Origin: Giesbergeria sp.
GTDB taxonomy: Bacteria; Pseudomonadota; Gammaproteobacteria; Burkholderiales; Burkholderiaceae_C
Assembly: GCA_017985015.1 (NCBI GenBank)
Contig: JAGNYI010000019.1
Span: 1 to 56,516 of the forward strand
Direction of reading: 5' to 3'
DNA: 56,516 nt
The translations under genes were made by a program, and so were the position numbers. The notes beneath the pieces were generated by a model. It was not told the origin of the DNA. It saw only the letters and a list, made by a program, of their open reading frames with translations, and did not search any database. Positions 1-56,516 of this stretch are shown piece by piece. Position 1 is the stretch's first letter; each line of letters starts with the position of its first letter.

Positions 1-16
1 CCAACACTTCACAATC

Positions 17-1396
17 ATGATATTGCCACTACAGAAAATTACAAAACCTGCTTCTATGTGCTTGATTCAAATGAGACCGACATCGAGAAATCGGCTCAAA
101 CCGCGATTTGGTGTCGAACTCGGGGGCCTGGGCGCCCTGCTGTTTGGGGTGCACGACGCCAAAGGCGCGTTGCTGTATGCCGGCAAAGCAGGTACCGGCT
201 TTACCGACGACGCGCTCCAACGCCTGCGCGCGCAGCTCGACCCTTTGGTGCAGAAGCGTTGTCCGTTTTCGACCCTGCCTGCGGACGCGCGCAAGGTGCA
301 TTGGCTCAAGCCCACCCTGGTGGCCGAAGTGGCCTTCGCTGAGTGGACACAAGACGGCCACATCCGCCACTCGGTTTTCAAAGGCTTGCGCACCGACAAG
401 CCGGCCCACAGCATCGTGCGCGAGCAGGCCGCTCCGCCGGACGCCACAACGCCAGCGCAGCCCAAAGGCAAACGTCCGGCCGGCGCCAAGGCATCCTCGC
501 CGGCATTGCCATCGAGTCTCAGCATCACCCATGGCGAGCGCGTGATTGACGCGGCCAGCGGCACTACCAAGCGGGACCTGGCGCGCTACTACGCCACGGT
601 GGCGCCACTGATGCTTGAGCACTTGGCGGGCCGCCCGGTTGCCCTGGTGCGCGCGCCCCAAGGTGTGGGCAAGGAAACTTTCTTTCAGAAGCACGGGGAC
701 GCCGAGCGCCTGCCCGGCATCGAAGCGCTCGACGCCAAGCTCGACCCAGGCCACGGCCCGCTGCTGGAAGTCGTCTCTGCCGAGGGGCTGCTGTCGGCGG
801 CGCAAATGAACGTCATTGAATTTCACACCTGGAACGCCCGCGCGGACCGCATCGAGCGGCCCGACCGCATCACCTTCGACCTGGACCCGGGCGAGGGCGT
901 GGCCTGGCCGCAAATTCAAGAAGCGGCCGAACTGGTGCGCGTGCTGCTGCGCGAACTGGGCTTGCCGGCCTTTCTGAAAACCAGTGGCGGCAAGGGCTTG
1001 CACGTGGTGGTCCCGCTCAAGCGCCTGCGCGATTGGGACAGCACCAAGGATTTTTCGCAGGCCGTGGTGCAGCACCTGGCGCGTGCCATTCCGCAGCGCT
1101 TCGTCGGCAAAAGCGGCCCGCGCAATCGCGTCGGCAAAATTTTTGTCGACTACCTGCGCAACGGCCGCGGCGCCACCACCGTGTCGGCCTGGTCTGCCCG
1201 TGCACGGCCCGGGCTGGGCGTATCGGTTCCGGTGGCGTGGTCCGAATTGCCCTCGCTTACCAGTGGCGCGCACTGGACGGTAGCCACCATCGAAGACCGG
1301 CTGCGCCTGGGCAACGGGCCCTGGGCCGGCTACGAAAAATCGGCGTCGACGTTGGGCGAAGCCATGGCGCGCCTCGACTTCACGCCATCGGCCTGA
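17..1396 (+). CDS. ligD: LigD-type DNA repair polymerase, N-terminally truncated
   Basis: The 459-residue product matches the C-terminal half of the bacterial NHEJ ligase LigD. Residues about 37-135 are the rest of the ligase OB-fold (YAGKAGTGF, LVAEVAFAEWT, GLRTDKPA). Residues about 168-455 are a complete archaeo-eukaryotic primase-type polymerase domain: metal-binding FDLDP (D288, D290), SGGKGLHV (323-330) and KIFVDYLRN (D378). This order, ligase then polymerase, is the one known in Burkholderiales. The phosphoesterase domain, the ligase nucleotidyltransferase core with its lysine and the first OB strand are all missing, although the window holds 120 bases upstream of where homology begins. 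Those bases are AT-richer and encode nothing LigD-like, so the gene has lost its 5' end by rearrangement. The ATG at 17 is simply the first in frame; whether a polymerase-only protein is made is unknown. Confidence 0.75.
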   Translation: MILPLQKITKPASMCLIQMRPTSRNRLKPRFGVELGGLGALLFGVHDAKGALLYAGKAGTGFTDDALQRLRAQLDPLVQKRCPFSTLPADARKVHWLKPTLVAEVAFAEWTQDGHIRHSVFKGLRTDKPAHSIVREQAAPPDATTPAQPKGKRPAGAKASSPALPSSLSITHGERVIDAASGTTKRDLARYYATVAPLMLEHLAGRPVALVRAPQGVGKETFFQKHGDAERLPGIEALDAKLDPGHGPLLEVVSAEGLLSAAQMNVIEFHTWNARADRIERPDRITFDLDPGEGVAWPQIQEAAELVRVLLRELGLPAFLKTSGGKGLHVVVPLKRLRDWDSTKDFSQAVVQHLARAIPQRFVGKSGPRNRVGKIFVDYLRNGRGATTVSAWSARARPGLGVSVPVAWSELPSLTSGAHWTVATIEDRLRLGNGPWAGYEKSASTLGEAMARLDFTPSA

Positions 1397-1481
1397 GAGC
1401 CCAGGAACGAGCGGCGCCGTCCGACAGCCCGCAGCGGCCCCGCGTGCTCAGATGCCTGTTTGCCCACCAAGGAGTCACACC

Positions 1482-1916
1482 ATGACCGAGAAAACCGCCA
1501 GCGTGCATTGGGAAGGCACCGGCAAAGCCGGCCAAGGCCAAATCAGCACAGAGACCGGCGCGCTCAAAAACCATCCCTATGGTTTTGGCAGCCGCTTTGA
1601 AGACGACCGCACCGGCACCAACCCCGAAGAGATTTTGGGCGCGGCGCACGCGGCCTGCTTTTCCATGGCGTTTTCCTTCGCCGCGGCCGACGCAGGCTTC
1701 AAGGTCGATGCCCTCGACACCCAAGCCAGCGTCCGGCTGGTCAAGCAAGGCGAAGGCTTTCTCATTGACCGAATCGCTTTGACGCTGGAAGCACGCATGC
1801 TCGGCATTGACGAGGCCACTTTCCAGAAGCTGGCCGACGGCGCCAAGGTGCACTGCCCACTTTCGAAGGCGCTAGCCTGCGTGCCCGAGATTACGTTGAA
1901 GGCGCGCTTGGTGTGA
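1482..1916 (+). CDS. OsmC/Ohr family peroxidase
   Basis: A 144-residue protein of the OsmC/Ohr superfamily, cytoplasmic thiol peroxidases that reduce organic hydroperoxides. The two reactive cysteines sit in the expected contexts: HAACFSMA in the middle and VHCPLSKAL near the C-terminus. The N-terminal GKAGQGQISTETGAL and NPEEILGAAHAACFS segments favour the OsmC branch over Ohr. Start chosen at ATG 1482 because AAGGAG lies about 8 bases upstream; an in-frame codon at 1452 would add ten residues without support. It stands alone, 85 bases after ligD, and is followed by a hairpin repeat at 1950-1988 that could end transcription. Confidence 0.9.
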   Translation: MTEKTASVHWEGTGKAGQGQISTETGALKNHPYGFGSRFEDDRTGTNPEEILGAAHAACFSMAFSFAAADAGFKVDALDTQASVRLVKQGEGFLIDRIALTLEARMLGIDEATFQKLADGAKVHCPLSKALACVPEITLKARLV

Positions 1917-1947
1917 GGGTGCGGCCCTTCGCCGTGCGCTTGGCGTG

Positions 1948-1996
1948 TCCTGAGCGTGCGAAGGGTGGAAGGGCTTCGACGGGCTCAGCCTGAACC
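1948..1996. repeat. CTTCGAC-type inverted repeat hairpin
   Basis: CTGAGCGTGCGAAG (1950-1963) pairs imperfectly with CTTCGACGGGCTCAG (1974-1988). This is the CTTCGAC...GCTCAG dispersed hairpin repeat found between genes in many proteobacteria. Its position 34 bases after the OsmC gene suggests a role as terminator or mRNA stabiliser; that is inference. Confidence 0.65.
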
Positions 1997-2087
1997 GATG
2001 CAAAGACTTCCAGGGCCGAAACAATAGGCGGTGACGCAATTTTTCGGCCTCGGAAACGCAGCGCGTTTCGACAAAACGTCTTCGCCT

Positions 2088-2510
2088 TCACGTCTTGGAT
2101 TGTTGGATTGCCTTGGTTGGTGTCAAAGCTTTGTTTGTCACGGCGTAGGGCGGCGCGAGATAGTTGCCTCCAGTCACCACCTTGGCGAGCCAAAGCTTGA
2201 TGGGCTCGGCTTTGGGGCTGGGGACGGATTGGACCAAGCGCAGCAGGGTTTCAGCGGTGGCTACGTCAGTGAGGTAGTTTTTGCCGTCTGTAGCAGGCAA
2301 TTTCAGTCGGTGACAAGCTGTCACCGACTCACTGTCCTCTTTGGCAAGCCGCCCCCTGAGCTGGTTCCAGTATTTGCGCGCTGTCTGGTAGTCGGACTGT
2401 TGAGTCAGCACCTGCACCACGTCGACCACAGAAAATCACCAGATTTCCGTGGCCTCGTCGTACACGCGGCGTATGGCTTGGCCGTCGAATTCGGTCGGCA
2501 GTATTTTCAT
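2088..2510 (-). pseudogene. BRO-N family antirepressor-like gene, nonsense codon and truncated
   Basis: Read on the minus strand from ATG 2510 (GAGAAG upstream), the translation begins MKILPTEFDGQAIRRVYDE, reaches EIW, meets a TGA at 2438-2436, and continues in the same frame as FSVVDVVQVL, then KYWNQLRGRLAKE, LKLPATDGKNYLTDVA and SPKAEPIKLWLAKV. This is the BRO-N domain of phage and plasmid antirepressors, DNA-binding proteins of mobile elements. Family members usually have W-W/Y-F at the stop position, so a TGG-to-TGA change would explain it. Homology ends after KLWLAKV, where the family normally continues, so the 3' end is lost too. Likely a decayed remnant of a mobile element; readthrough at the TGA is possible but not suggested by anything nearby. 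Confidence 0.75.
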
Positions 2511-2835
2511 GCTGTGCTTCTCTCATCGTCAAAAACCTGGGTGGAACTGGGTCTTTCGGGCACGCCGACCTCACCCCCCATGGGCGCTGCAGGGGTCTCT
2601 GGGTACCGAAAATAGCGTTGAAATACCAGCGCGACACTTATTCCGAGCGCGCCAAACGGCCGCCCGAATGGGCCAGGGGTTCTGACACGACAAGCCTCCC
2701 TCCAGGGTTCTTTTGGGAGCAGCTTACCCTTCAGTGGTTTTCGATGGAAGCCGTAGCCAGACCAACCGTTACACGCCATGCCTTGCGCATTGCCGGATTC
2801 TCAGCAGGCCTCAAAAATCTGAATGAAATGTGGCT

Positions 2836-2879
2836 CTAGCGCACATCCATAAAGCGCTAGAAGCTCTTATTTTTATAGC
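2836..2879. repeat. Comamonadaceae-type palindromic intergenic repeat
   Basis: CTAGCGC..ATCCATAAAGCGCTAG followed by a T-rich ATAGC arm, the reverse orientation of the family described in the findings. It lies directly behind the stop codon of the small minus-strand gene ending at 2885. Confidence 0.7.
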
Positions 2880-2884
2880 GTTCC

Positions 2885-3223
2885 CTACTTGTGATCCGGC
2901 TCCACCGGCCCCGGTGTACCAGGAAGTGGCGGCTCGGGCGGCACAACCGGCTTGCCCACGTTGTGGGCTTCTCGCCCGGCATCGGTATCCACCAGGCCGC
3001 GCTTCACATCGCGGTAGGCCTGCTGCACTTTGGCGCTGGGGTTGCCGTCGGTCATGCCAACCGATTGGTCGCGCTCATGCGGCAGTTGGGGCGACGCCGG
3101 GTCGGCGGCGTTGCCCTCTTGCTCTGGGCGGCGCTGCGCCTTTTCCACCGGCACCGTGGTGTTCACGCTGGGCTGGGGGTGCTCTTTGGGCAGTTCGTGG
3201 GTGGGGGTGTCGATGTCGGTCAT
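2885..3223 (-). CDS. Small acidic proline-rich hypothetical protein
   Basis: A 112-residue protein of unknown function. It is hydrophilic and rich in P, E and D, with no membrane segment and little predicted structure. The only notable segment is AYRDVKRGLVDTDAGREAH near the C-terminus, which ends in a proline-rich tail (VPPEPPLPGTPGPVEP). The ATG at 3223 has a good AGGAG about 6 bases upstream on the minus strand, and the codon use is that of the surrounding genes, so the frame looks real. It is divergent from dinG. Similar short disordered proteins occur in Comamonadaceae without assigned function. Confidence 0.7.
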   Translation of the reverse strand: MTDIDTPTHELPKEHPQPSVNTTVPVEKAQRRPEQEGNAADPASPQLPHERDQSVGMTDGNPSAKVQQAYRDVKRGLVDTDAGREAHNVGKPVVPPEPPLPGTPGPVEPDHK

Positions 3224-3382
3224 GCAGGCTCCTAAAGGACGGGGTGACGCAGCGTTCCATCGTAGAAGTCGCCCAAGCGGGCCTGTGTAGGCGGGCAGCG
3301 CGAGGGGCTGGGAGCATTTCCAGTCCATCAGCACTGGCTTTCCATCCAGCGAACGGCTGCGAACGTGCCACACTCGCGCCCC

Positions 3383-5572
3383 ATGTCTACTGAAGAATGG
3401 TCGGCCAAAGCCTTGCAGGCGTTCGATGCCATGGTGCAGGCAGGCAATGGCCTGCGCGCGCGCAACGGGCAGCGTGGCATGGCCGAGTGCGTTGCCCACA
3501 CTTTTGCCAAAGCGCAGCTGGGCAAGGTGGAAGACGGTGCCGAGCCGCAACGCGCCATTGCCGTCATCCAGGCCGGCACCGGGGTGGGCAAGTCGCTTGC
3601 CTACTGCGCGCCAGCCATTGCCATCGCGCTGGCGCGCGGCACGCGGGTGGTCATCTCGACGGCCACCGTGGCGCTGCAAGAGCAGCTCGTCCACAAGGAT
3701 TTGCCGCTGCTGGCCGCGCAGATGCCTGAGCCGTTTCGCTTTGCGCTCGCCAAGGGGCGCGGGCGCTATGTGTGCAAGCTCAAGCTCGAACGCCTGGCGG
3801 GCCAGGGCGGGGCGGACGAGGGCGACGACGACCTGTTTCCCGACGACGAACTGCCGGCCTCCACCGAAGTGGGCGAAGCCCGCATCCGGCTCTACAAAGG
3901 CATGGCCGATGCGCTGGCCAGCAGCGCCTGGGACGGCGACCGCGACAGCCTGCACGAGCAGCCCGACGCTGCGCTGTGGCGCCCGGTGGCGGCGGAGGCA
4001 AGTTCGTGCACCGGCAAGCACTGCCCGGTGTTCAACGAGTGCAGCTATTTCGAGGCGCGCAAGGCGCTGGTGGGCGCACAGGTGATCGTGGTGAACCACG
4101 ATCTGCTGCTCGCATCGCTGGGAGCACGCGTGCTGCCCGAGCTGGACAACTGCCTGCTGGTTCTGGACGAAGCCCACCACTTGCCCGCCACCGCGCTGGA
4201 GCAATTCGCCTGCCGCATGGACCTGAGCCGCCTCGCCTGGGTGGACCGGCTAGCGAGCCGCGCCCTGCGCGTGGGTACGCTGCTCGAAGTGATGGAGGTG
4301 GCCGATATTCCGGCCCAGGCGAGCAGCCTGCGCCAGGCGCTGCAGGCCATGGAACGCCTGGTGCTGGATGCCTACGGCCCCGAGCTGCGTGGCGAAACCG
4401 GTGAAACCGGTGGTAGAGGCCAGCGCCGCTGGGGCCGCGCCGGCGACCCGGCCCAGCCGACCCGCCACCGCCCACCGCGCGGCCTGCTGGCGGCGCAGCT
4501 CGACGCGCCGCTGGCCGAAGTGGCCGTGCACGCGAGCGAGTTTCTGGAGAGCCTGCGCGCCATCGCCAAGGCGCTGCGTGCGGCCCTGCGCGACACCCCG
4601 TTGGAAGCGCGCCGACTGGCCGCGCTGTATGCGCAAATCGGCATGCTCGCGCCCCGGCTGGAAGAAGTACACGCGTGCGCCGCGCTGCTGCAACAAGCGC
4701 CTGCCGAAGGCAGTACGGCCGTACCCGCAGCCAAGTGGTTCACGTTGGCGCAAAACGGCGATTTCTTGCTGCTGCACGCCCACGCCAGCCCGGTGCTGCC
4801 CGGCAACGCCCTGCGCCAGCAACTGTGGGGCACGGTGCGCGGCGCGGTGCTGACCTCGGCCACGCTGACCAGCTGCGGCAACTTTGAATTCTTTCTGCGC
4901 GAGTCCGGCCTGTGGGGGGACGAGGCCGTCACCACCTTGGAAGTGGCCAGCCCCTTTGACTACGCTGCGCAGGGCACGCTGGTGCTGAGCGAGACGCACG
5001 CCGACCCGAAAAATGCCGACGCCTTCAATGCCGAAATGGTCGACGCCCTGCTCGAAGACCTGACGCGCGTGCGCGCCGGCGCGCTGGTGCTGTTCACCTC
5101 GCGCGAGCAGATGCGCCGTGCCGTGGATGCGCTGGCCACCGACATGCGCCCGCGCGTGCTGGTGCAAAACCAATTGCCACGCCCGCAATTGTTGGCGCGG
5201 CACCGTGAGCGCGTGGCGGCAGGTGAGCCGTCCATCATCTTTGGCATGCAATCGTTTGGCGAGGGGCTGGATTTGCCCGGCGCGCTGTGCGAATCGGTCT
5301 TCATCACCAAGCTGCCATTCGCCCCGCCCGACGACCCGGTGGCCGAAGCGCGCGCCGAATGGCTGCGCAGCAGCGGGCGCGATCCCTTCAGCGAACTGGT
5401 GGTGCCGGCCACCGCGCTGCGTCTTGCGCAGTGGGCGGGCCGCGCGATTCGCAGTGAGGAAGACCAGGCGCACGTTTACTGCTACGACAAGCGTCTTGGG
5501 CGCACCAGCTACGGGCAACGCCTGCTCGCCGGACTGCCACCGTTCTCGCAGCAGCGGCGCGCGCCGGCCTGA
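3383..5572 (+). CDS. dinG: ATP-dependent DNA helicase DinG
   Basis: A 729-residue superfamily 2, XPD-like 5'-3' DNA helicase that resolves R-loops and other structures at damaged forks. Walker A is AGTGVGKS (residues 64-71) and the DEAH box is VLDEAHHLP. Four cysteines between them (GRYVCKL, then SSCTGKHCPVFNECSYF) are the ligands of the 4Fe-4S cluster typical of this family. Helicase motifs V/VI appear near the C-terminus as FGMQSFGEGLDLPG and QWAGRAIRSEED. Length is as usual for beta-proteobacterial DinG. ATG 3383 is preferred over an upstream in-frame GTG at 3365 because homology starts there, although the ribosome binding site is weak. Confidence 0.93.
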   Translation: MSTEEWSAKALQAFDAMVQAGNGLRARNGQRGMAECVAHTFAKAQLGKVEDGAEPQRAIAVIQAGTGVGKSLAYCAPAIAIALARGTRVVISTATVALQEQLVHKDLPLLAAQMPEPFRFALAKGRGRYVCKLKLERLAGQGGADEGDDDLFPDDELPASTEVGEARIRLYKGMADALASSAWDGDRDSLHEQPDAALWRPVAAEASSCTGKHCPVFNECSYFEARKALVGAQVIVVNHDLLLASLGARVLPELDNCLLVLDEAHHLPATALEQFACRMDLSRLAWVDRLASRALRVGTLLEVMEVADIPAQASSLRQALQAMERLVLDAYGPELRGETGETGGRGQRRWGRAGDPAQPTRHRPPRGLLAAQLDAPLAEVAVHASEFLESLRAIAKALRAALRDTPLEARRLAALYAQIGMLAPRLEEVHACAALLQQAPAEGSTAVPAAKWFTLAQNGDFLLLHAHASPVLPGNALRQQLWGTVRGAVLTSATLTSCGNFEFFLRESGLWGDEAVTTLEVASPFDYAAQGTLVLSETHADPKNADAFNAEMVDALLEDLTRVRAGALVLFTSREQMRRAVDALATDMRPRVLVQNQLPRPQLLARHRERVAAGEPSIIFGMQSFGEGLDLPGALCESVFITKLPFAPPDDPVAEARAEWLRSSGRDPFSELVVPATALRLAQWAGRAIRSEEDQAHVYCYDKRLGRTSYGQRLLAGLPPFSQQRRAPA

Positions 5573-5577
5573 GACTC

Positions 5578-5617
5578 TTCTTTTGATAGCTAATAGCCCT
5601 TTATTCATAAGCGCTAG
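5578..5617. repeat. Comamonadaceae-type palindromic intergenic repeat, split by a MITE
   Basis: TTTTGATAGCTAATAG..TTATTCATAAGCGCTAG right behind dinG. Its terminal CTAG (5614-5617) is the target duplication of the element inserted at 5618. Confidence 0.7.
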
Positions 5618-5779
5618 GGATGTCCTGCATAACCCTCGCGAGGCGGTGATAGTGCGGATCGGGATGGACTACAAGGCGTCTTTTTGCAGCCAATAGCCCA
5701 GCTATTGGCAAAAAGAGCAACGCAGTAGACCGCCCGAGGCCGCGCTATCACAGACCGCAGGGAGTTATGCAGGCCATCC
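5618..5779. mobile_element. MITE-like 162-bp inverted-repeat element with CTAG target duplication
   Basis: The left end reads GGATGTCCTGCATAAC and the right end, reverse complemented, GGATGGCCTGCATAAC. The similarity continues inwards (GTGATAG in both arms) so the whole element can fold on itself. In the centre a second hairpin is formed by CTTTTTGC-AGC-CAATAGC and GCTATTGGCAAAAAG. CTAG flanks both ends (5614-5617 and 5780-5783). A 4-bp CTAG duplication is the signature of the IS5 group of transposases, whose ends also begin with GG. There is no room for a transposase gene, so this would be a non-autonomous element moved in trans. No second copy was noticed in the window. Confidence 0.75.
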
Positions 5780-5918
5780 CTAGAGGCCAATAATTTCTGT
5801 AAACCAGGCACCGAGGTGCTGTCGGACAGTCCCGACACCGCAGCGCGCGCACCGCCGACCTGCGGCGCTTGCATCCGTCTCTACAGTGGGCTTTTGCCTG
5901 CACAAGAACGGAGCTTTC

Positions 5919-6419
5919 ATGCAACACGACACCCCCGCCCACGAAACCCTGTGGGACCTGATCAAGGACATCCGCTTCGGCATGTTCACGCACCGCAACG
6001 CGGCGGGCATGCTGCATGCGCACCCGCTGACCACCCAAAACCAATCGGTCGATGAGGGAGCAACCCTGTACTTTTTCGTCCCCCGGGACGGCGAGATCGT
6101 CCGCGCCATCGCGCAAGACGCGCAGGTCAGCGTGAGCTATGCCGACCCGGGCGACGACAGCTATGTGTCGGTCTCGGGCGAAGCGCGCGTCGATGAAGAC
6201 CAGGCCAAAAAGGACGAACTGTTCACTCCCATGGCCAAGGCCTGGTTTCCTGCGGGCCCCACCGATCCCAACCTGGCATTGCTGGCAGTGCGCCTGCACC
6301 ACGCGGAATATTGGGATGTGGACGACAGCAAGATGGTCCAGCTGTTCAAGATGGCCAAGGCCGCTGTCACTGGCGAGCCACCCAAGAACCTGGGTGAGCA
6401 CAAGGAATTGCGGCTCTGA
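5919..6419 (+). CDS. Pyridoxamine 5'-phosphate oxidase-like general stress protein
   Basis: A 166-residue protein of the FMN-binding split-barrel (PNPOx-like) superfamily, the branch annotated as general stress protein 26-like. Visible features are IKDIRFGMFTHR, the MLHAHPLTTQ strand, LYFFVPRDGEIVRAI and VSVSYADPGDDSYVSVSGEA, with the closing WFPAGPTDPNLALL and HHAEYWDV blocks. Members bind flavins, F420 or heme; the substrate is not known. ATG 5919 is chosen because ACGGAG lies 6 bases upstream and homology starts there. It follows the MITE and precedes an unrelated regulator-esterase pair. Confidence 0.88.
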   Translation: MQHDTPAHETLWDLIKDIRFGMFTHRNAAGMLHAHPLTTQNQSVDEGATLYFFVPRDGEIVRAIAQDAQVSVSYADPGDDSYVSVSGEARVDEDQAKKDELFTPMAKAWFPAGPTDPNLALLAVRLHHAEYWDVDDSKMVQLFKMAKAAVTGEPPKNLGEHKELRL

Positions 6420-6484
6420 CGCCGCCCTCCAAGAAATAGGAATAGACTCCGTCCACCATCCATCTGGATGGCCTATGGAGTTTT

Positions 6485-6910
6485 ATGACCCTCATTGCGC
6501 CAACGGCCCCTGCAAAAGTTCGCACGCCCGAGACCGAAAAAGTCACCATCAACCTCGGTTTTGTCGACCTGGGCCACATCGATCTGTTGGTGGCCGAAGG
6601 TTTTTATGGCAACCGCACCGATTTCATCCGCACCGCCATCCGCAACCAGTTGGCGGCCCAACAGGAAGCCGTGCGCCAGGTGGTGTCGCGCAAGTCGCTG
6701 GTGCTGGGCCTGCAACGCCTGACCCGCGCGGAACTGGAGGCCACGCAGCGGGCCGGAGAAAGCCTGGACGTGCGCGTGCTGGGCCTGGCCACCGTGGACG
6801 ACGACGTCTCGCCCGAACTGGCGCTGGCAACGATTGCCTCAATCACCGTGCTGGGGGCGTTTCATGCCAGCCCAGCCATCAAACTCGCTTTGCGAGGAAG
6901 GATTCATTGA
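6485..6910 (+). CDS. CopG/ribbon-helix-helix-like regulator
   Basis: A 141-residue protein with an N-terminal ribbon-helix-helix pattern: a strand KVTINLGFVDLGHIDLLV followed by GFYGNRTDFIRTAIRNQL, the typical second helix of Arc/CopG DNA-binding dimers. The C-terminal half (LRVL-type repeats, then ITVLGAFHASPAIKLAL) is of unknown role. GGAGT precedes ATG 6485. Its TGA overlaps the ATG of the downstream esterase by one base (TGATG), so the two are translationally coupled; this pair is common in Burkholderiales. It may regulate the operon itself, which is inference. Confidence 0.8.
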   Translation: MTLIAPTAPAKVRTPETEKVTINLGFVDLGHIDLLVAEGFYGNRTDFIRTAIRNQLAAQQEAVRQVVSRKSLVLGLQRLTRAELEATQRAGESLDVRVLGLATVDDDVSPELALATIASITVLGAFHASPAIKLALRGRIH

Positions 6911-8139
6911 TGCAGCCATTCTCATTCACCGCCCAAGGCGACCACTTGGCCCCGCAGAGCAATATGTCGGAGGCACTGGCGCTGGTGCGCGCAGGCAAGT
7001 TGGATGCGGCCAGTCGGCTGTTGATGGAGCAAATGGGCGCGTCCCGCGCTCCGGCAACGCCGCCGCCCGCGCCGCGCCCTTCCTCTCCGTTCAGCGCGAA
7101 GTCCGAAGTAGGACGGGCCGCACGCCTCCTGCGCGGCGCCTGCGCAGCGGGCGAAATCATCGACGTGCAGGCAAAACCTGTCCCTGCCACGGTGCCCGAC
7201 GCACCTGCAGCAGCCAGCAGCTCCGGCGGCAAGGCAGCCGGCGACGCGCCCGGCGCCTTCGCGCGCGTGCCGTTTCAACACGGTGGCGCCCAGCACCCCT
7301 ACTTTCTCTACACGCCCAGTACACCGGCGCCCGCCATGGGCCGACCGCTGGTGCTCATGCTCCACGGCTGCACGCAAGACGCACAGGACTTCGCCCGTGG
7401 CACGCGCATGAATGCGGCGGCAGAGGCTGCCGGCGCGCTGGTGCTCTACCCGAGCCAGGCCTCCGGCGCCAACGCCAACGGCTGCTGGAACTGGTTTCGC
7501 CCGCAAGACCAACAGGCCGGCGCGGGGGAGCCGGCGCTGCTGCTGGCCATGGTTCGCGACGCCATGGCCAGCCAAGCAGTCGATGCACGGCGCGTCTACG
7601 TCGCCGGCCTGTCGGCTGGCGGCGCCATGGCGGCGCTGCTGGCGCGCGAATACCCCGAGGTGTTTGCTGCGGCGGGCGTGCATTCCGGCCTGGTTCCCGG
7701 CGCAGCCCAGAACATGATGGGCGCGCTCTCGGCCATGAAAAGCGGCGCCAAGGGTCTGCCTGCAGCCAGCGCAGTCACGCCGGCAAGCACCGTACCGCTC
7801 ATCGTCTTCCACGGCGAAGCGGACAGCACGGTGCACCCGCGCAATGGCGAGCAGCTCTTGCACCGTGCCGGGGCCGCCGTTGGCGGGCGCGCTCAGCACC
7901 GCACCGAGGCCGGCCGCAGTGCCGACGGCCAGCACTACACCCGCACCGTGCTGCACGACGGCGCAGCGCCGGGCACGGTGCTGGCCGAGCACTGGCTGCT
8001 CCATGGCGCCGGCCATGCCTGGTCGGGCGGCGACGCGCGGGGCAGCCACACCAGCGCGCAGGGAGTCGATGCCTCGCGTGAAATGCTGCGGTTTTTTCTG
8101 GAGCATCCGCAAGCCATCGGAGGACAGCGCGCCGCCTGA
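6910..8139 (+). CDS. PHB depolymerase family esterase (LpqC/PhaZ-like)
   Basis: A 409-residue alpha/beta-hydrolase of the polyhydroxybutyrate depolymerase/LpqC family. The catalytic serine is in the lipase box AGLSAGGAM, the aspartate is expected in FHGEADSTVHP and the histidine in HGAGHAWSGG; the oxyanion region is LMLHGCTQDAQDFARGT. An N-terminal extension of about 120 residues is Ala/Pro-rich and low complexity, and no clear signal peptide is seen, which suggests an intracellular enzyme. The start overlaps the stop of the CopG-like gene by one base. Likely substrates are PHB oligomers or related polyesters; feruloyl-type esters are an alternative within the family. Confidence 0.87.
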   Translation: MQPFSFTAQGDHLAPQSNMSEALALVRAGKLDAASRLLMEQMGASRAPATPPPAPRPSSPFSAKSEVGRAARLLRGACAAGEIIDVQAKPVPATVPDAPAAASSSGGKAAGDAPGAFARVPFQHGGAQHPYFLYTPSTPAPAMGRPLVLMLHGCTQDAQDFARGTRMNAAAEAAGALVLYPSQASGANANGCWNWFRPQDQQAGAGEPALLLAMVRDAMASQAVDARRVYVAGLSAGGAMAALLAREYPEVFAAAGVHSGLVPGAAQNMMGALSAMKSGAKGLPAASAVTPASTVPLIVFHGEADSTVHPRNGEQLLHRAGAAVGGRAQHRTEAGRSADGQHYTRTVLHDGAAPGTVLAEHWLLHGAGHAWSGGDARGSHTSAQGVDASREMLRFFLEHPQAIGGQRAA

Positions 8140-8305
8140 GAGGGCTGGCCGCGCCGTCCTGTCCGAGTTCAAAAAAGATGCATTTTTGATGGCGGCCTGC
8201 GCTTTCAGGACGGGCGGTGGGAAAAGCATTGCAACCGGCCGCTGCCGCCTCAGCCACAAGCCGCTGGGACAATAGCGCCCCACCATCACAACACAGGAAG
8301 CTCCC

Positions 8306-8662
8306 ATGCCCCACACCGCCCCCGCCTGCCCCCAATGCGGCCAGGAGAACACCTACCCCGATGGCGAGCAATTCATCTGCCCCGACTGCGCGTACGAATG
8401 GCCTCGGGCAGCAACGGCCGACGCGGAGGACGAGGCCCAAGGCGATGGTGTGGTTCGGGACGCCAATGGCAACCCTCTGCAGGACGGCGACGCGGTGATT
8501 CTGGTGAAGGACCTCAAGGTCAAGGGCTCGTCGTCCACCCTGAAAAAGGGCAGCAAGATCAAGGGCATTCGGCTGGTGGACGGCGCCGACGGCCACAACG
8601 TGGACTGCAAGACCGATCTGGGCAGCATGCTGCTCAAGTCCGAGTTTTTGAAGAAGGCGTGA
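8306..8662 (+). CDS. yjdM: YjdM/PhnA zinc-ribbon protein
   Basis: A 118-residue protein of the YjdM (formerly PhnA) family. The N-terminal zinc ribbon is [16 protein letters not shown]; the C-terminal SH3-like domain carries the hallmark [20 protein letters not shown] and [12 protein letters not shown]. Its role is unclear; the old link to alkylphosphonate use is not supported by neighbours here, none of which belong to a phosphonate pathway. ATG 8306 follows AGGAAG, and the length is typical. Confidence 0.93.
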
Positions 8663-8664
8663 CG

Positions 8665-8712
8665 CTATTTTTTTGATAGCTACAAACGCTTATCCCGTAA
8701 GCGCTAGCGGCC
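8665..8712. repeat. Comamonadaceae-type palindromic intergenic repeat
   Basis: TTTTTTTGATAGCTACAAACGCTTATCCCGTAAGCGCTAGCGGCC-type copy, 3 bases after the yjdM stop codon. Confidence 0.75.
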
Positions 8713-8850
8713 TATATACCATCATTTTGACGATCGCATAGCCCCTGCACCCTGGTCGGGCAGGCCACCTGCAAAGCTGGTTGCAAGCCTGGGCGGGCAC
8801 AATCGCCGCCCGATGCGGCACCCCAAAGCCGTGCGATGGGAGGCGTCTGC

Positions 8851-9828
8851 GTGAACCTTTTCGTTTCTTTCAAGTACCTTCTGGCGCTCGATGAACAGCG
8901 CCACTTTGGCCGTGCCGCACTGGCCTGCCATGTGACGCAGCCCGCGCTGTCGAACGCGCTGCGCGCGCTCGAAGAAAGCCTGGGGGTGGCCATCGTCACG
9001 CGGGGGCGCAATTTTGCCGGGTTTACCACCGAGGGGGAACGCGTGCTGGCCAGCGCGCGGCGCATGCTGCGCGAGCACGAGCTGCTGCAGCAAGAGCTGC
9101 AAAGCAGCGCTGCATCGCCCAGCGGACAGTTGCACATTGGCGCCGTGCCCATGTGCATGCCGATTGCCGCGCGTTTTGTGGGCATGCTGCACAACATCCA
9201 CCCGGGCATCGTGTGCACGCTGCGCTCCATGAGTTCGCCCGAGCTGGAGTCGGGCCTGGAGAACATGGCGCTCGACATGGCCATGGGGTACCCCGAGCGC
9301 GTGGAGGGCACGCGCGCGCCCTTGCGGGTGGTGCCGCAGTACACCGAGCATTATTTTTTGCTGCGCCGCGCCAACACGCCCTCATCGGCAGGTCTGCAAA
9401 AAGGCCCGACCACTACCTGGGCCGAGGCCGCAGCGTTGCCCCTGTGCCTGCTGACGAGCGAGATGCACAACCGCACCATTGTGGACAGCGCCTTTCGGCG
9501 CGCGCAGGTGATGCCGCGCCCGGCCATCGAGACCAACTCCATCCTCACCCTGGCGCTCGCCGTGGTGGCGGGCCGGGTCAGCAGCATCATGCCCGGCGCC
9601 CTGGTGGACGCCGTGCAGGGCTATGGCGAGCTGGAGGCATTGCCCCTGATCGACCCGTTCATCGAGGTGCCCATTGCCCTGATGGTGCACGAGAGCAACC
9701 GCCTCTCGCGCACGCTGGAGGCCGCGCTCGACTTCGCACAGGGCACCCAATGGCTGGCAACGGCCGAGCAGCATGGCAATCTGTTCGTGGCTTCCCGCCC
9801 TCCAGCAATCCCCCTTGGTAAACCCTGA
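8851..9828 (+). CDS. LysR family transcriptional regulator
   Basis: A 325-residue LysR-type regulator. The N-terminal winged helix-turn-helix is FGRAALACHVTQPALSNALRALEESLG, followed by a linker helix and the periplasmic-binding-protein-like effector domain (about residues 90-300). GTG 8851 is taken as start because GGGAGG lies 7 bases upstream and family members begin MNLFVSFKYLLALDEQ-like; ATG 8836 is the alternative. It lies about 100 bases ahead of an oxalate/formate-type antiporter and the fds operon, all in one direction, so a role in regulating formate metabolism is likely, as LysR regulators linked to fds genes are known in other Burkholderiales. The inducer cannot be read from sequence. 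Confidence 0.88.
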   Translation: MNLFVSFKYLLALDEQRHFGRAALACHVTQPALSNALRALEESLGVAIVTRGRNFAGFTTEGERVLASARRMLREHELLQQELQSSAASPSGQLHIGAVPMCMPIAARFVGMLHNIHPGIVCTLRSMSSPELESGLENMALDMAMGYPERVEGTRAPLRVVPQYTEHYFLLRRANTPSSAGLQKGPTTTWAEAAALPLCLLTSEMHNRTIVDSAFRRAQVMPRPAIETNSILTLALAVVAGRVSSIMPGALVDAVQGYGELEALPLIDPFIEVPIALMVHESNRLSRTLEAALDFAQGTQWLATAEQHGNLFVASRPPAIPLGKP

Positions 9829-9934
9829 TTTTTGCTTTGTATGGCTCCATCACGACAAAGAATTGGACCCGTCACGCCAGTTTGCTGACACTCCGCGGGC
9901 GCCACAGAGCGCATCCCAACACCAAGGAGACACG

Positions 9935-11608
9935 ATGTCAGCAGTTCTGGAACCCATGGGGCAGTCCACCGGCCTGGCCGGTTGGCTGGACAAGGAGAGA
10001 ACCATTGCAGGGCGGGGCTTCAACCGCTGGCTGGTACCGCCGGCCGCCCTGGCCATCCACCTGTGCATTGGCATGGCATATGGTTTCTCCGTATTCTGGC
10101 TGCCGCTCTCGCGCGCTCTGGGCGTTACGGCCGCTCAGGCCTGCCCCAAGGACATGTCGCTGTTTGCCGAGCTGTTCACCACCACCTGCGACTGGCGCAT
10201 CTCCAGCCTGGGCTGGATGTTCACCCTGTTCTTCGTGCTGCTGGGCTGCTCCGCAGCGTTGTGGGGCGGCTGGCTGGAGCGCGCCGGCCCCCGCAAGGCA
10301 GGCGTGGTGTCGGCACTGTGCTGGTGCGGCGGCCTGGTGATCTCGGCGCTGGGTGTGTACACGCACCAGCTGTGGTTGATGTGGCTGGGCTCGGGGGTGA
10401 TTGGCGGCATTGGCCTGGGGCTGGGCTACATCTCGCCGGTGTCCACGCTGATCAAGTGGTTCCCTGACCGGCGCGGCATGGCTACGGGCATGGCCATTAT
10501 GGGTTTTGGTGGCGGCGCGATGATTGGCTCGCCGCTGGCCGCAGCGCTGATGAAGCTGTTTGCCACCCCCACCAGCGTGGGTGTGGTGGAGACCTTTCTC
10601 GCCATGGCGGTGATCTACTTCGTCTTCATGATGGCCGGTGCCCTGGGCTACCGCGTGCCCCCCAGCAGCTGGAAGCCCAAGGGCTGGACACCGCCCGCCA
10701 CACAGGCGAACAACGCCATGATCACGCAGCACCACGTGCACGTGAACAAGGTCTGGGGCATTCCGCAGTTCTGGCTGGTGTGGATGGCGCTGTGCATGAA
10801 CGTGAGCGCCGGCATTGGCGTGATCGGCATGGCCAGCCCCATGCTGCAGGAGGTGTTTGGCGGCCATTTGATCGGGCTGGACAAAGCCTTTGGTGAACTC
10901 GACAAGGGCCAGCTGGCGGCCATCGCTGCGATTGCGGCCGGGTTTACCGCGCTGCTGTCGCTGTTCAACATTGGCGGGCGTTTTGTGTGGGCCAGCGCAT
11001 CCGACCGGCTGGGGCGCAAGAACACTTATTCGGTATTTTTCATCCTGGGCAGCCTGCTGTATTTCAGCATTCCGGCCAGCGCGGCGGCGGGCAGCCAGCT
11101 GCTGTTTGTGGGGGCGGTCTGCGTCATCCTGAGCATGTACGGCGGCAGCTTCTCCACGGTGCCGGCCTATCTGGCCGACCTGTTTGGCACGCAGATGGTG
11201 GGCGCCATCCATGGTCGCCTGCTCACGGCCTGGGCCACGGCCGGCATCATCGGCCCGGTGGTGGTGAACTACATGCGCGAGTACCAGATCGGCCTGGGGC
11301 TGCCGCGCGCGCAGGTCTACAACCAGACCATGTACATCCTGATCGGTTTCCTGGTCATTGGTCTGGTGTGCAACCTGCTGATTCGCCCGCTCAACCCCAA
11401 GTGGTTCATGAGCGCCGAAGAGCTGGCGCACGAAAAACACCTCGCGCATGACCGCGCCGTGGCCAACGAAGTGGGCAGCGGCCCGGGCAAGGGCGGCGGG
11501 GGCAACACCCCCACGGCGCTGGTGGCATTGGCCTGGATCGCGGTGGGGCTTCCCCTGGCCTGGGGCATCTGGCGTACGCTGGAGAGTGCCACCAAGTTTT
11601 TCCACTGA
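9935..11608 (+). CDS. MFS transporter, oxalate/formate antiporter (OFA) family
   Basis: A 557-residue inner-membrane protein with twelve hydrophobic segments. Family signatures are LGLGYISPVSTLIKWFPDRRGMATG after TM4/5 and FNIGGRFVWASASDRLGRK between TM8 and 9. The extra hydrophilic loop after TM6 (WTPPATQANNAM) and C-terminal GKGGGGN tail before a last hydrophobic segment (LVALAWIAVGLPLAWGIW) make it longer than OxlT (about 420 residues). AAGGAGA lies just before ATG 9935. Its place immediately upstream of fdsGBA suggests transport of formate, oxalate or another small carboxylate feeding the dehydrogenase; the true substrate is not proven. Confidence 0.85.
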   Translation: MSAVLEPMGQSTGLAGWLDKERTIAGRGFNRWLVPPAALAIHLCIGMAYGFSVFWLPLSRALGVTAAQACPKDMSLFAELFTTTCDWRISSLGWMFTLFFVLLGCSAALWGGWLERAGPRKAGVVSALCWCGGLVISALGVYTHQLWLMWLGSGVIGGIGLGLGYISPVSTLIKWFPDRRGMATGMAIMGFGGGAMIGSPLAAALMKLFATPTSVGVVETFLAMAVIYFVFMMAGALGYRVPPSSWKPKGWTPPATQANNAMITQHHVHVNKVWGIPQFWLVWMALCMNVSAGIGVIGMASPMLQEVFGGHLIGLDKAFGELDKGQLAAIAAIAAGFTALLSLFNIGGRFVWASASDRLGRKNTYSVFFILGSLLYFSIPASAAAGSQLLFVGAVCVILSMYGGSFSTVPAYLADLFGTQMVGAIHGRLLTAWATAGIIGPVVVNYMREYQIGLGLPRAQVYNQTMYILIGFLVIGLVCNLLIRPLNPKWFMSAEELAHEKHLAHDRAVANEVGSGPGKGGGGNTPTALVALAWIAVGLPLAWGIWRTLESATKFFH

Positions 11609-11756
11609 GCCGCACCTTTCTAGTTCAAATTTGATAGCTCCCCGCGCTTGAATGGATTGGCTTTTGGATAGGAAAATATTCATATGGCTGGTTTGACAGG
11701 CGCTCGCAGCTATTGTTTTTGATGCAAACGAAGACAAGCAACACAGGATTTCCACG

Positions 11757-12260
11757 ATGACGACGAGCCCCATCCACCACACCGCCGCCCCGCGGCCGGG
11801 CGTGGACAGCGCGGTGCAGGGCGTGCTGGCCCAACTGGCCGGCGAGCCCGGCGCGCTGCTGCCCATCCTGCACGCGCTGCAGGACGCGCTGGGCTACGTG
11901 CCGCCAGATTCCGTGCCCGCCATTGCCGACGCGCTGAACCTCTCGCGCGCCGAGGTGCATGGCGTCATCAGCTACTACCACCACTTTCGCAGCAGCCCAC
12001 CCCCGCCGCACACGGTGCAAGTCTGCCGCGCAGAGGCCTGCCAGGCAATGGGGGCCGAGGCGCTGCTGGCGCACGCTCGCCAGCACCTGGGATGCGGCCT
12101 GCATGCCGAATCGGGCGACGGCGCCTTCACGGTCGAGCCCGCCTACTGCCTGGGCCTGTGCGCCTCGTCGCCCGCCATTGCCGTGGACGGCCAGGTGCAC
12201 GCGCGCATGACACCGCACAAGTTGGACGCGCTGATCGCGCAGGCACGGGAGGCCGCATGA
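11757..12260 (+). CDS. fdsG: NAD-dependent formate dehydrogenase gamma subunit
   Basis: A 167-residue NuoE-like subunit of the soluble molybdenum formate dehydrogenase, which passes electrons from formate to NAD+ in the cytoplasm. Four cysteines of the thioredoxin-fold 2Fe-2S cluster are visible as CRAEAC and CLGLC, with the helical N-terminal [16 protein letters not shown] typical of the 24-kDa family. First gene of the fds operon. Its TGA overlaps the next ATG (ATGA, 12257-12260). A TTGACA at 11693-11698 is a possible -35 in the 148-base leader, but no convincing -10 is present. Confidence 0.93.
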
Positions 12261-13810
12261 GCGTTGTCACCGTTTATGTTCCCTGCGACTCGGCCGCGCT
12301 GGCCGTGGGTGCCGACGCTGTAGCCCAATGCATCGCACAAGAAGCGGCAGCGCGGGGCCTGGATGTGCACATCGTGCGCAACGGCTCGCGCGGCCTGTTC
12401 TGGCTCGAACCCCTGGTCGAAGTGGCCACCCCCGCCGGGCGCGTGGCCTATGGCCCGGTGGCACCCAGCGATGTGCCGAAGCTGTTCGACGCGGGCCTGG
12501 TCACGGGCGGCGCACACGCGCTGTGCCACGGACCGACCGGCGCTATTCCCTACCTCGCGCGCCAGCAGCGCCTGACCTTTGCCCGCATGGGCATGACCGA
12601 CCCGCGCTCACTGGCCGACTACCAGGCCTATGGCGGCTTTGACGGCCTGCGCAATGCCATTGCCTTGCCCCCCGAAGCCATCGTGCAGATGCTGATCGAC
12701 TCGGGCCTGCGCGGGCGCGGCGGTGCGGCGTTTCCGGCGGGTATCAAGTGGAAGACGGTGGCGGGCGCGCAGGCTGCGCAAAAGTACATCGTCTGCAATG
12801 CCGACGAGGGCGACTCGGGCACCTTCTCGGACCGCATGACCATGGAGGGCGACCCCTTCATGCTGATCGAAGGCATGGCCATTGCAGCGCTGGCCGTGGG
12901 CGCCACGCGGGGCTATGTCTATGTGCGCTCGGAATACCCGCATGCCATCGCCACGCTCAACGCCGCGATTGCGCTGGCCGAGGCCGGGGGCTTTCTGGGC
13001 GCCAACGTGCTGGGCTCGGGCAAGGCGTTTCACCTGCAGGTGCGCAAGGGCGCGGGCTCGTACGTGTGCGGCGAAGAAACCGCGTTGTTAGAGAGCCTCG
13101 AAGGCAAACGCGGCATCGTGCGCGCCAAGCCGCCGTTGCCCGCGCTGGCCGGTTTGTTTGGCCAGCCCACTGTCATCAACAACGTCATCACATTGGCCAG
13201 CGTGCCCATCATCCTGGCGCGGGGCGCGCAGTTTTACCGCGACTTTGGCGTGGGCCGCTCGCATGGCACGCTGCCGTTTCAGCTGGCGGGCAACATCTTG
13301 CACGGCGGGCTGGTGGAGACGGCTTTTGGCCTGACGCTGCGGGAGCTCCTCTATGACTACGGCGGTGGCTCGGCCACGGGCCGGCCCATCAAGGCGGTGC
13401 AGGTGGGCGGGCCGCTGGGCGCCTATTTGCCGCAGGCGCAGTGGGATATTCCGCTCGACTACGAGGCCTACGCCGCCATGGGCGCAGGCCTCGGCCACGG
13501 CGGCATCGTGGTGCACGACGACCAGGCCGACCTGTCGCAGCTGGCGCGCTACGCCATGGAGTTCTGTGCGCTCGAATCGTGCGGCAAATGCACGCCGTGT
13601 CGCATTGGGTCGACGCGCGGCGTGGAGGTGATCGACAAGATCCGCGCCAACAACCACAAGGCGGAGCAGGTGGCCTTGCTGCACGACCTGTGCGACACCA
13701 TGGTGCACGGCTCGCTGTGCGCCATGGGCAGCATGACGCCGATTCCCGTCACTTCGGCCCTGAAACATTTCCCGCAGGACTTTGGTCTTGCCGCACCCGA
13801 CCGCGCATAG
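12257..13810 (+). CDS. fdsB: NAD-dependent formate dehydrogenase beta subunit
   Basis: A 517-residue diaphorase subunit, homologous to NuoF with a NuoE-like ferredoxin fold at the N-terminus. FMN and NADH sites are seen in [17 protein letters not shown] and [15 protein letters not shown], and a 4Fe-4S cluster in [12 protein letters not shown] with a further C in [11 protein letters not shown]. It accepts electrons from FdsA/FdsG and reduces NAD+. It overlaps fdsG by four bases and is 18 bases ahead of fdsA, consistent with one transcript and coupled translation. Confidence 0.94.
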
Positions 13811-13828
13811 CCCGGCCAGGAGAACCCC

Positions 13829-16690
13829 ATGCTCAGCCAACACACTGAAATCGACTACGGCACGCCCGCAAGCACATCGGCCGAACTCGTCACGCTGGAG
13901 ATCGACGGCGCCCAGGTCACCGTGCCGCGCGGCACCTCGCTCATGCGCGCCGCCGTGGACGCGGGCATCCAGGTGCCCAAACTGTGCGCCACCGACAGCC
14001 TGGAGCCCTTTGGCTCGTGCCGCCTGTGCCTGGTCGAAATTGAAGGGCGCAAGGGCTACCCGGCCTCGTGCACCACCCCGGCCGAGCCCGGTATGAAGGT
14101 ACGCACCCAAACGCCCAAGCTGCAAGACCTGCGCAAGGGCGTGATGGAGCTGTACATCTCTGACCACCCGCTCGACTGCCTGACCTGCGCCTCCAACGGC
14201 GACTGCGAGCTGCAGACCCAGGCCGGTGTGGTGGGCCTGCGCAACGTGCGCTACGGGTTTGAGGGCGCCAATCACTTCGACAACAAAAAAGACGAGTCGA
14301 ACCCCTATTTCACCTACGACCCGGCCAAGTGCATTGTGTGCAACCGCTGCGTGCGCGCGTGTGAAGAGACCCAGGGCACTTTTGCGCTGACCATCACCGG
14401 GCGCGGCTTTGGATCGCGCGTTACGGCCGGGCAGGGCGGCAGTTTCATGGAGTCGGACTGCGTGAGCTGCGGCGCCTGCGTGCAGGCCTGCCCCACGGCC
14501 ACGCTCGAAGAGAAAAAAGTCATCATGCTGGGCCAGCCCGAGCACAGCGTGACCACCACCTGCGCCTACTGCGGCGTGGGCTGCGGCTTCAAGGCGGAGA
14601 TGAAGGGCAGCGAAGTCATCCGCATGGTGCCCTGGAAAGACGGCAAGGCCAACGAAGGCCATTCGTGTGTGAAAGGCCGTTTTGCCTGGGGCTACGCCAC
14701 GCACAAAGACCGCATCACCACCCCCATGGTGCGCGAGAAGATCACCGACCCGTGGCGCGAGGTGGGCTGGGAAGAAGCCCTGGTGCACGCGGCGGGCGCG
14801 TTTCGCCGCATCCAGGCCAAGCATGGCAAGGATTCGATTGGCGGCCTGGTGTCGTCGCGCTGCACCAACGAAGAGGGCTACCTGGTGCAGAAAATGGTGC
14901 GCGCCGCCTTTGGCAACAACAACGTGGACACCTGCGCGCGCGTGTGCCACTCGCCGACCGGCTACGGCCTGGGCGTGACGCTGGGCACCTCGGCCGGCAC
15001 GCAGACCTTCAAGTCGGTGGAAAAGGCCGACGTCATCATGGTCATCGGCGCCAACCCGACCGACGGGCACCCGGTATTCGGCTCGCGCATGAAAAAGCGC
15101 CTGCGCCAGGGCGCCAAGCTCATCGTGGCCGACCCGCGGCGCATCGATCTGGTCAAGTCGCCGCACGTGCACGCCACGCACCACCTGCCGCTCAAGCCCG
15201 GCACCAACGTGGCCCTCATCACCGCGCTGGCGCATGTGGTGGTCACCGAAGGCCTGGTGGATGAGGCTTTTGTGGCCGAGCGCTGCGACACCAAGTCGTT
15301 CAACGACTGGCGCGCGTTTGTCGCCCAACCCGAACATTCGCCCGAAGCCACCGAGGCCATCACCGGGGTGCCCGCCTTTGATGTGCGCGGCGCCGCCCGC
15401 CTGTATGCCAACGCGGGCAACGCCGCCATCTATTACGGCCTGGGCGTGACCGAACACAGCCAGGGTTCGACCATGGTGATCGGCATTGCCAACCTGGCCA
15501 TGGCCACGGGCAATGTGGGCCGCGAGGGTGTGGGCGTGAACCCGCTGCGTGGGCAGAACAACGTGCAGGGCTCGTGCGACATGGGCGCCTTCCCGCACGA
15601 GCTGCCGGGCTACCGCCATGTGTCGGACAGCACGGTGCGCGGCGCCTTCGAGGCCGCCTGGGGCGTCACCATCAACCCCGAGCCGGGCCTGCGCATTCCC
15701 AACATGTTCGACGCCGCGATGGCGGGCGAATTCAAGGGCCTGTATTGCCAGGGCGAGGACATTGCGCAGTCCGACCCCAACACCCAGCACGTGGCTGCCG
15801 CGCTGATGGCGATGGAATGCATCGTGGTGCAGGACATCTTCCTGAACGAAACCGCCAAGTACGCGCATGTGTTCCTGCCCGGCTCGTCGTTCCTTGAAAA
15901 GGACGGAACCTTCACCAACTCCGAGCGCCGCATCTCGCGCGTGCGCAAGGTCATGTCGCCGCTGGGCGGCTATGCCGACTGGGAGGTGACGGTGCTGCTG
16001 GCGCGTGCACTGGGGTATGAGATGCCGTACACGCACCCGTCGCAAATCATGGACGAGATTGCCGCGCTCACACCCAGCTTTTCCGGCGTGAACTACACCA
16101 AGCTCGACGCCCTGGGCAGCGTGCAATGGCCCTGCAACGACAGCACCCCACCCGAGGGCACGGTCACCATGCATGTGGACCGGTTTGTGCGCGGCAAGGG
16201 GCGCTTCATGGTCACGCAGTATGTGGCGACCGACGAGAAGGTGACGCGGCGTTTTCCGCTGCTGCTGACCACCGGGCGCATTCTGTCGCAGTACAACGTG
16301 GGCGCGCAGACGCGGCGTACCGAGAACATGCAATGGCACAGCGAGGACCTGCTGGATATCCACCCGCACGATGCCGAGGAGCGCGGCATCCGCAATGGCG
16401 ACTGGGTGAGCATCCAGAGCCGCGCCGGCGATACCGTGCTGCGTGCCGAGGTCACGTCGCGCATGCAGCCGGGCGTGGTGTACACCACCTTCCACTTCCC
16501 CGAGTCGGGCGCCAACGTGATCACCACCGACAACTCCGACTGGGCCACCAACTGCCCTGAATACAAGGTGACGGCCGTACAGGTCACGCCGGTGATGCAG
16601 CCTTCGGTCTGGCAGAAAGAACACCAGCGCTTCGACCAGGTGCAGCAGGAATTGCTGGCCGCGCGCACGGGTTTGGCCGCACAGGAATAA
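13829..16690 (+). CDS. fdsA: NAD-dependent formate dehydrogenase alpha (catalytic) subunit
   Basis: A 953-residue molybdopterin oxidoreductase that oxidises formate to CO2. From the N-terminus: a 2Fe-2S ferredoxin domain (CATDSLEPFGSCRLC), a His/Cys cluster motif (DHPLDCLTCASNGDC), two 4Fe-4S motifs (CIVCNRCVRAC and CVSCGACVQAC), the cluster of the catalytic domain (CAYCGVGCGFK..CVKGR), then the bis-MGD domain with Cys373 in ARVCHSPT as the expected metal ligand, followed directly by the catalytic histidine. The cysteine rather than selenocysteine matches the fds class of Cupriavidus and Methylobacterium. AGGAGA precedes ATG 13829. Confidence 0.95.
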   Translation: MLSQHTEIDYGTPASTSAELVTLEIDGAQVTVPRGTSLMRAAVDAGIQVPKLCATDSLEPFGSCRLCLVEIEGRKGYPASCTTPAEPGMKVRTQTPKLQDLRKGVMELYISDHPLDCLTCASNGDCELQTQAGVVGLRNVRYGFEGANHFDNKKDESNPYFTYDPAKCIVCNRCVRACEETQGTFALTITGRGFGSRVTAGQGGSFMESDCVSCGACVQACPTATLEEKKVIMLGQPEHSVTTTCAYCGVGCGFKAEMKGSEVIRMVPWKDGKANEGHSCVKGRFAWGYATHKDRITTPMVREKITDPWREVGWEEALVHAAGAFRRIQAKHGKDSIGGLVSSRCTNEEGYLVQKMVRAAFGNNNVDTCARVCHSPTGYGLGVTLGTSAGTQTFKSVEKADVIMVIGANPTDGHPVFGSRMKKRLRQGAKLIVADPRRIDLVKSPHVHATHHLPLKPGTNVALITALAHVVVTEGLVDEAFVAERCDTKSFNDWRAFVAQPEHSPEATEAITGVPAFDVRGAARLYANAGNAAIYYGLGVTEHSQGSTMVIGIANLAMATGNVGREGVGVNPLRGQNNVQGSCDMGAFPHELPGYRHVSDSTVRGAFEAAWGVTINPEPGLRIPNMFDAAMAGEFKGLYCQGEDIAQSDPNTQHVAAALMAMECIVVQDIFLNETAKYAHVFLPGSSFLEKDGTFTNSERRISRVRKVMSPLGGYADWEVTVLLARALGYEMPYTHPSQIMDEIAALTPSFSGVNYTKLDALGSVQWPCNDSTPPEGTVTMHVDRFVRGKGRFMVTQYVATDEKVTRRFPLLLTTGRILSQYNVGAQTRRTENMQWHSEDLLDIHPHDAEERGIRNGDWVSIQSRAGDTVLRAEVTSRMQPGVVYTTFHFPESGANVITTDNSDWATNCPEYKVTAVQVTPVMQPSVWQKEHQRFDQVQQELLAARTGLAAQE

Positions 16691-16705
16691 TGGCACTCAG
16701 ACCGC

Positions 16706-17614
16706 ATGCAACGACGCAAAACACACCCCCCTTTGACGCCCCCTCCCCAGGCGGTGGCCTTCTGTGAAGGCGCGCGCGCGCTGCCTGTGCGCGGCGTGCG
16801 CGGCGGCAACGACTACAGCGTGGACGACTGGGTGGCCGATGAGGTGCCCGTGGCGCTGGAATACAACGGCATCTCGCACGCCGTGATGCTGGCCACGCCG
16901 CTCGATCTGGCCGATTTCGCACTGGGTTTTTCGCTCAGCGAGGGCATCCTATCGGACGCCAGCGAGCTCTATGGCGTGGAGGAAGAAGCCTCCGAGCTGG
17001 GCATCACGCTGCACCTGTCGGTCGCGGCCGGGGCGTTTGCGCGCCTGAAAGAGCGCCGCCGCTCCATGACGGGCCGCACCGGCTGCGGCCTGTGCGGTAC
17101 CGAAAGCCTGGCCCATGTGGCGCGCACGCTGCCGCCCCTGCCATCGATGGCCGAAACAGGCCCACTCGACCGCGCCGCCATTGCCCGCGCCATGTCGCAG
17201 TTCTGTGAGCTGCAAACCCTGCAACAGGCCACGGGCGCCGTGCACGCGGCGGCCTGGTGCAGCGCGGGCGGCGAGGTGCGCTGGCTGCGCGAGGATGTGG
17301 GCCGCCACAACGCACTCGACAAACTCATTGGCGCCCTGGCGCTGAACGGGGTGAACGCGGCGCAGGGCTTCATCGCCGTGACCAGCCGCGCCAGCTTTGA
17401 AATGGTGCAAAAGACCGCCGCCGCCGGGGTGCCCCTGCTGGCCGCCGTGTCGGCCCCCACGTCGTTTGCCGTCACCACCGCCGAGCGCGCCGGTCTCACG
17501 CTGGTGGGCTTTGCACGCCAGCAAGACCTGGTGGTGTACTGCCGCCCCGAACGCCTGGGCTGGGGGCCGCTGGGCGTGCATTCCTTGAACAAGGCCATAC
17601 CCCATGCACACTGA
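16706..17614 (+). CDS. fdhD: FdhD sulfurtransferase for formate dehydrogenase
   Basis: A 302-residue FdhD (FdsC) protein, which moves sulfur from IscS to the molybdenum cofactor so that FdsA becomes active. The conserved CGLC pair (Cys127, Cys130) lies in TGRTGCGLCGTES, and LREDVGRHNALDKLIG and SRASFEMVQKTA are the nucleotide/cofactor-binding blocks. It sits 15 bases behind fdsA. Its 3' end overlaps the first codons of fdsD by eleven bases. Confidence 0.94.
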   Translation: MQRRKTHPPLTPPPQAVAFCEGARALPVRGVRGGNDYSVDDWVADEVPVALEYNGISHAVMLATPLDLADFALGFSLSEGILSDASELYGVEEEASELGITLHLSVAAGAFARLKERRRSMTGRTGCGLCGTESLAHVARTLPPLPSMAETGPLDRAAIARAMSQFCELQTLQQATGAVHAAAWCSAGGEVRWLREDVGRHNALDKLIGALALNGVNAAQGFIAVTSRASFEMVQKTAAAGVPLLAAVSAPTSFAVTTAERAGLTLVGFARQQDLVVYCRPERLGWGPLGVHSLNKAIPHAH

Positions 17615-17852
17615 TCCCCTGGTCAAGATGGCCAACCAGATTGCCGATTTCTTTGGCGCCATGCCCGACCGCGCCGAAGCGCTGGAAGGCATTGCCCAGC
17701 ACATCCGCAAGTTCTGGGTGCCGCGCATGCGCCAGCGCTTTCTGGCCCATGTGGACAGCGGCGGCGCAGGGCTGCACCCGCTGGTGCTGCAGTCGGTGCA
17801 GGCGCACCGGGCAGTGCTGGAATTAGGGACGCCGAGCGCATCTTTGCTTTGA
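17604..17852 (+). CDS. fdsD: Formate dehydrogenase delta subunit
   Basis: An 82-residue FdsD subunit, with the family motif MANQIADFFGAMPDRAEALEGIAQHIRKFWVPRMR split over residues 9-43. FdsD is required for assembly or stability of the FdsABG complex. It closes the operon and overlaps fdhD. The last residues (PSASLL) and the TGA lie inside a family-wide intergenic repeat (17846 on), so the repeat supplies the stop codon. Confidence 0.92.
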   Translation: MHTDPLVKMANQIADFFGAMPDRAEALEGIAQHIRKFWVPRMRQRFLAHVDSGGAGLHPLVLQSVQAHRAVLELGTPSASLL

Positions 17853-17890
17853 TTTTTGTAGCTGCTCGCGCATGCCTCATAAGCGCTGAC
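17846..17890. repeat. Comamonadaceae-type palindromic intergenic repeat
   Basis: GATTTTTGTAGCTGCTCGCGCATGCCTCATAAGCGCTGA-type copy that overlaps the end of fdsD and may end the fds transcript. Confidence 0.7.
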
Positions 17891-17926
17891 GGGTATTTTG
17901 TCTCTTGAAATGCCCTAAACTTGGGT

Positions 17927-18574
17927 GTGCCTTCCCGCATCGCTGTCATCGACTTTGAAACCACCGGCAGTTCGCCCGGCCAGGGTGCGCGTGCGACCGA
18001 GGTGGCCATCGTCATCGTCGAGCACGGCGCAGTGGTGGACAGCTACCAAAGCCTGATGAATGCCGGTGTCTGGGTGCCGCCTTTCATCACCCAGCTCACC
18101 GGCATCACCAACGCCATGGTGGCCGAGGCGCCCCCGGCGTTGGACGTGATGGCGCGGGCCAGCCGCTTTGTGGGCGACACGCCGCTGGTGGCGCACAACG
18201 CTGCGTTTGACCGGAGTTTCTGGCAAGCCGAACTGGCGCGCGCCGGGTGCGCGGCGCAGCAGCCCTTCGCCTGCACGGTGCGGCTCTCGCGCCGCTTGTA
18301 CCCCGAGGCACCCAACCACCAACTGGGCACGCTGGCACGTTTTCACCGCCTGCCCAGCGCGGGCCGCGCGCACCGGGCGCTGGCCGACGCGCAGGTGACG
18401 GCCGCGCTGCTGCTGCGCATCCAGCAGGACCTGGGCGAGCGCTGGGGCATCGCCGCTTCGGGCCACACATTCCTGATGGCTCTGCAGGCGTGTGCCAAGG
18501 CGCGCTTGCCCAAATTTTTGGCGCAGCACGGCGCGCAGGCCTGCATTCCTGTCGCCGCCCACCCACACTGCTAA
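17927..18574 (+). CDS. 3'-5' exonuclease domain protein (DnaQ/PolC epsilon-like)
   Basis: A 215-residue DEDDh exonuclease. Exo I is VIDFETTG (D and E catalytic), Exo II is VAHNAAFDRSF, and Exo III is HRALADAQVTAALL with the catalytic His and Asp. It resembles the PolC-type/epsilon exonucleases that trim DNA or RNA 3' ends; it is not DnaQ itself, being a stand-alone paralog. No good ribosome binding site is seen. GTG 17927 (MPSRIAVIDFETTG) is preferred; TTG 17921 is an alternative. The nnrU gene starts 9 bases behind its stop codon. Confidence 0.87.
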   Translation: MPSRIAVIDFETTGSSPGQGARATEVAIVIVEHGAVVDSYQSLMNAGVWVPPFITQLTGITNAMVAEAPPALDVMARASRFVGDTPLVAHNAAFDRSFWQAELARAGCAAQQPFACTVRLSRRLYPEAPNHQLGTLARFHRLPSAGRAHRALADAQVTAALLLRIQQDLGERWGIAASGHTFLMALQACAKARLPKFLAQHGAQACIPVAAHPHC

Positions 18575-18583
18575 GCTTGCCTC

Positions 18584-19165
18584 ATGACCTTACTGATTCT
18601 TGGGCTGGTGCTTTTTCTGGGTGTGCATTCTGTACGCATCGTGGCCGATGGCTGGCGCACGCGCATGCGCAAGCGCCTGGGCGAAGGCGGGTGGAAAGGG
18701 CTGTATTCGCTGCTCTCCCTGGCGGGTCTTGCGCTCGCTATCTGGGGTTACGGCCTGGCGCGCCAGAACCCGGTGGCCTTGTGGGCACCGCCCGTCGCCA
18801 TGCGCCACGCGGCCTCGCTGCTGACGCTGGCGGCCTTCATCCTGCTGGCCGCTGCGTATGTGCCGCGCAATGCCCTCAAAGCCCGACTGCACCACCCCAT
18901 GGTGCTTGCGGTGAAAGTGTGGGCGCTGGCGCACCTGCTCTCCAACGGCAACCTGGCCGACGTGCTGCTGTTTGGCGGGTTCTTGCTGTGGGCGGTGCTG
19001 GACTTTCGCGCCGCACGCCAGCGCGACCGCGCCCAGGGCACGCGCTATCCCACCGGGACGCTGGCAGGCACCGCCACTACCGTGGTGCTGGGCTCGGTCG
19101 CCTGGGCGGTGTTTGCCTTCTGGGCGCACGCGCTGCTGATCGGTGTCTCGCCCATGGGGCGCTGA
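18584..19165 (+). CDS. NnrU family membrane protein
   Basis: A 193-residue inner-membrane protein of the NnrU family with about five hydrophobic segments. The signature histidine near the start of TM1 is in LFLGVHSVRI, and WALAHLLSNGNLADVLLFG is the second conserved block. NnrU was named for its link with nitric oxide reduction genes in Rhodobacter, but no denitrification gene is nearby, so no function is proposed. It follows the exonuclease gene closely. Confidence 0.87.
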   Translation: MTLLILGLVLFLGVHSVRIVADGWRTRMRKRLGEGGWKGLYSLLSLAGLALAIWGYGLARQNPVALWAPPVAMRHAASLLTLAAFILLAAAYVPRNALKARLHHPMVLAVKVWALAHLLSNGNLADVLLFGGFLLWAVLDFRAARQRDRAQGTRYPTGTLAGTATTVVLGSVAWAVFAFWAHALLIGVSPMGR

Positions 19166-19200
19166 TATTTACACCCGATGGGTTGCCGCACTAGAATGCT

Positions 19201-19246
19201 CTTTATTTGATAGCTTTTACTGCATATCCATAAAGCGCTAGAGGCA
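19201..19246. repeat. Comamonadaceae-type palindromic intergenic repeat
   Basis: TTTGATAGCTTTTACTGCATATCCATAAAGCGCTAGAGG-type copy; its terminal GAGG also sits 8 bases ahead of ATG 19253 and may act as the ribosome binding site of the next gene. Confidence 0.75.
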
Positions 19247-19252
19247 CTTTTG

Positions 19253-19765
19253 ATGCATTTTTCTATGCCCCCATCGCACGCCAGGCTGCGGGGCCTGCAG
19301 GGCCTGGCGCTGGCTTGTGCCCTGCTGCTGGGCGGCTGCGGCAGTGCCCCTCCCTCCAGCCGCCATGCGCGCGGCACGCCATCCACACTCTCGGGCGAGC
19401 AGGCCAGCAACATTGCCATCCACGCCCTGGGCCTGGTGGGCACGCCCTACCGCTACGGCGGCAATACGCCGGACGGCGGTTTTGACTGCAGCGGACTGAT
19501 CGGCTACGTCTACCGCAACGAAGTCGGCACGCCGCCGCCGCGCACCGTGGCGCAACTGGGCAACTGGGGCGAAGAAGTGGACGCGCAAGACCTGCGCACC
19601 GGCGATCTGGTGCTGTTTGGCCGCGGCCGCACGCCCACCCACGCTGGCATCTATGTGGGCGCGGGCCGCTTTGTGCACGCGCCGTCCACAGGCGGCGAGG
19701 TCCGCCTGGACCGGCTGAACTCGAGCTACTGGCTGCGCCAGAGCACGGAGTACCGCCGGCCCTGA
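19253..19765 (+). CDS. NlpC/P60 family lipoprotein peptidase
   Basis: A 170-residue exported cell-wall peptidase. The N-terminus carries a lipoprotein signal peptide (LALACALLLGGCGS, with the lipobox cysteine after LGG). The NlpC/P60 domain shows the catalytic cysteine in FDCSGLIGYVYR, the histidine in THAGIYVGAGRFVHAP, and GTPYRYGGNTPDGG before the active site. Such enzymes cut between D-glutamate and diaminopimelate in peptidoglycan stem peptides. ATG 19253 is chosen because GAGG lies 8 bases upstream; ATG 19265 is possible. Confidence 0.9.
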   Translation: MHFSMPPSHARLRGLQGLALACALLLGGCGSAPPSSRHARGTPSTLSGEQASNIAIHALGLVGTPYRYGGNTPDGGFDCSGLIGYVYRNEVGTPPPRTVAQLGNWGEEVDAQDLRTGDLVLFGRGRTPTHAGIYVGAGRFVHAPSTGGEVRLDRLNSSYWLRQSTEYRRP

Positions 19766-19805
19766 CCTGAAGAGCTCCGGCCCGCCTCGCGCGACAATCG
19801 GCGGC

Positions 19806-20912
19806 ATGACACTGCATGCCAAACCCTCTGCCTCACCGCTCTCCACCCACGACACCACGCGCATTGACGACACGCGCATCAGGGCCGTGCGCCCTTTGAT
19901 CACTCCGGCCCTGCTGGAAGAATGGCTGCCCGCGCCTGGCGCCGCACAGGCGTTGGTGGAGCACAGCCGCGCCGCGATCTCGCGCGTGCTGCACGGTGCG
20001 GACGACCGGCTGGTGGTGGTGGTGGGGCCCTGCTCCATTCACGACCACGCGCAGGCCATGGAATACGCCCGCGCGCTCAAGGCGCTGGCGGACCGGCACG
20101 CGGACGATCTGCTGGTGGTGATGCGCGTGTACTTTGAAAAGCCGCGCACTACCGTGGGATGGAAGGGCTACATCAACGACCCGCACCTGGATGGCAGCTT
20201 CGCCATCAACGAAGGCCTGGAGATGGCGCGCCAGTTGCTGCTGGACGTGCTGGCGCTCGGCCTGCCGGTGGGCACGGAATTCCTCGATTTGCTCAGCCCG
20301 CAGTTCATCAGCGATCTGGTGAGCTGGGGCGCCATTGGCGCGCGCACCACCGAGAGCCAAAGCCACCGCCAGCTCGCCAGCGGGCTTTCGTGCCCAGTGG
20401 GCTTCAAAAACGGCACCGACGGCGGCGTGAAGGTGGCGAGCGACGCGATTCAAGCCGCACAGGCGCCGCATGCCTTCATAGGCATGACCAAAATGGGCCA
20501 GGCCGCCATTTTCGAAACCCGTGGCAACGACGACTGCCACGTGATCCTGCGCGGCGGCAAGCTGCCCAACTACGGCGCCACTGAAGTAGAAGCCGCCTGC
20601 GCCCTGCTGCGCGCCGCCGGCCTGCGCGAGCAGGTGATGGTAGACGTCTCGCACGCCAACAGCAGCAAGCAGCACCAGCGCCAGGTCGTGGTCGCTCAAG
20701 ACGTCGCCGGGCAGGTGGCGGCGGGCGACGCGCGCATCGTCGGCCTCATGATTGAGAGCCACCTGGAGGAAGGCCGCCAGGACATCGTGCCCGGCCAGCC
20801 CCTGCGCCCTGGCGTATCGGTCACTGACGCCTGCATCAGTCTGGCGCAAACGGCGCCGGTGCTGGGCGCGCTGGCCGCCGCCGTGCGCGCTCGCCGGGCT
20901 CACGTTGCGTAA
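19806..20912 (+). CDS. aroG: 3-deoxy-7-phosphoheptulonate synthase (DAHP synthase, class I)
   Basis: A 368-residue AroFGH-type enzyme that condenses phosphoenolpyruvate and erythrose 4-phosphate in the first step of aromatic amino acid synthesis. Signatures: VVGPCSIHD (with the metal-binding Cys), RVYFEKPRTTVGWKGYINDP, GARTTESQSHRQLASGLS and VDVSHANSSKQ (metal-binding His region). The length fits feedback-regulated E. coli-type isoenzymes; which amino acid inhibits it cannot be told. No trp/aro operon neighbours are present. Confidence 0.93.
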   Translation: MTLHAKPSASPLSTHDTTRIDDTRIRAVRPLITPALLEEWLPAPGAAQALVEHSRAAISRVLHGADDRLVVVVGPCSIHDHAQAMEYARALKALADRHADDLLVVMRVYFEKPRTTVGWKGYINDPHLDGSFAINEGLEMARQLLLDVLALGLPVGTEFLDLLSPQFISDLVSWGAIGARTTESQSHRQLASGLSCPVGFKNGTDGGVKVASDAIQAAQAPHAFIGMTKMGQAAIFETRGNDDCHVILRGGKLPNYGATEVEAACALLRAAGLREQVMVDVSHANSSKQHQRQVVVAQDVAGQVAAGDARIVGLMIESHLEEGRQDIVPGQPLRPGVSVTDACISLAQTAPVLGALAAAVRARRAHVA

Positions 20913-21034
20913 ACTTTTCAAGAGCCATCCCGGTGTATATTGAAATCATGTAGCAGCAATTTCATTATGTGAGATCGCTGCGCGAGGCGCACCACATTGG
21001 CGCCGCAGCGCAGGGTCCGACCGCCTAGACACCT

Positions 21035-24000
21035 ATGAGCGCCTCCACCGCCTGTTCACTTCCGGCACCGATTGCGACGGAGCAGGACGCCATGGTGGAC
21101 GAGACTTTGAGGGCGCTGGCACCCGATGCGCTGCATGAGGTACGCATGCATGCCGTGCTGGCCAAGATTCAACAGCAGCTCTCTTCGCCCGCGCTCAGCG
21201 AACAAGAACTGCTGCAGTGCGCCATTCAGGCGGCACTCGATGCCACGAATGGCGAAGCATCCCGTTTCGAACTACTCGAAGGCGGTGGACTGCGCTGCGC
21301 CGCTGCTGCAGGCAGCCTCGTGGCCACCGCCGGCCAATGGATAGCCTTGGCAGACAGCCCCTCTTGGGCAGGGCTGGTGGCGGGGCAATCGCTGCGTTGC
21401 AACGACACGCAGCAGGCCGGCTGGCCGCAGGCACCGGGCCAAGCTGAGCGGCCCATGCGCTCGGCGCTGGAGGTGCCACTGCGGCGCGATGGAGCGATAG
21501 TAGGCGCAATCAAAGTGTGGTCCAGCGCACCAGAGGCGTTTACCGAACGCGACCTGGCACACCTGGAAATGCTCAGTGAATCCGTCAGCGCACTGCTCAC
21601 ACTGCGCCACGTGGCAGCCCAGCTGCGACGTTCGCAGAAACAGTATGAAGACTTGTTCCAGACGCACCCGCAGCCGATTTGGGTGTTTGCACTGGACGAG
21701 CGCCTGACGTTGCTGGCCGCTAACGAAGCCATGGTCGAGGTGTACGGCTATAGCCACGAAGAATTGCTGGGTATGGGCCTGCCCGACCTCTGGCCACCCG
21801 GTGAACACGAGCTTCATTGGCAGGCCCTGAAGAACGTGCAGGGCGGCAAAAGCGTCAACCGCCTTCTTTTGCAACATCGGCGCAAGGATGGGCGCCTGAT
21901 TGACGTCGAAATTGCCTCTCGCACCATCGACTTCAATGGCATGGCCGCGCGCCAGTCCATGGCCATTGACGTCACCGATCGATTGGAAGCCGAGCGCGAA
22001 ATCACCCGCATGGCGCGGGCACGTCATCTACTGAGCGCCTGCAACGAAGCCATCGTACGCGCCGAGTCTGAAGCCGAGTTGTTGGAGGCGATCTGCCGCA
22101 TCACGGTGGAACTGGGCGGCTACCCCATGACCTGGGTCGGCCTGGCACGCGACGACGCGCGCAAATCGATTGACTGTGTGGCCAGTGCCGGTGCCCACCC
22201 TGACTATATTGAGAGCTTGTCGCTGTCGTGGGACGAAGAGAACCCGCTCGGCCAGGGTCCGGCAGCACAGGTGATACGCAGCGGAAACACCATCATCGTA
22301 CGCAACGTGCAGGAAGCCGCGTCTCACGCCGGCCTTGCCGATCGGCTGCACCCACGGGGTTTTCACGGACTGGTGTGCCTGCCGCTCAAACACGCCGAGC
22401 AAACCTTCGGCGTGCTGTACCTGTACGCCTCCGAAGTGCTGCAAATCAGCCCACATGAGAGCGAGTTGCTAGGTGAGCTGGCCAAGGACCTGGCCTTTGG
22501 CATGCAGAGCTTTCGTGCGCGCCAGGAGCAGCAACGCATGCAGACGTCGGTGCTCAAAGTGGCCGCTTCGGTGTCGGCGGCGACAGGAACGGCTTTCTTT
22601 GTGCACCTGGTGCGCAACATGGCCGAAGCCCTGGGAGCCGAATCGGCCTGCCTGGGGCGATTTATTCCCAGCGCCCATGGCGCACCCGAGCGCCTGGTCA
22701 CCTTGGCACTTGTAGTCAATGGGGAATTGGCACCCAACGCCGAATACCTGCTCAGCGGAACCCCCAGCGAGCATTTGGCAACCGAGTACCAGTTTTGCGT
22801 GACACACGGCCTCAGGACGCAGTTTCCGCAGTCGGTGGTGGTGGACCAGACGGCAGCAGAGGCCTACGTTGGCCAGCAACTGTGCGACAGCGCCGGCACG
22901 GTCACCGGCATGCTGTTCGTGCTGTTTCGCCAGCCGCTGCAAAACCCGGGCTTTGCACAATCGACGCTGCAAATTTTTGCCTCGCGCGCATCAGCCGAAA
23001 TTGAGCGTCTGGCCGCCGACGCGCACATACGGCGCCAGGCGTCTCTGCTCGACCAGGCGCGTGACGCCATCATCGTGCGCAACCTGGCCCACCGCATCAC
23101 CTTCTGGAACCAGGGAGCCGAGCGCCTTTATGGGTGGACGCAGCAGCAGGCCATGGGCCAACCGGTCGATGCCTTGCTGCACCTGGACCGCAGCCAGTTC
23201 GAGCGCGCGACACGGGCGGTGCTCGCCCAAGGCGAATGGTCGGGTGAATTGGTGCAGCGCCACCGCGACGGCCACACCCTGGACACCGAGGGACGCTGGA
23301 CGCTGGTCAGCGGCGAGGAAGGCGAGGCGAGCAGCATCCTCGCCATCAATTCCGACATCCATGAGCGCAAGGCGACCGAGCGCGAAATTCAGCGCCTGGC
23401 GTTCTACGACGCCCTGACCGGTCTCCCGAACCGCATGCTGCTTTTGGACCGCGCCGGCCACGCGCTGGCCAATGCGGCGCGGGCCGGCGAAGGTGGTGCA
23501 TTGCTGTTCATTGATCTGGACAACTTCAAAACCTTGAACGACACCCTGGGCCACGACAAGGGCGACCTGCTGCTGCAGCAAGTCGCGCGCCGCCTGGAAA
23601 CCTGTGTGCGCAGCAGCGACACGGTGGCGCGCCTGGGTGGCGATGAATTTGTAGTCATGCTCGAAGCCCTCAGTAGTGAGCCCGCCACTCTGGCGCTTGA
23701 GACGCGGGCCGTAGCAGAAAAAGTGCTCTCCACGCTCGCTCAGCCCTACAAGCTCGACGGCCACCACTACCGCACCACGCCCAGCATCGGCATTGCCCCC
23801 TTTGGCGAGGGAACCACCACGGTCGGCGACCTACTGAAACAGGCAGACCTGGCGATGTACCAGGCCAAAACCGGCGGGCGCAATACGCTGCGCTTTTACG
23901 ACCCGCACATGCAGGCCGTGGTCAGCGCCCGCGCCGAACTCGAAACCGACATGCGCGCTGCACTGGCCAAAGGCGAATTTCTACTGCACTACCAGCCCCA

Positions 24001-24739
24001 GGTGCGCCACGATGGCCGCTGGCTGGGTGTGGAGGCGCTCGCCCGCTGGCAGCACCCACAGCGCGGCTTGGTGTCGCCGGCAGAGTTCATTCCGGTGGCC
24101 GAGGAGACCGGACTCATCCGGACGCTGGGGCGCTGGGTGTTGCATACCGCCTGCCAGGTGCTGGCCCACTGGCAGGAAGATCCGGCGCTGCACCACCTGA
24201 GCATGGCGGTGAACGTCAGCTCGCGGCAGTTTCGCAGCACGAGTTTTGTCGGCGACGTCTCGCGCATGCTCGCCATCACCGGAGCGCCAGCACGGCGCCT
24301 GAAACTCGAACTGACCGAAAGCGTGCTGGTGGACAACGTCGAATCGACCATTGCCACCATGGAGTCGCTGCGCGCCATGGGAGTGCGTTTCTCGCTGGAC
24401 GACTTTGGCACTGGGTATTCGAGCCTGAGCTACTTGAAGCGCATGCCCCTGCACCAGCTCAAGATTGACCAGAGCTTCGTGCGCGACCTGCTGACCGACC
24501 CCAACGACGCAGCCATCGTCGACACCATCGTCGCGCTCAGCGCGGCGCTGGGGCTGGACGTCATTGCCGAAGGGGTGGAGACCCTGGAACAGCGCGAAAT
24601 GCTGCTCCAGGCCGGCTGTATGGCCTTCCAGGGCTATCTTTACAGCCGCCCGCTCGACGACGCAGCCTTGCTGGAGATGCTGCACAGCTCCGGCTCACCG
24701 TACGTCCCGTCACTCCCGTCGCTCCCGTCGCTCCCGTAA
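21035..24739 (+). CDS. GAF/PAS-sensing GGDEF-EAL cyclic-di-GMP protein
   Basis: A 1234-residue soluble signalling protein without obvious membrane helices. Order by rough residue: GAF 45-195, PAS 205-325, GAF 335-500, GAF 515-665, PAS 672-785, GGDEF 790-955, EAL 970-1220. The GGDEF motif (868-872, RLGGDEFV) is intact, and so is EAL (1000-1002, VEALARWQHP) with the later DDFGTGYSS and KIDQSFV blocks. It could therefore both make and break c-di-GMP; which activity prevails is not readable. The C-terminus ends in a short tandem repeat (SLPSLPSLP) encoded by 9-base units. The gene ends where the origin-like region begins. Confidence 0.93.
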   Translation: MSASTACSLPAPIATEQDAMVDETLRALAPDALHEVRMHAVLAKIQQQLSSPALSEQELLQCAIQAALDATNGEASRFELLEGGGLRCAAAAGSLVATAGQWIALADSPSWAGLVAGQSLRCNDTQQAGWPQAPGQAERPMRSALEVPLRRDGAIVGAIKVWSSAPEAFTERDLAHLEMLSESVSALLTLRHVAAQLRRSQKQYEDLFQTHPQPIWVFALDERLTLLAANEAMVEVYGYSHEELLGMGLPDLWPPGEHELHWQALKNVQGGKSVNRLLLQHRRKDGRLIDVEIASRTIDFNGMAARQSMAIDVTDRLEAEREITRMARARHLLSACNEAIVRAESEAELLEAICRITVELGGYPMTWVGLARDDARKSIDCVASAGAHPDYIESLSLSWDEENPLGQGPAAQVIRSGNTIIVRNVQEAASHAGLADRLHPRGFHGLVCLPLKHAEQTFGVLYLYASEVLQISPHESELLGELAKDLAFGMQSFRARQEQQRMQTSVLKVAASVSAATGTAFFVHLVRNMAEALGAESACLGRFIPSAHGAPERLVTLALVVNGELAPNAEYLLSGTPSEHLATEYQFCVTHGLRTQFPQSVVVDQTAAEAYVGQQLCDSAGTVTGMLFVLFRQPLQNPGFAQSTLQIFASRASAEIERLAADAHIRRQASLLDQARDAIIVRNLAHRITFWNQGAERLYGWTQQQAMGQPVDALLHLDRSQFERATRAVLAQGEWSGELVQRHRDGHTLDTEGRWTLVSGEEGEASSILAINSDIHERKATEREIQRLAFYDALTGLPNRMLLLDRAGHALANAARAGEGGALLFIDLDNFKTLNDTLGHDKGDLLLQQVARRLETCVRSSDTVARLGGDEFVVMLEALSSEPATLALETRAVAEKVLSTLAQPYKLDGHHYRTTPSIGIAPFGEGTTTVGDLLKQADLAMYQAKTGGRNTLRFYDPHMQAVVSARAELETDMRAALAKGEFLLHYQPQVRHDGRWLGVEALARWQHPQRGLVSPAEFIPVAEETGLIRTLGRWVLHTACQVLAHWQEDPALHHLSMAVNVSSRQFRSTSFVGDVSRMLAITGAPARRLKLELTESVLVDNVESTIATMESLRAMGVRFSLDDFGTGYSSLSYLKRMPLHQLKIDQSFVRDLLTDPNDAAIVDTIVALSAALGLDVIAEGVETLEQREMLLQAGCMAFQGYLYSRPLDDAALLEMLHSSGSPYVPSLPSLPSLP

Positions 24740-24790
24740 GTCCGATCAGTTCGGTCCGCTGCGCGCTGGCCTGCGGGTCCCCGGCGCTGT

Positions 24791-25012
24791 CTCTTTCTAT
24801 TTCTTCTATTTCATTGGTAGATAGTAGATAGAGGCGCGCCGTTTCTGTGGACAAGTGTGCTTTTGGTTTGCAGATCAAGCACTTGTCTGTGCGCCAGCGC
24901 TGTGGACGGACCTCGCAGCAGCCCAAGCTGCATTGGGGACAGTTTCCCGGTTTTCATAAAAACTGTGGATAACCCAGTCTTCGCGAGCTTGATGCCCACA
25001 GTGTTATCCACT
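24791..25012 (+). repeat. Origin-like module, copy A
   Basis: Pyrimidine/AT tract 24791-24817, TAG triplets at 24818, 24822, 24825 and 24829, 14-base spacer containing GGCGCGCC, then boxes at 24846 (TGTGGACAA), 24901 (weak), 24964 (perfect TGTGGATAA) and 25004 (TTATCCACT, inverted). Confidence 0.75.
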
Positions 25013-25177
25013 CCTTGGGCGCCCTCCCTTGGATCTGAGGCACAGTTTTGCTGCGCCCTGCGCCGTTTCAAGGACCGGGAATCAAAGCCTTTCCGTACGG
25101 TCGCGTGCCGGTCTGCCCACAGCCCAATGCGAACCGCCTGACAGGCAGGGAACGGGGAAAGGAGCAGAGGCGCTATC

Positions 25178-25399
25178 TGTTCTTCTACTTCTCTCTATTC
25201 AATTAGTAGTAGTAGTAGGGGTTGGCCGATTCTGTGGACAAGACCAGAATCGGCTTTCAAATCAGTCGCTTGCGGCTCTTGCAGCACTGTGGGCCAGGCC
25301 CTGTTGCTGCAGTCTCGAAAACTGGACAACTTTGAGAAATGGTCATCGGGTGTGGATAAGTGCTGGAATGCGTGCACTTTTTCCCCAGGCTTGTCCACA
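25178..25399 (+). repeat. Origin-like module, copy B
   Basis: Pyrimidine/AT tract 25178-25203, five consecutive TAG triplets 25204-25218, 14-base spacer containing GGTTGGCC, then boxes at 25233 (TGTGGACAA), 25288 (weak), 25351 (perfect TGTGGATAA) and 25391 (TTGTCCACA, inverted). It ends 17 bases before the stop codon of pagL. Confidence 0.75.
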
Positions 25400-25416
25400 G
25401 GTGGTGCCTGGAAGCG

Positions 25417-26019
25417 TCAAAAGTGCAGCGCGTAGCGCAGTTGCACAAAGTTCGCCCCGGGGTTGGGTTCCTTGATGCCGGCATTCGAGACATGTTCCAG
25501 CCGCAGCTGCAGCTCATGCTGGCGCTGCTGGCCCAGTTCGACGCCGACGCCCAGGTGGCTGGCAAAATTGAAACGGGTGCTGAATTCTTGCGCTGGCGAG
25601 ACGAAACGGCGGTTGGCGAGCGTGGCGCCCACACCGGCGTCCAGAAACCAGCGCGAATGTCCGGCGTCGGGAATGAAGCGAAAGCTCGGTGTGACGCCAA
25701 GCACCGTGGTGTCAAAGTCGGCGCCTACGCCGCGCGCCGACCAGCGGCTGGCGTAGAAGTCCCAGTAGCCCCGCACCTCGGCGCCCCACAGGCTGCGGCG
25801 CCAGTCTTGCCAATCCAGGGTGGCACCCAGCGTCCAGGCACTGATGTCGTGGGGAGTCCTGGCGGTTTGCAGGTACATGCCCCAACGTGGGCCGGCTTGG
25901 GCATCGGCCGGCTGTGCGGCCGGTTGTGCGCTCGCTTGCGCGCAAACCAGGAGGGGGACGAGGGCGAAGAAGGCGCAACGAGTCCGCGCCGACCCAGGGT
26001 TTTTTGAAGTGCTTGGCAT
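25417..26019 (-). CDS. pagL: PagL-type lipid A 3-O-deacylase (acyloxyacyl hydrolase)
   Basis: A 200-residue outer-membrane beta-barrel protein. The N-terminus is a signal peptide (CAFFALVPLLVCAQASAQ). The C-terminal LRLEHVSNAGIKEPNPG holds the catalytic His-x-Ser pair of PagL, and the protein ends in an aromatic residue (RYALHF) as outer-membrane barrels do. PagL removes the 3-O acyl chain of lipid A, altering its recognition and permeability. ATG 26019 is chosen to give a proper signal peptide; AAGG lies upstream. The gene is convergent with the GGDEF-EAL gene across the origin-like region. Confidence 0.88.
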   Translation of the reverse strand: MPSTSKNPGSARTRCAFFALVPLLVCAQASAQPAAQPADAQAGPRWGMYLQTARTPHDISAWTLGATLDWQDWRRSLWGAEVRGYWDFYASRWSARGVGADFDTTVLGVTPSFRFIPDAGHSRWFLDAGVGATLANRRFVSPAQEFSTRFNFASHLGVGVELGQQRQHELQLRLEHVSNAGIKEPNPGANFVQLRYALHF

Positions 26020-26199
26020 GACGAAACCTTGATTCCTGATTCCGCCATCAGGCAGGTGCCCTGCTGCGGTGTGGAGTGAGCCACCCCAGGGCAAGAACCC
26101 TGGGATGTCGCCTGAGGCTACTGCTGCGCCAATGCGCTATCTGTAGGCCAGAAACGAATTGTCACGCCATCACACGCGGGTGCACCAGCGTCTGCGCGA

Positions 26200-26760
26200 T
26201 CAGCCCGGTTGCCCGCCACCTTGGCGCATGGGGCCGTGGCCATGGCGTCCCTGCATGTGCTGCTTGCGGTCGCTGTCCATGCGGTGGCCCATGCGATCGA
26301 AGGTTTTTTGCTGCTCGGGTTGCAACTGCGCATAGAACGCTTTCACGGCGTCGCCGCGCGCATCCATGGCCGCGTCCCGTTGTGCGCGCTGGGCCCGCAT
26401 GCGGTCGATGCGCTCGGGGGTGGTCAGTTTTTGCATGGACTCGCGGTCCAGGCGGGCGAAGTCGCCGCGCGGCTGCATGGCCTGGGTGAAGCTGGTCCAG
26501 GCGCCTTCCTGCGCGGGCGTGAGGGCCAGCTGCGTTTTGAGTTGGCTCAGGTGCTGGGCGTGGCGCTCGGTGCGTTTTTCCTTCCACTGTGCGCGCTGGG
26601 CTTGGCGATCGGCGCGGTGGTCTGAGCGCTTTTGCATCTGGGACGTGGGTGCGTCGCTGCTGCCAGCGGGTGCAGCCGGGGTGGTTTGCGCGAGAACGGG
26701 CAAGGCCAGCGCGGCGCAGGCGGCGGCGACGGCAAGGCGGCGGGTGAACGAGGAGGTCAT
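26200..26760 (-). CDS. Spy/CpxP-like periplasmic LTXXQ protein
   Basis: A 186-residue exported protein. An N-terminal signal peptide (RRLAVAAACAALALPVLAQ) is followed by a basic, Q/R-rich helical domain with the LTPAQEGAW version of the LTXXQ motif and a methionine/histidine-rich tail (MQGRHGHGPMRQGGG). Relatives include the periplasmic chaperone Spy and the Cpx regulator CpxP; the His/Met-rich tail could bind metal. AAGGA lies 7 bases ahead of ATG 26760. The 180 bases between it and pagL show no gene. Confidence 0.8.
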   Translation of the reverse strand: MTSSFTRRLAVAAACAALALPVLAQTTPAAPAGSSDAPTSQMQKRSDHRADRQAQRAQWKEKRTERHAQHLSQLKTQLALTPAQEGAWTSFTQAMQPRGDFARLDRESMQKLTTPERIDRMRAQRAQRDAAMDARGDAVKAFYAQLQPEQQKTFDRMGHRMDSDRKQHMQGRHGHGPMRQGGGQPG

Positions 26761-26915
26761 GGAGAATCCTTTCGAGGAGGTTGCATGGGCGCGAGCACGG
26801 TGCCAGCGTTGAGAGCCAGTGTTGCGCTGCCATGTAAGGGCGCCATGCGCACCGCGTGAGTCTGTGTAAAGTTTCTTGGAGTTTCGTCGCGCCCGCAAAC
26901 CCATAATTTTTGGTG

Positions 26916-26965
26916 AAAATGGCATCTAGCGCTGATCCCAATTGAATTTATAGCTATCAATTTAG
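26916..26965. repeat. Comamonadaceae-type palindromic intergenic repeat
   Basis: Reverse-orientation copy (AAAATGGCATCTAGCGC ... TATAGCTATCAATTT) in the 316-base gap between the divergent Spy-like and rdgC genes. The rest of the gap shows no coding potential; it must hold both promoters, but none is clear. Confidence 0.65.
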
Positions 26966-27076
26966 GTAAAAGGCTAGCGGTTCCAGGTTCGCCGCGCGCG
27001 ACAATCCTTCTTTTCCTGTCCCCGGCGCGCCATGCCACGCTGGCGCGCCGCTGCCTAGTCACCAAAGGATTCCCTC

Positions 27077-28090
27077 TTGTTCAAGAACCTGATCGTCTAC
27101 CGTATTGCACCCGGCTGGCAATGCGATCTCACCCAACTCGAAGAAGCGCTGGCGCGTACGCCGTTTCTTGAGTGCGGTGCCACCCAGGAGCGCTCTACCG
27201 GCTGGGCGGCGCCACGCGGCGAGGCGCATGGCCTGCTGGCCGAATCGGTGGCAGGCCAGTGGATTTTGCGTTTCATGGCCGAAGCCAAGGTGGTGCCCGG
27301 CTCGGTGGTGGCGCGCCGCGTGAAGGAGAAGGCCGAGCGCATCGAGAAGGAAACGGGCCGCAAGCCGGGAAAGAAGGAGAGCAAGGAGCTCAAAGACGAA
27401 GCCATGCTCGATCTGCTGCCCATGGCCTTCACCAAGCAAGGCTCGATGTGGGTGTGGATCGACCAGGCCGCGCGCACCCTGGTGCTCGACACCGGCAGCC
27501 AGGCGCGTGCCGATGAGGTCGTCAGCCTGCTGACTGAGGCGCTGCCCGGCTTTGCACTGGCATTGGTGCACACCCACACCAGCCCGCAAGCCGCCATGGC
27601 GCACTGGCTGGCCACGCAGGAGCCGCCCGCAGGTTTCAGCGTGGACCGCGAGTGCGAACTCAAGGCAGCGGACGAAGCCAAGGCCGTGGTGCGCTATGCG
27701 CGCCACCCGCTCGACATCGAGGAAGTGCAGGCCCACATTGCCGCCGGCAAGCTGCCGACGCGCCTGGCGCTGACCTGGGACGAGCGCGTGTCCTTTGTGC
27801 TGACCGAAGGTCTGCAGATCAAGAAGCTGGCGTTTCTGGACACGGTGTTCGAGGACAAGGCGGCCGATGACGGCGGCTTCGACACCGATGTGGCCATTGC
27901 CACTGGCGAAATCGCGCGCCTGCTGCCCGACCTGATCGAGGCGCTGGGCGGCGAGGCGCAGCTGGGCGTGGCGGCATCCGCATCCGCATCTGCACCGGCA
28001 TCTGCGCCTGTTCTCGCATCCAGATCGGGCAGCGTGACCGGCCCGGCGACCGCGCCTGTGGATACCGACCCCGACAACGCCCCGTTCTGA
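27077..28090 (+). CDS. rdgC: Recombination-associated protein RdgC
   Basis: A 337-residue RdgC, a ring-shaped dimer that binds double-stranded DNA and limits RecA activity. Recognisable blocks are MFKNLIVYRIAPGW at the start, VVARRVKEKAERIEKETGRKPGKKE, LLPMAFTKQGSMWVWID and ALTWDERVSFVLTEGLQIKKLAFLD. The start codon is TTG, supported by AAAGGA 7 bases upstream and by the invariant MFKN N-terminus. Compared with E. coli (303 residues) it has an extra C-terminal tail of about 30 residues built from GCATCC/GCATCT hexamers (SASASAPASAP). It is 1.7 kb from the origin-like region. Confidence 0.94.
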   Translation: MFKNLIVYRIAPGWQCDLTQLEEALARTPFLECGATQERSTGWAAPRGEAHGLLAESVAGQWILRFMAEAKVVPGSVVARRVKEKAERIEKETGRKPGKKESKELKDEAMLDLLPMAFTKQGSMWVWIDQAARTLVLDTGSQARADEVVSLLTEALPGFALALVHTHTSPQAAMAHWLATQEPPAGFSVDRECELKAADEAKAVVRYARHPLDIEEVQAHIAAGKLPTRLALTWDERVSFVLTEGLQIKKLAFLDTVFEDKAADDGGFDTDVAIATGEIARLLPDLIEALGGEAQLGVAASASASAPASAPVLASRSGSVTGPATAPVDTDPDNAPF

Positions 28091-28102
28091 GGTGGGCAGC
28101 GC

Positions 28103-28672
28103 TCAGCTGGCGCTGAGGTGCTCGAACAGAATGGCGGCGCCGATGCCGGCAAGCACCAGTCCGCCCACAATCTCTGCACGGCTTCCGGCGGCCCGCCCGA
28201 GCACGCGCCCGGTCATCACCCCGAGCGTGACGGCCACCAGCGTGGTGCAGCCGATCGCAAAGGCGACGGGAAGGATGGGCACGTCCAGAAACGCCAGGCC
28301 CACGCCCACCACCATGGCGTCCACGCTGGTGGCAAAGCCCGTCAGCGCCAGCAGCCAGAAGCCGTGGCGCGCGGGTTTTTCGTCGTCCTGCGTCTGCGGC
28401 GGTTTCAGGCCATTGAGCACCATGTGCCCGCCCAGACCGAGCAGCAGCACGAAGGCGATCCAGTGGTCCCAGGCCTTCACGTAATCGGCTGCGGCCAGGC
28501 CCAGAGCCCAGCCGATGAGAGGCGTTGTGCCTTCGATGGCGCCGAAGATCGCGCCCGTGCGCAGCGCCTCGCGCCAGTGAGGGCGCTTGAGCGCGATGCC
28601 TTTGCCCACGGCGGCGGCAAAGGCGTCGGTGGACATGGCCAGGGACAGCAGGGCAATCGAAAGGGGACTCAT
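28103..28672 (-). CDS. mntP: Manganese efflux pump MntP
   Basis: A 189-residue inner-membrane protein with six hydrophobic helices. The two family repeats each contain the metal-site pattern: [17 protein letters not shown] in TM1 and [12 protein letters not shown] in TM4. MntP exports Mn2+ and protects against manganese excess. The gene is preceded on its strand by a yybP-ykoY-type riboswitch (28745-28855), which in homologs switches expression on when Mn2+ is high. It converges with rdgC. No strong ribosome binding site is seen before ATG 28672, which fits control by the leader. Confidence 0.93.
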
Positions 28673-28744
28673 GGGAATCGCGGCTCGGGTCGGGCGAACG
28701 CAAAGGCGCATCCCCACGGCCCGACGACTGTCGCGCGGATGCGC

Positions 28745-28855
28745 CCATGGTCTCGCCAACCAGAACACTGGCTGCCTGCGCCACAGCGCGCAAGGCGGGC
28801 TGAGTATGTTGACGCAGGCGCTTTCAAGGAAGAAAGCCGGCTACTCCCCAAGGGA
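28745..28855 (-). promoter_or_regulatory. yybP-ykoY manganese riboswitch
   Basis: On the minus strand the leader of mntP contains GGGGAGTAGCC (28849-28839), then GTCAACATACTCA (about 28813-28801), and finally GGCGAGACCAT (28757-28747), the three conserved blocks of the yybP-ykoY aptamer in proteobacteria, in the right order and about 110 bases in all. About 75 bases then lead to the ATG. The aptamer binds Mn2+ and controls manganese exporters such as MntP. Confidence 0.88.
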
Positions 28856-28943
28856 AGCCGAAGTATAGGCCTTCGCGGGCTGCCGCCTGTGCGGCGCAGC
28901 GCCAGCACCACCACCGGGCCGTGGGAAGCAGCGGATCGCGTCC

Positions 28944-29756
28944 TCAGCGCCCTTCGAAGCGGGCAGGCTGTTTCGCAAAAAAGGCTTCTATCCCCGCGCG
29001 CATGTCCTGCGTCGCGGCGCAGCCCGCAAAGGCGGCGGTCTCGGCGATGAGCTGCGTGTCGAGGTCGCGGTCGAACGATGCGCGCATCAGCCGCTTCATC
29101 GCGCCGTAGGCCAGCGTGGGGCCGTGGGCCAGGCGGTGGGCGACGGTGGCGGTGGCTTCGTCCAATTGTTCGGCCGGCACCACGCGGTTGACCAGGCCCA
29201 GGCGCAGCGCATCGGTTGTGGTGAGCGTGTCGCCCAGAAGCGCAATTTCCAGTGCGTGGCGCAGGCCCACCAGGCGCGGCAGCGCCCACGAGGCGCCAAC
29301 ATCGCAGCTGGTGCCCAGGTTGATGTAGGCGAGGTTGAAGCGCGTGCCCTCGGCCGCGATCACGAAGTCGGCCTGCAGCATCAGCGAGAGGCCAGCACCG
29401 GCCGCAGCGCCATGCACTTTGGCGATGACAGGGGCGTTCATGCTGGCGAGAGTCAGCACGGCGGCGTTCAGCGGCCCAAGCAGGTCGGCTGCGCCTTGCA
29501 CCGGGTCGGCGCGCAGGGTGGCGAGGTCGCCGCCCGCCATGAAGGCCTTGCCGGCGCCGCACAGCACCACGGCGCGCACGCCGGGGTCGGCGGCCAGGCC
29601 CTGCACGGCCGCGAGCAGCGCCTGGGCCATGGGCACGTCGATGGCGTTCATGGCCTCGGGGCGCGAAAAGCGCAGTGTGGCGACAGCACCTTCGCGGCTG
29701 ACTTCGAGCGGGGCACCCGTAGCGTGGGGCGTTTTTGATTGGGGGAGTAGGCTCAT
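28944..29756 (-). CDS. Enoyl-CoA hydratase/isomerase family protein
   Basis: A 270-residue crotonase-superfamily enzyme. The oxyanion-hole segments are AGKAFMAGGDLATL and HGAAAGAGLSLMLQADFVIAA, with GTSCDVGASWALPRLVGLRHALEIALLGDTL split after them. In place of the usual first catalytic glutamate the GAAAGAGLS loop carries Ala-Gly-Ala, so the exact reaction (hydratase, isomerase or other) is uncertain. AGGAG precedes ATG 29756 by 5 bases. It is the last gene of the liv-type operon, 73 bases after the acyl-CoA synthetase, suggesting oxidation of the imported acid as a CoA ester. Confidence 0.88.
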   Translation of the reverse strand: MSLLPQSKTPHATGAPLEVSREGAVATLRFSRPEAMNAIDVPMAQALLAAVQGLAADPGVRAVVLCGAGKAFMAGGDLATLRADPVQGAADLLGPLNAAVLTLASMNAPVIAKVHGAAAGAGLSLMLQADFVIAAEGTRFNLAYINLGTSCDVGASWALPRLVGLRHALEIALLGDTLTTTDALRLGLVNRVVPAEQLDEATATVAHRLAHGPTLAYGAMKRLMRASFDRDLDTQLIAETAAFAGCAATQDMRAGIEAFFAKQPARFEGR

Positions 29757-29829
29757 CAACGCTCCTGTAAACATAGCTAATTGCGCTTACCCTTCCTGCG
29801 CTGGAGCCTGATTTGACCTTAAATTTGAT

Positions 29830-31629
29830 TCAGGCGTACAGGGCCTCGATTTCGTCCGCATAGGTTTTGTAGATGCTGGAGCGCCGCACTTTCATGGTGG
29901 CGGTGACCTCGCCGTCGTCGTGGTCGAGCTCCTTGGTGAGCAGGTGGAACTTGCGGATCTGCGAGACCTGCGCCAGTTTGGCGTTGCCGCGTGCGACCTC
30001 CTGCTCGACCAGCTCCCGCACCACGGGCAGCTCGACCAGCGAGCGGAAGTGCGTGAAGGCGATGCGCTGGGCCTGCGCCCACTGAGCTACGGTGTCAAAG
30101 TCGATCATCACCAGCGCCGAGACGAAGCGGCGCGCGTCGGCCACCACGATGCACTCCTTGATGTAGGGGCTGGCCTTCATGGTGTTCTCGATTTCGGACG
30201 GCGTGAGGTTCTTGCCGCCGGCGGTGATCATGATGTCCTTGAGGCGGTCGACGATCTTGAGTTGGCCGGAGTCCTCGCGCACCACGTCGCCGGTGTGCAG
30301 CCAGCCGTTCTGGATGCTTTGCGCTGTGGCCTCGGGGTTCTTGTAATAGCCGGCAAACACCATCTCGCCGCGCAGCAGCAGTTCGCCTTGCGCGCCGATG
30401 CGGTGCTCCACGCCCACGGTGGGCGTGCCCACGGTGCCGATGACCACGTGGTCGATAGGATGGCCGGTGACCATGCCGCTCGATTCGGTCAGGCCATAGA
30501 CCTCGATCAGCGGCACGCCGATGACGCGAAAAAACCGCACCACTTCGGGCGGAATCGGCGCCGCGCCGGTGAGCGCTACCTGCGTGCGGCGCAGACCGCA
30601 GAAGTTCTGCAGCGCGCGAAACACCAACAGGTAGTGCCAGGCAAAGCGGGCGCGCTCGCCCAGGCTCCAGTCGGCACGCGCCTTGTCGGCCAAAGGCGCG
30701 CAGGCGGCAAGAGCGCGGTCGAACAGCGCGCCGCGCAGGCCGCCCGCTTCCTGGCGCTTGATGGCCAGGGTGGCGTGCATCTTTTCCCAGATGCGGGGCA
30801 CGCCCAGGAAGATGCTGGGCGCCACCTCGCGCAGGTCTTCCTGTACGGTGCGGATCGATTCGCCGAAATTCACCTGCGAGCCGAGGTAGGCCGGCACAAA
30901 GCTGGTGAGCATTTGCTCGGCAACGTGGCACAAGGGCAGGTAAGAGAGGTGGCTTGAGTCCCGGTGCAGCTGCAAGCGCTCCACGATGCCAGGCACCACG
31001 CCGCGGATGTTGCGCCACGAGAGCATCGCCCCCTTGGGTTTGCCGGTGGAGCCTGAGGTGTAAATGATCAGCCCGATATCGTCCAGCGTCTGCGCCGCCA
31101 GCGCCGCGTCGATGGTGGCCTGCGCGAGCGATGCGGCGCCCAATTGCTCGACTTCGGCAAAGGGGATGATCAGCGCGCGCTCTTCGGGCGTGAAGCTGCG
31201 CAGGCCCTTGGTTTCCATGACGACGATCTTGCGCAGTAGCGGCAAGTTGGCCCGCGCTTGGAGCAGCTTGTCGGTCTGCTCCTGGTCTTCGCAGACCATG
31301 ACGGAAATGTCGGCGTGGCCAACCACATAGGCCACTTCGCTGCTGGGGCTGGTGGGGTAGACGCCGACGGTCACGGCGCCAATCAACCCTGCCCCCATTT
31401 GCGCCAGCACCCATTCGATGCGGTTTTCCGACAGCACACCCACATGGCCGCCCGTAGGTACGCCCAGCGCTGCGAGCCCCAGGCCGAAGGCGCTGGCGCG
31501 GCGGTGGTAGTCGGCCCAGGTGAAGGGCTTCCAGATGCCGAAGTCCTTTTGCCGGATGGCCAGCCGCGCCGCATCGCTCTTTGCGCGTTCGCGCAGCATC
31601 TGCGGCAGGGTGAGTTCGGGGAGATTCAT
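29830..31629 (-). CDS. AMP-dependent long-chain acyl-CoA synthetase-like ligase
   Basis: A 599-residue ANL-superfamily adenylating enzyme. The AMP/ATP motif is IYTSGSTGKPKGAMLS, A5 is EVYGLTESSG, and A7/A8 read GWLHTGDVV and IVDRLKDIMITAGGKNLTPSEIE. The long insertion between motifs (FLGVPRIWEKMHA) marks the long-chain fatty acyl-CoA synthetase branch. GAGG lies 8 bases before ATG 31629. It lies within an ABC-transporter operon, so it probably activates the imported carboxylic acid; whether that is a fatty, branched or aromatic acid is open. Confidence 0.9.
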   Translation of the reverse strand: MNLPELTLPQMLRERAKSDAARLAIRQKDFGIWKPFTWADYHRRASAFGLGLAALGVPTGGHVGVLSENRIEWVLAQMGAGLIGAVTVGVYPTSPSSEVAYVVGHADISVMVCEDQEQTDKLLQARANLPLLRKIVVMETKGLRSFTPEERALIIPFAEVEQLGAASLAQATIDAALAAQTLDDIGLIIYTSGSTGKPKGAMLSWRNIRGVVPGIVERLQLHRDSSHLSYLPLCHVAEQMLTSFVPAYLGSQVNFGESIRTVQEDLREVAPSIFLGVPRIWEKMHATLAIKRQEAGGLRGALFDRALAACAPLADKARADWSLGERARFAWHYLLVFRALQNFCGLRRTQVALTGAAPIPPEVVRFFRVIGVPLIEVYGLTESSGMVTGHPIDHVVIGTVGTPTVGVEHRIGAQGELLLRGEMVFAGYYKNPEATAQSIQNGWLHTGDVVREDSGQLKIVDRLKDIMITAGGKNLTPSEIENTMKASPYIKECIVVADARRFVSALVMIDFDTVAQWAQAQRIAFTHFRSLVELPVVRELVEQEVARGNAKLAQVSQIRKFHLLTKELDHDDGEVTATMKVRRSSIYKTYADEIEALYA

Positions 31630-31661
31630 AACAGTGGCCTCTGATACCGGCACGGCTCATA

Positions 31662-31770
31662 CCAGGGCCGCCGCGCAAGGGCCGCCCCGCCGCGCTGGCG
31701 GCGTCCCCCTTCCCGCGTCGCGCAGCGAGGCGAGAGAAGGGGGAGAGGCGCGCAGCGCCACAGGGGGATG
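31662..31770. repeat. 109-base operon repeat, copy 1
   Basis: Starts CCAGGGCCGCC, contains CGGCGTCCCCCTTC paired with GAAGGGGGAG around a short loop, and ends CAGGGGGATG. A close copy lies at 32649-32750. It begins 4 bases after the livF stop codon in the direction of transcription. Confidence 0.85.
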
Positions 31771-31774
31771 GCTG

Positions 31775-32596
<822 letters not shown>

Positions 32597-32648
32597 TTCA
32601 CTGGTCACTCTTTACTGCCCGCGACACTTGAAACTGGCGCTGCCCAGA

Positions 32649-32750
32649 CCAGGGCCGCCGTGCAAGGGCCGCCCCGCCGCACGGGCGGCGTCCCCCTTCC
32701 CACGCGCAGCGTGAGAGAAGGGGGAAGCGGCGCAGCCGCTCAGGGGGATG
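32649..32750. repeat. 102-base operon repeat, copy 2
   Basis: Near-identical to 31662-31770: CCAGGGCCGCC start, CCCCCTTC/GAAGGGGG stem and CAGGGGGATG end. It lies 1 base behind the stop codon of the substrate-binding protein gene on the minus strand. Confidence 0.85.
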
Positions 32751-32751
32751 C

Positions 32752-33945
32752 TCACAGTTTGATCCAGTCGGACGCTGGAACCATCTTCTGTGCCTTCATG
32801 TCCGCTTTGTAGACCCGGCCCACAGGAATGGAGTTGCCCGAAATGGTGATCGGCACACCAATCAGTCCGCCCGTGTCGAAGTCCTTGATGGAGTTGAGCG
32901 CCGCTTTGAGGTTGTCGCCGGTGAGCGGCTTGCCGGCGTCGAGCGTGCGCTTGGCCGATTCGACGAACAGCATGGCGGCGAGAAAGCCCTGGATGTAGGC
33001 GGTGCTCTGGTAGTCGCTGTGCAGCGCGCGGATCTTCTCCAGCATGGGGGCTTTTTCGGTGTCGTAGTAGTAGCGGTAGGGCATGACGCCCATGAAGCCG
33101 TCGCCGGCTTCGCCCATCTTCATGACGGTGGAGCTGTCCATGGTCCAGAAGGTGCCCATCCACTTGCTCGTCATGCCTTGCTGCTTGCCCTGGGTGATGA
33201 ACTCGGGGATGGGCGCGAGGATGTAGCCGTGGAAGATGGTGTAGTCGGGTGCGGCGCGGCGCAGCTTGATGACTTCGGTGGACACGTCCACGCTGCCGGC
33301 GGGCGTCATGATCTTGACTGGCACCGACAGGCCGAGCTTCTTCGCCAGCGCCTCGCTTTTATCGATCGGGTCGCGGCCGAATTCGGAATCCGAATACACG
33401 AAGGCCACCTTGGCGCCTGGTTTTTCCTTGGCAATGTGGTTGAGCAGGATGCCGAACATCTCGGTGTAGTCGGGGCCGACCAGGAACTGGTGCGGGTACT
33501 TGACCGGGTCGTTCAATTCAGACGCAAACGAGGCGCCGGCCATCAGGATGTTGCCGTTGCGGTCGAGCTCGGGGTTGATGGTCTTGGCGAAGCCGGTGGA
33601 GTCGCCGTAATACAGATTCACCTTGTTCTGGCTGGTGATCTTCTTGAACGCCGCCACCGACACGTCGACCTTGTAGCCGGTGTCCTCCGGCACGTACTTG
33701 ATCTTGCGGCCCTTGATGCCGCCGGCGTCGTTGACCATCTTCACGTAGTCCTTCATGCCCGCGTCGATGCCGATGCCGGCAAAAGCGAACACGCCGGTCA
33801 TGGGAATCGACCCGCCAATGACGATGTCCTCGCCACTGGCCTGGGCGTGCGCAGCGAGCGGAGCGGCCAAGGTTGCGCCAGCGGCGATCAGCAGGCTGCG
33901 GCGCCGTGCGGAATACTGGCTGGGGTTGAAGCTGCGGTCGGTCAT
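32752..33945 (-). CDS. ABC transporter substrate-binding protein (branched-chain amino acid type)
   Basis: A 397-residue periplasmic binding protein of the Peripla_BP_6 family. The N-terminus has a twin-arginine-like leader (SARRRSLLIAAGATLAAPLAAHAQA). Mature-domain hallmarks are IVIGGSIPMTGVFAFAGIG, KVAFVYSDSEFGRD and YIQGFLAAMLFVESA. ATG 33945 is preferred because AGGAG is 8 bases upstream; the ATG two codons earlier is only 2 bases from it. Ligand is unknown: the companion acyl-CoA synthetase and enoyl-CoA hydratase argue for a carboxylic acid rather than leucine or valine. Confidence 0.9.
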   Translation of the reverse strand: MTDRSFNPSQYSARRRSLLIAAGATLAAPLAAHAQASGEDIVIGGSIPMTGVFAFAGIGIDAGMKDYVKMVNDAGGIKGRKIKYVPEDTGYKVDVSVAAFKKITSQNKVNLYYGDSTGFAKTINPELDRNGNILMAGASFASELNDPVKYPHQFLVGPDYTEMFGILLNHIAKEKPGAKVAFVYSDSEFGRDPIDKSEALAKKLGLSVPVKIMTPAGSVDVSTEVIKLRRAAPDYTIFHGYILAPIPEFITQGKQQGMTSKWMGTFWTMDSSTVMKMGEAGDGFMGVMPYRYYYDTEKAPMLEKIRALHSDYQSTAYIQGFLAAMLFVESAKRTLDAGKPLTGDNLKAALNSIKDFDTGGLIGVPITISGNSIPVGRVYKADMKAQKMVPASDWIKL

Positions 33946-33988
33946 GTGCATGTCTCCTAGGATCTTTGTGGCTGGCACTTCAAGTGCC

Positions 33989-35026
33989 TCAAGTACGGAA
34001 TGGCCACAGGTGGAAAAAGCGGCGAATGCGCCGCCACACTTCAGCGAGCCCCTGTGGCTCGAATACGAGAAACCCGATGATCAGCAGACCGAAGACGATG
34101 GTGCGCACCGGCGAGAGGAAGACGGTGAACGACGCGCCGCCCGGCATCACGTCGACGATGAGCTTGAGCAGCTCGGGCACCAGCGTCATGAAGGTCGCGC
34201 CGAGCACCGCCCCCAGCTGTGTGCCCATGCCGCCGACAATGATGGCGGCGAGGAAGAAGATCGACATCGACAGCGGAAAGCTCTCGGGCGTGACCACCCG
34301 AAAGAAGTAGGCCCACAGGCCACCCGCCACGCCGGCGTAGAAGGAGGAAAGCCCGAAGGACAGCAGCTTGGTGCGCAAGAGCGGAATGCCCAGCACCTCC
34401 GCCGAGATATCGCGGTCGCGGATGGCGATGAAGGCGCGGCCAATGCGCGTGCGAAACAGGTTGGCCGAACCCAGAAGCATCAGCGCCGTGATGGGCACGA
34501 TCACCCAGTACAGCTTGAACGAGGTGTCGAGCAGCACCCCGAAGATCTGGGCCGGTGGCACCGTGAGGCCGCCCGTGCCGCCGGTCAAGTGGAAGTTGGC
34601 AAACAGGAAATGCGCAATGAACGAGGCCGCGATGGTGACGATCGCCAGGTACAGCCCCTTGACCCGAAGCGACGGAATGCCCACCACCAGGCCGCCCAGC
34701 ATGGCGACGAAGCCGCCTGCCACGATGTTGAGCAGAAACGGCGTGCCCAGGCGAATCTGCAGCACCGCCACGGTGTACGCGCCCAGCCCCATGAAAGCCG
34801 CCTGCCCCAGGCTCACGAGCCCCGTGTACCCCGTGAGGATGTTCAGCCCGCTGGCGCTGGCGACGTTGATGGCCACCAGGCAGGCCAGGTAAAGCCAGTA
34901 GCTGCCTGCGAAAAACGGGAACAGCACCAGCGCCGACGCCAGCACCGCCAGCCAGACCTTTTGCGTGCGCGAGTCGAACAGCGCCGCGTCGCCGAGGTAG
35001 GTCTCTTTTAGCGTTCCGATGCGCAT
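33989..35026 (-). CDS. livM: Branched-chain-type ABC transporter permease LivM
   Basis: A 345-residue inner-membrane permease with about ten hydrophobic segments. The family block SGLNILTGYTGLVSLGQAAFMGLGAYT and the coupling-helix region RDRDISAEVLGIPLLRTKLLSFGLSS are present (each spans fewer conserved positions than quoted gene length). Its ATG overlaps the livH stop by one base (TGATG), indicating coupled translation. It pairs with LivH to form the membrane channel. Confidence 0.93.
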   Translation of the reverse strand: MRIGTLKETYLGDAALFDSRTQKVWLAVLASALVLFPFFAGSYWLYLACLVAINVASASGLNILTGYTGLVSLGQAAFMGLGAYTVAVLQIRLGTPFLLNIVAGGFVAMLGGLVVGIPSLRVKGLYLAIVTIAASFIAHFLFANFHLTGGTGGLTVPPAQIFGVLLDTSFKLYWVIVPITALMLLGSANLFRTRIGRAFIAIRDRDISAEVLGIPLLRTKLLSFGLSSFYAGVAGGLWAYFFRVVTPESFPLSMSIFFLAAIIVGGMGTQLGAVLGATFMTLVPELLKLIVDVMPGGASFTVFLSPVRTIVFGLLIIGFLVFEPQGLAEVWRRIRRFFHLWPFRT

Positions 35027-35904
35027 CAGAGTCTCTCTATTTCGTGGGTGCCGAACAGGCCGTAGGGCCGCAGCATCAGCACGGCGACCAGCACGATGAA
35101 GGTGGCAAGCAGCTTGTATTCGCCGCCCAGGTAAAAGCCCGCCAGCGCCTCGATCACGCCAATCAGCAAGCCAGCGACCAAGGCGCCCAGCACGCTGTCG
35201 AGGCCGCCCACGATGACGACGACCAGCACCGAGAGCCCAAACACGCCCATGGCGCTGGAGATGCCGCCAATCGACCCGACGATGATTCCCGAGACCGCGG
35301 CAATCATGGCGCCCACCACCCAGGACAGCGAGAACACGCGCGGCACGTTGATGCCCACCGAGTACGCGGCTGCCTGGTCGCTGGCCGTGGCCCGCAGCGC
35401 GACGCCGCCGCGCCAGAAGCGAAACAGCAGCAGCACGGCGGCGATGAACACGGCGGCAATCACCGCACCCCAGAACACCTTGGGCGCGAGAAAGGCTTCG
35501 CCCACCATGATGGGGTCGCTGGGCATGAAGTCGGGCAGGCGGCGCTGGTCGGCGCTCCAGATCACTTCCACCAAGCCGACCAGAACCGACCCCAGTCCGA
35601 TGGTGACCATGAAGACCGAGATCGGAGGCTCGCCCAGCAGGGGGCGAATCATGGTGCGCTCGATCACGCCGCCCAAAACGCCGGCCGCCAGCACGGCGGC
35701 GGGAATGGCCAGCCAGATCGGCAGCGCAAACATCGCGGCGAAGGTGAAAAACAGGTAGGCGCCCGCCATCAGCATTTCGCCAATCGCAAGGTTCACCACG
35801 CGCGTGGCTTTGTAGACCATCACGAAGGCGAGCGCTGCGAGCGCGTAGAGGCCGCCGCTGGCCAGCCCCGTGAGGCTGATTTCGAAGAGGGTGAGCCAGT
35901 CCAT
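35026..35904 (-). CDS. livH: Branched-chain-type ABC transporter permease LivH
   Basis: A 292-residue inner-membrane permease. Hallmarks: GLASGGLYALAALAFVMVYKATRVVNLA at the N-terminus and SDQAAAYSVGINVPRVFSLSW in the cytoplasmic coupling loop. ATG 35904 overlaps the livG stop codon by one base, and its own stop overlaps livM, so G, H and M are translated as a coupled set. Confidence 0.93.
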   Translation of the reverse strand: MDWLTLFEISLTGLASGGLYALAALAFVMVYKATRVVNLAIGEMLMAGAYLFFTFAAMFALPIWLAIPAAVLAAGVLGGVIERTMIRPLLGEPPISVFMVTIGLGSVLVGLVEVIWSADQRRLPDFMPSDPIMVGEAFLAPKVFWGAVIAAVFIAAVLLLFRFWRGGVALRATASDQAAAYSVGINVPRVFSLSWVVGAMIAAVSGIIVGSIGGISSAMGVFGLSVLVVVIVGGLDSVLGALVAGLLIGVIEALAGFYLGGEYKLLATFIVLVAVLMLRPYGLFGTHEIERL

Positions 35905-36752
35905 CACGCGGCTCTCTCGCCAGCGGCCGCGCCATGAAAGCGCCGGCGCAGGTCGCCTACGTCGCCCGAGCCGAGGTAGGCGCGCACCACTTCGGGGTTG
36001 CGTTGCACCTCGGCTGGCGCGCCCTGGGCAATCACCTCGCCGAAGTTGAGGACCACCACATGGTCGGACAGGTCCATCACCAGACCCATGTCGTGCTCGA
36101 CCATCAGCACCGTCACGCCCCATTCGGCGCGCACGTCGAGGATGAAGCGCGCCATGTCTTCCGTTTCCTCGCGGTTCATCCCCGCGACGGGTTCGTCCAG
36201 CATGAGAATCTGCGGCTGCATGGCCAGCGCCCGCGCCATCTCGACACGCTTTTGCAGCCCGTAGGGCAGCGCCGCCACGCTGGCGTGGCGGATGTGGTCG
36301 ATCTCCAGGAAATCGATGATGCGTTCCTCGATATCGGCGCGCAGCAGCGCCTCTTCGCGCCGGGCACGGCCCATATAGAACAAGGCGTCGAGCACGTTGG
36401 TCTTCATGTGCGCGTGCCGGCCGAGCTTGATGTTGTCGAGCACCGTCATGCCGCGAAACAGCGCAATGTTCTGAAAACTGCGCCCCAGCCCGAGCGCCGC
36501 GCGCTTGGGCGCTGGCAAATCGGTGATGTCCTGGCCCCGGAAGCGGATGCGACCCGCACTCGGTCGGTAGAAACCGGAAATGGTGTTGAACAGCGAGGTC
36601 TTGCCGGCGCCGTTCGGGCCGATCACGGCCGTGATGCTGCCAGGCTGCACGGCAAAACCCACGCCGCCCAGGGCACGCACGCCGCCGAACGCCAGTGTCA
36701 GGCCGTCGACTTCCAGCAAGGGGCCGGCCGGGCCGGAAGAGACAATCTGCAT
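35904..36752 (-). CDS. livG: Branched-chain-type ABC transporter ATP-binding protein LivG
   Basis: A 282-residue ATPase. Walker A is VIGPNGAGKTSLFN, Walker B is ILMLDEPVAGMNREE, and the signature region is the degenerate LPYGLQKRVEMARAL common in LivG. First gene of the minus-strand operon livG-livH-livM-binding protein-livF-acyl-CoA synthetase-enoyl-CoA hydratase. It is divergent from a TetR regulator; two TTACTCGC boxes lie between the two starts (36791-36822). Confidence 0.93.
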   Translation of the reverse strand: MQIVSSGPAGPLLEVDGLTLAFGGVRALGGVGFAVQPGSITAVIGPNGAGKTSLFNTISGFYRPSAGRIRFRGQDITDLPAPKRAALGLGRSFQNIALFRGMTVLDNIKLGRHAHMKTNVLDALFYMGRARREEALLRADIEERIIDFLEIDHIRHASVAALPYGLQKRVEMARALAMQPQILMLDEPVAGMNREETEDMARFILDVRAEWGVTVLMVEHDMGLVMDLSDHVVVLNFGEVIAQGAPAEVQRNPEVVRAYLGSGDVGDLRRRFHGAAAGERAA

Positions 36753-36790
36753 CGAACCTCGTCTAAGGGTTTGTGCCGGACGCGGGGAAG

Positions 36791-36822
36791 TTACTCGCTC
36801 GTAAACTACTTACTCGCGAGTA
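36791..36822. promoter_or_regulatory. Probable TetR operator pair
   Basis: A perfect 12-base palindrome TACTCGCGAGTA lies at 36811-36822. The half-site TTACTCGC occurs there (36810-36817) and again at 36791-36798, 19 bases apart, with a GTAA closing the first copy. The site is in the 127-base gap between livG and the divergent tetR, where such a regulator normally binds to repress both directions. Confidence 0.7.
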
Positions 36823-36879
36823 GAGTTTGTGTGCGAAGCCCGCTTGAGGCATCAGGATTTACCCCCACACCAGACCGAT

Positions 36880-37530
36880 ATGCCCAGTTCTTCCTCCCGC
36901 CGTCCGCGCGCTGTTGCTTCGCCCTGGGCGAATCCGCCCGAGCGCGAACAACAGCGCGAGACCAAGCGCCAGGCGGTGCTGGCGGCAGCGGCGCAGCTTT
37001 TCAACGAGCGCGGCTTTCACGCCACCTCGCTGGACGATATTGCCGGCCGGCTGCACGTGAGCAAGCCCACGCTGTACTACTACGTGAAGAACAAGGACGA
37101 GATCCTGCTCGGCTGCGTGCGCCAGGGGCTGGAGATGATGCTCGCCGGCATCGAGGACTCGCGCCGCGCCGGTGGCCAGGCGGTGGACCAACTGCTGACC
37201 TGCATGCGCGTGTACGCGCACATCGTCACCATGGACTTCGGCATGTGCCTCATTCGAGTGGGTGACGAGCAGCTGCCGCCCGAGAGCCGGCGCGAGCTGC
37301 GGCGCCTCAAGTCCCTCATCGACCACGAATTTCGCCGCCTGGTGGCTGCCGGTGTAGAAGAAGGCTCCATAGCGCCCTGCGATCCGAAGATGACCGCCTT
37401 CGTGATTGCCGGCGCGCTGAGCTGGATTGGCCGCTGGTACCAGCCCGAGGGCGAATACACGCCGGATCAGGTGGCCGAGCAGTGCATTGCGACACTGTGC
37501 GCGGGGGTGTTGCAGCGGCCAGCGGTGTAG
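36880..37530 (+). CDS. TetR family transcriptional regulator
   Basis: A 216-residue repressor. The N-terminal HTH is AAAQLFNERGFHATSLDDIAGRLHVSKPTLYYYVKNKDEIL, of which the recognition helix is HVSKPTLYYY. The rest is a helical ligand-binding domain. Transcribed away from the liv-type operon, it most likely represses that operon until the transported acid or its CoA ester binds, as TetR regulators of fatty and aromatic acid CoA pathways do. ATG 36880 gives the shortest start consistent with homology; no strong ribosome binding site is seen. Confidence 0.9.
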   Translation: MPSSSSRRPRAVASPWANPPEREQQRETKRQAVLAAAAQLFNERGFHATSLDDIAGRLHVSKPTLYYYVKNKDEILLGCVRQGLEMMLAGIEDSRRAGGQAVDQLLTCMRVYAHIVTMDFGMCLIRVGDEQLPPESRRELRRLKSLIDHEFRRLVAAGVEEGSIAPCDPKMTAFVIAGALSWIGRWYQPEGEYTPDQVAEQCIATLCAGVLQRPAV

Positions 37531-37533
37531 CGC

Positions 37534-40500
37534 TCAGCCCGTCGCCTGCTGCAGGCCCAGGCTCTCCAGCGCCTTGAACAGGTGCTCGACATGGGCGGCA
37601 TCAAACAGCCCATCCGGCCCCTGGGCGTGGATATCCGTGAAGGGAGATTCGTAGAGTCGGCCAGCCGGCATGGCGCCGTACTCTGTCAGGTGCTGCACGA
37701 TCTCATCGATGAACTGCAGCTGCCTGGCGCTGGCGGTGCCCATGGCAACCAGGTCAGCAAAAGCGGCACTGGCTGCCGCGCGGTCCAGGCCCACCAGCGA
37801 GCGGATGAACACCGGCAGGCTGGTATGCAGCGTGCGCGCACGGGCAATGTCGCTGTCGCTGCCGCCCGCCTCGTACAGCAGGGCTTCCAGTTCTTGCAGG
37901 TCAGTCGCAGTGAGTGGCTGGTTGCGGCGCAGCTTGTGCAGGGCCAGTCGGTCTTCATGGGCGCGCAAGAATGTCTTGGCCTTGGCGCGGAAACGCTCGA
38001 AGTCCACCGCGCTGGTAACCAGGGGCAAGTTCACTTCGGCCGTCTCACCGATGGCATCTTCAAATTCGGTGTAGACCACCTTGCGGCTGCTCTTTTCAAT
38101 GAGCTTGATGAGCGCACGCAGCTTGCGCCGTGCCTGCTCCAGCATGCTGAGGGTCAGGTCCTGCCACCACTCGTCGCCGGCCACGGCTTCGATCAGCAGC
38201 AGGTGTTCGCGCACGCTGGGCACGTTGGCCAGTTCCAGCAGGCTGCTGGCCAGTTGCTGCACCTTGGTTTGCAGGCGGGCCAGCGCGGGTTCGCTGCGCA
38301 GCAGGGCCAGTTGGGTGCCCAGCATGAGCGCGTCGAAGCGCTTGGCATCCTCGTCCTCGTCACGCACCGCCGTGGGCAGTCCCGACAGGTGCGTGGCCAC
38401 CTCGGCGAGCTGTTCGGCGCTGGGGCGCTTCCACGCATCCGGCTGCGCCCAGGCTTCGACCCAGCGGCGCTGCGGGCGCACCACGAAGTTGTTGAGCGAC
38501 ATGCCCACCACCATGCCGTGCAGCAGCGCGGCGGTGTCTTCGCGGATGGCGGCTTCGGTCAGGGCAAACGATGTGGCCGGCGCTTCGGCCACGCCGTTGC
38601 CAGCCAGTCGCTGGTCCAGCAGGCCGATCAATTCCAGCCGGGCGTTGAACAGCCGCTGCGACAGCGGCGGTGCCAGCGCGCCCTCGCTGCCCTCCAGTTC
38701 CTGGCTGAAGAATTCCAGGTTCTGGCAGAAGTCGAAGATGAAGAAGTCCTTCTTGTCCTGCCCCGGCCCGTACAGCTCTTTGCACAGCCGCGTGCCGCGC
38801 CCCACCATCTGCCAGAACTTGGCTTTGGAGCGCACGATCTTGAAGAACACCAGGTTCACCACCTCGGGCACGTCGATGCCGGTGTCCAGCATGTCCACCG
38901 AAATCGCGATGTGCGGCGCGCGGCCCTTTTGCGCAAAAGCATCGATGAGCGACTGCGCGTATTCGGTCTTGAAGGTGATGGTGCGTGCAAACTCGCCCCG
39001 GTATTCGGGGTAGTTGACGTCGAACCGTTCCTGGATGAACTCGGCGTGCCGCTGGTTCTTGGCAAAGACGATGGTCTTGCCCAGCCGGTCGCCGCCCGCC
39101 ACCTTGTGGCCGCGCTCCATCAGCAGGGCCAGCATCTTGTCCACCGTGTCGGTGTTGAACAGCCACTGGTTCACCGCCTCGGCGCTCACCTCGTCGGGGG
39201 CTTCGCCACCTTCCTCGTCCCACTCCAGCGCGTCCCACTGGTCTTTTTCGTCGTCGCTCAGCTCGTCGTAGCGAATGCCCTGGCGCTGGAATTTCAGCGG
39301 CACCGAAATCGCCTTGGGCAGTGCCAGGTAGCCCTCGGCAATGGCGTCGTCCAATCCATACGCATCGGTGGGCACACCGCTTTCCAGGCCAAACAGGCTG
39401 TAGGTGTTGCGGTCGATCTCGTCCTTGGGCGTGGCCGTCAGGCCCACCAGCAGGGCGTCGAAGTAGCTGAAGATGGCGCGGTACTTTTGGTAGATGGAGC
39501 GGTGCGCCTCGTCCACCACGATCAAATCAAAGTGCCCCACGCCAAAGCGGCGCTGCCCGCCGCCCGCGCTCTCATTGATCAAGCCCATCATCGTGGGGTA
39601 GGTGGACACGTACACCCGCCCCTCGGTGGCGCGGTCGGTCACCAGGTTCACCGGCGCAGCATCGGGCAGGTGGGCCTTGAAGGCGTTCACGGCCTGGTTC
39701 ACCAGCGCCACGCGGTCGGCCAAAAACAGCACGCGCTTGGCCCAACCCGCGCGCATCAGCAAATCCACCAGGGCAATCACCGTGCGCGTTTTGCCCGCGC
39801 CCGTGGCCATGACCACCAGCGCCTTGCGGTGCTGGTCGCGCTCAAAGGTCTCGGCAATGCGGCGGATGGCGCGTTGCTGGTAGTGGCGCTCCACAATGCC
39901 CGCCGCAATGCTGAGGCTGGCCAGCGGCTTGCGCGTGGTGCGGCGCTGGTGCATCAGCTCCAGCTCGTCCTTGGTATGAAAGCCTTGCACCGGGCGCGGC
40001 GGGCTGGTGGTGTCGTCCCACATCCAGTGCTCGTAGCCGTTGGTGCCGTAGATCACGGGGCGGTGGCCGGTGCTCTTTTGCAGGCAGTCGGCATACAGGC
40101 GGGCCTGCTGCTGGCCCTCTTGGGCACTGCGGCGGGTGCGCTTGGCTTCCACGATGGCCAGGGGCCGCTCGCCGCTCCACAGCACATAGTCCACAAAGCC
40201 CTTGCCCTCGTTGTTGGGCATGCCCTGCACTTCAAACTCGCGGTCGCGCGGCTGGTCCAGCGCCCAACCGGCTTCTTTCAGCAGCAGGTCGATGAACAGG
40301 TCGCGCGTTGCGGCCTCGTTGTAGTCGTGGGCTTGCGCGGGTTGCGCGGCGTTGGCGGCTTTGGCGGCAGCAATCTCGGCGCGGTAGTGGGCCAGCTCGG
40401 CGTCCAGCGCGGCATTGCGGGCGGTCGCTTCGCGCAGCGCGGCGTCGCGCTCGGCCAGGGCTTGGGCCTGTTTGGCAAGGGCCTCTTGCGCTGCAACCTG

Positions 40501-41004
40501 GGCGGCGCGGCTGGCGGCCTGTTCTTGCGCCGCTGCCGTGCCTGCGGGGGGTGGCAACAGATCGGCGCGAAACTGCAGCCCCGCCGCAGGCCGGTCGCCC
40601 ACGCGGCGCGCATAGTGCTGCGCCAGCCAGAAGGCCACATGGAACAGCTCGCGCAACGCGCTCTGCGCATCCTGCGCGGCCACGGGGCGCACATCGTGCA
40701 CCGCCTTGTTGCCCAGGCGGCGAATCACGTCCATCTTGGCGTGCACCGCCGGGCCTACCAGTTGCTGAAAGCTGGGCTCGAACAAAAACGCCGACAAATC
40801 CGCCTTGTACGGCATGCGCAGGCAGCCACCCCGGCCCCCTTCGGCCTGGTAGAGCCAGGCCACGGCCAGCTCCAGCGTGCGGCGGGCGTAAAAGCACGCG
40901 GTGCGCGGGTCGGCATGGGCGGCGGCCTCTGCGCGGCGGGCTTCGGACAGCAGGTCGGGCCAGTCGGGCTGCAGAAAGCAAAAGTTGGATTCTGAATGGC
41001 TCAC
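37534..41004 (-). CDS. hsdR: Type I restriction endonuclease subunit R
   Basis: A 1156-residue HsdR that translocates and cuts unmethylated DNA. An N-terminal DUF4145-like domain (residues 20-135) is followed by an Ala/Gln-rich coiled coil (155-225), the PD-(D/E)xK nuclease with D272, E286 and K288 (VDYVLW, IVEAKRT), the helicase motor with Walker A MATGAGKT (399-406) and DEAH in VVDEAHRSIYQKY, and motif VI QMVGRGTRLC. The architecture is that of the EcoKI/type IA-like HsdR. The start is GTG 41004, with GGGAG about 5 bases upstream. It ends the R-M operon; its stop lies 3 bases from that of tetR. Confidence 0.94.
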   Translation of the reverse strand: MSHSESNFCFLQPDWPDLLSEARRAEAAAHADPRTACFYARRTLELAVAWLYQAEGGRGGCLRMPYKADLSAFLFEPSFQQLVGPAVHAKMDVIRRLGNKAVHDVRPVAAQDAQSALRELFHVAFWLAQHYARRVGDRPAAGLQFRADLLPPPAGTAAAQEQAASRAAQVAAQEALAKQAQALAERDAALREATARNAALDAELAHYRAEIAAAKAANAAQPAQAHDYNEAATRDLFIDLLLKEAGWALDQPRDREFEVQGMPNNEGKGFVDYVLWSGERPLAIVEAKRTRRSAQEGQQQARLYADCLQKSTGHRPVIYGTNGYEHWMWDDTTSPPRPVQGFHTKDELELMHQRRTTRKPLASLSIAAGIVERHYQQRAIRRIAETFERDQHRKALVVMATGAGKTRTVIALVDLLMRAGWAKRVLFLADRVALVNQAVNAFKAHLPDAAPVNLVTDRATEGRVYVSTYPTMMGLINESAGGGQRRFGVGHFDLIVVDEAHRSIYQKYRAIFSYFDALLVGLTATPKDEIDRNTYSLFGLESGVPTDAYGLDDAIAEGYLALPKAISVPLKFQRQGIRYDELSDDEKDQWDALEWDEEGGEAPDEVSAEAVNQWLFNTDTVDKMLALLMERGHKVAGGDRLGKTIVFAKNQRHAEFIQERFDVNYPEYRGEFARTITFKTEYAQSLIDAFAQKGRAPHIAISVDMLDTGIDVPEVVNLVFFKIVRSKAKFWQMVGRGTRLCKELYGPGQDKKDFFIFDFCQNLEFFSQELEGSEGALAPPLSQRLFNARLELIGLLDQRLAGNGVAEAPATSFALTEAAIREDTAALLHGMVVGMSLNNFVVRPQRRWVEAWAQPDAWKRPSAEQLAEVATHLSGLPTAVRDEDEDAKRFDALMLGTQLALLRSEPALARLQTKVQQLASSLLELANVPSVREHLLLIEAVAGDEWWQDLTLSMLEQARRKLRALIKLIEKSSRKVVYTEFEDAIGETAEVNLPLVTSAVDFERFRAKAKTFLRAHEDRLALHKLRRNQPLTATDLQELEALLYEAGGSDSDIARARTLHTSLPVFIRSLVGLDRAAASAAFADLVAMGTASARQLQFIDEIVQHLTEYGAMPAGRLYESPFTDIHAQGPDGLFDAAHVEHLFKALESLGLQQATG

Positions 41005-41137
41005 AAGGCTCCCTCATTGATCTGGCCGACGCGGGTGTGTCTAAAGACCTTCTAAAGCTTGAAAGGCGCAGTGGGTGCTTTAGAAAAAACTTTATAAGTC
41101 ATTGTTTTTGAATGAGTTTATATTTTTCTATAAACCG

Positions 41138-42784
41138 TCAAACATTGCTAAAGGGGCTGTTGGTGGCTATAAACCAGCGCGCCCATCGGCGTTCACCTCT
41201 CAGCACCAACTTGCCCTCGGTCCGCAATTCCCGTAACAAATCTTGGACGGCACTTTCCGGCAGTGTGGGAAGCACCTGCCGCAGCTCAGCCAGGGGGGCG
41301 CCCTGAGGACTTTGTTGGGTCAAATGGGTGACCAGAAGCGCTTTGTTGGTGTTGCGATCCAACCCACGTTGGCGGGTGTAGGTGCCCTTGGCCCCTAAGG
41401 TTGCGTACAGGGCTTCGGACAGTATGTAGCGCACACCCTTACCGCGCCCAATGGCTTCCACGGCTCCTGCCGCAATCAGGCTGGGAACCCGCTCCAGCAA
41501 CTCGGCGCTGAGTGCCTTGCCCTGCTCCAGCCGCTCCAGTGCGAGATAGTCCAGCGTGGAAAAGCTCCGCAGCGTGTCTTCCCCCAACCGCTCCATGAAC
41601 CGGACAAACGCCGGGTTGCGCACGCCGCCCTCCAGCGTCAGGCGCACCTCGTGCGCGGCGGTGCCTGCAAAGCTGGGCAGGGGCTTGCCCTGGCGCACGG
41701 CGCTTTCCATCATCAGGTTCAGGCCCTGGCCAGATCGCTCAATCAGCCCGCAGCGCCCTAGCGCCTCGGCCAGGCGGCGGTTGCGCGGGTATTGCTGGTC
41801 AATGATGTTCTCGGGCGTGATGCCGGGCGGCAGGCCGCCGGGGCTTACCACCTCCAGCCGCTTGGCAAACTGCCGCACAAAGATGGAGCCGCCCAGGCGG
41901 TAGTCGCGGTGGGCCACTGCGTTCAGGATGGCCTCGCGCACGGGCACTTCGTCAAAAGTAGGCAGGTCCATGCGAAAGAAATCGTCCTGGTAACTCTGCC
42001 GGTCGTTGCGCAGGTTGATCTTTTTCCACAGCGCGTCTTGCCAGGCGAAGAAGCCCGCGCGGTATTCCTCGCGGTCGGCCGCCGGGCCAGCGGCTTCGGA
42101 CGAGCGGTACTCAAACACCAGCTCGGCTTGCGCCAGCCATCGCGTGAGACCCGCACGTGTGCCAAACAGGATGAGCGCCGCGTAGCTCACCTGATCGCCC
42201 TCCACCAGCAGTTCGGCATCGCGCAGCGTTTGCAGGTCGCATAGCTCGCGCCTGCGCGGGTCACCGCTTCTGCGCGCCCAGCGTTCGCGGAACAGGACGA
42301 TGGATTCGGGCTCCAGGTCGGCCAGCGTGGCACCGGGGCAGGGCTGGGCAGAAAAGTCGGGGCCTGTCTCGGCAAACATCTCCCTCAACTCCTGGCCGCT
42401 CAAAGCTGCCAGGTCGTCACCTGCGCGCTTGAAGTAGCGGCCATCAATCTCCCACGCCGTGCCCGGCAAGCGTGGCGGAACGTGAACGATCACCACGCGC
42501 CCTTCAGGCAGCAACAGCTCTTCCACAGGAATGCGATGCCCCAGCCGCTGGTGCAGGCCCGCCTCGGTGCGGCCCGGGTCTTCAAACGCCTGGGTGCCCA
42601 CAATGCGCCGGGGCCGCTTGTCCGTCACGCCCAGCACCATGGTGCCGCCGCCCTCGTTGGCCAGGGCCACGCAGTACTTGAGCAGCTTTTCAAAGTCGTA
42701 CCGTTGCTTGGCCTCTTTGAACTCCAGGCGCTGGCCTTCGGGTTCAAGCAGCCATTGGTGAAGCTGGGCGACGGAAGTGGGCAT
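41138..42784 (-). CDS. AlbA_2/HATPase domain putative DNA-binding ATPase
   Basis: A 548-residue protein of the Schlafen AlbA_2 group. Residues about 12-135 form the AlbA_2 domain (EFKEAKQRYDFEKLLKYCVALANEGGG, ending FKRAGDDLAAL). Residues about 270-400 form a GHKL/HATPase_c_4 domain with the N-box in REAILNAVAHRDYR and G motifs SPGGLPPGITPENII and GQGLNLMM. A C-terminal winged-helix part follows. Such genes are often carried in type I R-M loci and other defence islands, but their role there is not settled. It stands between orf278 and hsdR in the same direction, 84 and 133 bases away. Confidence 0.85.
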   Translation of the reverse strand: MPTSVAQLHQWLLEPEGQRLEFKEAKQRYDFEKLLKYCVALANEGGGTMVLGVTDKRPRRIVGTQAFEDPGRTEAGLHQRLGHRIPVEELLLPEGRVVIVHVPPRLPGTAWEIDGRYFKRAGDDLAALSGQELREMFAETGPDFSAQPCPGATLADLEPESIVLFRERWARRSGDPRRRELCDLQTLRDAELLVEGDQVSYAALILFGTRAGLTRWLAQAELVFEYRSSEAAGPAADREEYRAGFFAWQDALWKKINLRNDRQSYQDDFFRMDLPTFDEVPVREAILNAVAHRDYRLGGSIFVRQFAKRLEVVSPGGLPPGITPENIIDQQYPRNRRLAEALGRCGLIERSGQGLNLMMESAVRQGKPLPSFAGTAAHEVRLTLEGGVRNPAFVRFMERLGEDTLRSFSTLDYLALERLEQGKALSAELLERVPSLIAAGAVEAIGRGKGVRYILSEALYATLGAKGTYTRQRGLDRNTNKALLVTHLTQQSPQGAPLAELRQVLPTLPESAVQDLLRELRTEGKLVLRGERRWARWFIATNSPFSNV

Positions 42785-42868
42785 GGCGGCGAAGAAGCTT
42801 TGAGAGATTGATGCGAATAGCGCCGCCTCTAACGCAGCGGCCCCTGGTGCGAGACCAATAGCATGGTT

Positions 42869-43705
42869 TTAAACGTGAGCTGCGCCATACAAGTTTTCAT
42901 AATTTAATCCGTCAGTCAAATATGGGGAAAAACCGGCGAGGAGAATTGAAATTGCCATAACGTCTCGTAATTCCAATTCTCGTAACTTGTTTGCTGCTGT
43001 TCCTCCATGTCTAATTCCTGGATAGTCACACGCGAAACCATACAATTGTTTAATTGCATCTTTGACCTGGAAGTGTGGCCAAGTATTGGCTTGACCGCAA
43101 ATGGCCCCTAAAGTGTTTCCGCTTACAGTAGGTAGTTTTCCGCCCAATCCCTCTAGCAGATTTATTTGCTTTTGAATGCATGTTTTTATGTGATTTGTAG
43201 AGCTGTCAGTTCGGATTGCTCGAACTGAAGACTCAAAATCATCCATTAAAGATGACAAATGGGCATCAGTATTTGTGTGGTTGCGTAATTCTCGAATTAA
43301 ATTAGAGAAAATCCCTGGCAACGTGGGACAGAGTATGCACGGCGAACGTAATTCGTAGCGAAGGCTAAATTTTTGAATCACCTCCCCCAATCGTACAAAA
43401 TATGTACTTCCGAGATCCTCCGCAACTAAATCGTCCAAAGCTTCTAATATCTGCTCGAGTGCAAAGACTAATGCACGCTCGCTGGCGAAACTATCTGAAG
43501 TTAGCCCGTAGAAAGCATCACGAGCGTCGACAGGATCATCCAATATGTTGGCTAAATCCTCCGGGGAAAGATTTGTCTTGAAGGCGACCGACACCGCTCG
43601 GAATAGCTCGCAAAACAAGTCGTCTGGAGCGGTCTCTATCTGAGCCAATGGATCCCACAATTCGGTTTTTAGCTCGGGCCAGATGCTTATAAATTCGCCA
43701 TGCAT
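42869..43705 (-). CDS. Unknown protein in R-M operon, possible Abi/HEPN type
   Basis: A 278-residue protein I cannot assign with certainty. It is predicted helical and soluble. The C-terminal part DYPGIRHGGTAANKLRELELRD then VMAISILLAGFSPYL (residues 227-262) resembles the C-terminal region of AbiJ-like and other abortive-infection proteins, where an R-H pair belongs to a HEPN-type RNase; R138-x4-H143 (RELRNH) is another candidate HEPN motif. Its ATG follows the hsdS stop without a gap. Base composition is clearly AT-richer than hsdM or hsdR on either side, as is the distal part of hsdS, which points to separate acquisition. Confidence 0.75.
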   Translation of the reverse strand: MHGEFISIWPELKTELWDPLAQIETAPDDLFCELFRAVSVAFKTNLSPEDLANILDDPVDARDAFYGLTSDSFASERALVFALEQILEALDDLVAEDLGSTYFVRLGEVIQKFSLRYELRSPCILCPTLPGIFSNLIRELRNHTNTDAHLSSLMDDFESSVRAIRTDSSTNHIKTCIQKQINLLEGLGGKLPTVSGNTLGAICGQANTWPHFQVKDAIKQLYGFACDYPGIRHGGTAANKLRELELRDVMAISILLAGFSPYLTDGLNYENLYGAAHV

Positions 43706-44842
43706 TCAAACCTCCCCTGCGAATGCTTTACTTTGCAGAGCTAAAAAAAGCTCATTTAAGTCGATCATCGCCGCAGTATTTATTTTCTTTAGATGGATTA
43801 TTTGTGCTAATCGGGTCGAAAACTTTTTCTGTAATTCTATTGGGGGGGTTGGAATTTCAATTTGCTCAAAAGAAGATTTCTTGAGAATAGGCAGCGTTGT
43901 AGAAGCACCCCAAGCTTTAATCGTCGGTTTGAAGAATCGCATCACCTCAAATCCGAAATGATCAATAATTTCGTTGCCCCACACAATCGCATTAAGTTGC
44001 TGATTGAATGCAGACGCCTTTAGAGCTATGCCAACTTTGCCGATGGTCGCACCGATGCAGCAAACCAAAGTGGAGCCTGCGCGTACAACATCAACTTCCT
44101 GCGCGCCGGCTTCCGTAATACTTCGACGGACTGGTTCATCACTTTCCAGATCGCCTGGGGTAATGAAAGGTATCGGGCCATCAAACATGCCCTCTTTTGA
44201 GCTAGGGGGCGTTCCACCCGTAATCACCTTACCCAAATCCTTCAACTTTTTTACAGGCCAATTTTTAGGATTAGTAGCGGGGTCCCCGAACAAATCCAGA
44301 AAGAGGGACTGGGTCAGGCGGTCCAGCAGGGCCAGGGCGGTGCGGCGTTGGGTTCGGAGGGTTTCGGCCTGGTCGAGGATGGCGGCGATGCGGCGTTGTT
44401 CTTCCAGCGGGGGGACGGGAATATTTAGCTCGGAAAATCGCGATTTGTTGACTATCGGTACGGTCGTGGCTGGAGCCATTGATTCAAGTTGAGGCTTCAG
44501 AAGCCTACAAGCAAAGAAACCGTAGCGAGGATCAATTTTGTTGCCATCAAAGACGATGGCATTGATTTGTTGATTGGTGACGAGGGGCCTGCCCGCGAAA
44601 CCAATTTTCCCCAGCGACCCAATGCAGCAGACGAGCACTGAGCCCGCAGGCAATAACGTGCCGGTTTTTGCGCCCTCGTCTGTGAGTGACCTTGTGGCAG
44701 TGTGGATTGGAGTTATTTCGCCGAGGTCGCCTGGCGTGACAAAAGGGATGTCTCCACCAAAAAGGGACTCATCGTTTGTTTTCGGAGTCGATCCTGTGTG
44801 AATCGTCCCAAGGTCTTGGAGCATCTGTGTTGGAAAGCTCAC
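43706..44842 (-). CDS. hsdS: Type I restriction-modification specificity subunit S
   Basis: A 378-residue HsdS that sets the DNA target of both methylation and cleavage. Two target-recognition domains (about residues 8-140 and 198-345) are joined by a conserved helical spacer (EEQRRIAAILDQAETLRTQR). The two TRDs resemble each other: IPFVTPGDL with IPFITPGDL, LVCCIGSLGKIG with LVCCIGATIGKVG, and NQQINAIV with NQQLNAIV. Its start overlaps the hsdM stop (ATGA). Low GC outside the spacer fits TRD exchange by recombination. Confidence 0.93.
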   Translation of the reverse strand: MSFPTQMLQDLGTIHTGSTPKTNDESLFGGDIPFVTPGDLGEITPIHTATRSLTDEGAKTGTLLPAGSVLVCCIGSLGKIGFAGRPLVTNQQINAIVFDGNKIDPRYGFFACRLLKPQLESMAPATTVPIVNKSRFSELNIPVPPLEEQRRIAAILDQAETLRTQRRTALALLDRLTQSLFLDLFGDPATNPKNWPVKKLKDLGKVITGGTPPSSKEGMFDGPIPFITPGDLESDEPVRRSITEAGAQEVDVVRAGSTLVCCIGATIGKVGIALKASAFNQQLNAIVWGNEIIDHFGFEVMRFFKPTIKAWGASTTLPILKKSSFEQIEIPTPPIELQKKFSTRLAQIIHLKKINTAAMIDLNELFLALQSKAFAGEV

Positions 44843-46458
44843 TTCAACATCCCCTCTAACACCCCCATCCCCCGCGTAATCTCGTCTTCCAGCGCCCGCA
44901 GCTCCGCCAGGATCTCCCCCGGCGCCCGGTGCTGCACCTGTTCATGCACGACTTCCTTGTACCGGTTGATGCTCAGGTCATACCCGTTGGCCTCGATGTC
45001 GGCCTTGGACACGCAGAAGCTCTGGGCGGTGCGGGGGCGGTCGTGTTCGGTGCCGTTCCTCTGGCCCCAGCGCTCCAGCACGTCGGGCAGGTTGTTCTTG
45101 GCGTGCTCTGCTTCTGATAGCTGGTTGCGCTTATCCACAAAGCGCTGCAGGCCTAAAAGGCTTGCATCCAGCAGGGGCTGGCGTTTGTCGTCCAGGCTCC
45201 AGCCGTCGGCCTGCATGTCGTAGAACCACACGTGGTCGGTGCCGCCGCTCATGGTTATGGTGAAGAGCAGGATGGCGGTGCTGACGCCCGCGTAGGGCTT
45301 GAACACGCCGCCGGGCAGGCTGATGACGGCGTCGAGTTTTTGCTCTTCCACGAGCTTGCGGCGCAGCTCCTTGTGGGCCTTGCTGCTGCCGAACAGCACG
45401 CCGTCGGGCACGATGACGGCGGCGCGCCCGCCGGTTTTCAAGAGGCGCAGGAACAGGGCGAGGAAGAGCAGTTCGGTCTTTTTGGTTTTGACGATGGCCT
45501 GCAAATCCTTGGCGGTGTTCTCGTGGTCGAGGCTGCCGGCAAAGGGCGGGTTGGCCAGGATGAGGCTGTAGGCACCGGCGTCGCCCGCCGCGCCTTGCGA
45601 GAGCGAATCGCGGTACGCAATGGCCGGGCGCTCGACGCCGTGCAGCAGCATGTTCATGCTGCCAATGCGCAGCATGGTGTTGTCGAAGTCGTAGCCGTGG
45701 AACATGCCGTGGTGGAAGTGCGCGTTCTGCGCCGGCACGCGCAGCATGTCGGGGTAGGTGCTGCGCAGGTATTCGCCAGCGGCCACGAGGAAGCCGCAGG
45801 TGCCACTGGCCGGGTCGCAAATGGTGTCTTGCGGCGTGGGGGCGGTCAGGGCCACCATCAGTTCAATGATGTGGCGCGGCGTGCGAAATTGCCCGTTTTG
45901 CCCGGCGGCGGCAATTTTGCCGAGCATGTATTCGTACAGGTCGCCCTTGGTGTCGCGCTCATCCATGGGGATGGCGTCGAGCAGGTCCACCACGCGGGCC
46001 AGCAGCGCGGGCGTGGGGATGGTGAAGCGGGCGCCCTGCATGTGGTGGGCAAAGGCGGTGCCGGCGGCTTCGCCACCGGCCGCCTGCAGGCTGCGCAGGA
46101 AGGGAAACACATGCTCGCTGAGCACGGTGAACATCTCGCCCGGCGCCATGTTCTTGAAGCGCGACCAGCGCAGGTCGTCAAACGGGCGGCCTTTGGGGTC
46201 CAGGCCTTCGGGGTAGAGGCGCAGCGGCTGGGTCTTGAGGCGCAGGGCTTTGTGGTCTTCGCGCGTTTGGTCGCTGTCGAGGCCGCGCAGGAAAAGCAGG
46301 TAGGTGATCTGCTCAATGACTTCGAGCGGGTTGGCAATACCGCCCGACCAGAAGGCGTTCCAGACCTGGTCGACTTTGTTCTTGAGTTCGCCGGTAAGCA
46401 TGGGCAGGGGAAGTGCAACGCTGCACTGGGCAGGTGGTGAAGCCTGCGAGTCTGCCAT
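44839..46458 (-). CDS. hsdM: Type I restriction-modification DNA methyltransferase subunit M
   Basis: A 539-residue N6-adenine methyltransferase. The SAM-binding motif I is DPASGTCGF (215-223) and the catalytic motif IV is NPPF (303-306). The N-terminal domain (LKNKVDQVWNAFW onward) and C-terminal INRYKEVV match the family. Residues about 434-450 (LLGLQRFVDKRNQLSEA) are encoded by a copy of the intergenic repeat of this genome (45111-45157) in frame, at a spot where relatives have a variable loop before EHAKNNLPDVLERW. First gene of the R-M operon. Confidence 0.94.
   Translation of the reverse strand: MADSQASPPAQCSVALPLPMLTGELKNKVDQVWNAFWSGGIANPLEVIEQITYLLFLRGLDSDQTREDHKALRLKTQPLRLYPEGLDPKGRPFDDLRWSRFKNMAPGEMFTVLSEHVFPFLRSLQAAGGEAAGTAFAHHMQGARFTIPTPALLARVVDLLDAIPMDERDTKGDLYEYMLGKIAAAGQNGQFRTPRHIIELMVALTAPTPQDTICDPASGTCGFLVAAGEYLRSTYPDMLRVPAQNAHFHHGMFHGYDFDNTMLRIGSMNMLLHGVERPAIAYRDSLSQGAAGDAGAYSLILANPPFAGSLDHENTAKDLQAIVKTKKTELLFLALFLRLLKTGGRAAVIVPDGVLFGSSKAHKELRRKLVEEQKLDAVISLPGGVFKPYAGVSTAILLFTITMSGGTDHVWFYDMQADGWSLDDKRQPLLDASLLGLQRFVDKRNQLSEAEHAKNNLPDVLERWGQRNGTEHDRPRTAQSFCVSKADIEANGYDLSINRYKEVVHEQVQHRAPGEILAELRALEDEITRGMGVLEGMLK
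45111..45157. repeat. Palindromic repeat copy inside hsdM coding sequence
   Basis: TGATAGCTGGTTGCGCTTAT..CAAAGCGCTGCAGGCCTAAAAG matches the intergenic family (GATAGCT, GCGCTTATCCA, AAAGCGCT) but is read through in frame as part of HsdM. Confidence 0.65.
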
Positions 46459-46490
46459 GCGGCGCTGCGCCGCGCGAGCCAGTTTTTAGG

Positions 46491-46550
46491 TGTTTTAGGC
46501 CCCCAGCGCTTGGTGGATAAGCGCTAGCAGCTACTTTTTTGATAGTTTTC
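46491..46550. repeat. Comamonadaceae-type palindromic intergenic repeat
   Basis: Reverse-orientation copy (CAGCGCTTGGTGGATAAGCGCTAGCAGC then TTTTTTGATAG, as two blocks) filling the space between hsdM and cueR. The last codons of cueR (KLSKK and TAG) are encoded by its AT-rich end. Confidence 0.7.
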
Positions 46551-46995
46551 TTCGTGCCGTGGCGGCCGGCGCATCACTTTCATCCTCTGCCGCCAGGTCA
46601 TCCAAGATCGGGCAATCCGGCCGCGCATCGCCCGCGCAGCAGCTCACCAGTTGCGCCAGCGTGCGCTGCATGGCCTGCATGGCGGCGATGCGCTGCTGCA
46701 GGTCGTCGATGTGGGTCTGCGCAATCTGCTTGACGCTGGCGCTGGCGCGCTGCTTGTCTTGCCACAGGCCGAGCAGGGTGGCGATCTCGGGCATCGAAAA
46801 GCCCAGGTCGCGGGCGCGGCGGATGAAGCGCAGGGCGTGGATATCGGCCTCCGAATACTGGCGGTAGCCGGCCTCGGTGCGCGCTACGGGGGCCAGCAGG
46901 CCCAGCGATTCGTAGTGCCGCACCATGCGCGGCGAGACGCCCGCGCGCCGGGCTGCCGTGCCGATGGCGACCTGCGTGGCGCTTGGGTGGCTCAC
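46531..46995 (-). CDS. cueR: MerR-family copper-responsive regulator CueR
   Basis: A 154-residue regulator that activates copper-export genes by untwisting a 19-bp-spaced promoter when Cu(I) binds. The HTH is AARRAGVSPRMVRHYESLGLL, then a dimerisation helix, then the metal loop SCCAGDARPDCPILDDL with the two-cysteine spacing (Cys-x7-Cys) of CueR. It starts with GTG 46995, overlapping the copZ stop by four bases (GTGA). Thus copZ and cueR are one transcript, divergent from copA, whose promoter region holds a matching palindrome (47405-47425). Confidence 0.9.
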   Translation of the reverse strand: MSHPSATQVAIGTAARRAGVSPRMVRHYESLGLLAPVARTEAGYRQYSEADIHALRFIRRARDLGFSMPEIATLLGLWQDKQRASASVKQIAQTHIDDLQQRIAAMQAMQRTLAQLVSCCAGDARPDCPILDDLAAEDESDAPAATARRKLSKK

Positions 46996-47198
46996 GCCGG
47001 GGCCACCTCGTAGCCTTCTTCGGCAATCGCCGCCGCCAGGGCGTCGCGCGGCTGGGTGCTGGCGACGTCGACGCGGTTGGCTGCGCGGTCGATGCGCACC
47101 TCGGCGGCCGGGTCCAGCGCTTGCACGGCCTGGGTGACGGCGCGCTCGCAGTGGCCGCAGGTCATGCCGGTGACGGTGAATTGGTAGGCTGTGCTCAT
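46992..47198 (-). CDS. copZ: Copper chaperone CopZ-like HMA protein
   Basis: A 68-residue heavy-metal-associated domain protein. The metal site is GMTCGHCERAV. It probably carries Cu(I) to CopA and CueR in the cytoplasm. AGGAG lies 7 bases ahead of ATG 47198. The leader on its strand contains CTTGAC...GTCAAG (47249-47271), compatible with a MerR-type operator. Confidence 0.93.
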   Translation of the reverse strand: MSTAYQFTVTGMTCGHCERAVTQAVQALDPAAEVRIDRAANRVDVASTQPRDALAAAIAEEGYEVAPA

Positions 47199-47248
47199 GG
47201 GGAAACTCCTGGGAACGGGTGAAAAGGGCTGACAGCGATAGCTTGCAG

Positions 47249-47271
47249 CTTGACATGGTGGCAGAGTCAAG
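47249..47271 (-). promoter_or_regulatory. Candidate CueR operator for copZ-cueR
   Basis: CTTGAC and GTCAAG form inverted arms 11 bases apart; read on the minus strand TTGACT could be the -35 with a GCCACCATG core like CueR sites. The -10 is weak, so this is less certain than the copA site. Confidence 0.45.
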
Positions 47272-47306
47272 CGGTTCGTGTCGATCTGTGGAGTGGGGGT
47301 GAACTA

Positions 47307-47353
47307 TAAAATAGATAGCTGTTAACTCAATACAGATAAGCGCTGGATGCCTA
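47307..47353. repeat. Comamonadaceae-type palindromic intergenic repeat, degenerate
   Basis: ATAAAATAGATAGCTGTTAA followed by CAGATAAGCGCTGGATGCC, between the divergent copZ and copA. Confidence 0.6.
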
Positions 47354-47401
47354 TTTGGCTGTTAATTCCAAGCATTTTCTGCTCAACCCGGCTTTGCGCA
47401 C

Positions 47402-47432
47402 TTGACCCTGCCATCGTGGCAGGGTGTACCTT
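47402..47432 (+). promoter_or_regulatory. CueR-type promoter/operator of copA
   Basis: ACCCTGCCA-TCG-TGGCAGGGT (47405-47425) is a perfect 9+3+9 palindrome overlapping a -35 TTGACC (47402-47407). A -10 TACCTT (47427-47432) gives the 19-bp spacer typical of MerR-family promoters. Transcription would then begin at about 47439, the first base of the copA ATG. Confidence 0.8.
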
Positions 47433-47438
47433 TGCGCC

Positions 47439-49748
47439 ATGACACCCGAAACCACCCTGCCTGTCCCCGCCCTTGCCGCTGCCCCCGGCGCTGCACCTGA
47501 TGCTTCGGCGGCACCGCCGCCGCTGGAGATCGACATTGGCATTGGCGGCATGACCTGTGCCAGTTGTGTGGGCCGCGTCGAGCGCGCGCTGCGCAAGCAG
47601 GCCGGCGTGCAAGAGGCCACGGTGAACCTGGCGACCGAGTCGGCCCGCATTTCTGTGTCCGGCACGCCCGGGGAGGACGCCGCTGCCACCGAGGCGCGCC
47701 TGCGCCGCGCCGTGCGCACGGCCGGGTATGAGCCGCGCACCGCCGAGGCCGTGGCCGCGCACGAGGACGCCTCGCCCTGGGCCGGGTTTGACCGCGTCGC
47801 CATGGGCCTGACCCTGTCGGCGCCGCTGGTGTTGCCGATGTTCGGCGACCTGTTTGGCCAGCACTGGATGCTGCCCGCCTGGGTGCAGTTTGCGCTGGCC
47901 ACGCCGGTGCAATTCATTCTGGGAGCGCGCTTTTACAAGGCCGGCTGGCACGCAGCGCGCGCGTTCACCGGCAACATGGATCTGCTCGTGGCCATTGGCA
48001 CCAGCGCGGGCTGGGGGCTGTCGATGTGGCTCTGGCTGACGGCGCCGGCCGGGCACCCGCCGCATCTGTATTTCGAGGCCTCGGCGGTGGTGGTCACGCT
48101 GGTGCTGCTGGGCAAATGGCTGGAGGCCCGCGCCAAGCAGCAGACCACGGCGGCGATCCGCGCGCTGCACGGCCTGCGGCCCGATGTGGCCCATCTGCTG
48201 GTCAAGGGGCAGGAGCAGGACGTGCCCGTGGCCGAGGTGATGGTGGGCGACGAACTGGTGGTGCGCCCCGGCGAGCGCCTGCCGGTGGACGGCGTGCTGC
48301 AGAGCGGCGAGACGCAGGTGGACGAATCCATGCTTACCGGCGAGCCCCTGCCCGTGGTCAAGGACGCGGGCGCTGCACTCACCGGCGGCTCGATCAACGG
48401 CGAAGGCCGCATCGTGCTCACGGTGCGCGCCGTGGGCAGCGAGACGGTGCTGTCCAAAATCATCCGCCTGGTGGAAGACGCCCAGGCCGCCAAGGCGCCG
48501 ATTCAGCGGCTGGTGGACCAGGTGGCCAATGTGTTCGTGCCGGTGGTGTTGGTGATTGCCCTTATCACCCTGGTGGGCTGGATGCTGGCGGGTGCCAGCG
48601 GCGAAGTGGCGCTGATCCGCGCCGTGGCGGTGCTGGTGATCGCCTGCCCCTGCGCGCTGGGCCTGGCGACGCCGGCCGCCATCATGGCTGGCACGGGCGT
48701 GGCGGCCGAGCACGGCATTTTGATCAAGGACGCCCAGGCGTTGGAGTTGGCGCACCGCGCCGACACTGTGGCCTTTGACAAGACCGGCACGCTGACCGTG
48801 GGCCAGCCGCGCCTGACGGCCTTTGAGCCCGCCGCGGGGCAGGATCGCAAGGCGCTGCTGCAGGCTGCCGCCAGCCTGCAAAGCGGCAGCGAGCACCCGC
48901 TGGCGCGCGCGGTGGTGCAGGCGGCGCAGGCTGAGGGCCTGGCGTTTGCCGCCCCGGATGCGCTGCGCGCGGTGGCGGGGCGCGGCAGCGAAGGCGAGGT
49001 GGCCGGGCAAAGCTATCTGCTGGGCAGCCAGCGCTGGATGGGCGAACTCAAGCTCGACCTTGGCCTGCTGGCCGGCCGTGCTGCCCAGTTGCAGGCCGAA
49101 GGGGCCACGGTTTCGACATTGGTGCAGCGCACGGGGCGCGGCCTGGAGGCGCGCGCCCTGCTGGCCTTTGCCGACGAGCCCAAGCCGGGCGCGCTGGAAG
49201 CGCTGGCCCAGTTGCGCGCCAAAGGCCTGCGCACGGTGATGATCTCGGGCGACAACCGCGGCGCCGCCGAGGCCATGGCGCGGCGCCTGGGGCTGGACCC
49301 GGATGCTGGCGAAGTGATGGCCGAGGTGCTGCCGGGCGACAAGGCCGCGGCGGTGCGGGCGCTGCAGAAGTCGGCGGATGGGGCGACCCATACCGTGGTG
49401 ATGGTGGGCGACGGCGTGAACGACGCACCGGCGCTGGCCGCGGCCGACGTAGGCATGGCCATGGGCAACGGCACCGATGTGGCCATGCACGCCGCAGGCA
49501 TCACGCTGATGCGCGGCGACCCGCTGCTGGTGGCGGCGGCGCTCGATATTTCGCGCCGCACGGTGATGAAGATTCGGCAGAACCTGTTCTGGGCCTTTGC
49601 CTACAACGTGGCCGGCATTCCGTTGGCGGCGCTCGGTTACCTGAGTCCGGTGGTGGCGGGCGCGGCGATGGCGCTCAGCTCGGTCAGCGTGATGACGAAT
49701 GCCTTGCTGCTCAAACGCTGGCGTGGCCCGCAAGGGAAGACCCGCTGA
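47439..49748 (+). CDS. copA: Cu(I)-translocating P1B-type ATPase CopA
   Basis: A 769-residue inner-membrane ATPase that exports Cu(I). One N-terminal HMA domain ([16 protein letters not shown]) follows an Ala/Pro-rich stretch. Membrane metal site CPC is in [13 protein letters not shown], the phosphorylated aspartate in DKTGTLT, the nucleotide-binding GSEHPLA, and the hinge [13 protein letters not shown] 47439 is the likely start; the promoter position suggests a leaderless mRNA, in keeping with the absence of a ribosome binding site. Forms a module with copZ and cueR. Confidence 0.94.
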
Positions 49749-49787
49749 GGGAGAATCCCTATTGTCACAACGGCTTCTGGCACACTC

Positions 49788-49802
49788 GCAACAAGTTGTT
49801 GC
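49788..49802. promoter_or_regulatory. 15-base palindrome upstream of chemoreceptor gene
   Basis: GCAACAA-G-TTGTTGC is a perfect inverted repeat 35 bases before the chemoreceptor ATG. It could be an operator; no binding protein can be named. Confidence 0.4.
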
Positions 49803-49836
49803 AAGTGCCGCACCGTTTTTTTGACAAGGGAATGTC

Positions 49837-51408
49837 ATGTCAGTTTTCAGCTTGATGCGCCAGTTCACGATCCGTTTTCGCATGCTGGGCGCCATTGCCG
49901 TGGTGCTGCTGCTGCTGGGCTTGCTCGGCGGTGCCGGAATGTGGGGGATGTTTCGCATCCACGCCATGAGCGACGCCTTTGTGACGCACTCCTTTGCGCA
50001 GGAAGCGCAAATTGCCAGCCTGCAAGTGCATCTGGGCACGGCGCGCAGCGAGCAAAAGGAAATGCTGCTGCAGCAGGCCACGCCCGAGGCTCTGGCTGCG
50101 GCGCGCACCCGCGCTCTGGCGGCGCTGGACGCGGCCGATCAGGCGGTGGGGCGGTTTTTGGCCACGCCCGATGCGGCCGAGCACCCGCAGGCACTGGCGC
50201 TGCGCACGCAAGTGGCGGCGTTCCGTGCCCAGCTCAGCGCCGTGCCAGGGCCCGAGGCGGACGCCGCCTGGACCGCGCTGCAGCAGGGCATGGGCGCACT
50301 CGATGCGCGTCTGCAAAGCGAGGTGACGAAGGCCCGGCAGGCGCAGGCCAAGGCGCTGGAGCAGACACAGTGGCTGTTTGCGTTGCTGGTGGTCATCACC
50401 ATCCTGGTGGTGGTGCCGCTCACACTGCTCAACATGATCTCCATCTGCCGGCCGCTGGCCTACGCGCAGAGCCTGGCGCGCGCGATTGCCGGGGGGGATC
50501 TGTCGCAAACCATTCGCGTCTCGGGCAAGGACGAGGTGGCTGATTTGCAGCGCGCCCTGCACGACATGCAAAGCGGTCTGGGCGCGCTGGTGGCGCAGGT
50601 GCGGGACGCCAGCGGCAGCCTGGCCATTGCCAGCCAGGAGATTGCCAGCGGCAACCAGGATCTGTCGGCCCGCACCGAGCAAACCGCCGGCCACGCCCAA
50701 GACGCCGTGGGCACGCTCTCGGGGCTGACGGCCACGGTGCAGCAGACGGCGGGTTCATCCCAAACAGCCAACCAGTTGGCGCGCTCGGCCTCGGGCACGG
50801 CCACGCGCGGCGGCGCGGTGGTGCAGCAGGCGGTGGCCAGCATGCAGGAGATATCGGCGTCCAGCCGCAAGATCAACGACATCATCGGTCTCATTGATTC
50901 GATTGCTTTCCAGACCAACATCCTGGCGCTGAACGCTGCCGTCGAGGCCGCGCGGGCCGGTGAGCAGGGACGCGGCTTTGCCGTGGTGGCCAGCGAAGTG
51001 CGCAGCCTGGCGCAGCGCTCGGCCGCAGCGGCGAGCGAGATCAAGACCCTGATCGGCAGCAGCGTGCAGGCGGTGGACGGCGGCGTGCGCCACGTGGAAG
51101 AAGCGGGCGCCGCGATGCAGGAGATCGTGGCCAGCGTGCAGCGCGTGGGCGACATCATTGGCGAAATTTCGGCCGCTGCCAGCGAGCAGACCGTGGGCAT
51201 TGCCCAGGCCAACGATTCGGTGGGCGAGATCGACCGCATGACGCAGCAGAACGCCGCCCTGGTGGAGCAGTCGGCCGCCGCCGCCGATTCCCTGCGCGAG
51301 CAGGCGGCACGCCTGGCGCAGGTGGTGCAGCAGTTCCGGCTGGCGGATGCCCCGCCGGAGCGTGCTGCAAGGGCAGCGAGCCCGCCTGAACGCAAGCGCC
51401 TGGTCTGA
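49837..51408 (+). CDS. Methyl-accepting chemotaxis protein
   Basis: A 523-residue transmembrane chemoreceptor. TM1 is about residues 15-38 and TM2 about 178-202, enclosing a four-helix-bundle periplasmic sensor. A HAMP domain (about 203-258, with [19 protein letters not shown]) leads into the cytoplasmic signalling domain, whose hairpin tip is the invariant [33 protein letters not shown] (about 345-378). It transmits signals to CheA/CheW. AAGGGAA precedes ATG 49837. No che genes are near, so its ligand is unknown. Confidence 0.93.
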
Positions 51409-51459
51409 GCCTGGGCGCGTAGACTGGGCTCCCGCCCTTTGTTCCAGGAGCCTTGCGCC

Positions 51460-52041
51460 ATGACGCCGTCGAGCCTCAGAACCATTCACGATGAGCATGC
51501 TGCGCTGGCGGCGGTGCTCAAGTCCTTGCAGTTGCTGCAGCAGCGCGGGCCGGGTGCGAACCCGCAGGCGTTTTTTGACGCCATGCGGGCCATGCTGTTT
51601 TACATCGACGAGTTTGCGGAGCGCCAGCACCACCCCAAGGAAAGCGAGTGGTTGTTTCCGCGCGTCGCCGCGCGCTGCGCTGAAGCGGCCTTTGCCATCG
51701 AGCGCCTGGACCACGACCACGAAGGTGGCGAAGCCGCAGTGCGCGAACTGCAGCATTTGCTCCTGGCCTGGGAACTGCTCGGTGAGGCCCGCCGGCGCGC
51801 ATTTGCCGATGCGCTGGTGCGCTACGTTGATTTCTACCTGGAGCACATGCGCCTGGAAGAAGCCGTGGTGCTGCCCGCCGCGCTGGCGTACCTGCAAGCG
51901 CACGAGTGGGAGGCGATCAACCGCGCTTTTTCCACCAACGACCTGCTGCTGACGCCGGGCGTGCAGCGCGATCCGGCGTTCGATGCGCTGTACGCACGCA
52001 TCGTCAACTCGGCGCCCAGCCCGATCGGCCTGGGCGGATAG
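51460..52041 (+). CDS. Hemerythrin domain protein
   Basis: A 193-residue hemerythrin-like protein. The HHE-type metal ligands are seen in TIHDEHAALAAVL, FAERQHHPKESEWLF, LDHDHEGGEAAV and YLEHMRLEEAVVLP. Such proteins bind a di-iron centre and handle O2, NO or iron. AGGAG lies 10 bases before ATG 51460. It may share a transcript with the chemoreceptor 51 bases upstream, and converges with nemA. Confidence 0.9.
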   Translation: MTPSSLRTIHDEHAALAAVLKSLQLLQQRGPGANPQAFFDAMRAMLFYIDEFAERQHHPKESEWLFPRVAARCAEAAFAIERLDHDHEGGEAAVRELQHLLLAWELLGEARRRAFADALVRYVDFYLEHMRLEEAVVLPAALAYLQAHEWEAINRAFSTNDLLLTPGVQRDPAFDALYARIVNSAPSPIGLGG

Positions 52042-52059
52042 GGCGGGCAGGAAAGGGCT

Positions 52060-53169
52060 TCAGGCTTCGCTCAGTGTCGGGTAGTCGGTGTAGCCCTTGG
52101 CGCCGCCGCCGTAGAGCGTGTCCTTGTCGAGCTTGTTGAGCGGCGCGTCCTGGCGCAGGCGGGCCACCAGGTCGGGGTTGGCGATGTACGTGCGGCCAAA
52201 GGCGACGATGTCGGCACCCTTGGCGAGCGCGTCCTCGGCGTCGGCCTTGTCGCGAAAGCCGTTGTTGATCATCCAGGCGCCGGTGCCGCCGCCCTTGCGG
52301 TAAATCTGGCGCAGCGCCTCGTAGTCGAACGGGCGGCCTTCCACCTCACGCGGGCCGCCGGTGGCGCCAACGATGGTGTGTACATACGCCAGGCCGAGCG
52401 GCGCCAGCTGGTGTAGCAGGTAGTCGAAGGTCTGCTGCGGGTGCGCGTCGACGATGTCGTTGGCGGGCGTCACCGGCGAGAGGCGAATGGCGGTGCGCTC
52501 GCCGCCAATTTCGTCCGCGATGCCGCGCACCACTTCAAGCATCAGGCGGGCGCGGTTCTTCACGCTGCCGCCGTAGTCGTCGTCGCGCTGGTTGGCGCCG
52601 GTTTTCAGGAACTGGTCCAGCAGGTAGCCATTGGCGCCGTGGATTTCCACACCGTCAAAGCCGCAGGCAATGGCGTTGCGCGCGGCGCGCTGGTAGTCGC
52701 GCACGATGCCCGGCAGCTCGGCGGCGTCCAGCGCGCGCGGCTCGGAGGTGTCCACGCGCTGGGCCTGGCCGTTGCGGATCAGCACCGTCTGCGCGTTCGC
52801 CTTGATGGCCGAGGGCGCCACCGGCGCGCCGTGATCGGGCTGCAGATCGACGTGCGAGATGCGGCCCACGTGCCAGAGCTGCACCACGATGCGTCCGCCG
52901 GCCTTGTGCACGGAATCGGTCACGCGGCGCCAACCGTCGAGCTGCTCGGTACTGTAGAGACCGGGCACGTCGGCATAGCCCTGGCCCTGGGGGCTGATGG
53001 CGGTGGCCTCGGTCACGATGAGGCCGGCGCTGGCGCGCTGGGTGTAGTACTCGGCCATCAGCGCATTGGGCACGGCGCCGGGGGCGCGGTTGCGCGTCAG
53101 CGGTGCCATGGCAATGCGGTTGGCCAGGTGCAGGGCGCCGGCGGTGAGGGGGTCAAACAAAGTGGTCAT
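52060..53169 (-). CDS. nemA: Old-yellow-enzyme family alkene reductase
   Basis: A 369-residue FMN-dependent oxidoreductase (NemA-like) that reduces activated C=C bonds and some nitro compounds with NAD(P)H. Key sites: LTRNRA (FMN), VQLWHVGRISH, the substrate-binding HGAN in GVEIHGANGYLLDQF, and the typical NQRDDDYGGSVKNRARL after it. The C-terminal FGRTYIANPDLVARLR and YGGGAKGYTDYP fit the family. ATG 53169 is chosen by homology. It converges with the hemerythrin gene. Confidence 0.93.
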   Translation of the reverse strand: MTTLFDPLTAGALHLANRIAMAPLTRNRAPGAVPNALMAEYYTQRASAGLIVTEATAISPQGQGYADVPGLYSTEQLDGWRRVTDSVHKAGGRIVVQLWHVGRISHVDLQPDHGAPVAPSAIKANAQTVLIRNGQAQRVDTSEPRALDAAELPGIVRDYQRAARNAIACGFDGVEIHGANGYLLDQFLKTGANQRDDDYGGSVKNRARLMLEVVRGIADEIGGERTAIRLSPVTPANDIVDAHPQQTFDYLLHQLAPLGLAYVHTIVGATGGPREVEGRPFDYEALRQIYRKGGGTGAWMINNGFRDKADAEDALAKGADIVAFGRTYIANPDLVARLRQDAPLNKLDKDTLYGGGAKGYTDYPTLSEA

Positions 53170-53311
53170 GGCGGGGTTTTCCGAAAATGGGTGGCAATAA
53201 TGGCTGGCAAAAGTGTGTCGCGTTGGGCCTGTGCTGCAGAGCGTAGCGCGCTGGCGCGGCCGACGCTGAAGGAATTCGCCGCGTGTGGTGTGCATTGGGT
53301 CTGAAATTTCT

Positions 53312-53363
53312 AATAAAAATGGCATCCAGCGCTTATTGGGTATGCATGGATAGCTATGAAAGC
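53312..53363. repeat. Comamonadaceae-type palindromic intergenic repeat
   Basis: Reverse copy (AAAATGGCATCCAGCGCTTA ... GGATAGCTATGAAAG) in the 268-base gap between divergent nemA and the MFS gene; the rest of the gap shows no gene. Confidence 0.7.
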
Positions 53364-53437
53364 AGGAGTAACCTGAGCGACGCCAGACGCGGCCGATGGC
53401 AGGCGCTGAATCCGCTGCACGGCACAATCGAGCCCTC

Positions 53438-54664
53438 ATGACCGCTTCTTCCGCTGCCGCAGTGCCCCGGCCGCTGCCTGCCCTGGCGCTGGCCTTCTCG
53501 CTCTCGCTGGGCGCTGCCATCTCGCTGGGCCTGACCCGTTTCTCCTACGCCCTGCTGCTGCCGCCCATGCGGGGCGACCTGGGCTGGAGCTATCTGCTGG
53601 CCGGCGGCATGAACACGGCCAACGCCATCGGCTACCTGGTGGGCGCGCTGGTGACGCCGCTGCTGCTGCGCCGCCACGCGCCGGGCAGCATCTTGCTGGG
53701 TGGCGCAGCGCTGGCGACGGTGCTGATGGCGGTGTGCGGCTTTCTGCTGGGCTCGCCCGCTTTGCTGCTTCAGCGCCTGTTGGCTGGCGCGGCCAGCGCG
53801 GCCGTGTTTGTGGCAGGCGGCTTGATGGCGGCCCGCCTGGGCGCGCTGGATGCCCGCCGCAGCGGATTGCTCCTGGGCGTGTACTACGGCGGCGTGGGCT
53901 GGGGCATTGCGGCCTCGGCCCTGTTGGTGCCGGTGGTGTTGGCGCAGGCGCCCGAGCCGCACACCTGGGTCTGGGCCTGGTGGCTGTTGGCCCTGCTGTG
54001 CGCCGCCTGCACGGCAGCGCTGGCCTGGCCGGCGCGGGTGCTGCGCCAGCTCGATGCGCAGGGAGCGGTGGCCACAGCCACCACGGCGGACGGCGCGGTG
54101 CCCAAGCATGCGCGGGTGCCTCTGCGCGCGCTGGCGCCTGCGTTGGCGGGCTACACCTTGTTTGGCGTGGGCTACATCGGCTACATGACCTTTGTGATTG
54201 CGCTCTTGAAGGAGCAAGGCCTGGGCACCACCGGCATCACCTGGTTTTACACGCTGCTGGGTCTGGCGGTGGTGGCGTCGGCGCGCGTCTGGGCGGGCCT
54301 CTTGGAGCGCAGCAAGGGCGGCGGCGCGCTGGCACTGCTCAACGCCCTGCTGGGCGTGGCCACGGTGCTGCCGGCGCTGACCTCGGCCTGGCCGGTGGTG
54401 CTGGCCTCGGGGCTGCTGTTTGGCGGGGTGTTCCTGTCACTCGTCGCTTCGACCACCGCGCTGGTGCGCCACAACCTGCCGCCGTCGCAGTGGGCGGCCG
54501 GCATCAGCGCCTTCACCATCGTGTTTGCGGCTGGCCAGATCGTCGGGCCCACGGTGGTGGGCGCCATTGCCGATGCCGCCGGAGGCCTGGCACGCGGCCT
54601 GGTGTTCTCGGCCGTGGCGCTGTGGATGGGCGCGGTGCTGGCCTGGCGGCAGAAGCCGCTTTGA
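53438..54664 (+). CDS. YbfB/YjiJ family MFS transporter
   Basis: A 408-residue twelve-helix inner-membrane transporter. The N-terminal LGAAISLGLTRFSYALLLPPMRGDLGWSY, here spread over TM1 and the first loop, with TRFSYALLLPPM is the mark of the YbfB/YjiJ family. YYGGVGWGI and VASTTALVRHNLP are later conserved parts. Substrate unknown. ATG 53438 lacks a clear ribosome binding site; an upstream in-frame codon at 53396 would add residues without homology. It converges with gstA. Confidence 0.87.
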   Translation: MTASSAAAVPRPLPALALAFSLSLGAAISLGLTRFSYALLLPPMRGDLGWSYLLAGGMNTANAIGYLVGALVTPLLLRRHAPGSILLGGAALATVLMAVCGFLLGSPALLLQRLLAGAASAAVFVAGGLMAARLGALDARRSGLLLGVYYGGVGWGIAASALLVPVVLAQAPEPHTWVWAWWLLALLCAACTAALAWPARVLRQLDAQGAVATATTADGAVPKHARVPLRALAPALAGYTLFGVGYIGYMTFVIALLKEQGLGTTGITWFYTLLGLAVVASARVWAGLLERSKGGGALALLNALLGVATVLPALTSAWPVVLASGLLFGGVFLSLVASTTALVRHNLPPSQWAAGISAFTIVFAAGQIVGPTVVGAIADAAGGLARGLVFSAVALWMGAVLAWRQKPL

Positions 54665-54682
54665 TGGCCAGAGCTCAGGCCC

Positions 54683-55291
54683 TTACTTGATGAGGCCTTC
54701 CGCCTTCATGGTGGCAATGACCGCCGGGCGGGCTGCCACGCGTGCGCGGTAGGCCGTGAGGTTCTGCAGGTGCGACAGATCGAACCCGACCGGCTTGGCC
54801 CAGCCGCTCACGGTGAACAGGTAGGCGTCGGCCACGGTGAACTGCGCGCCCATCAGATAGTCCTTGCCGGCGAGCTGCTGGTCGACGAAAGCCAGGCGCG
54901 ACATCAAACGCTCCTTGACGGACGCCTTGTATTCGTCGTTCGCGGGGCCGCCAAACAAGGGGCCAAAGCTTTTGTGCAGCTCGGTGCCGATGAAGGTCAG
55001 CCATTCCTGCAGTTGGTAGCGCTCAAAGCTGCCCGCTGGGGGCGCCAGCTTTTTGTCGGGTGCCTGATCGGCCAGGTACTGCACGATGGCCGGGCCTTCG
55101 CGCAGCGTGCGGCCATCGTCGAGCACCAGAAAGGGCACGTAGCCGAGCGGGTTGATGGTGTAGTAGTCGGTGCCGTCGGCCAGCTTGTGCGTCTTGGTGG
55201 GCGCGGCAATGGCCTCGTGCGCCAAGCCGGCCTCGTGCAGCACGATATGGGGCGACATCGAGCAGGCGCCGGGGGAGTAGTAAAGCTTCAT
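54683..55291 (-). CDS. gstA: Glutathione S-transferase, beta class
   Basis: A 202-residue cytoplasmic glutathione transferase. The beta-class N-terminus is MKLYYSPGACSMSPHIVLHE, with Cys10 as the expected active-site cysteine, then LGYVPFLVLDDGRTLREGPAIVQYL (the cis-Pro and glutathione-binding segment). The C-terminal all-helical domain contains FTVADAYLFTV. The length matches E. coli GstA (201). No partner gene indicates a specific substrate. Confidence 0.94.
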   Translation of the reverse strand: MKLYYSPGACSMSPHIVLHEAGLAHEAIAAPTKTHKLADGTDYYTINPLGYVPFLVLDDGRTLREGPAIVQYLADQAPDKKLAPPAGSFERYQLQEWLTFIGTELHKSFGPLFGGPANDEYKASVKERLMSRLAFVDQQLAGKDYLMGAQFTVADAYLFTVSGWAKPVGFDLSHLQNLTAYRARVAARPAVIATMKAEGLIK

Positions 55292-55499
55292 CGAAATCCT
55301 TGGTGAAAACCGTCCATGCTAGGGCGTGGCGGATTTCTTTGCTGCGTGGGGGCAAGAGGGTGGCGGAAGGGGCCGGGTGGGGAGCTTATTTCCGAACGGG
55401 GGTGGGCTGCGGGTTTCGATGGATGTCGCTTGTGTGGAGGCTGCAGTGTTTTATGTGGGGTCGGCTGGAATGACGGCATGCCTTTGCCAAGGGCGGGTG

Positions 55500-55800
55500 C
55501 CGGGATGTGCGCCCGGCGGCGCAGTAACTTGTCTCTTGCGTCGCCAAGGACCAGTCACCAAAGAGAAGGCGACCCCGCTGTCCGCGTCCCCTGCGCTGCG
55601 CTTCGGGGCAACCTGCGGTGCGCGCTTCAGGCGGGGTCCGCGCAAACTCGCCTGGCGGCTCAAACAGCGCGCGGCCCTGATCCGCCTGAAGCTGTGCTCC
55701 TCGGCACGGCCAGAGGGGAAGGGGAGCCGGGCAGCCGTTCGGGCCATCGCTGCGCTCGGCCCGGGCGTCGGGACAAGCGGGCGCCGGCAGTAGGACCGGA
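55500..55800. repeat. Probable dispersed non-coding element (ACCAAAGAGAAGGCGACC type)
   Basis: In this gene-poor stretch the segment with TCGCCAAGGACCAGTCACC and AAAGAGAAGGCGACCCC, followed by GGGGCAACCTGCGGTGCG and a GGGCGTCGGGACAAGCGGGC end, resembles a GC-rich intergenic sequence repeated in many Burkholderiales and Xanthomonadales genomes, where it is often over-annotated as short proteins. Frames in it lack ribosome binding sites and family similarity. I see no gene between 55292 and 56095. Confidence 0.45.
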
Positions 55801-56095
55801 TTCAGTGCAGCGCAGGCATTGGGGGCGCAGTGCAACTGTCGGATCACCCTGCAGCGCAACGAAACGCGTGCTCAGACCCCAATCCCGGAATGCTGGGCGC
55901 ACAGCTAGTTTTTGCTATTTATATCTGCGGCATCGCATTAAAGTCCAGTCGATGAGCGGCTGTTGTCGGCCAGGAGCGGCCTGTGGCGGCAGATGAAAGC
56001 GGACTCTCAACGTTGGAGGCCACCGGCAGGCAACACGCGCCGCGAAGCGGCAACTTGATGTTGCTTGTCCGTGTGGGCCGACCAGTTTGACGGCT

Positions 56096-56335
56096 TCAAC
56101 GAGGTACTCCGCACGCCGCCATGGTGGTCTCCCAACTGTCGAGTGCCTTGGTGCAGGTCTCCAAGACTCCGCCCAGTTTCGTCCCCGACTCGTCGACAAT
56201 TTCGCCATCGATTACGAGCGAGAGTTTAGTATTTGGGCCGGCGAAGACGCGCGTTTCGCCTGTCTCCGAGTCAAAACGGCTCTCAACTGAGGTGCCCGGT
56301 CCGTTGATTGGTTCAACGCCCAGAGATTGATGCAC
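56096..56335 (-). CDS. Small hypothetical protein, uncertain
   Basis: A 79-residue frame beginning GTG (MHQSLGVEP) and ending SWETTMAACGVPR. The amino-acid make-up is balanced and protein-like (SRFDSETGETRVF, KLSLVIDGEIVDESGTKLG, LETCTKALDSW), unlike the Arg/Ala-rich shadow frames nearby, and the local GC content is lower. The frame stays open for 27 more codons upstream without an ATG, so the start is not fixed, and no ribosome binding site is evident. I do not recognise the family. It may belong to an accessory element continuing beyond the window. Confidence 0.4.
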   Translation of the reverse strand: MHQSLGVEPINGPGTSVESRFDSETGETRVFAGPNTKLSLVIDGEIVDESGTKLGGVLETCTKALDSWETTMAACGVPR

Positions 56336-56453
56336 ATTCTGAATTAGAGGTCTGTGACCGGAGCGGGGGCGACTCAGTGCGCCGTGCTTCCCGAGTTCGA
56401 CACCAAGCTCCGTAAGCTATTGATCTGTATAGGGCGAGCCTTCCGGCCTGCCA

Positions 56454-56516
56454 CTACAACAGGGGCATTTGAGCGTCGTGGACGGGTTTCTTGATCTTGA
56501 GTGCGGCCAGCACTTC
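56454..56516 (-). CDS. C-terminal end of a gene running off the window
   Basis: The last 21 codons of a minus-strand frame entering from the right edge, reading EVLAALKIKKPVHDAQMPLL and a TAG. The sequence is protein-like and in a plausible frame, but too short to identify. Confidence 0.35.
   Translation of the reverse strand, partial: EVLAALKIKKPVHDAQMPLL

Follow-up and report, generated by a model that had tools for sequence, protein, structure and literature searches.

The window, by which we mean the whole 56,516-nucleotide stretch of Giesbergeria sp. DNA that was analysed, is contig C21 of a draft genome of 110 contigs and 3.37 Mb. Between two converging genes lie two modules of ~213 nt in the same orientation and 387 bp apart, each with the same order of elements: a pyrimidine/AT tract, TAG triplets, a 14-nt spacer, a DnaA box (box1), an IHF-like site, and further boxes at +55, +118 and, inverted, +158. 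The gene to the left encodes a PAS/GAF/GGDEF/EAL protein and that to the right a PagL-like protein 78% identical to one from Simplicispira hankyongi NY-02, the sole relative found in that scan, on which basis we placed the organism in or near Simplicispira; because both genes converge on the site, it is unlikely to serve as their promoter. The features are as follows, with the IHF-like sites scored against the IHF consensus WATCAANNNNTTR:

21035 to 24739, plus strand: left neighbour, PAS/GAF/GGDEF/EAL protein gene, pointing at the site (open reading frame and protein family scan)
24791 to 24831, plus strand: M1 pyrimidine tract followed by out-of-register TAG triplets (24818-24831, reading TAG-A-TAG-TAG-A-TAG; does not pass the strict trio rule discussed below)
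24800 to 25012, plus strand: module 1 (M1), upstream copy (layout; 98.5 bits with profile R1, whose training alignment included this copy)
24832 to 24845, plus strand: M1 GC-rich 14-nt spacer from trio tract to box1 (sequence)
24846 to 24854, plus strand: M1 box1, TGTGGACAA (word search)
24873 to 24885, plus strand: M1 IHF-like site at +27 (consensus WATCAANNNNTTR and alignment offset count)
24901 to 24909, plus strand: M1 weak box at +55, TGTGGACGG (sequence)
24964 to 24972, plus strand: M1 perfect box at +118, TGTGGATAA (word search)
25004 to 25012, minus strand: M1 inverted box at +158, TTATCCACT, one mismatch (word search)
25180 to 25218, plus strand: M2 pyrimidine tract and five in-register TAG triplets (25204-25218), a likely unwinding element with DnaA-trios (6 NAN triplets, spacer 14)
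25187 to 25401, plus strand: module 2 (M2), downstream copy (layout; 127.6 bits with profile R1 at 25189-25401, this copy also being in the training alignment)
25219 to 25232, plus strand: M2 GC-rich 14-nt spacer from trios to box1 (sequence)
25233 to 25241, plus strand: M2 box1, TGTGGACAA (word search)
25260 to 25272, plus strand: M2 IHF-like site at +27 (same basis as in M1)
25288 to 25296, plus strand: M2 weak box at +55, TGTGGGCCA (sequence)
25351 to 25359, plus strand: M2 perfect box at +118, TGTGGATAA (word search)
25391 to 25399, minus strand: M2 inverted box at +158, TTGTCCACA, which is TGTGGACAA on the minus strand (word search)
25417 to 26094, minus strand: right neighbour, PagL-like protein gene, pointing at the site (open reading frame and protein family scan)

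The initial annotation, made from the letters alone, had described two copies of the tract, TAG, spacer and box layout with an exact 387-bp offset and widely diverged sequence between the boxes. Every box position was as it had given, the offset holds for all four box pairs in the window, and the two copies share just 46% ungapped identity over 213 nt, with box1 and the +118 box identical at 9/9 positions. The 56.5-kb window contains the motif TGTGGAYAA six times, with five of these at the modules, and six occurrences were reached in 0 of 100 shuffles, so that the cluster of DnaA boxes at the modules exceeds chance by this test. Over both strands of the whole draft genome there are 35 occurrences, against 11 for a backwards control, and among the 35 listed there are, away from the modules, never more than two close together. 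An Rfam scan of positions 24700-25500 returned nothing at gathering scores, and a search of the whole window with the parS consensus, allowing up to three mismatches, returned no parS-like site, which counts against an origin here.

The modules are kept well beyond this genome. By DNA search, 12 of 40 genomes gave a match, the window's own among them; all 12 are in the genus, and in G003 and G013 the match lies away from the modules. For 18 genomes of the genus we aligned a total of 33 modules (alignment A1, without the two modules of G004 and a third one in G001) and built profile R1 from them, so that its matches to those 18 genomes are by construction. The invariant columns fall mainly in the trios, box1 and the +118 box, and in part in the +55 and +88 boxes, the core of the IHF-like site and the inverted box. 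R1 matched 25 of the genus's 26 genomes, with two or three modules in 17 and one in eight, the single miss being a genome that is 67% complete (G011); around the single modules of G015, G018 and G021 it found no decayed second module at E values up to 10. In the family it matched 237 of 250 genomes, representing 135 of 141 genera, three of the 250 genomes belonging to this genus, with at least two matches in 78 of the 250. In the order it matched 38 of 150 genomes, four of these 38 in this family and the remainder scoring more weakly. The initial annotation had named absence from close relatives as evidence against an origin; what was found is the opposite. Outside the family, R1 matches can also stand in tandem, with three in G327 (C1:1853645-1855241) and two in G030 (C1:5138119-5138719).

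The geometry within the modules is conserved. In a set of 96 modules (best-scoring loci for the other genera rather than a random draw, and including the two of G004), 92 have a box with at most one mismatch at +117 to +119, and 58 have an inverted box, again with at most one mismatch, at +146-148 or +158-160. The IHF-like site at +27 has two mismatches or fewer in 23 of the 33 aligned modules and one or fewer in 15, the next best offset giving 11 and 0, respectively. The distance from box1 to box1, by contrast, is 370 to 499 bp in relatives, or 4.2-4.5 kb in G022, G003 and G023. The conserved box geometry noted initially holds for the interior of the module and not for the 387-bp register; both modules persist in relatives, the register does not, and selection on the period itself was dropped as an explanation, 387 bp being particular to this genome.

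Each copy also appears to have been kept in its own right. In four groups of related species, chosen after the module tree had been made and comprising 12 genomes out of the 18 in the alignment, the mean identity of the 32-nt trio/AT tract is 0.81-0.98 in M1 and 0.72-0.94 in M2, compared with 0.64-0.81 for whole modules and 0.41-0.49 for the filler between them, whereas M1 and M2 of one genome are 0.47-0.63 identical (12 genomes). Between species, no part of M1 is better kept than the trio tract, positions 24800-24831 being 97% identical to G012 and 100% to G007. Within species groups of the module tree, M1 clusters with M1 and M2 with M2, and the pair therefore predates those species and its copies have not been homogenised. 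Both copies look separately conserved.

The initial annotation had remarked on the absence of dnaA, dnaN and gyrB from the site, and all three are indeed elsewhere, on the separate contig C13 of the same draft genome (dnaN and gyrB as read from translations), in the order mnmE-yidC-rnpA-rpmH-dnaA-dnaN-gyrB from reading of the open reading frames. Upstream of this dnaA there are one perfect and one near DnaA box, the dnaA-dnaN spacer is 73 bp, and R1 found no module in the 19.8 kb around the gene at E values up to 10. Adjacency to dnaA and dnaN, which is usual for an oriC without being required of one, is thus absent at this site. To place the module in other genomes, we used 40 near-complete genomes of the family, hand-picked for their low contig number (to keep to 40, a few genomes in the range of 3 to 8 contigs were omitted), all 40 of which R1 matches. 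With one weak match (G044:3895201, E 7e-4) excluded from this table, in 14 genomes a module on the opposite strand sits ahead of dnaN, 12-109 bp beyond the dnaA match; in one (G162) a module ends ~240 bp before dnaA; and in 25 the nearest module is 16-460 kb from dnaA. Two or three modules are present in 18 of the 40 (two of those 14, G162, and 15 of those 25), separated by 0.27 to 46 kb. The duplication had initially been considered an oddity, and this no longer stands, as doubled modules are widespread in the family. On a DnaA tree that is weakly resolved (good support for 11 of 38 inner branches, bootstrap unsettled) and that classes G162 as displaced through a wrap-around slip, at least two changes on branches with good support are required to account for the displaced multi-copy state. 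The older place of the module in the family is likely to have been between dnaA and dnaN, and we infer that it was originally beside dnaA and moved later. Some individual arrangements can be mentioned here. In L157 (G214), two modules 309 bp apart lie within an 811-bp dnaA-dnaN spacer, a tandem pair at the old place, and in L133 (G173) one module is beside dnaA and a second 24.6 kb off, which is perhaps an intermediate of the move. The third module of G001 (L030/L104), at C5:154912-155115 (115.7 bits), is ~38 kb from a tandem pair, from which dnaA separates it, and points the other way.

The cumulative GC skew of the window has its minimum at 25,000, on the modules; a minimum elsewhere had been named at the outset as evidence against an origin. 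In ten regions centred near modules by choice, two pairs of which (G045/G265 and G187/G059) each come from one genus, the minimum is on or within 3 kb of a module in six (the window, G004, G045, G265, G187 and G059), for which a rough binomial with odds set by hand gives 2e-4. It is away from the modules in the other four: G012, where the switch is broad, G044, G202 and G022, where it is ~7 kb from dnaA. In G004, a single contig, sampling gave a skew that is mainly negative between 1.0 and 3.1 Mb and mainly positive onwards from 3.14 Mb, round to 0.8 Mb; module 1 and the local minimum are 334 bp apart, and dnaA is ~53 kb away.

Given the skew minimum on the modules, their persistence in genus and family, and the presence of the same module beside dnaA in other genera, the site is very probably the chromosomal oriC of this bacterium, made up of two origin modules in tandem and displaced from dnaA. 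That the true oriC had moved away from dnaA was among the initial proposals, and it is the one that the skew, the kept modules with their inner geometry and the dnaA-adjacent counterparts support. Sites of the datA type, which titrate DnaA, are box clusters without an opening element, and a titration or regulatory site that is not an origin would fit the box cluster, the IHF-like site and the distance from dnaA. We regard it as unlikely, as trio tracts are conserved in both modules, the skew minimum of the window is on the site, the same module adjoins dnaA in 14 of 40 genomes, and no R1 module was found in the 19.8 kb around the dnaA of this genome. A plasmid origin, or that of an integrated element, is less likely still, and nothing beyond the distance from dnaA was found in its favour: all seven nearby proteins that were scanned match chromosomal-type families and none a rep or mobile kind, a distant blastn search against 72,556 plasmid records gave zero matches for the site, the site stays beside the PagL-like gene over much of the genus, and the pattern extends across the family. 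The low overall identity of the copies, 46%, could be taken to mean that their likeness is due to chance or to a recent neutral duplication, but this is scarcely credible given the shuffle test, the separate grouping of M1 and M2 within species groups, and the fact that both outlast the filler.

How the two modules share the work at a displaced oriC is a closer question. By the published trio rule, at least three NAN triplets no more than 16 nt from a box with up to two mismatches (PMC8287927), M2 passes with six triplets and M1 fails with one, and the initial reading of TAG run, spacer and box as the basal unwinding layout accordingly holds by this rule for M2 and not for M1, where the triplets are interrupted. 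M1 fails in five of 12 genomes (this one, G007, G012, G006 and G009), while M2 passes in 15 of 15, as do all six modules of G022, G003 and G023. It is quite possible, without being what we expect, that M2 alone is the origin and that M1 is a decaying or specialised DnaA-binding copy, serving as a loading aid or for titration; the lower R1 score of M1 here, the position of the skew switch in G187 and G059 closer to one of the two modules, and the sufficiency of one module in eight of 26 genomes of the genus are consistent with this. On the other hand, the trio tract of M1 is its best-kept part, far above the filler, M1 is in register in seven of the 12 genomes, and the rule is failed by 24 of the 96 modules, including sole dnaA-adjacent modules such as L156 and L160, so that failing it does not imply a loss of function. 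The published rule may be too strict for this family. That each module is instead a complete, independently firing origin, giving two origins side by side, is slightly less likely. It would agree with the occurrence of modules singly in other genomes, with the range of copy spacing (0.27 to 46 kb among the 40 genomes), and with G045 and G265, where the modules are 9 kb apart and the skew between them is approximately flat (0.1 and -1.8 per kb), compared with slopes of -18.5 and -19.3 on their left side and 23.6 and 15.8 on their right, which favours use of both modules. In G187 and G059, however, the skew between modules is -25.3 and -21.3 per kb, which favours use of one, and skew cannot resolve modules 387 bp apart.

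For the displaced tandem oriC, the BUS model, in which a box guides DnaA onto adjacent trios and the DNA is opened there (PMC8287927), provides a plausible route to initiation, and the predicted layout of M2 is a full fit to it. DnaA would bind box1, and a bend by IHF at +27 together with the boxes at +55, +118 and +158 would then allow a DnaA oligomer to form, guided across the 14-nt spacer onto the TAG trios. Engagement of the trios would open the pyrimidine/AT tract and permit helicase loading. M2, with its trios in register, is likely the main opening point, and M1 likely acts as a further opening or DnaA-loading unit within one shared start site; that M1 takes part is suggested by its interrupted trio tract, which stays near-unchanged between species. 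We would extend this to the family with considerable hesitation: many of its chromosomes might carry two or three complete oriC modules 0.27-46 kb apart, more than one of them initiating, in which case the single-origin rule would fail there.

The arrangement resembles several known systems in part. The oriC of Escherichia coli consists of an opening element, a box, an IHF site, more boxes and an inverted last box, tens of kb from dnaA; the element order and the distance from dnaA are the same here, whereas E. coli has a single module with other spacing and opening repeats. In bipartite origins, two box clusters flank dnaA and only one has the opening element. The site described here likewise has two DnaA-box clusters in one origin region but differs from the bipartite origins of Bacillus subtilis and Helicobacter pylori in having trio tracts in both modules and in that dnaA is not between them; both of those origins are named as bipartite in PMC4403523. 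The same paper mentions putative double origins in DoriC, for instance on chromosome 1 of Ralstonia pickettii 12D, which are alike in having more than one predicted origin-like region per chromosome, one of them in a betaproteobacterium. As described there, these are single-genome predictions from box counts and Z-curves, unlike the one defined module found family-wide here, with both copies kept over species groups. A potential BUS was reported in 1755 of 2070 predicted origins by the authors' own program, with a spacer that peaks at 10-13 nt and has a limit of 16 nt (PMC8287927). The box, the 14-nt spacer and the repeated TAG (3'-GAT-5') of M2 agree with a BUS; the differences are the two modules per site, the interruption of the M1 triplets by single bases, and the inclusion of fixed extra boxes and an IHF-like site. 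The exact origin of Burkholderia cenocepacia chromosome 1 is called unclear by the authors of PMC4948915.

Titles and abstract openings of the open-licence PMC literature gave no account of a family-wide module, its displacement or long-kept copies; DoriC may list single origins. The individual parts are already known, and what we did not find described, and consider new on that basis, is a fixed module over most of a family, located off dnaA in 25 of 40 genomes, with lasting tandem or dispersed copies. Two conserved start modules would allow a direct test of the rule that a bacterial chromosome has one origin, and the multi-module state in 18 of the 40 genomes offers natural strains with single, tandem and dispersed origins for comparison. 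Placing the origin at dnaA would mislead for 25 of these genomes, with consequences for analyses of skew, strand and copy number. The trio tract of M1, interrupted yet near-unchanged, is in addition a natural test of how strictly the trio register is required. Elsewhere in the window, positions 41138-46458 form a patch of lower GC content, down to 0.49 in 2-kb steps, in which the open reading frames resemble, by reading, HsdM and HsdS of a type I restriction system together with proteins of 548 and 278 amino acids, and which contains a perfect DnaA box at 45131.
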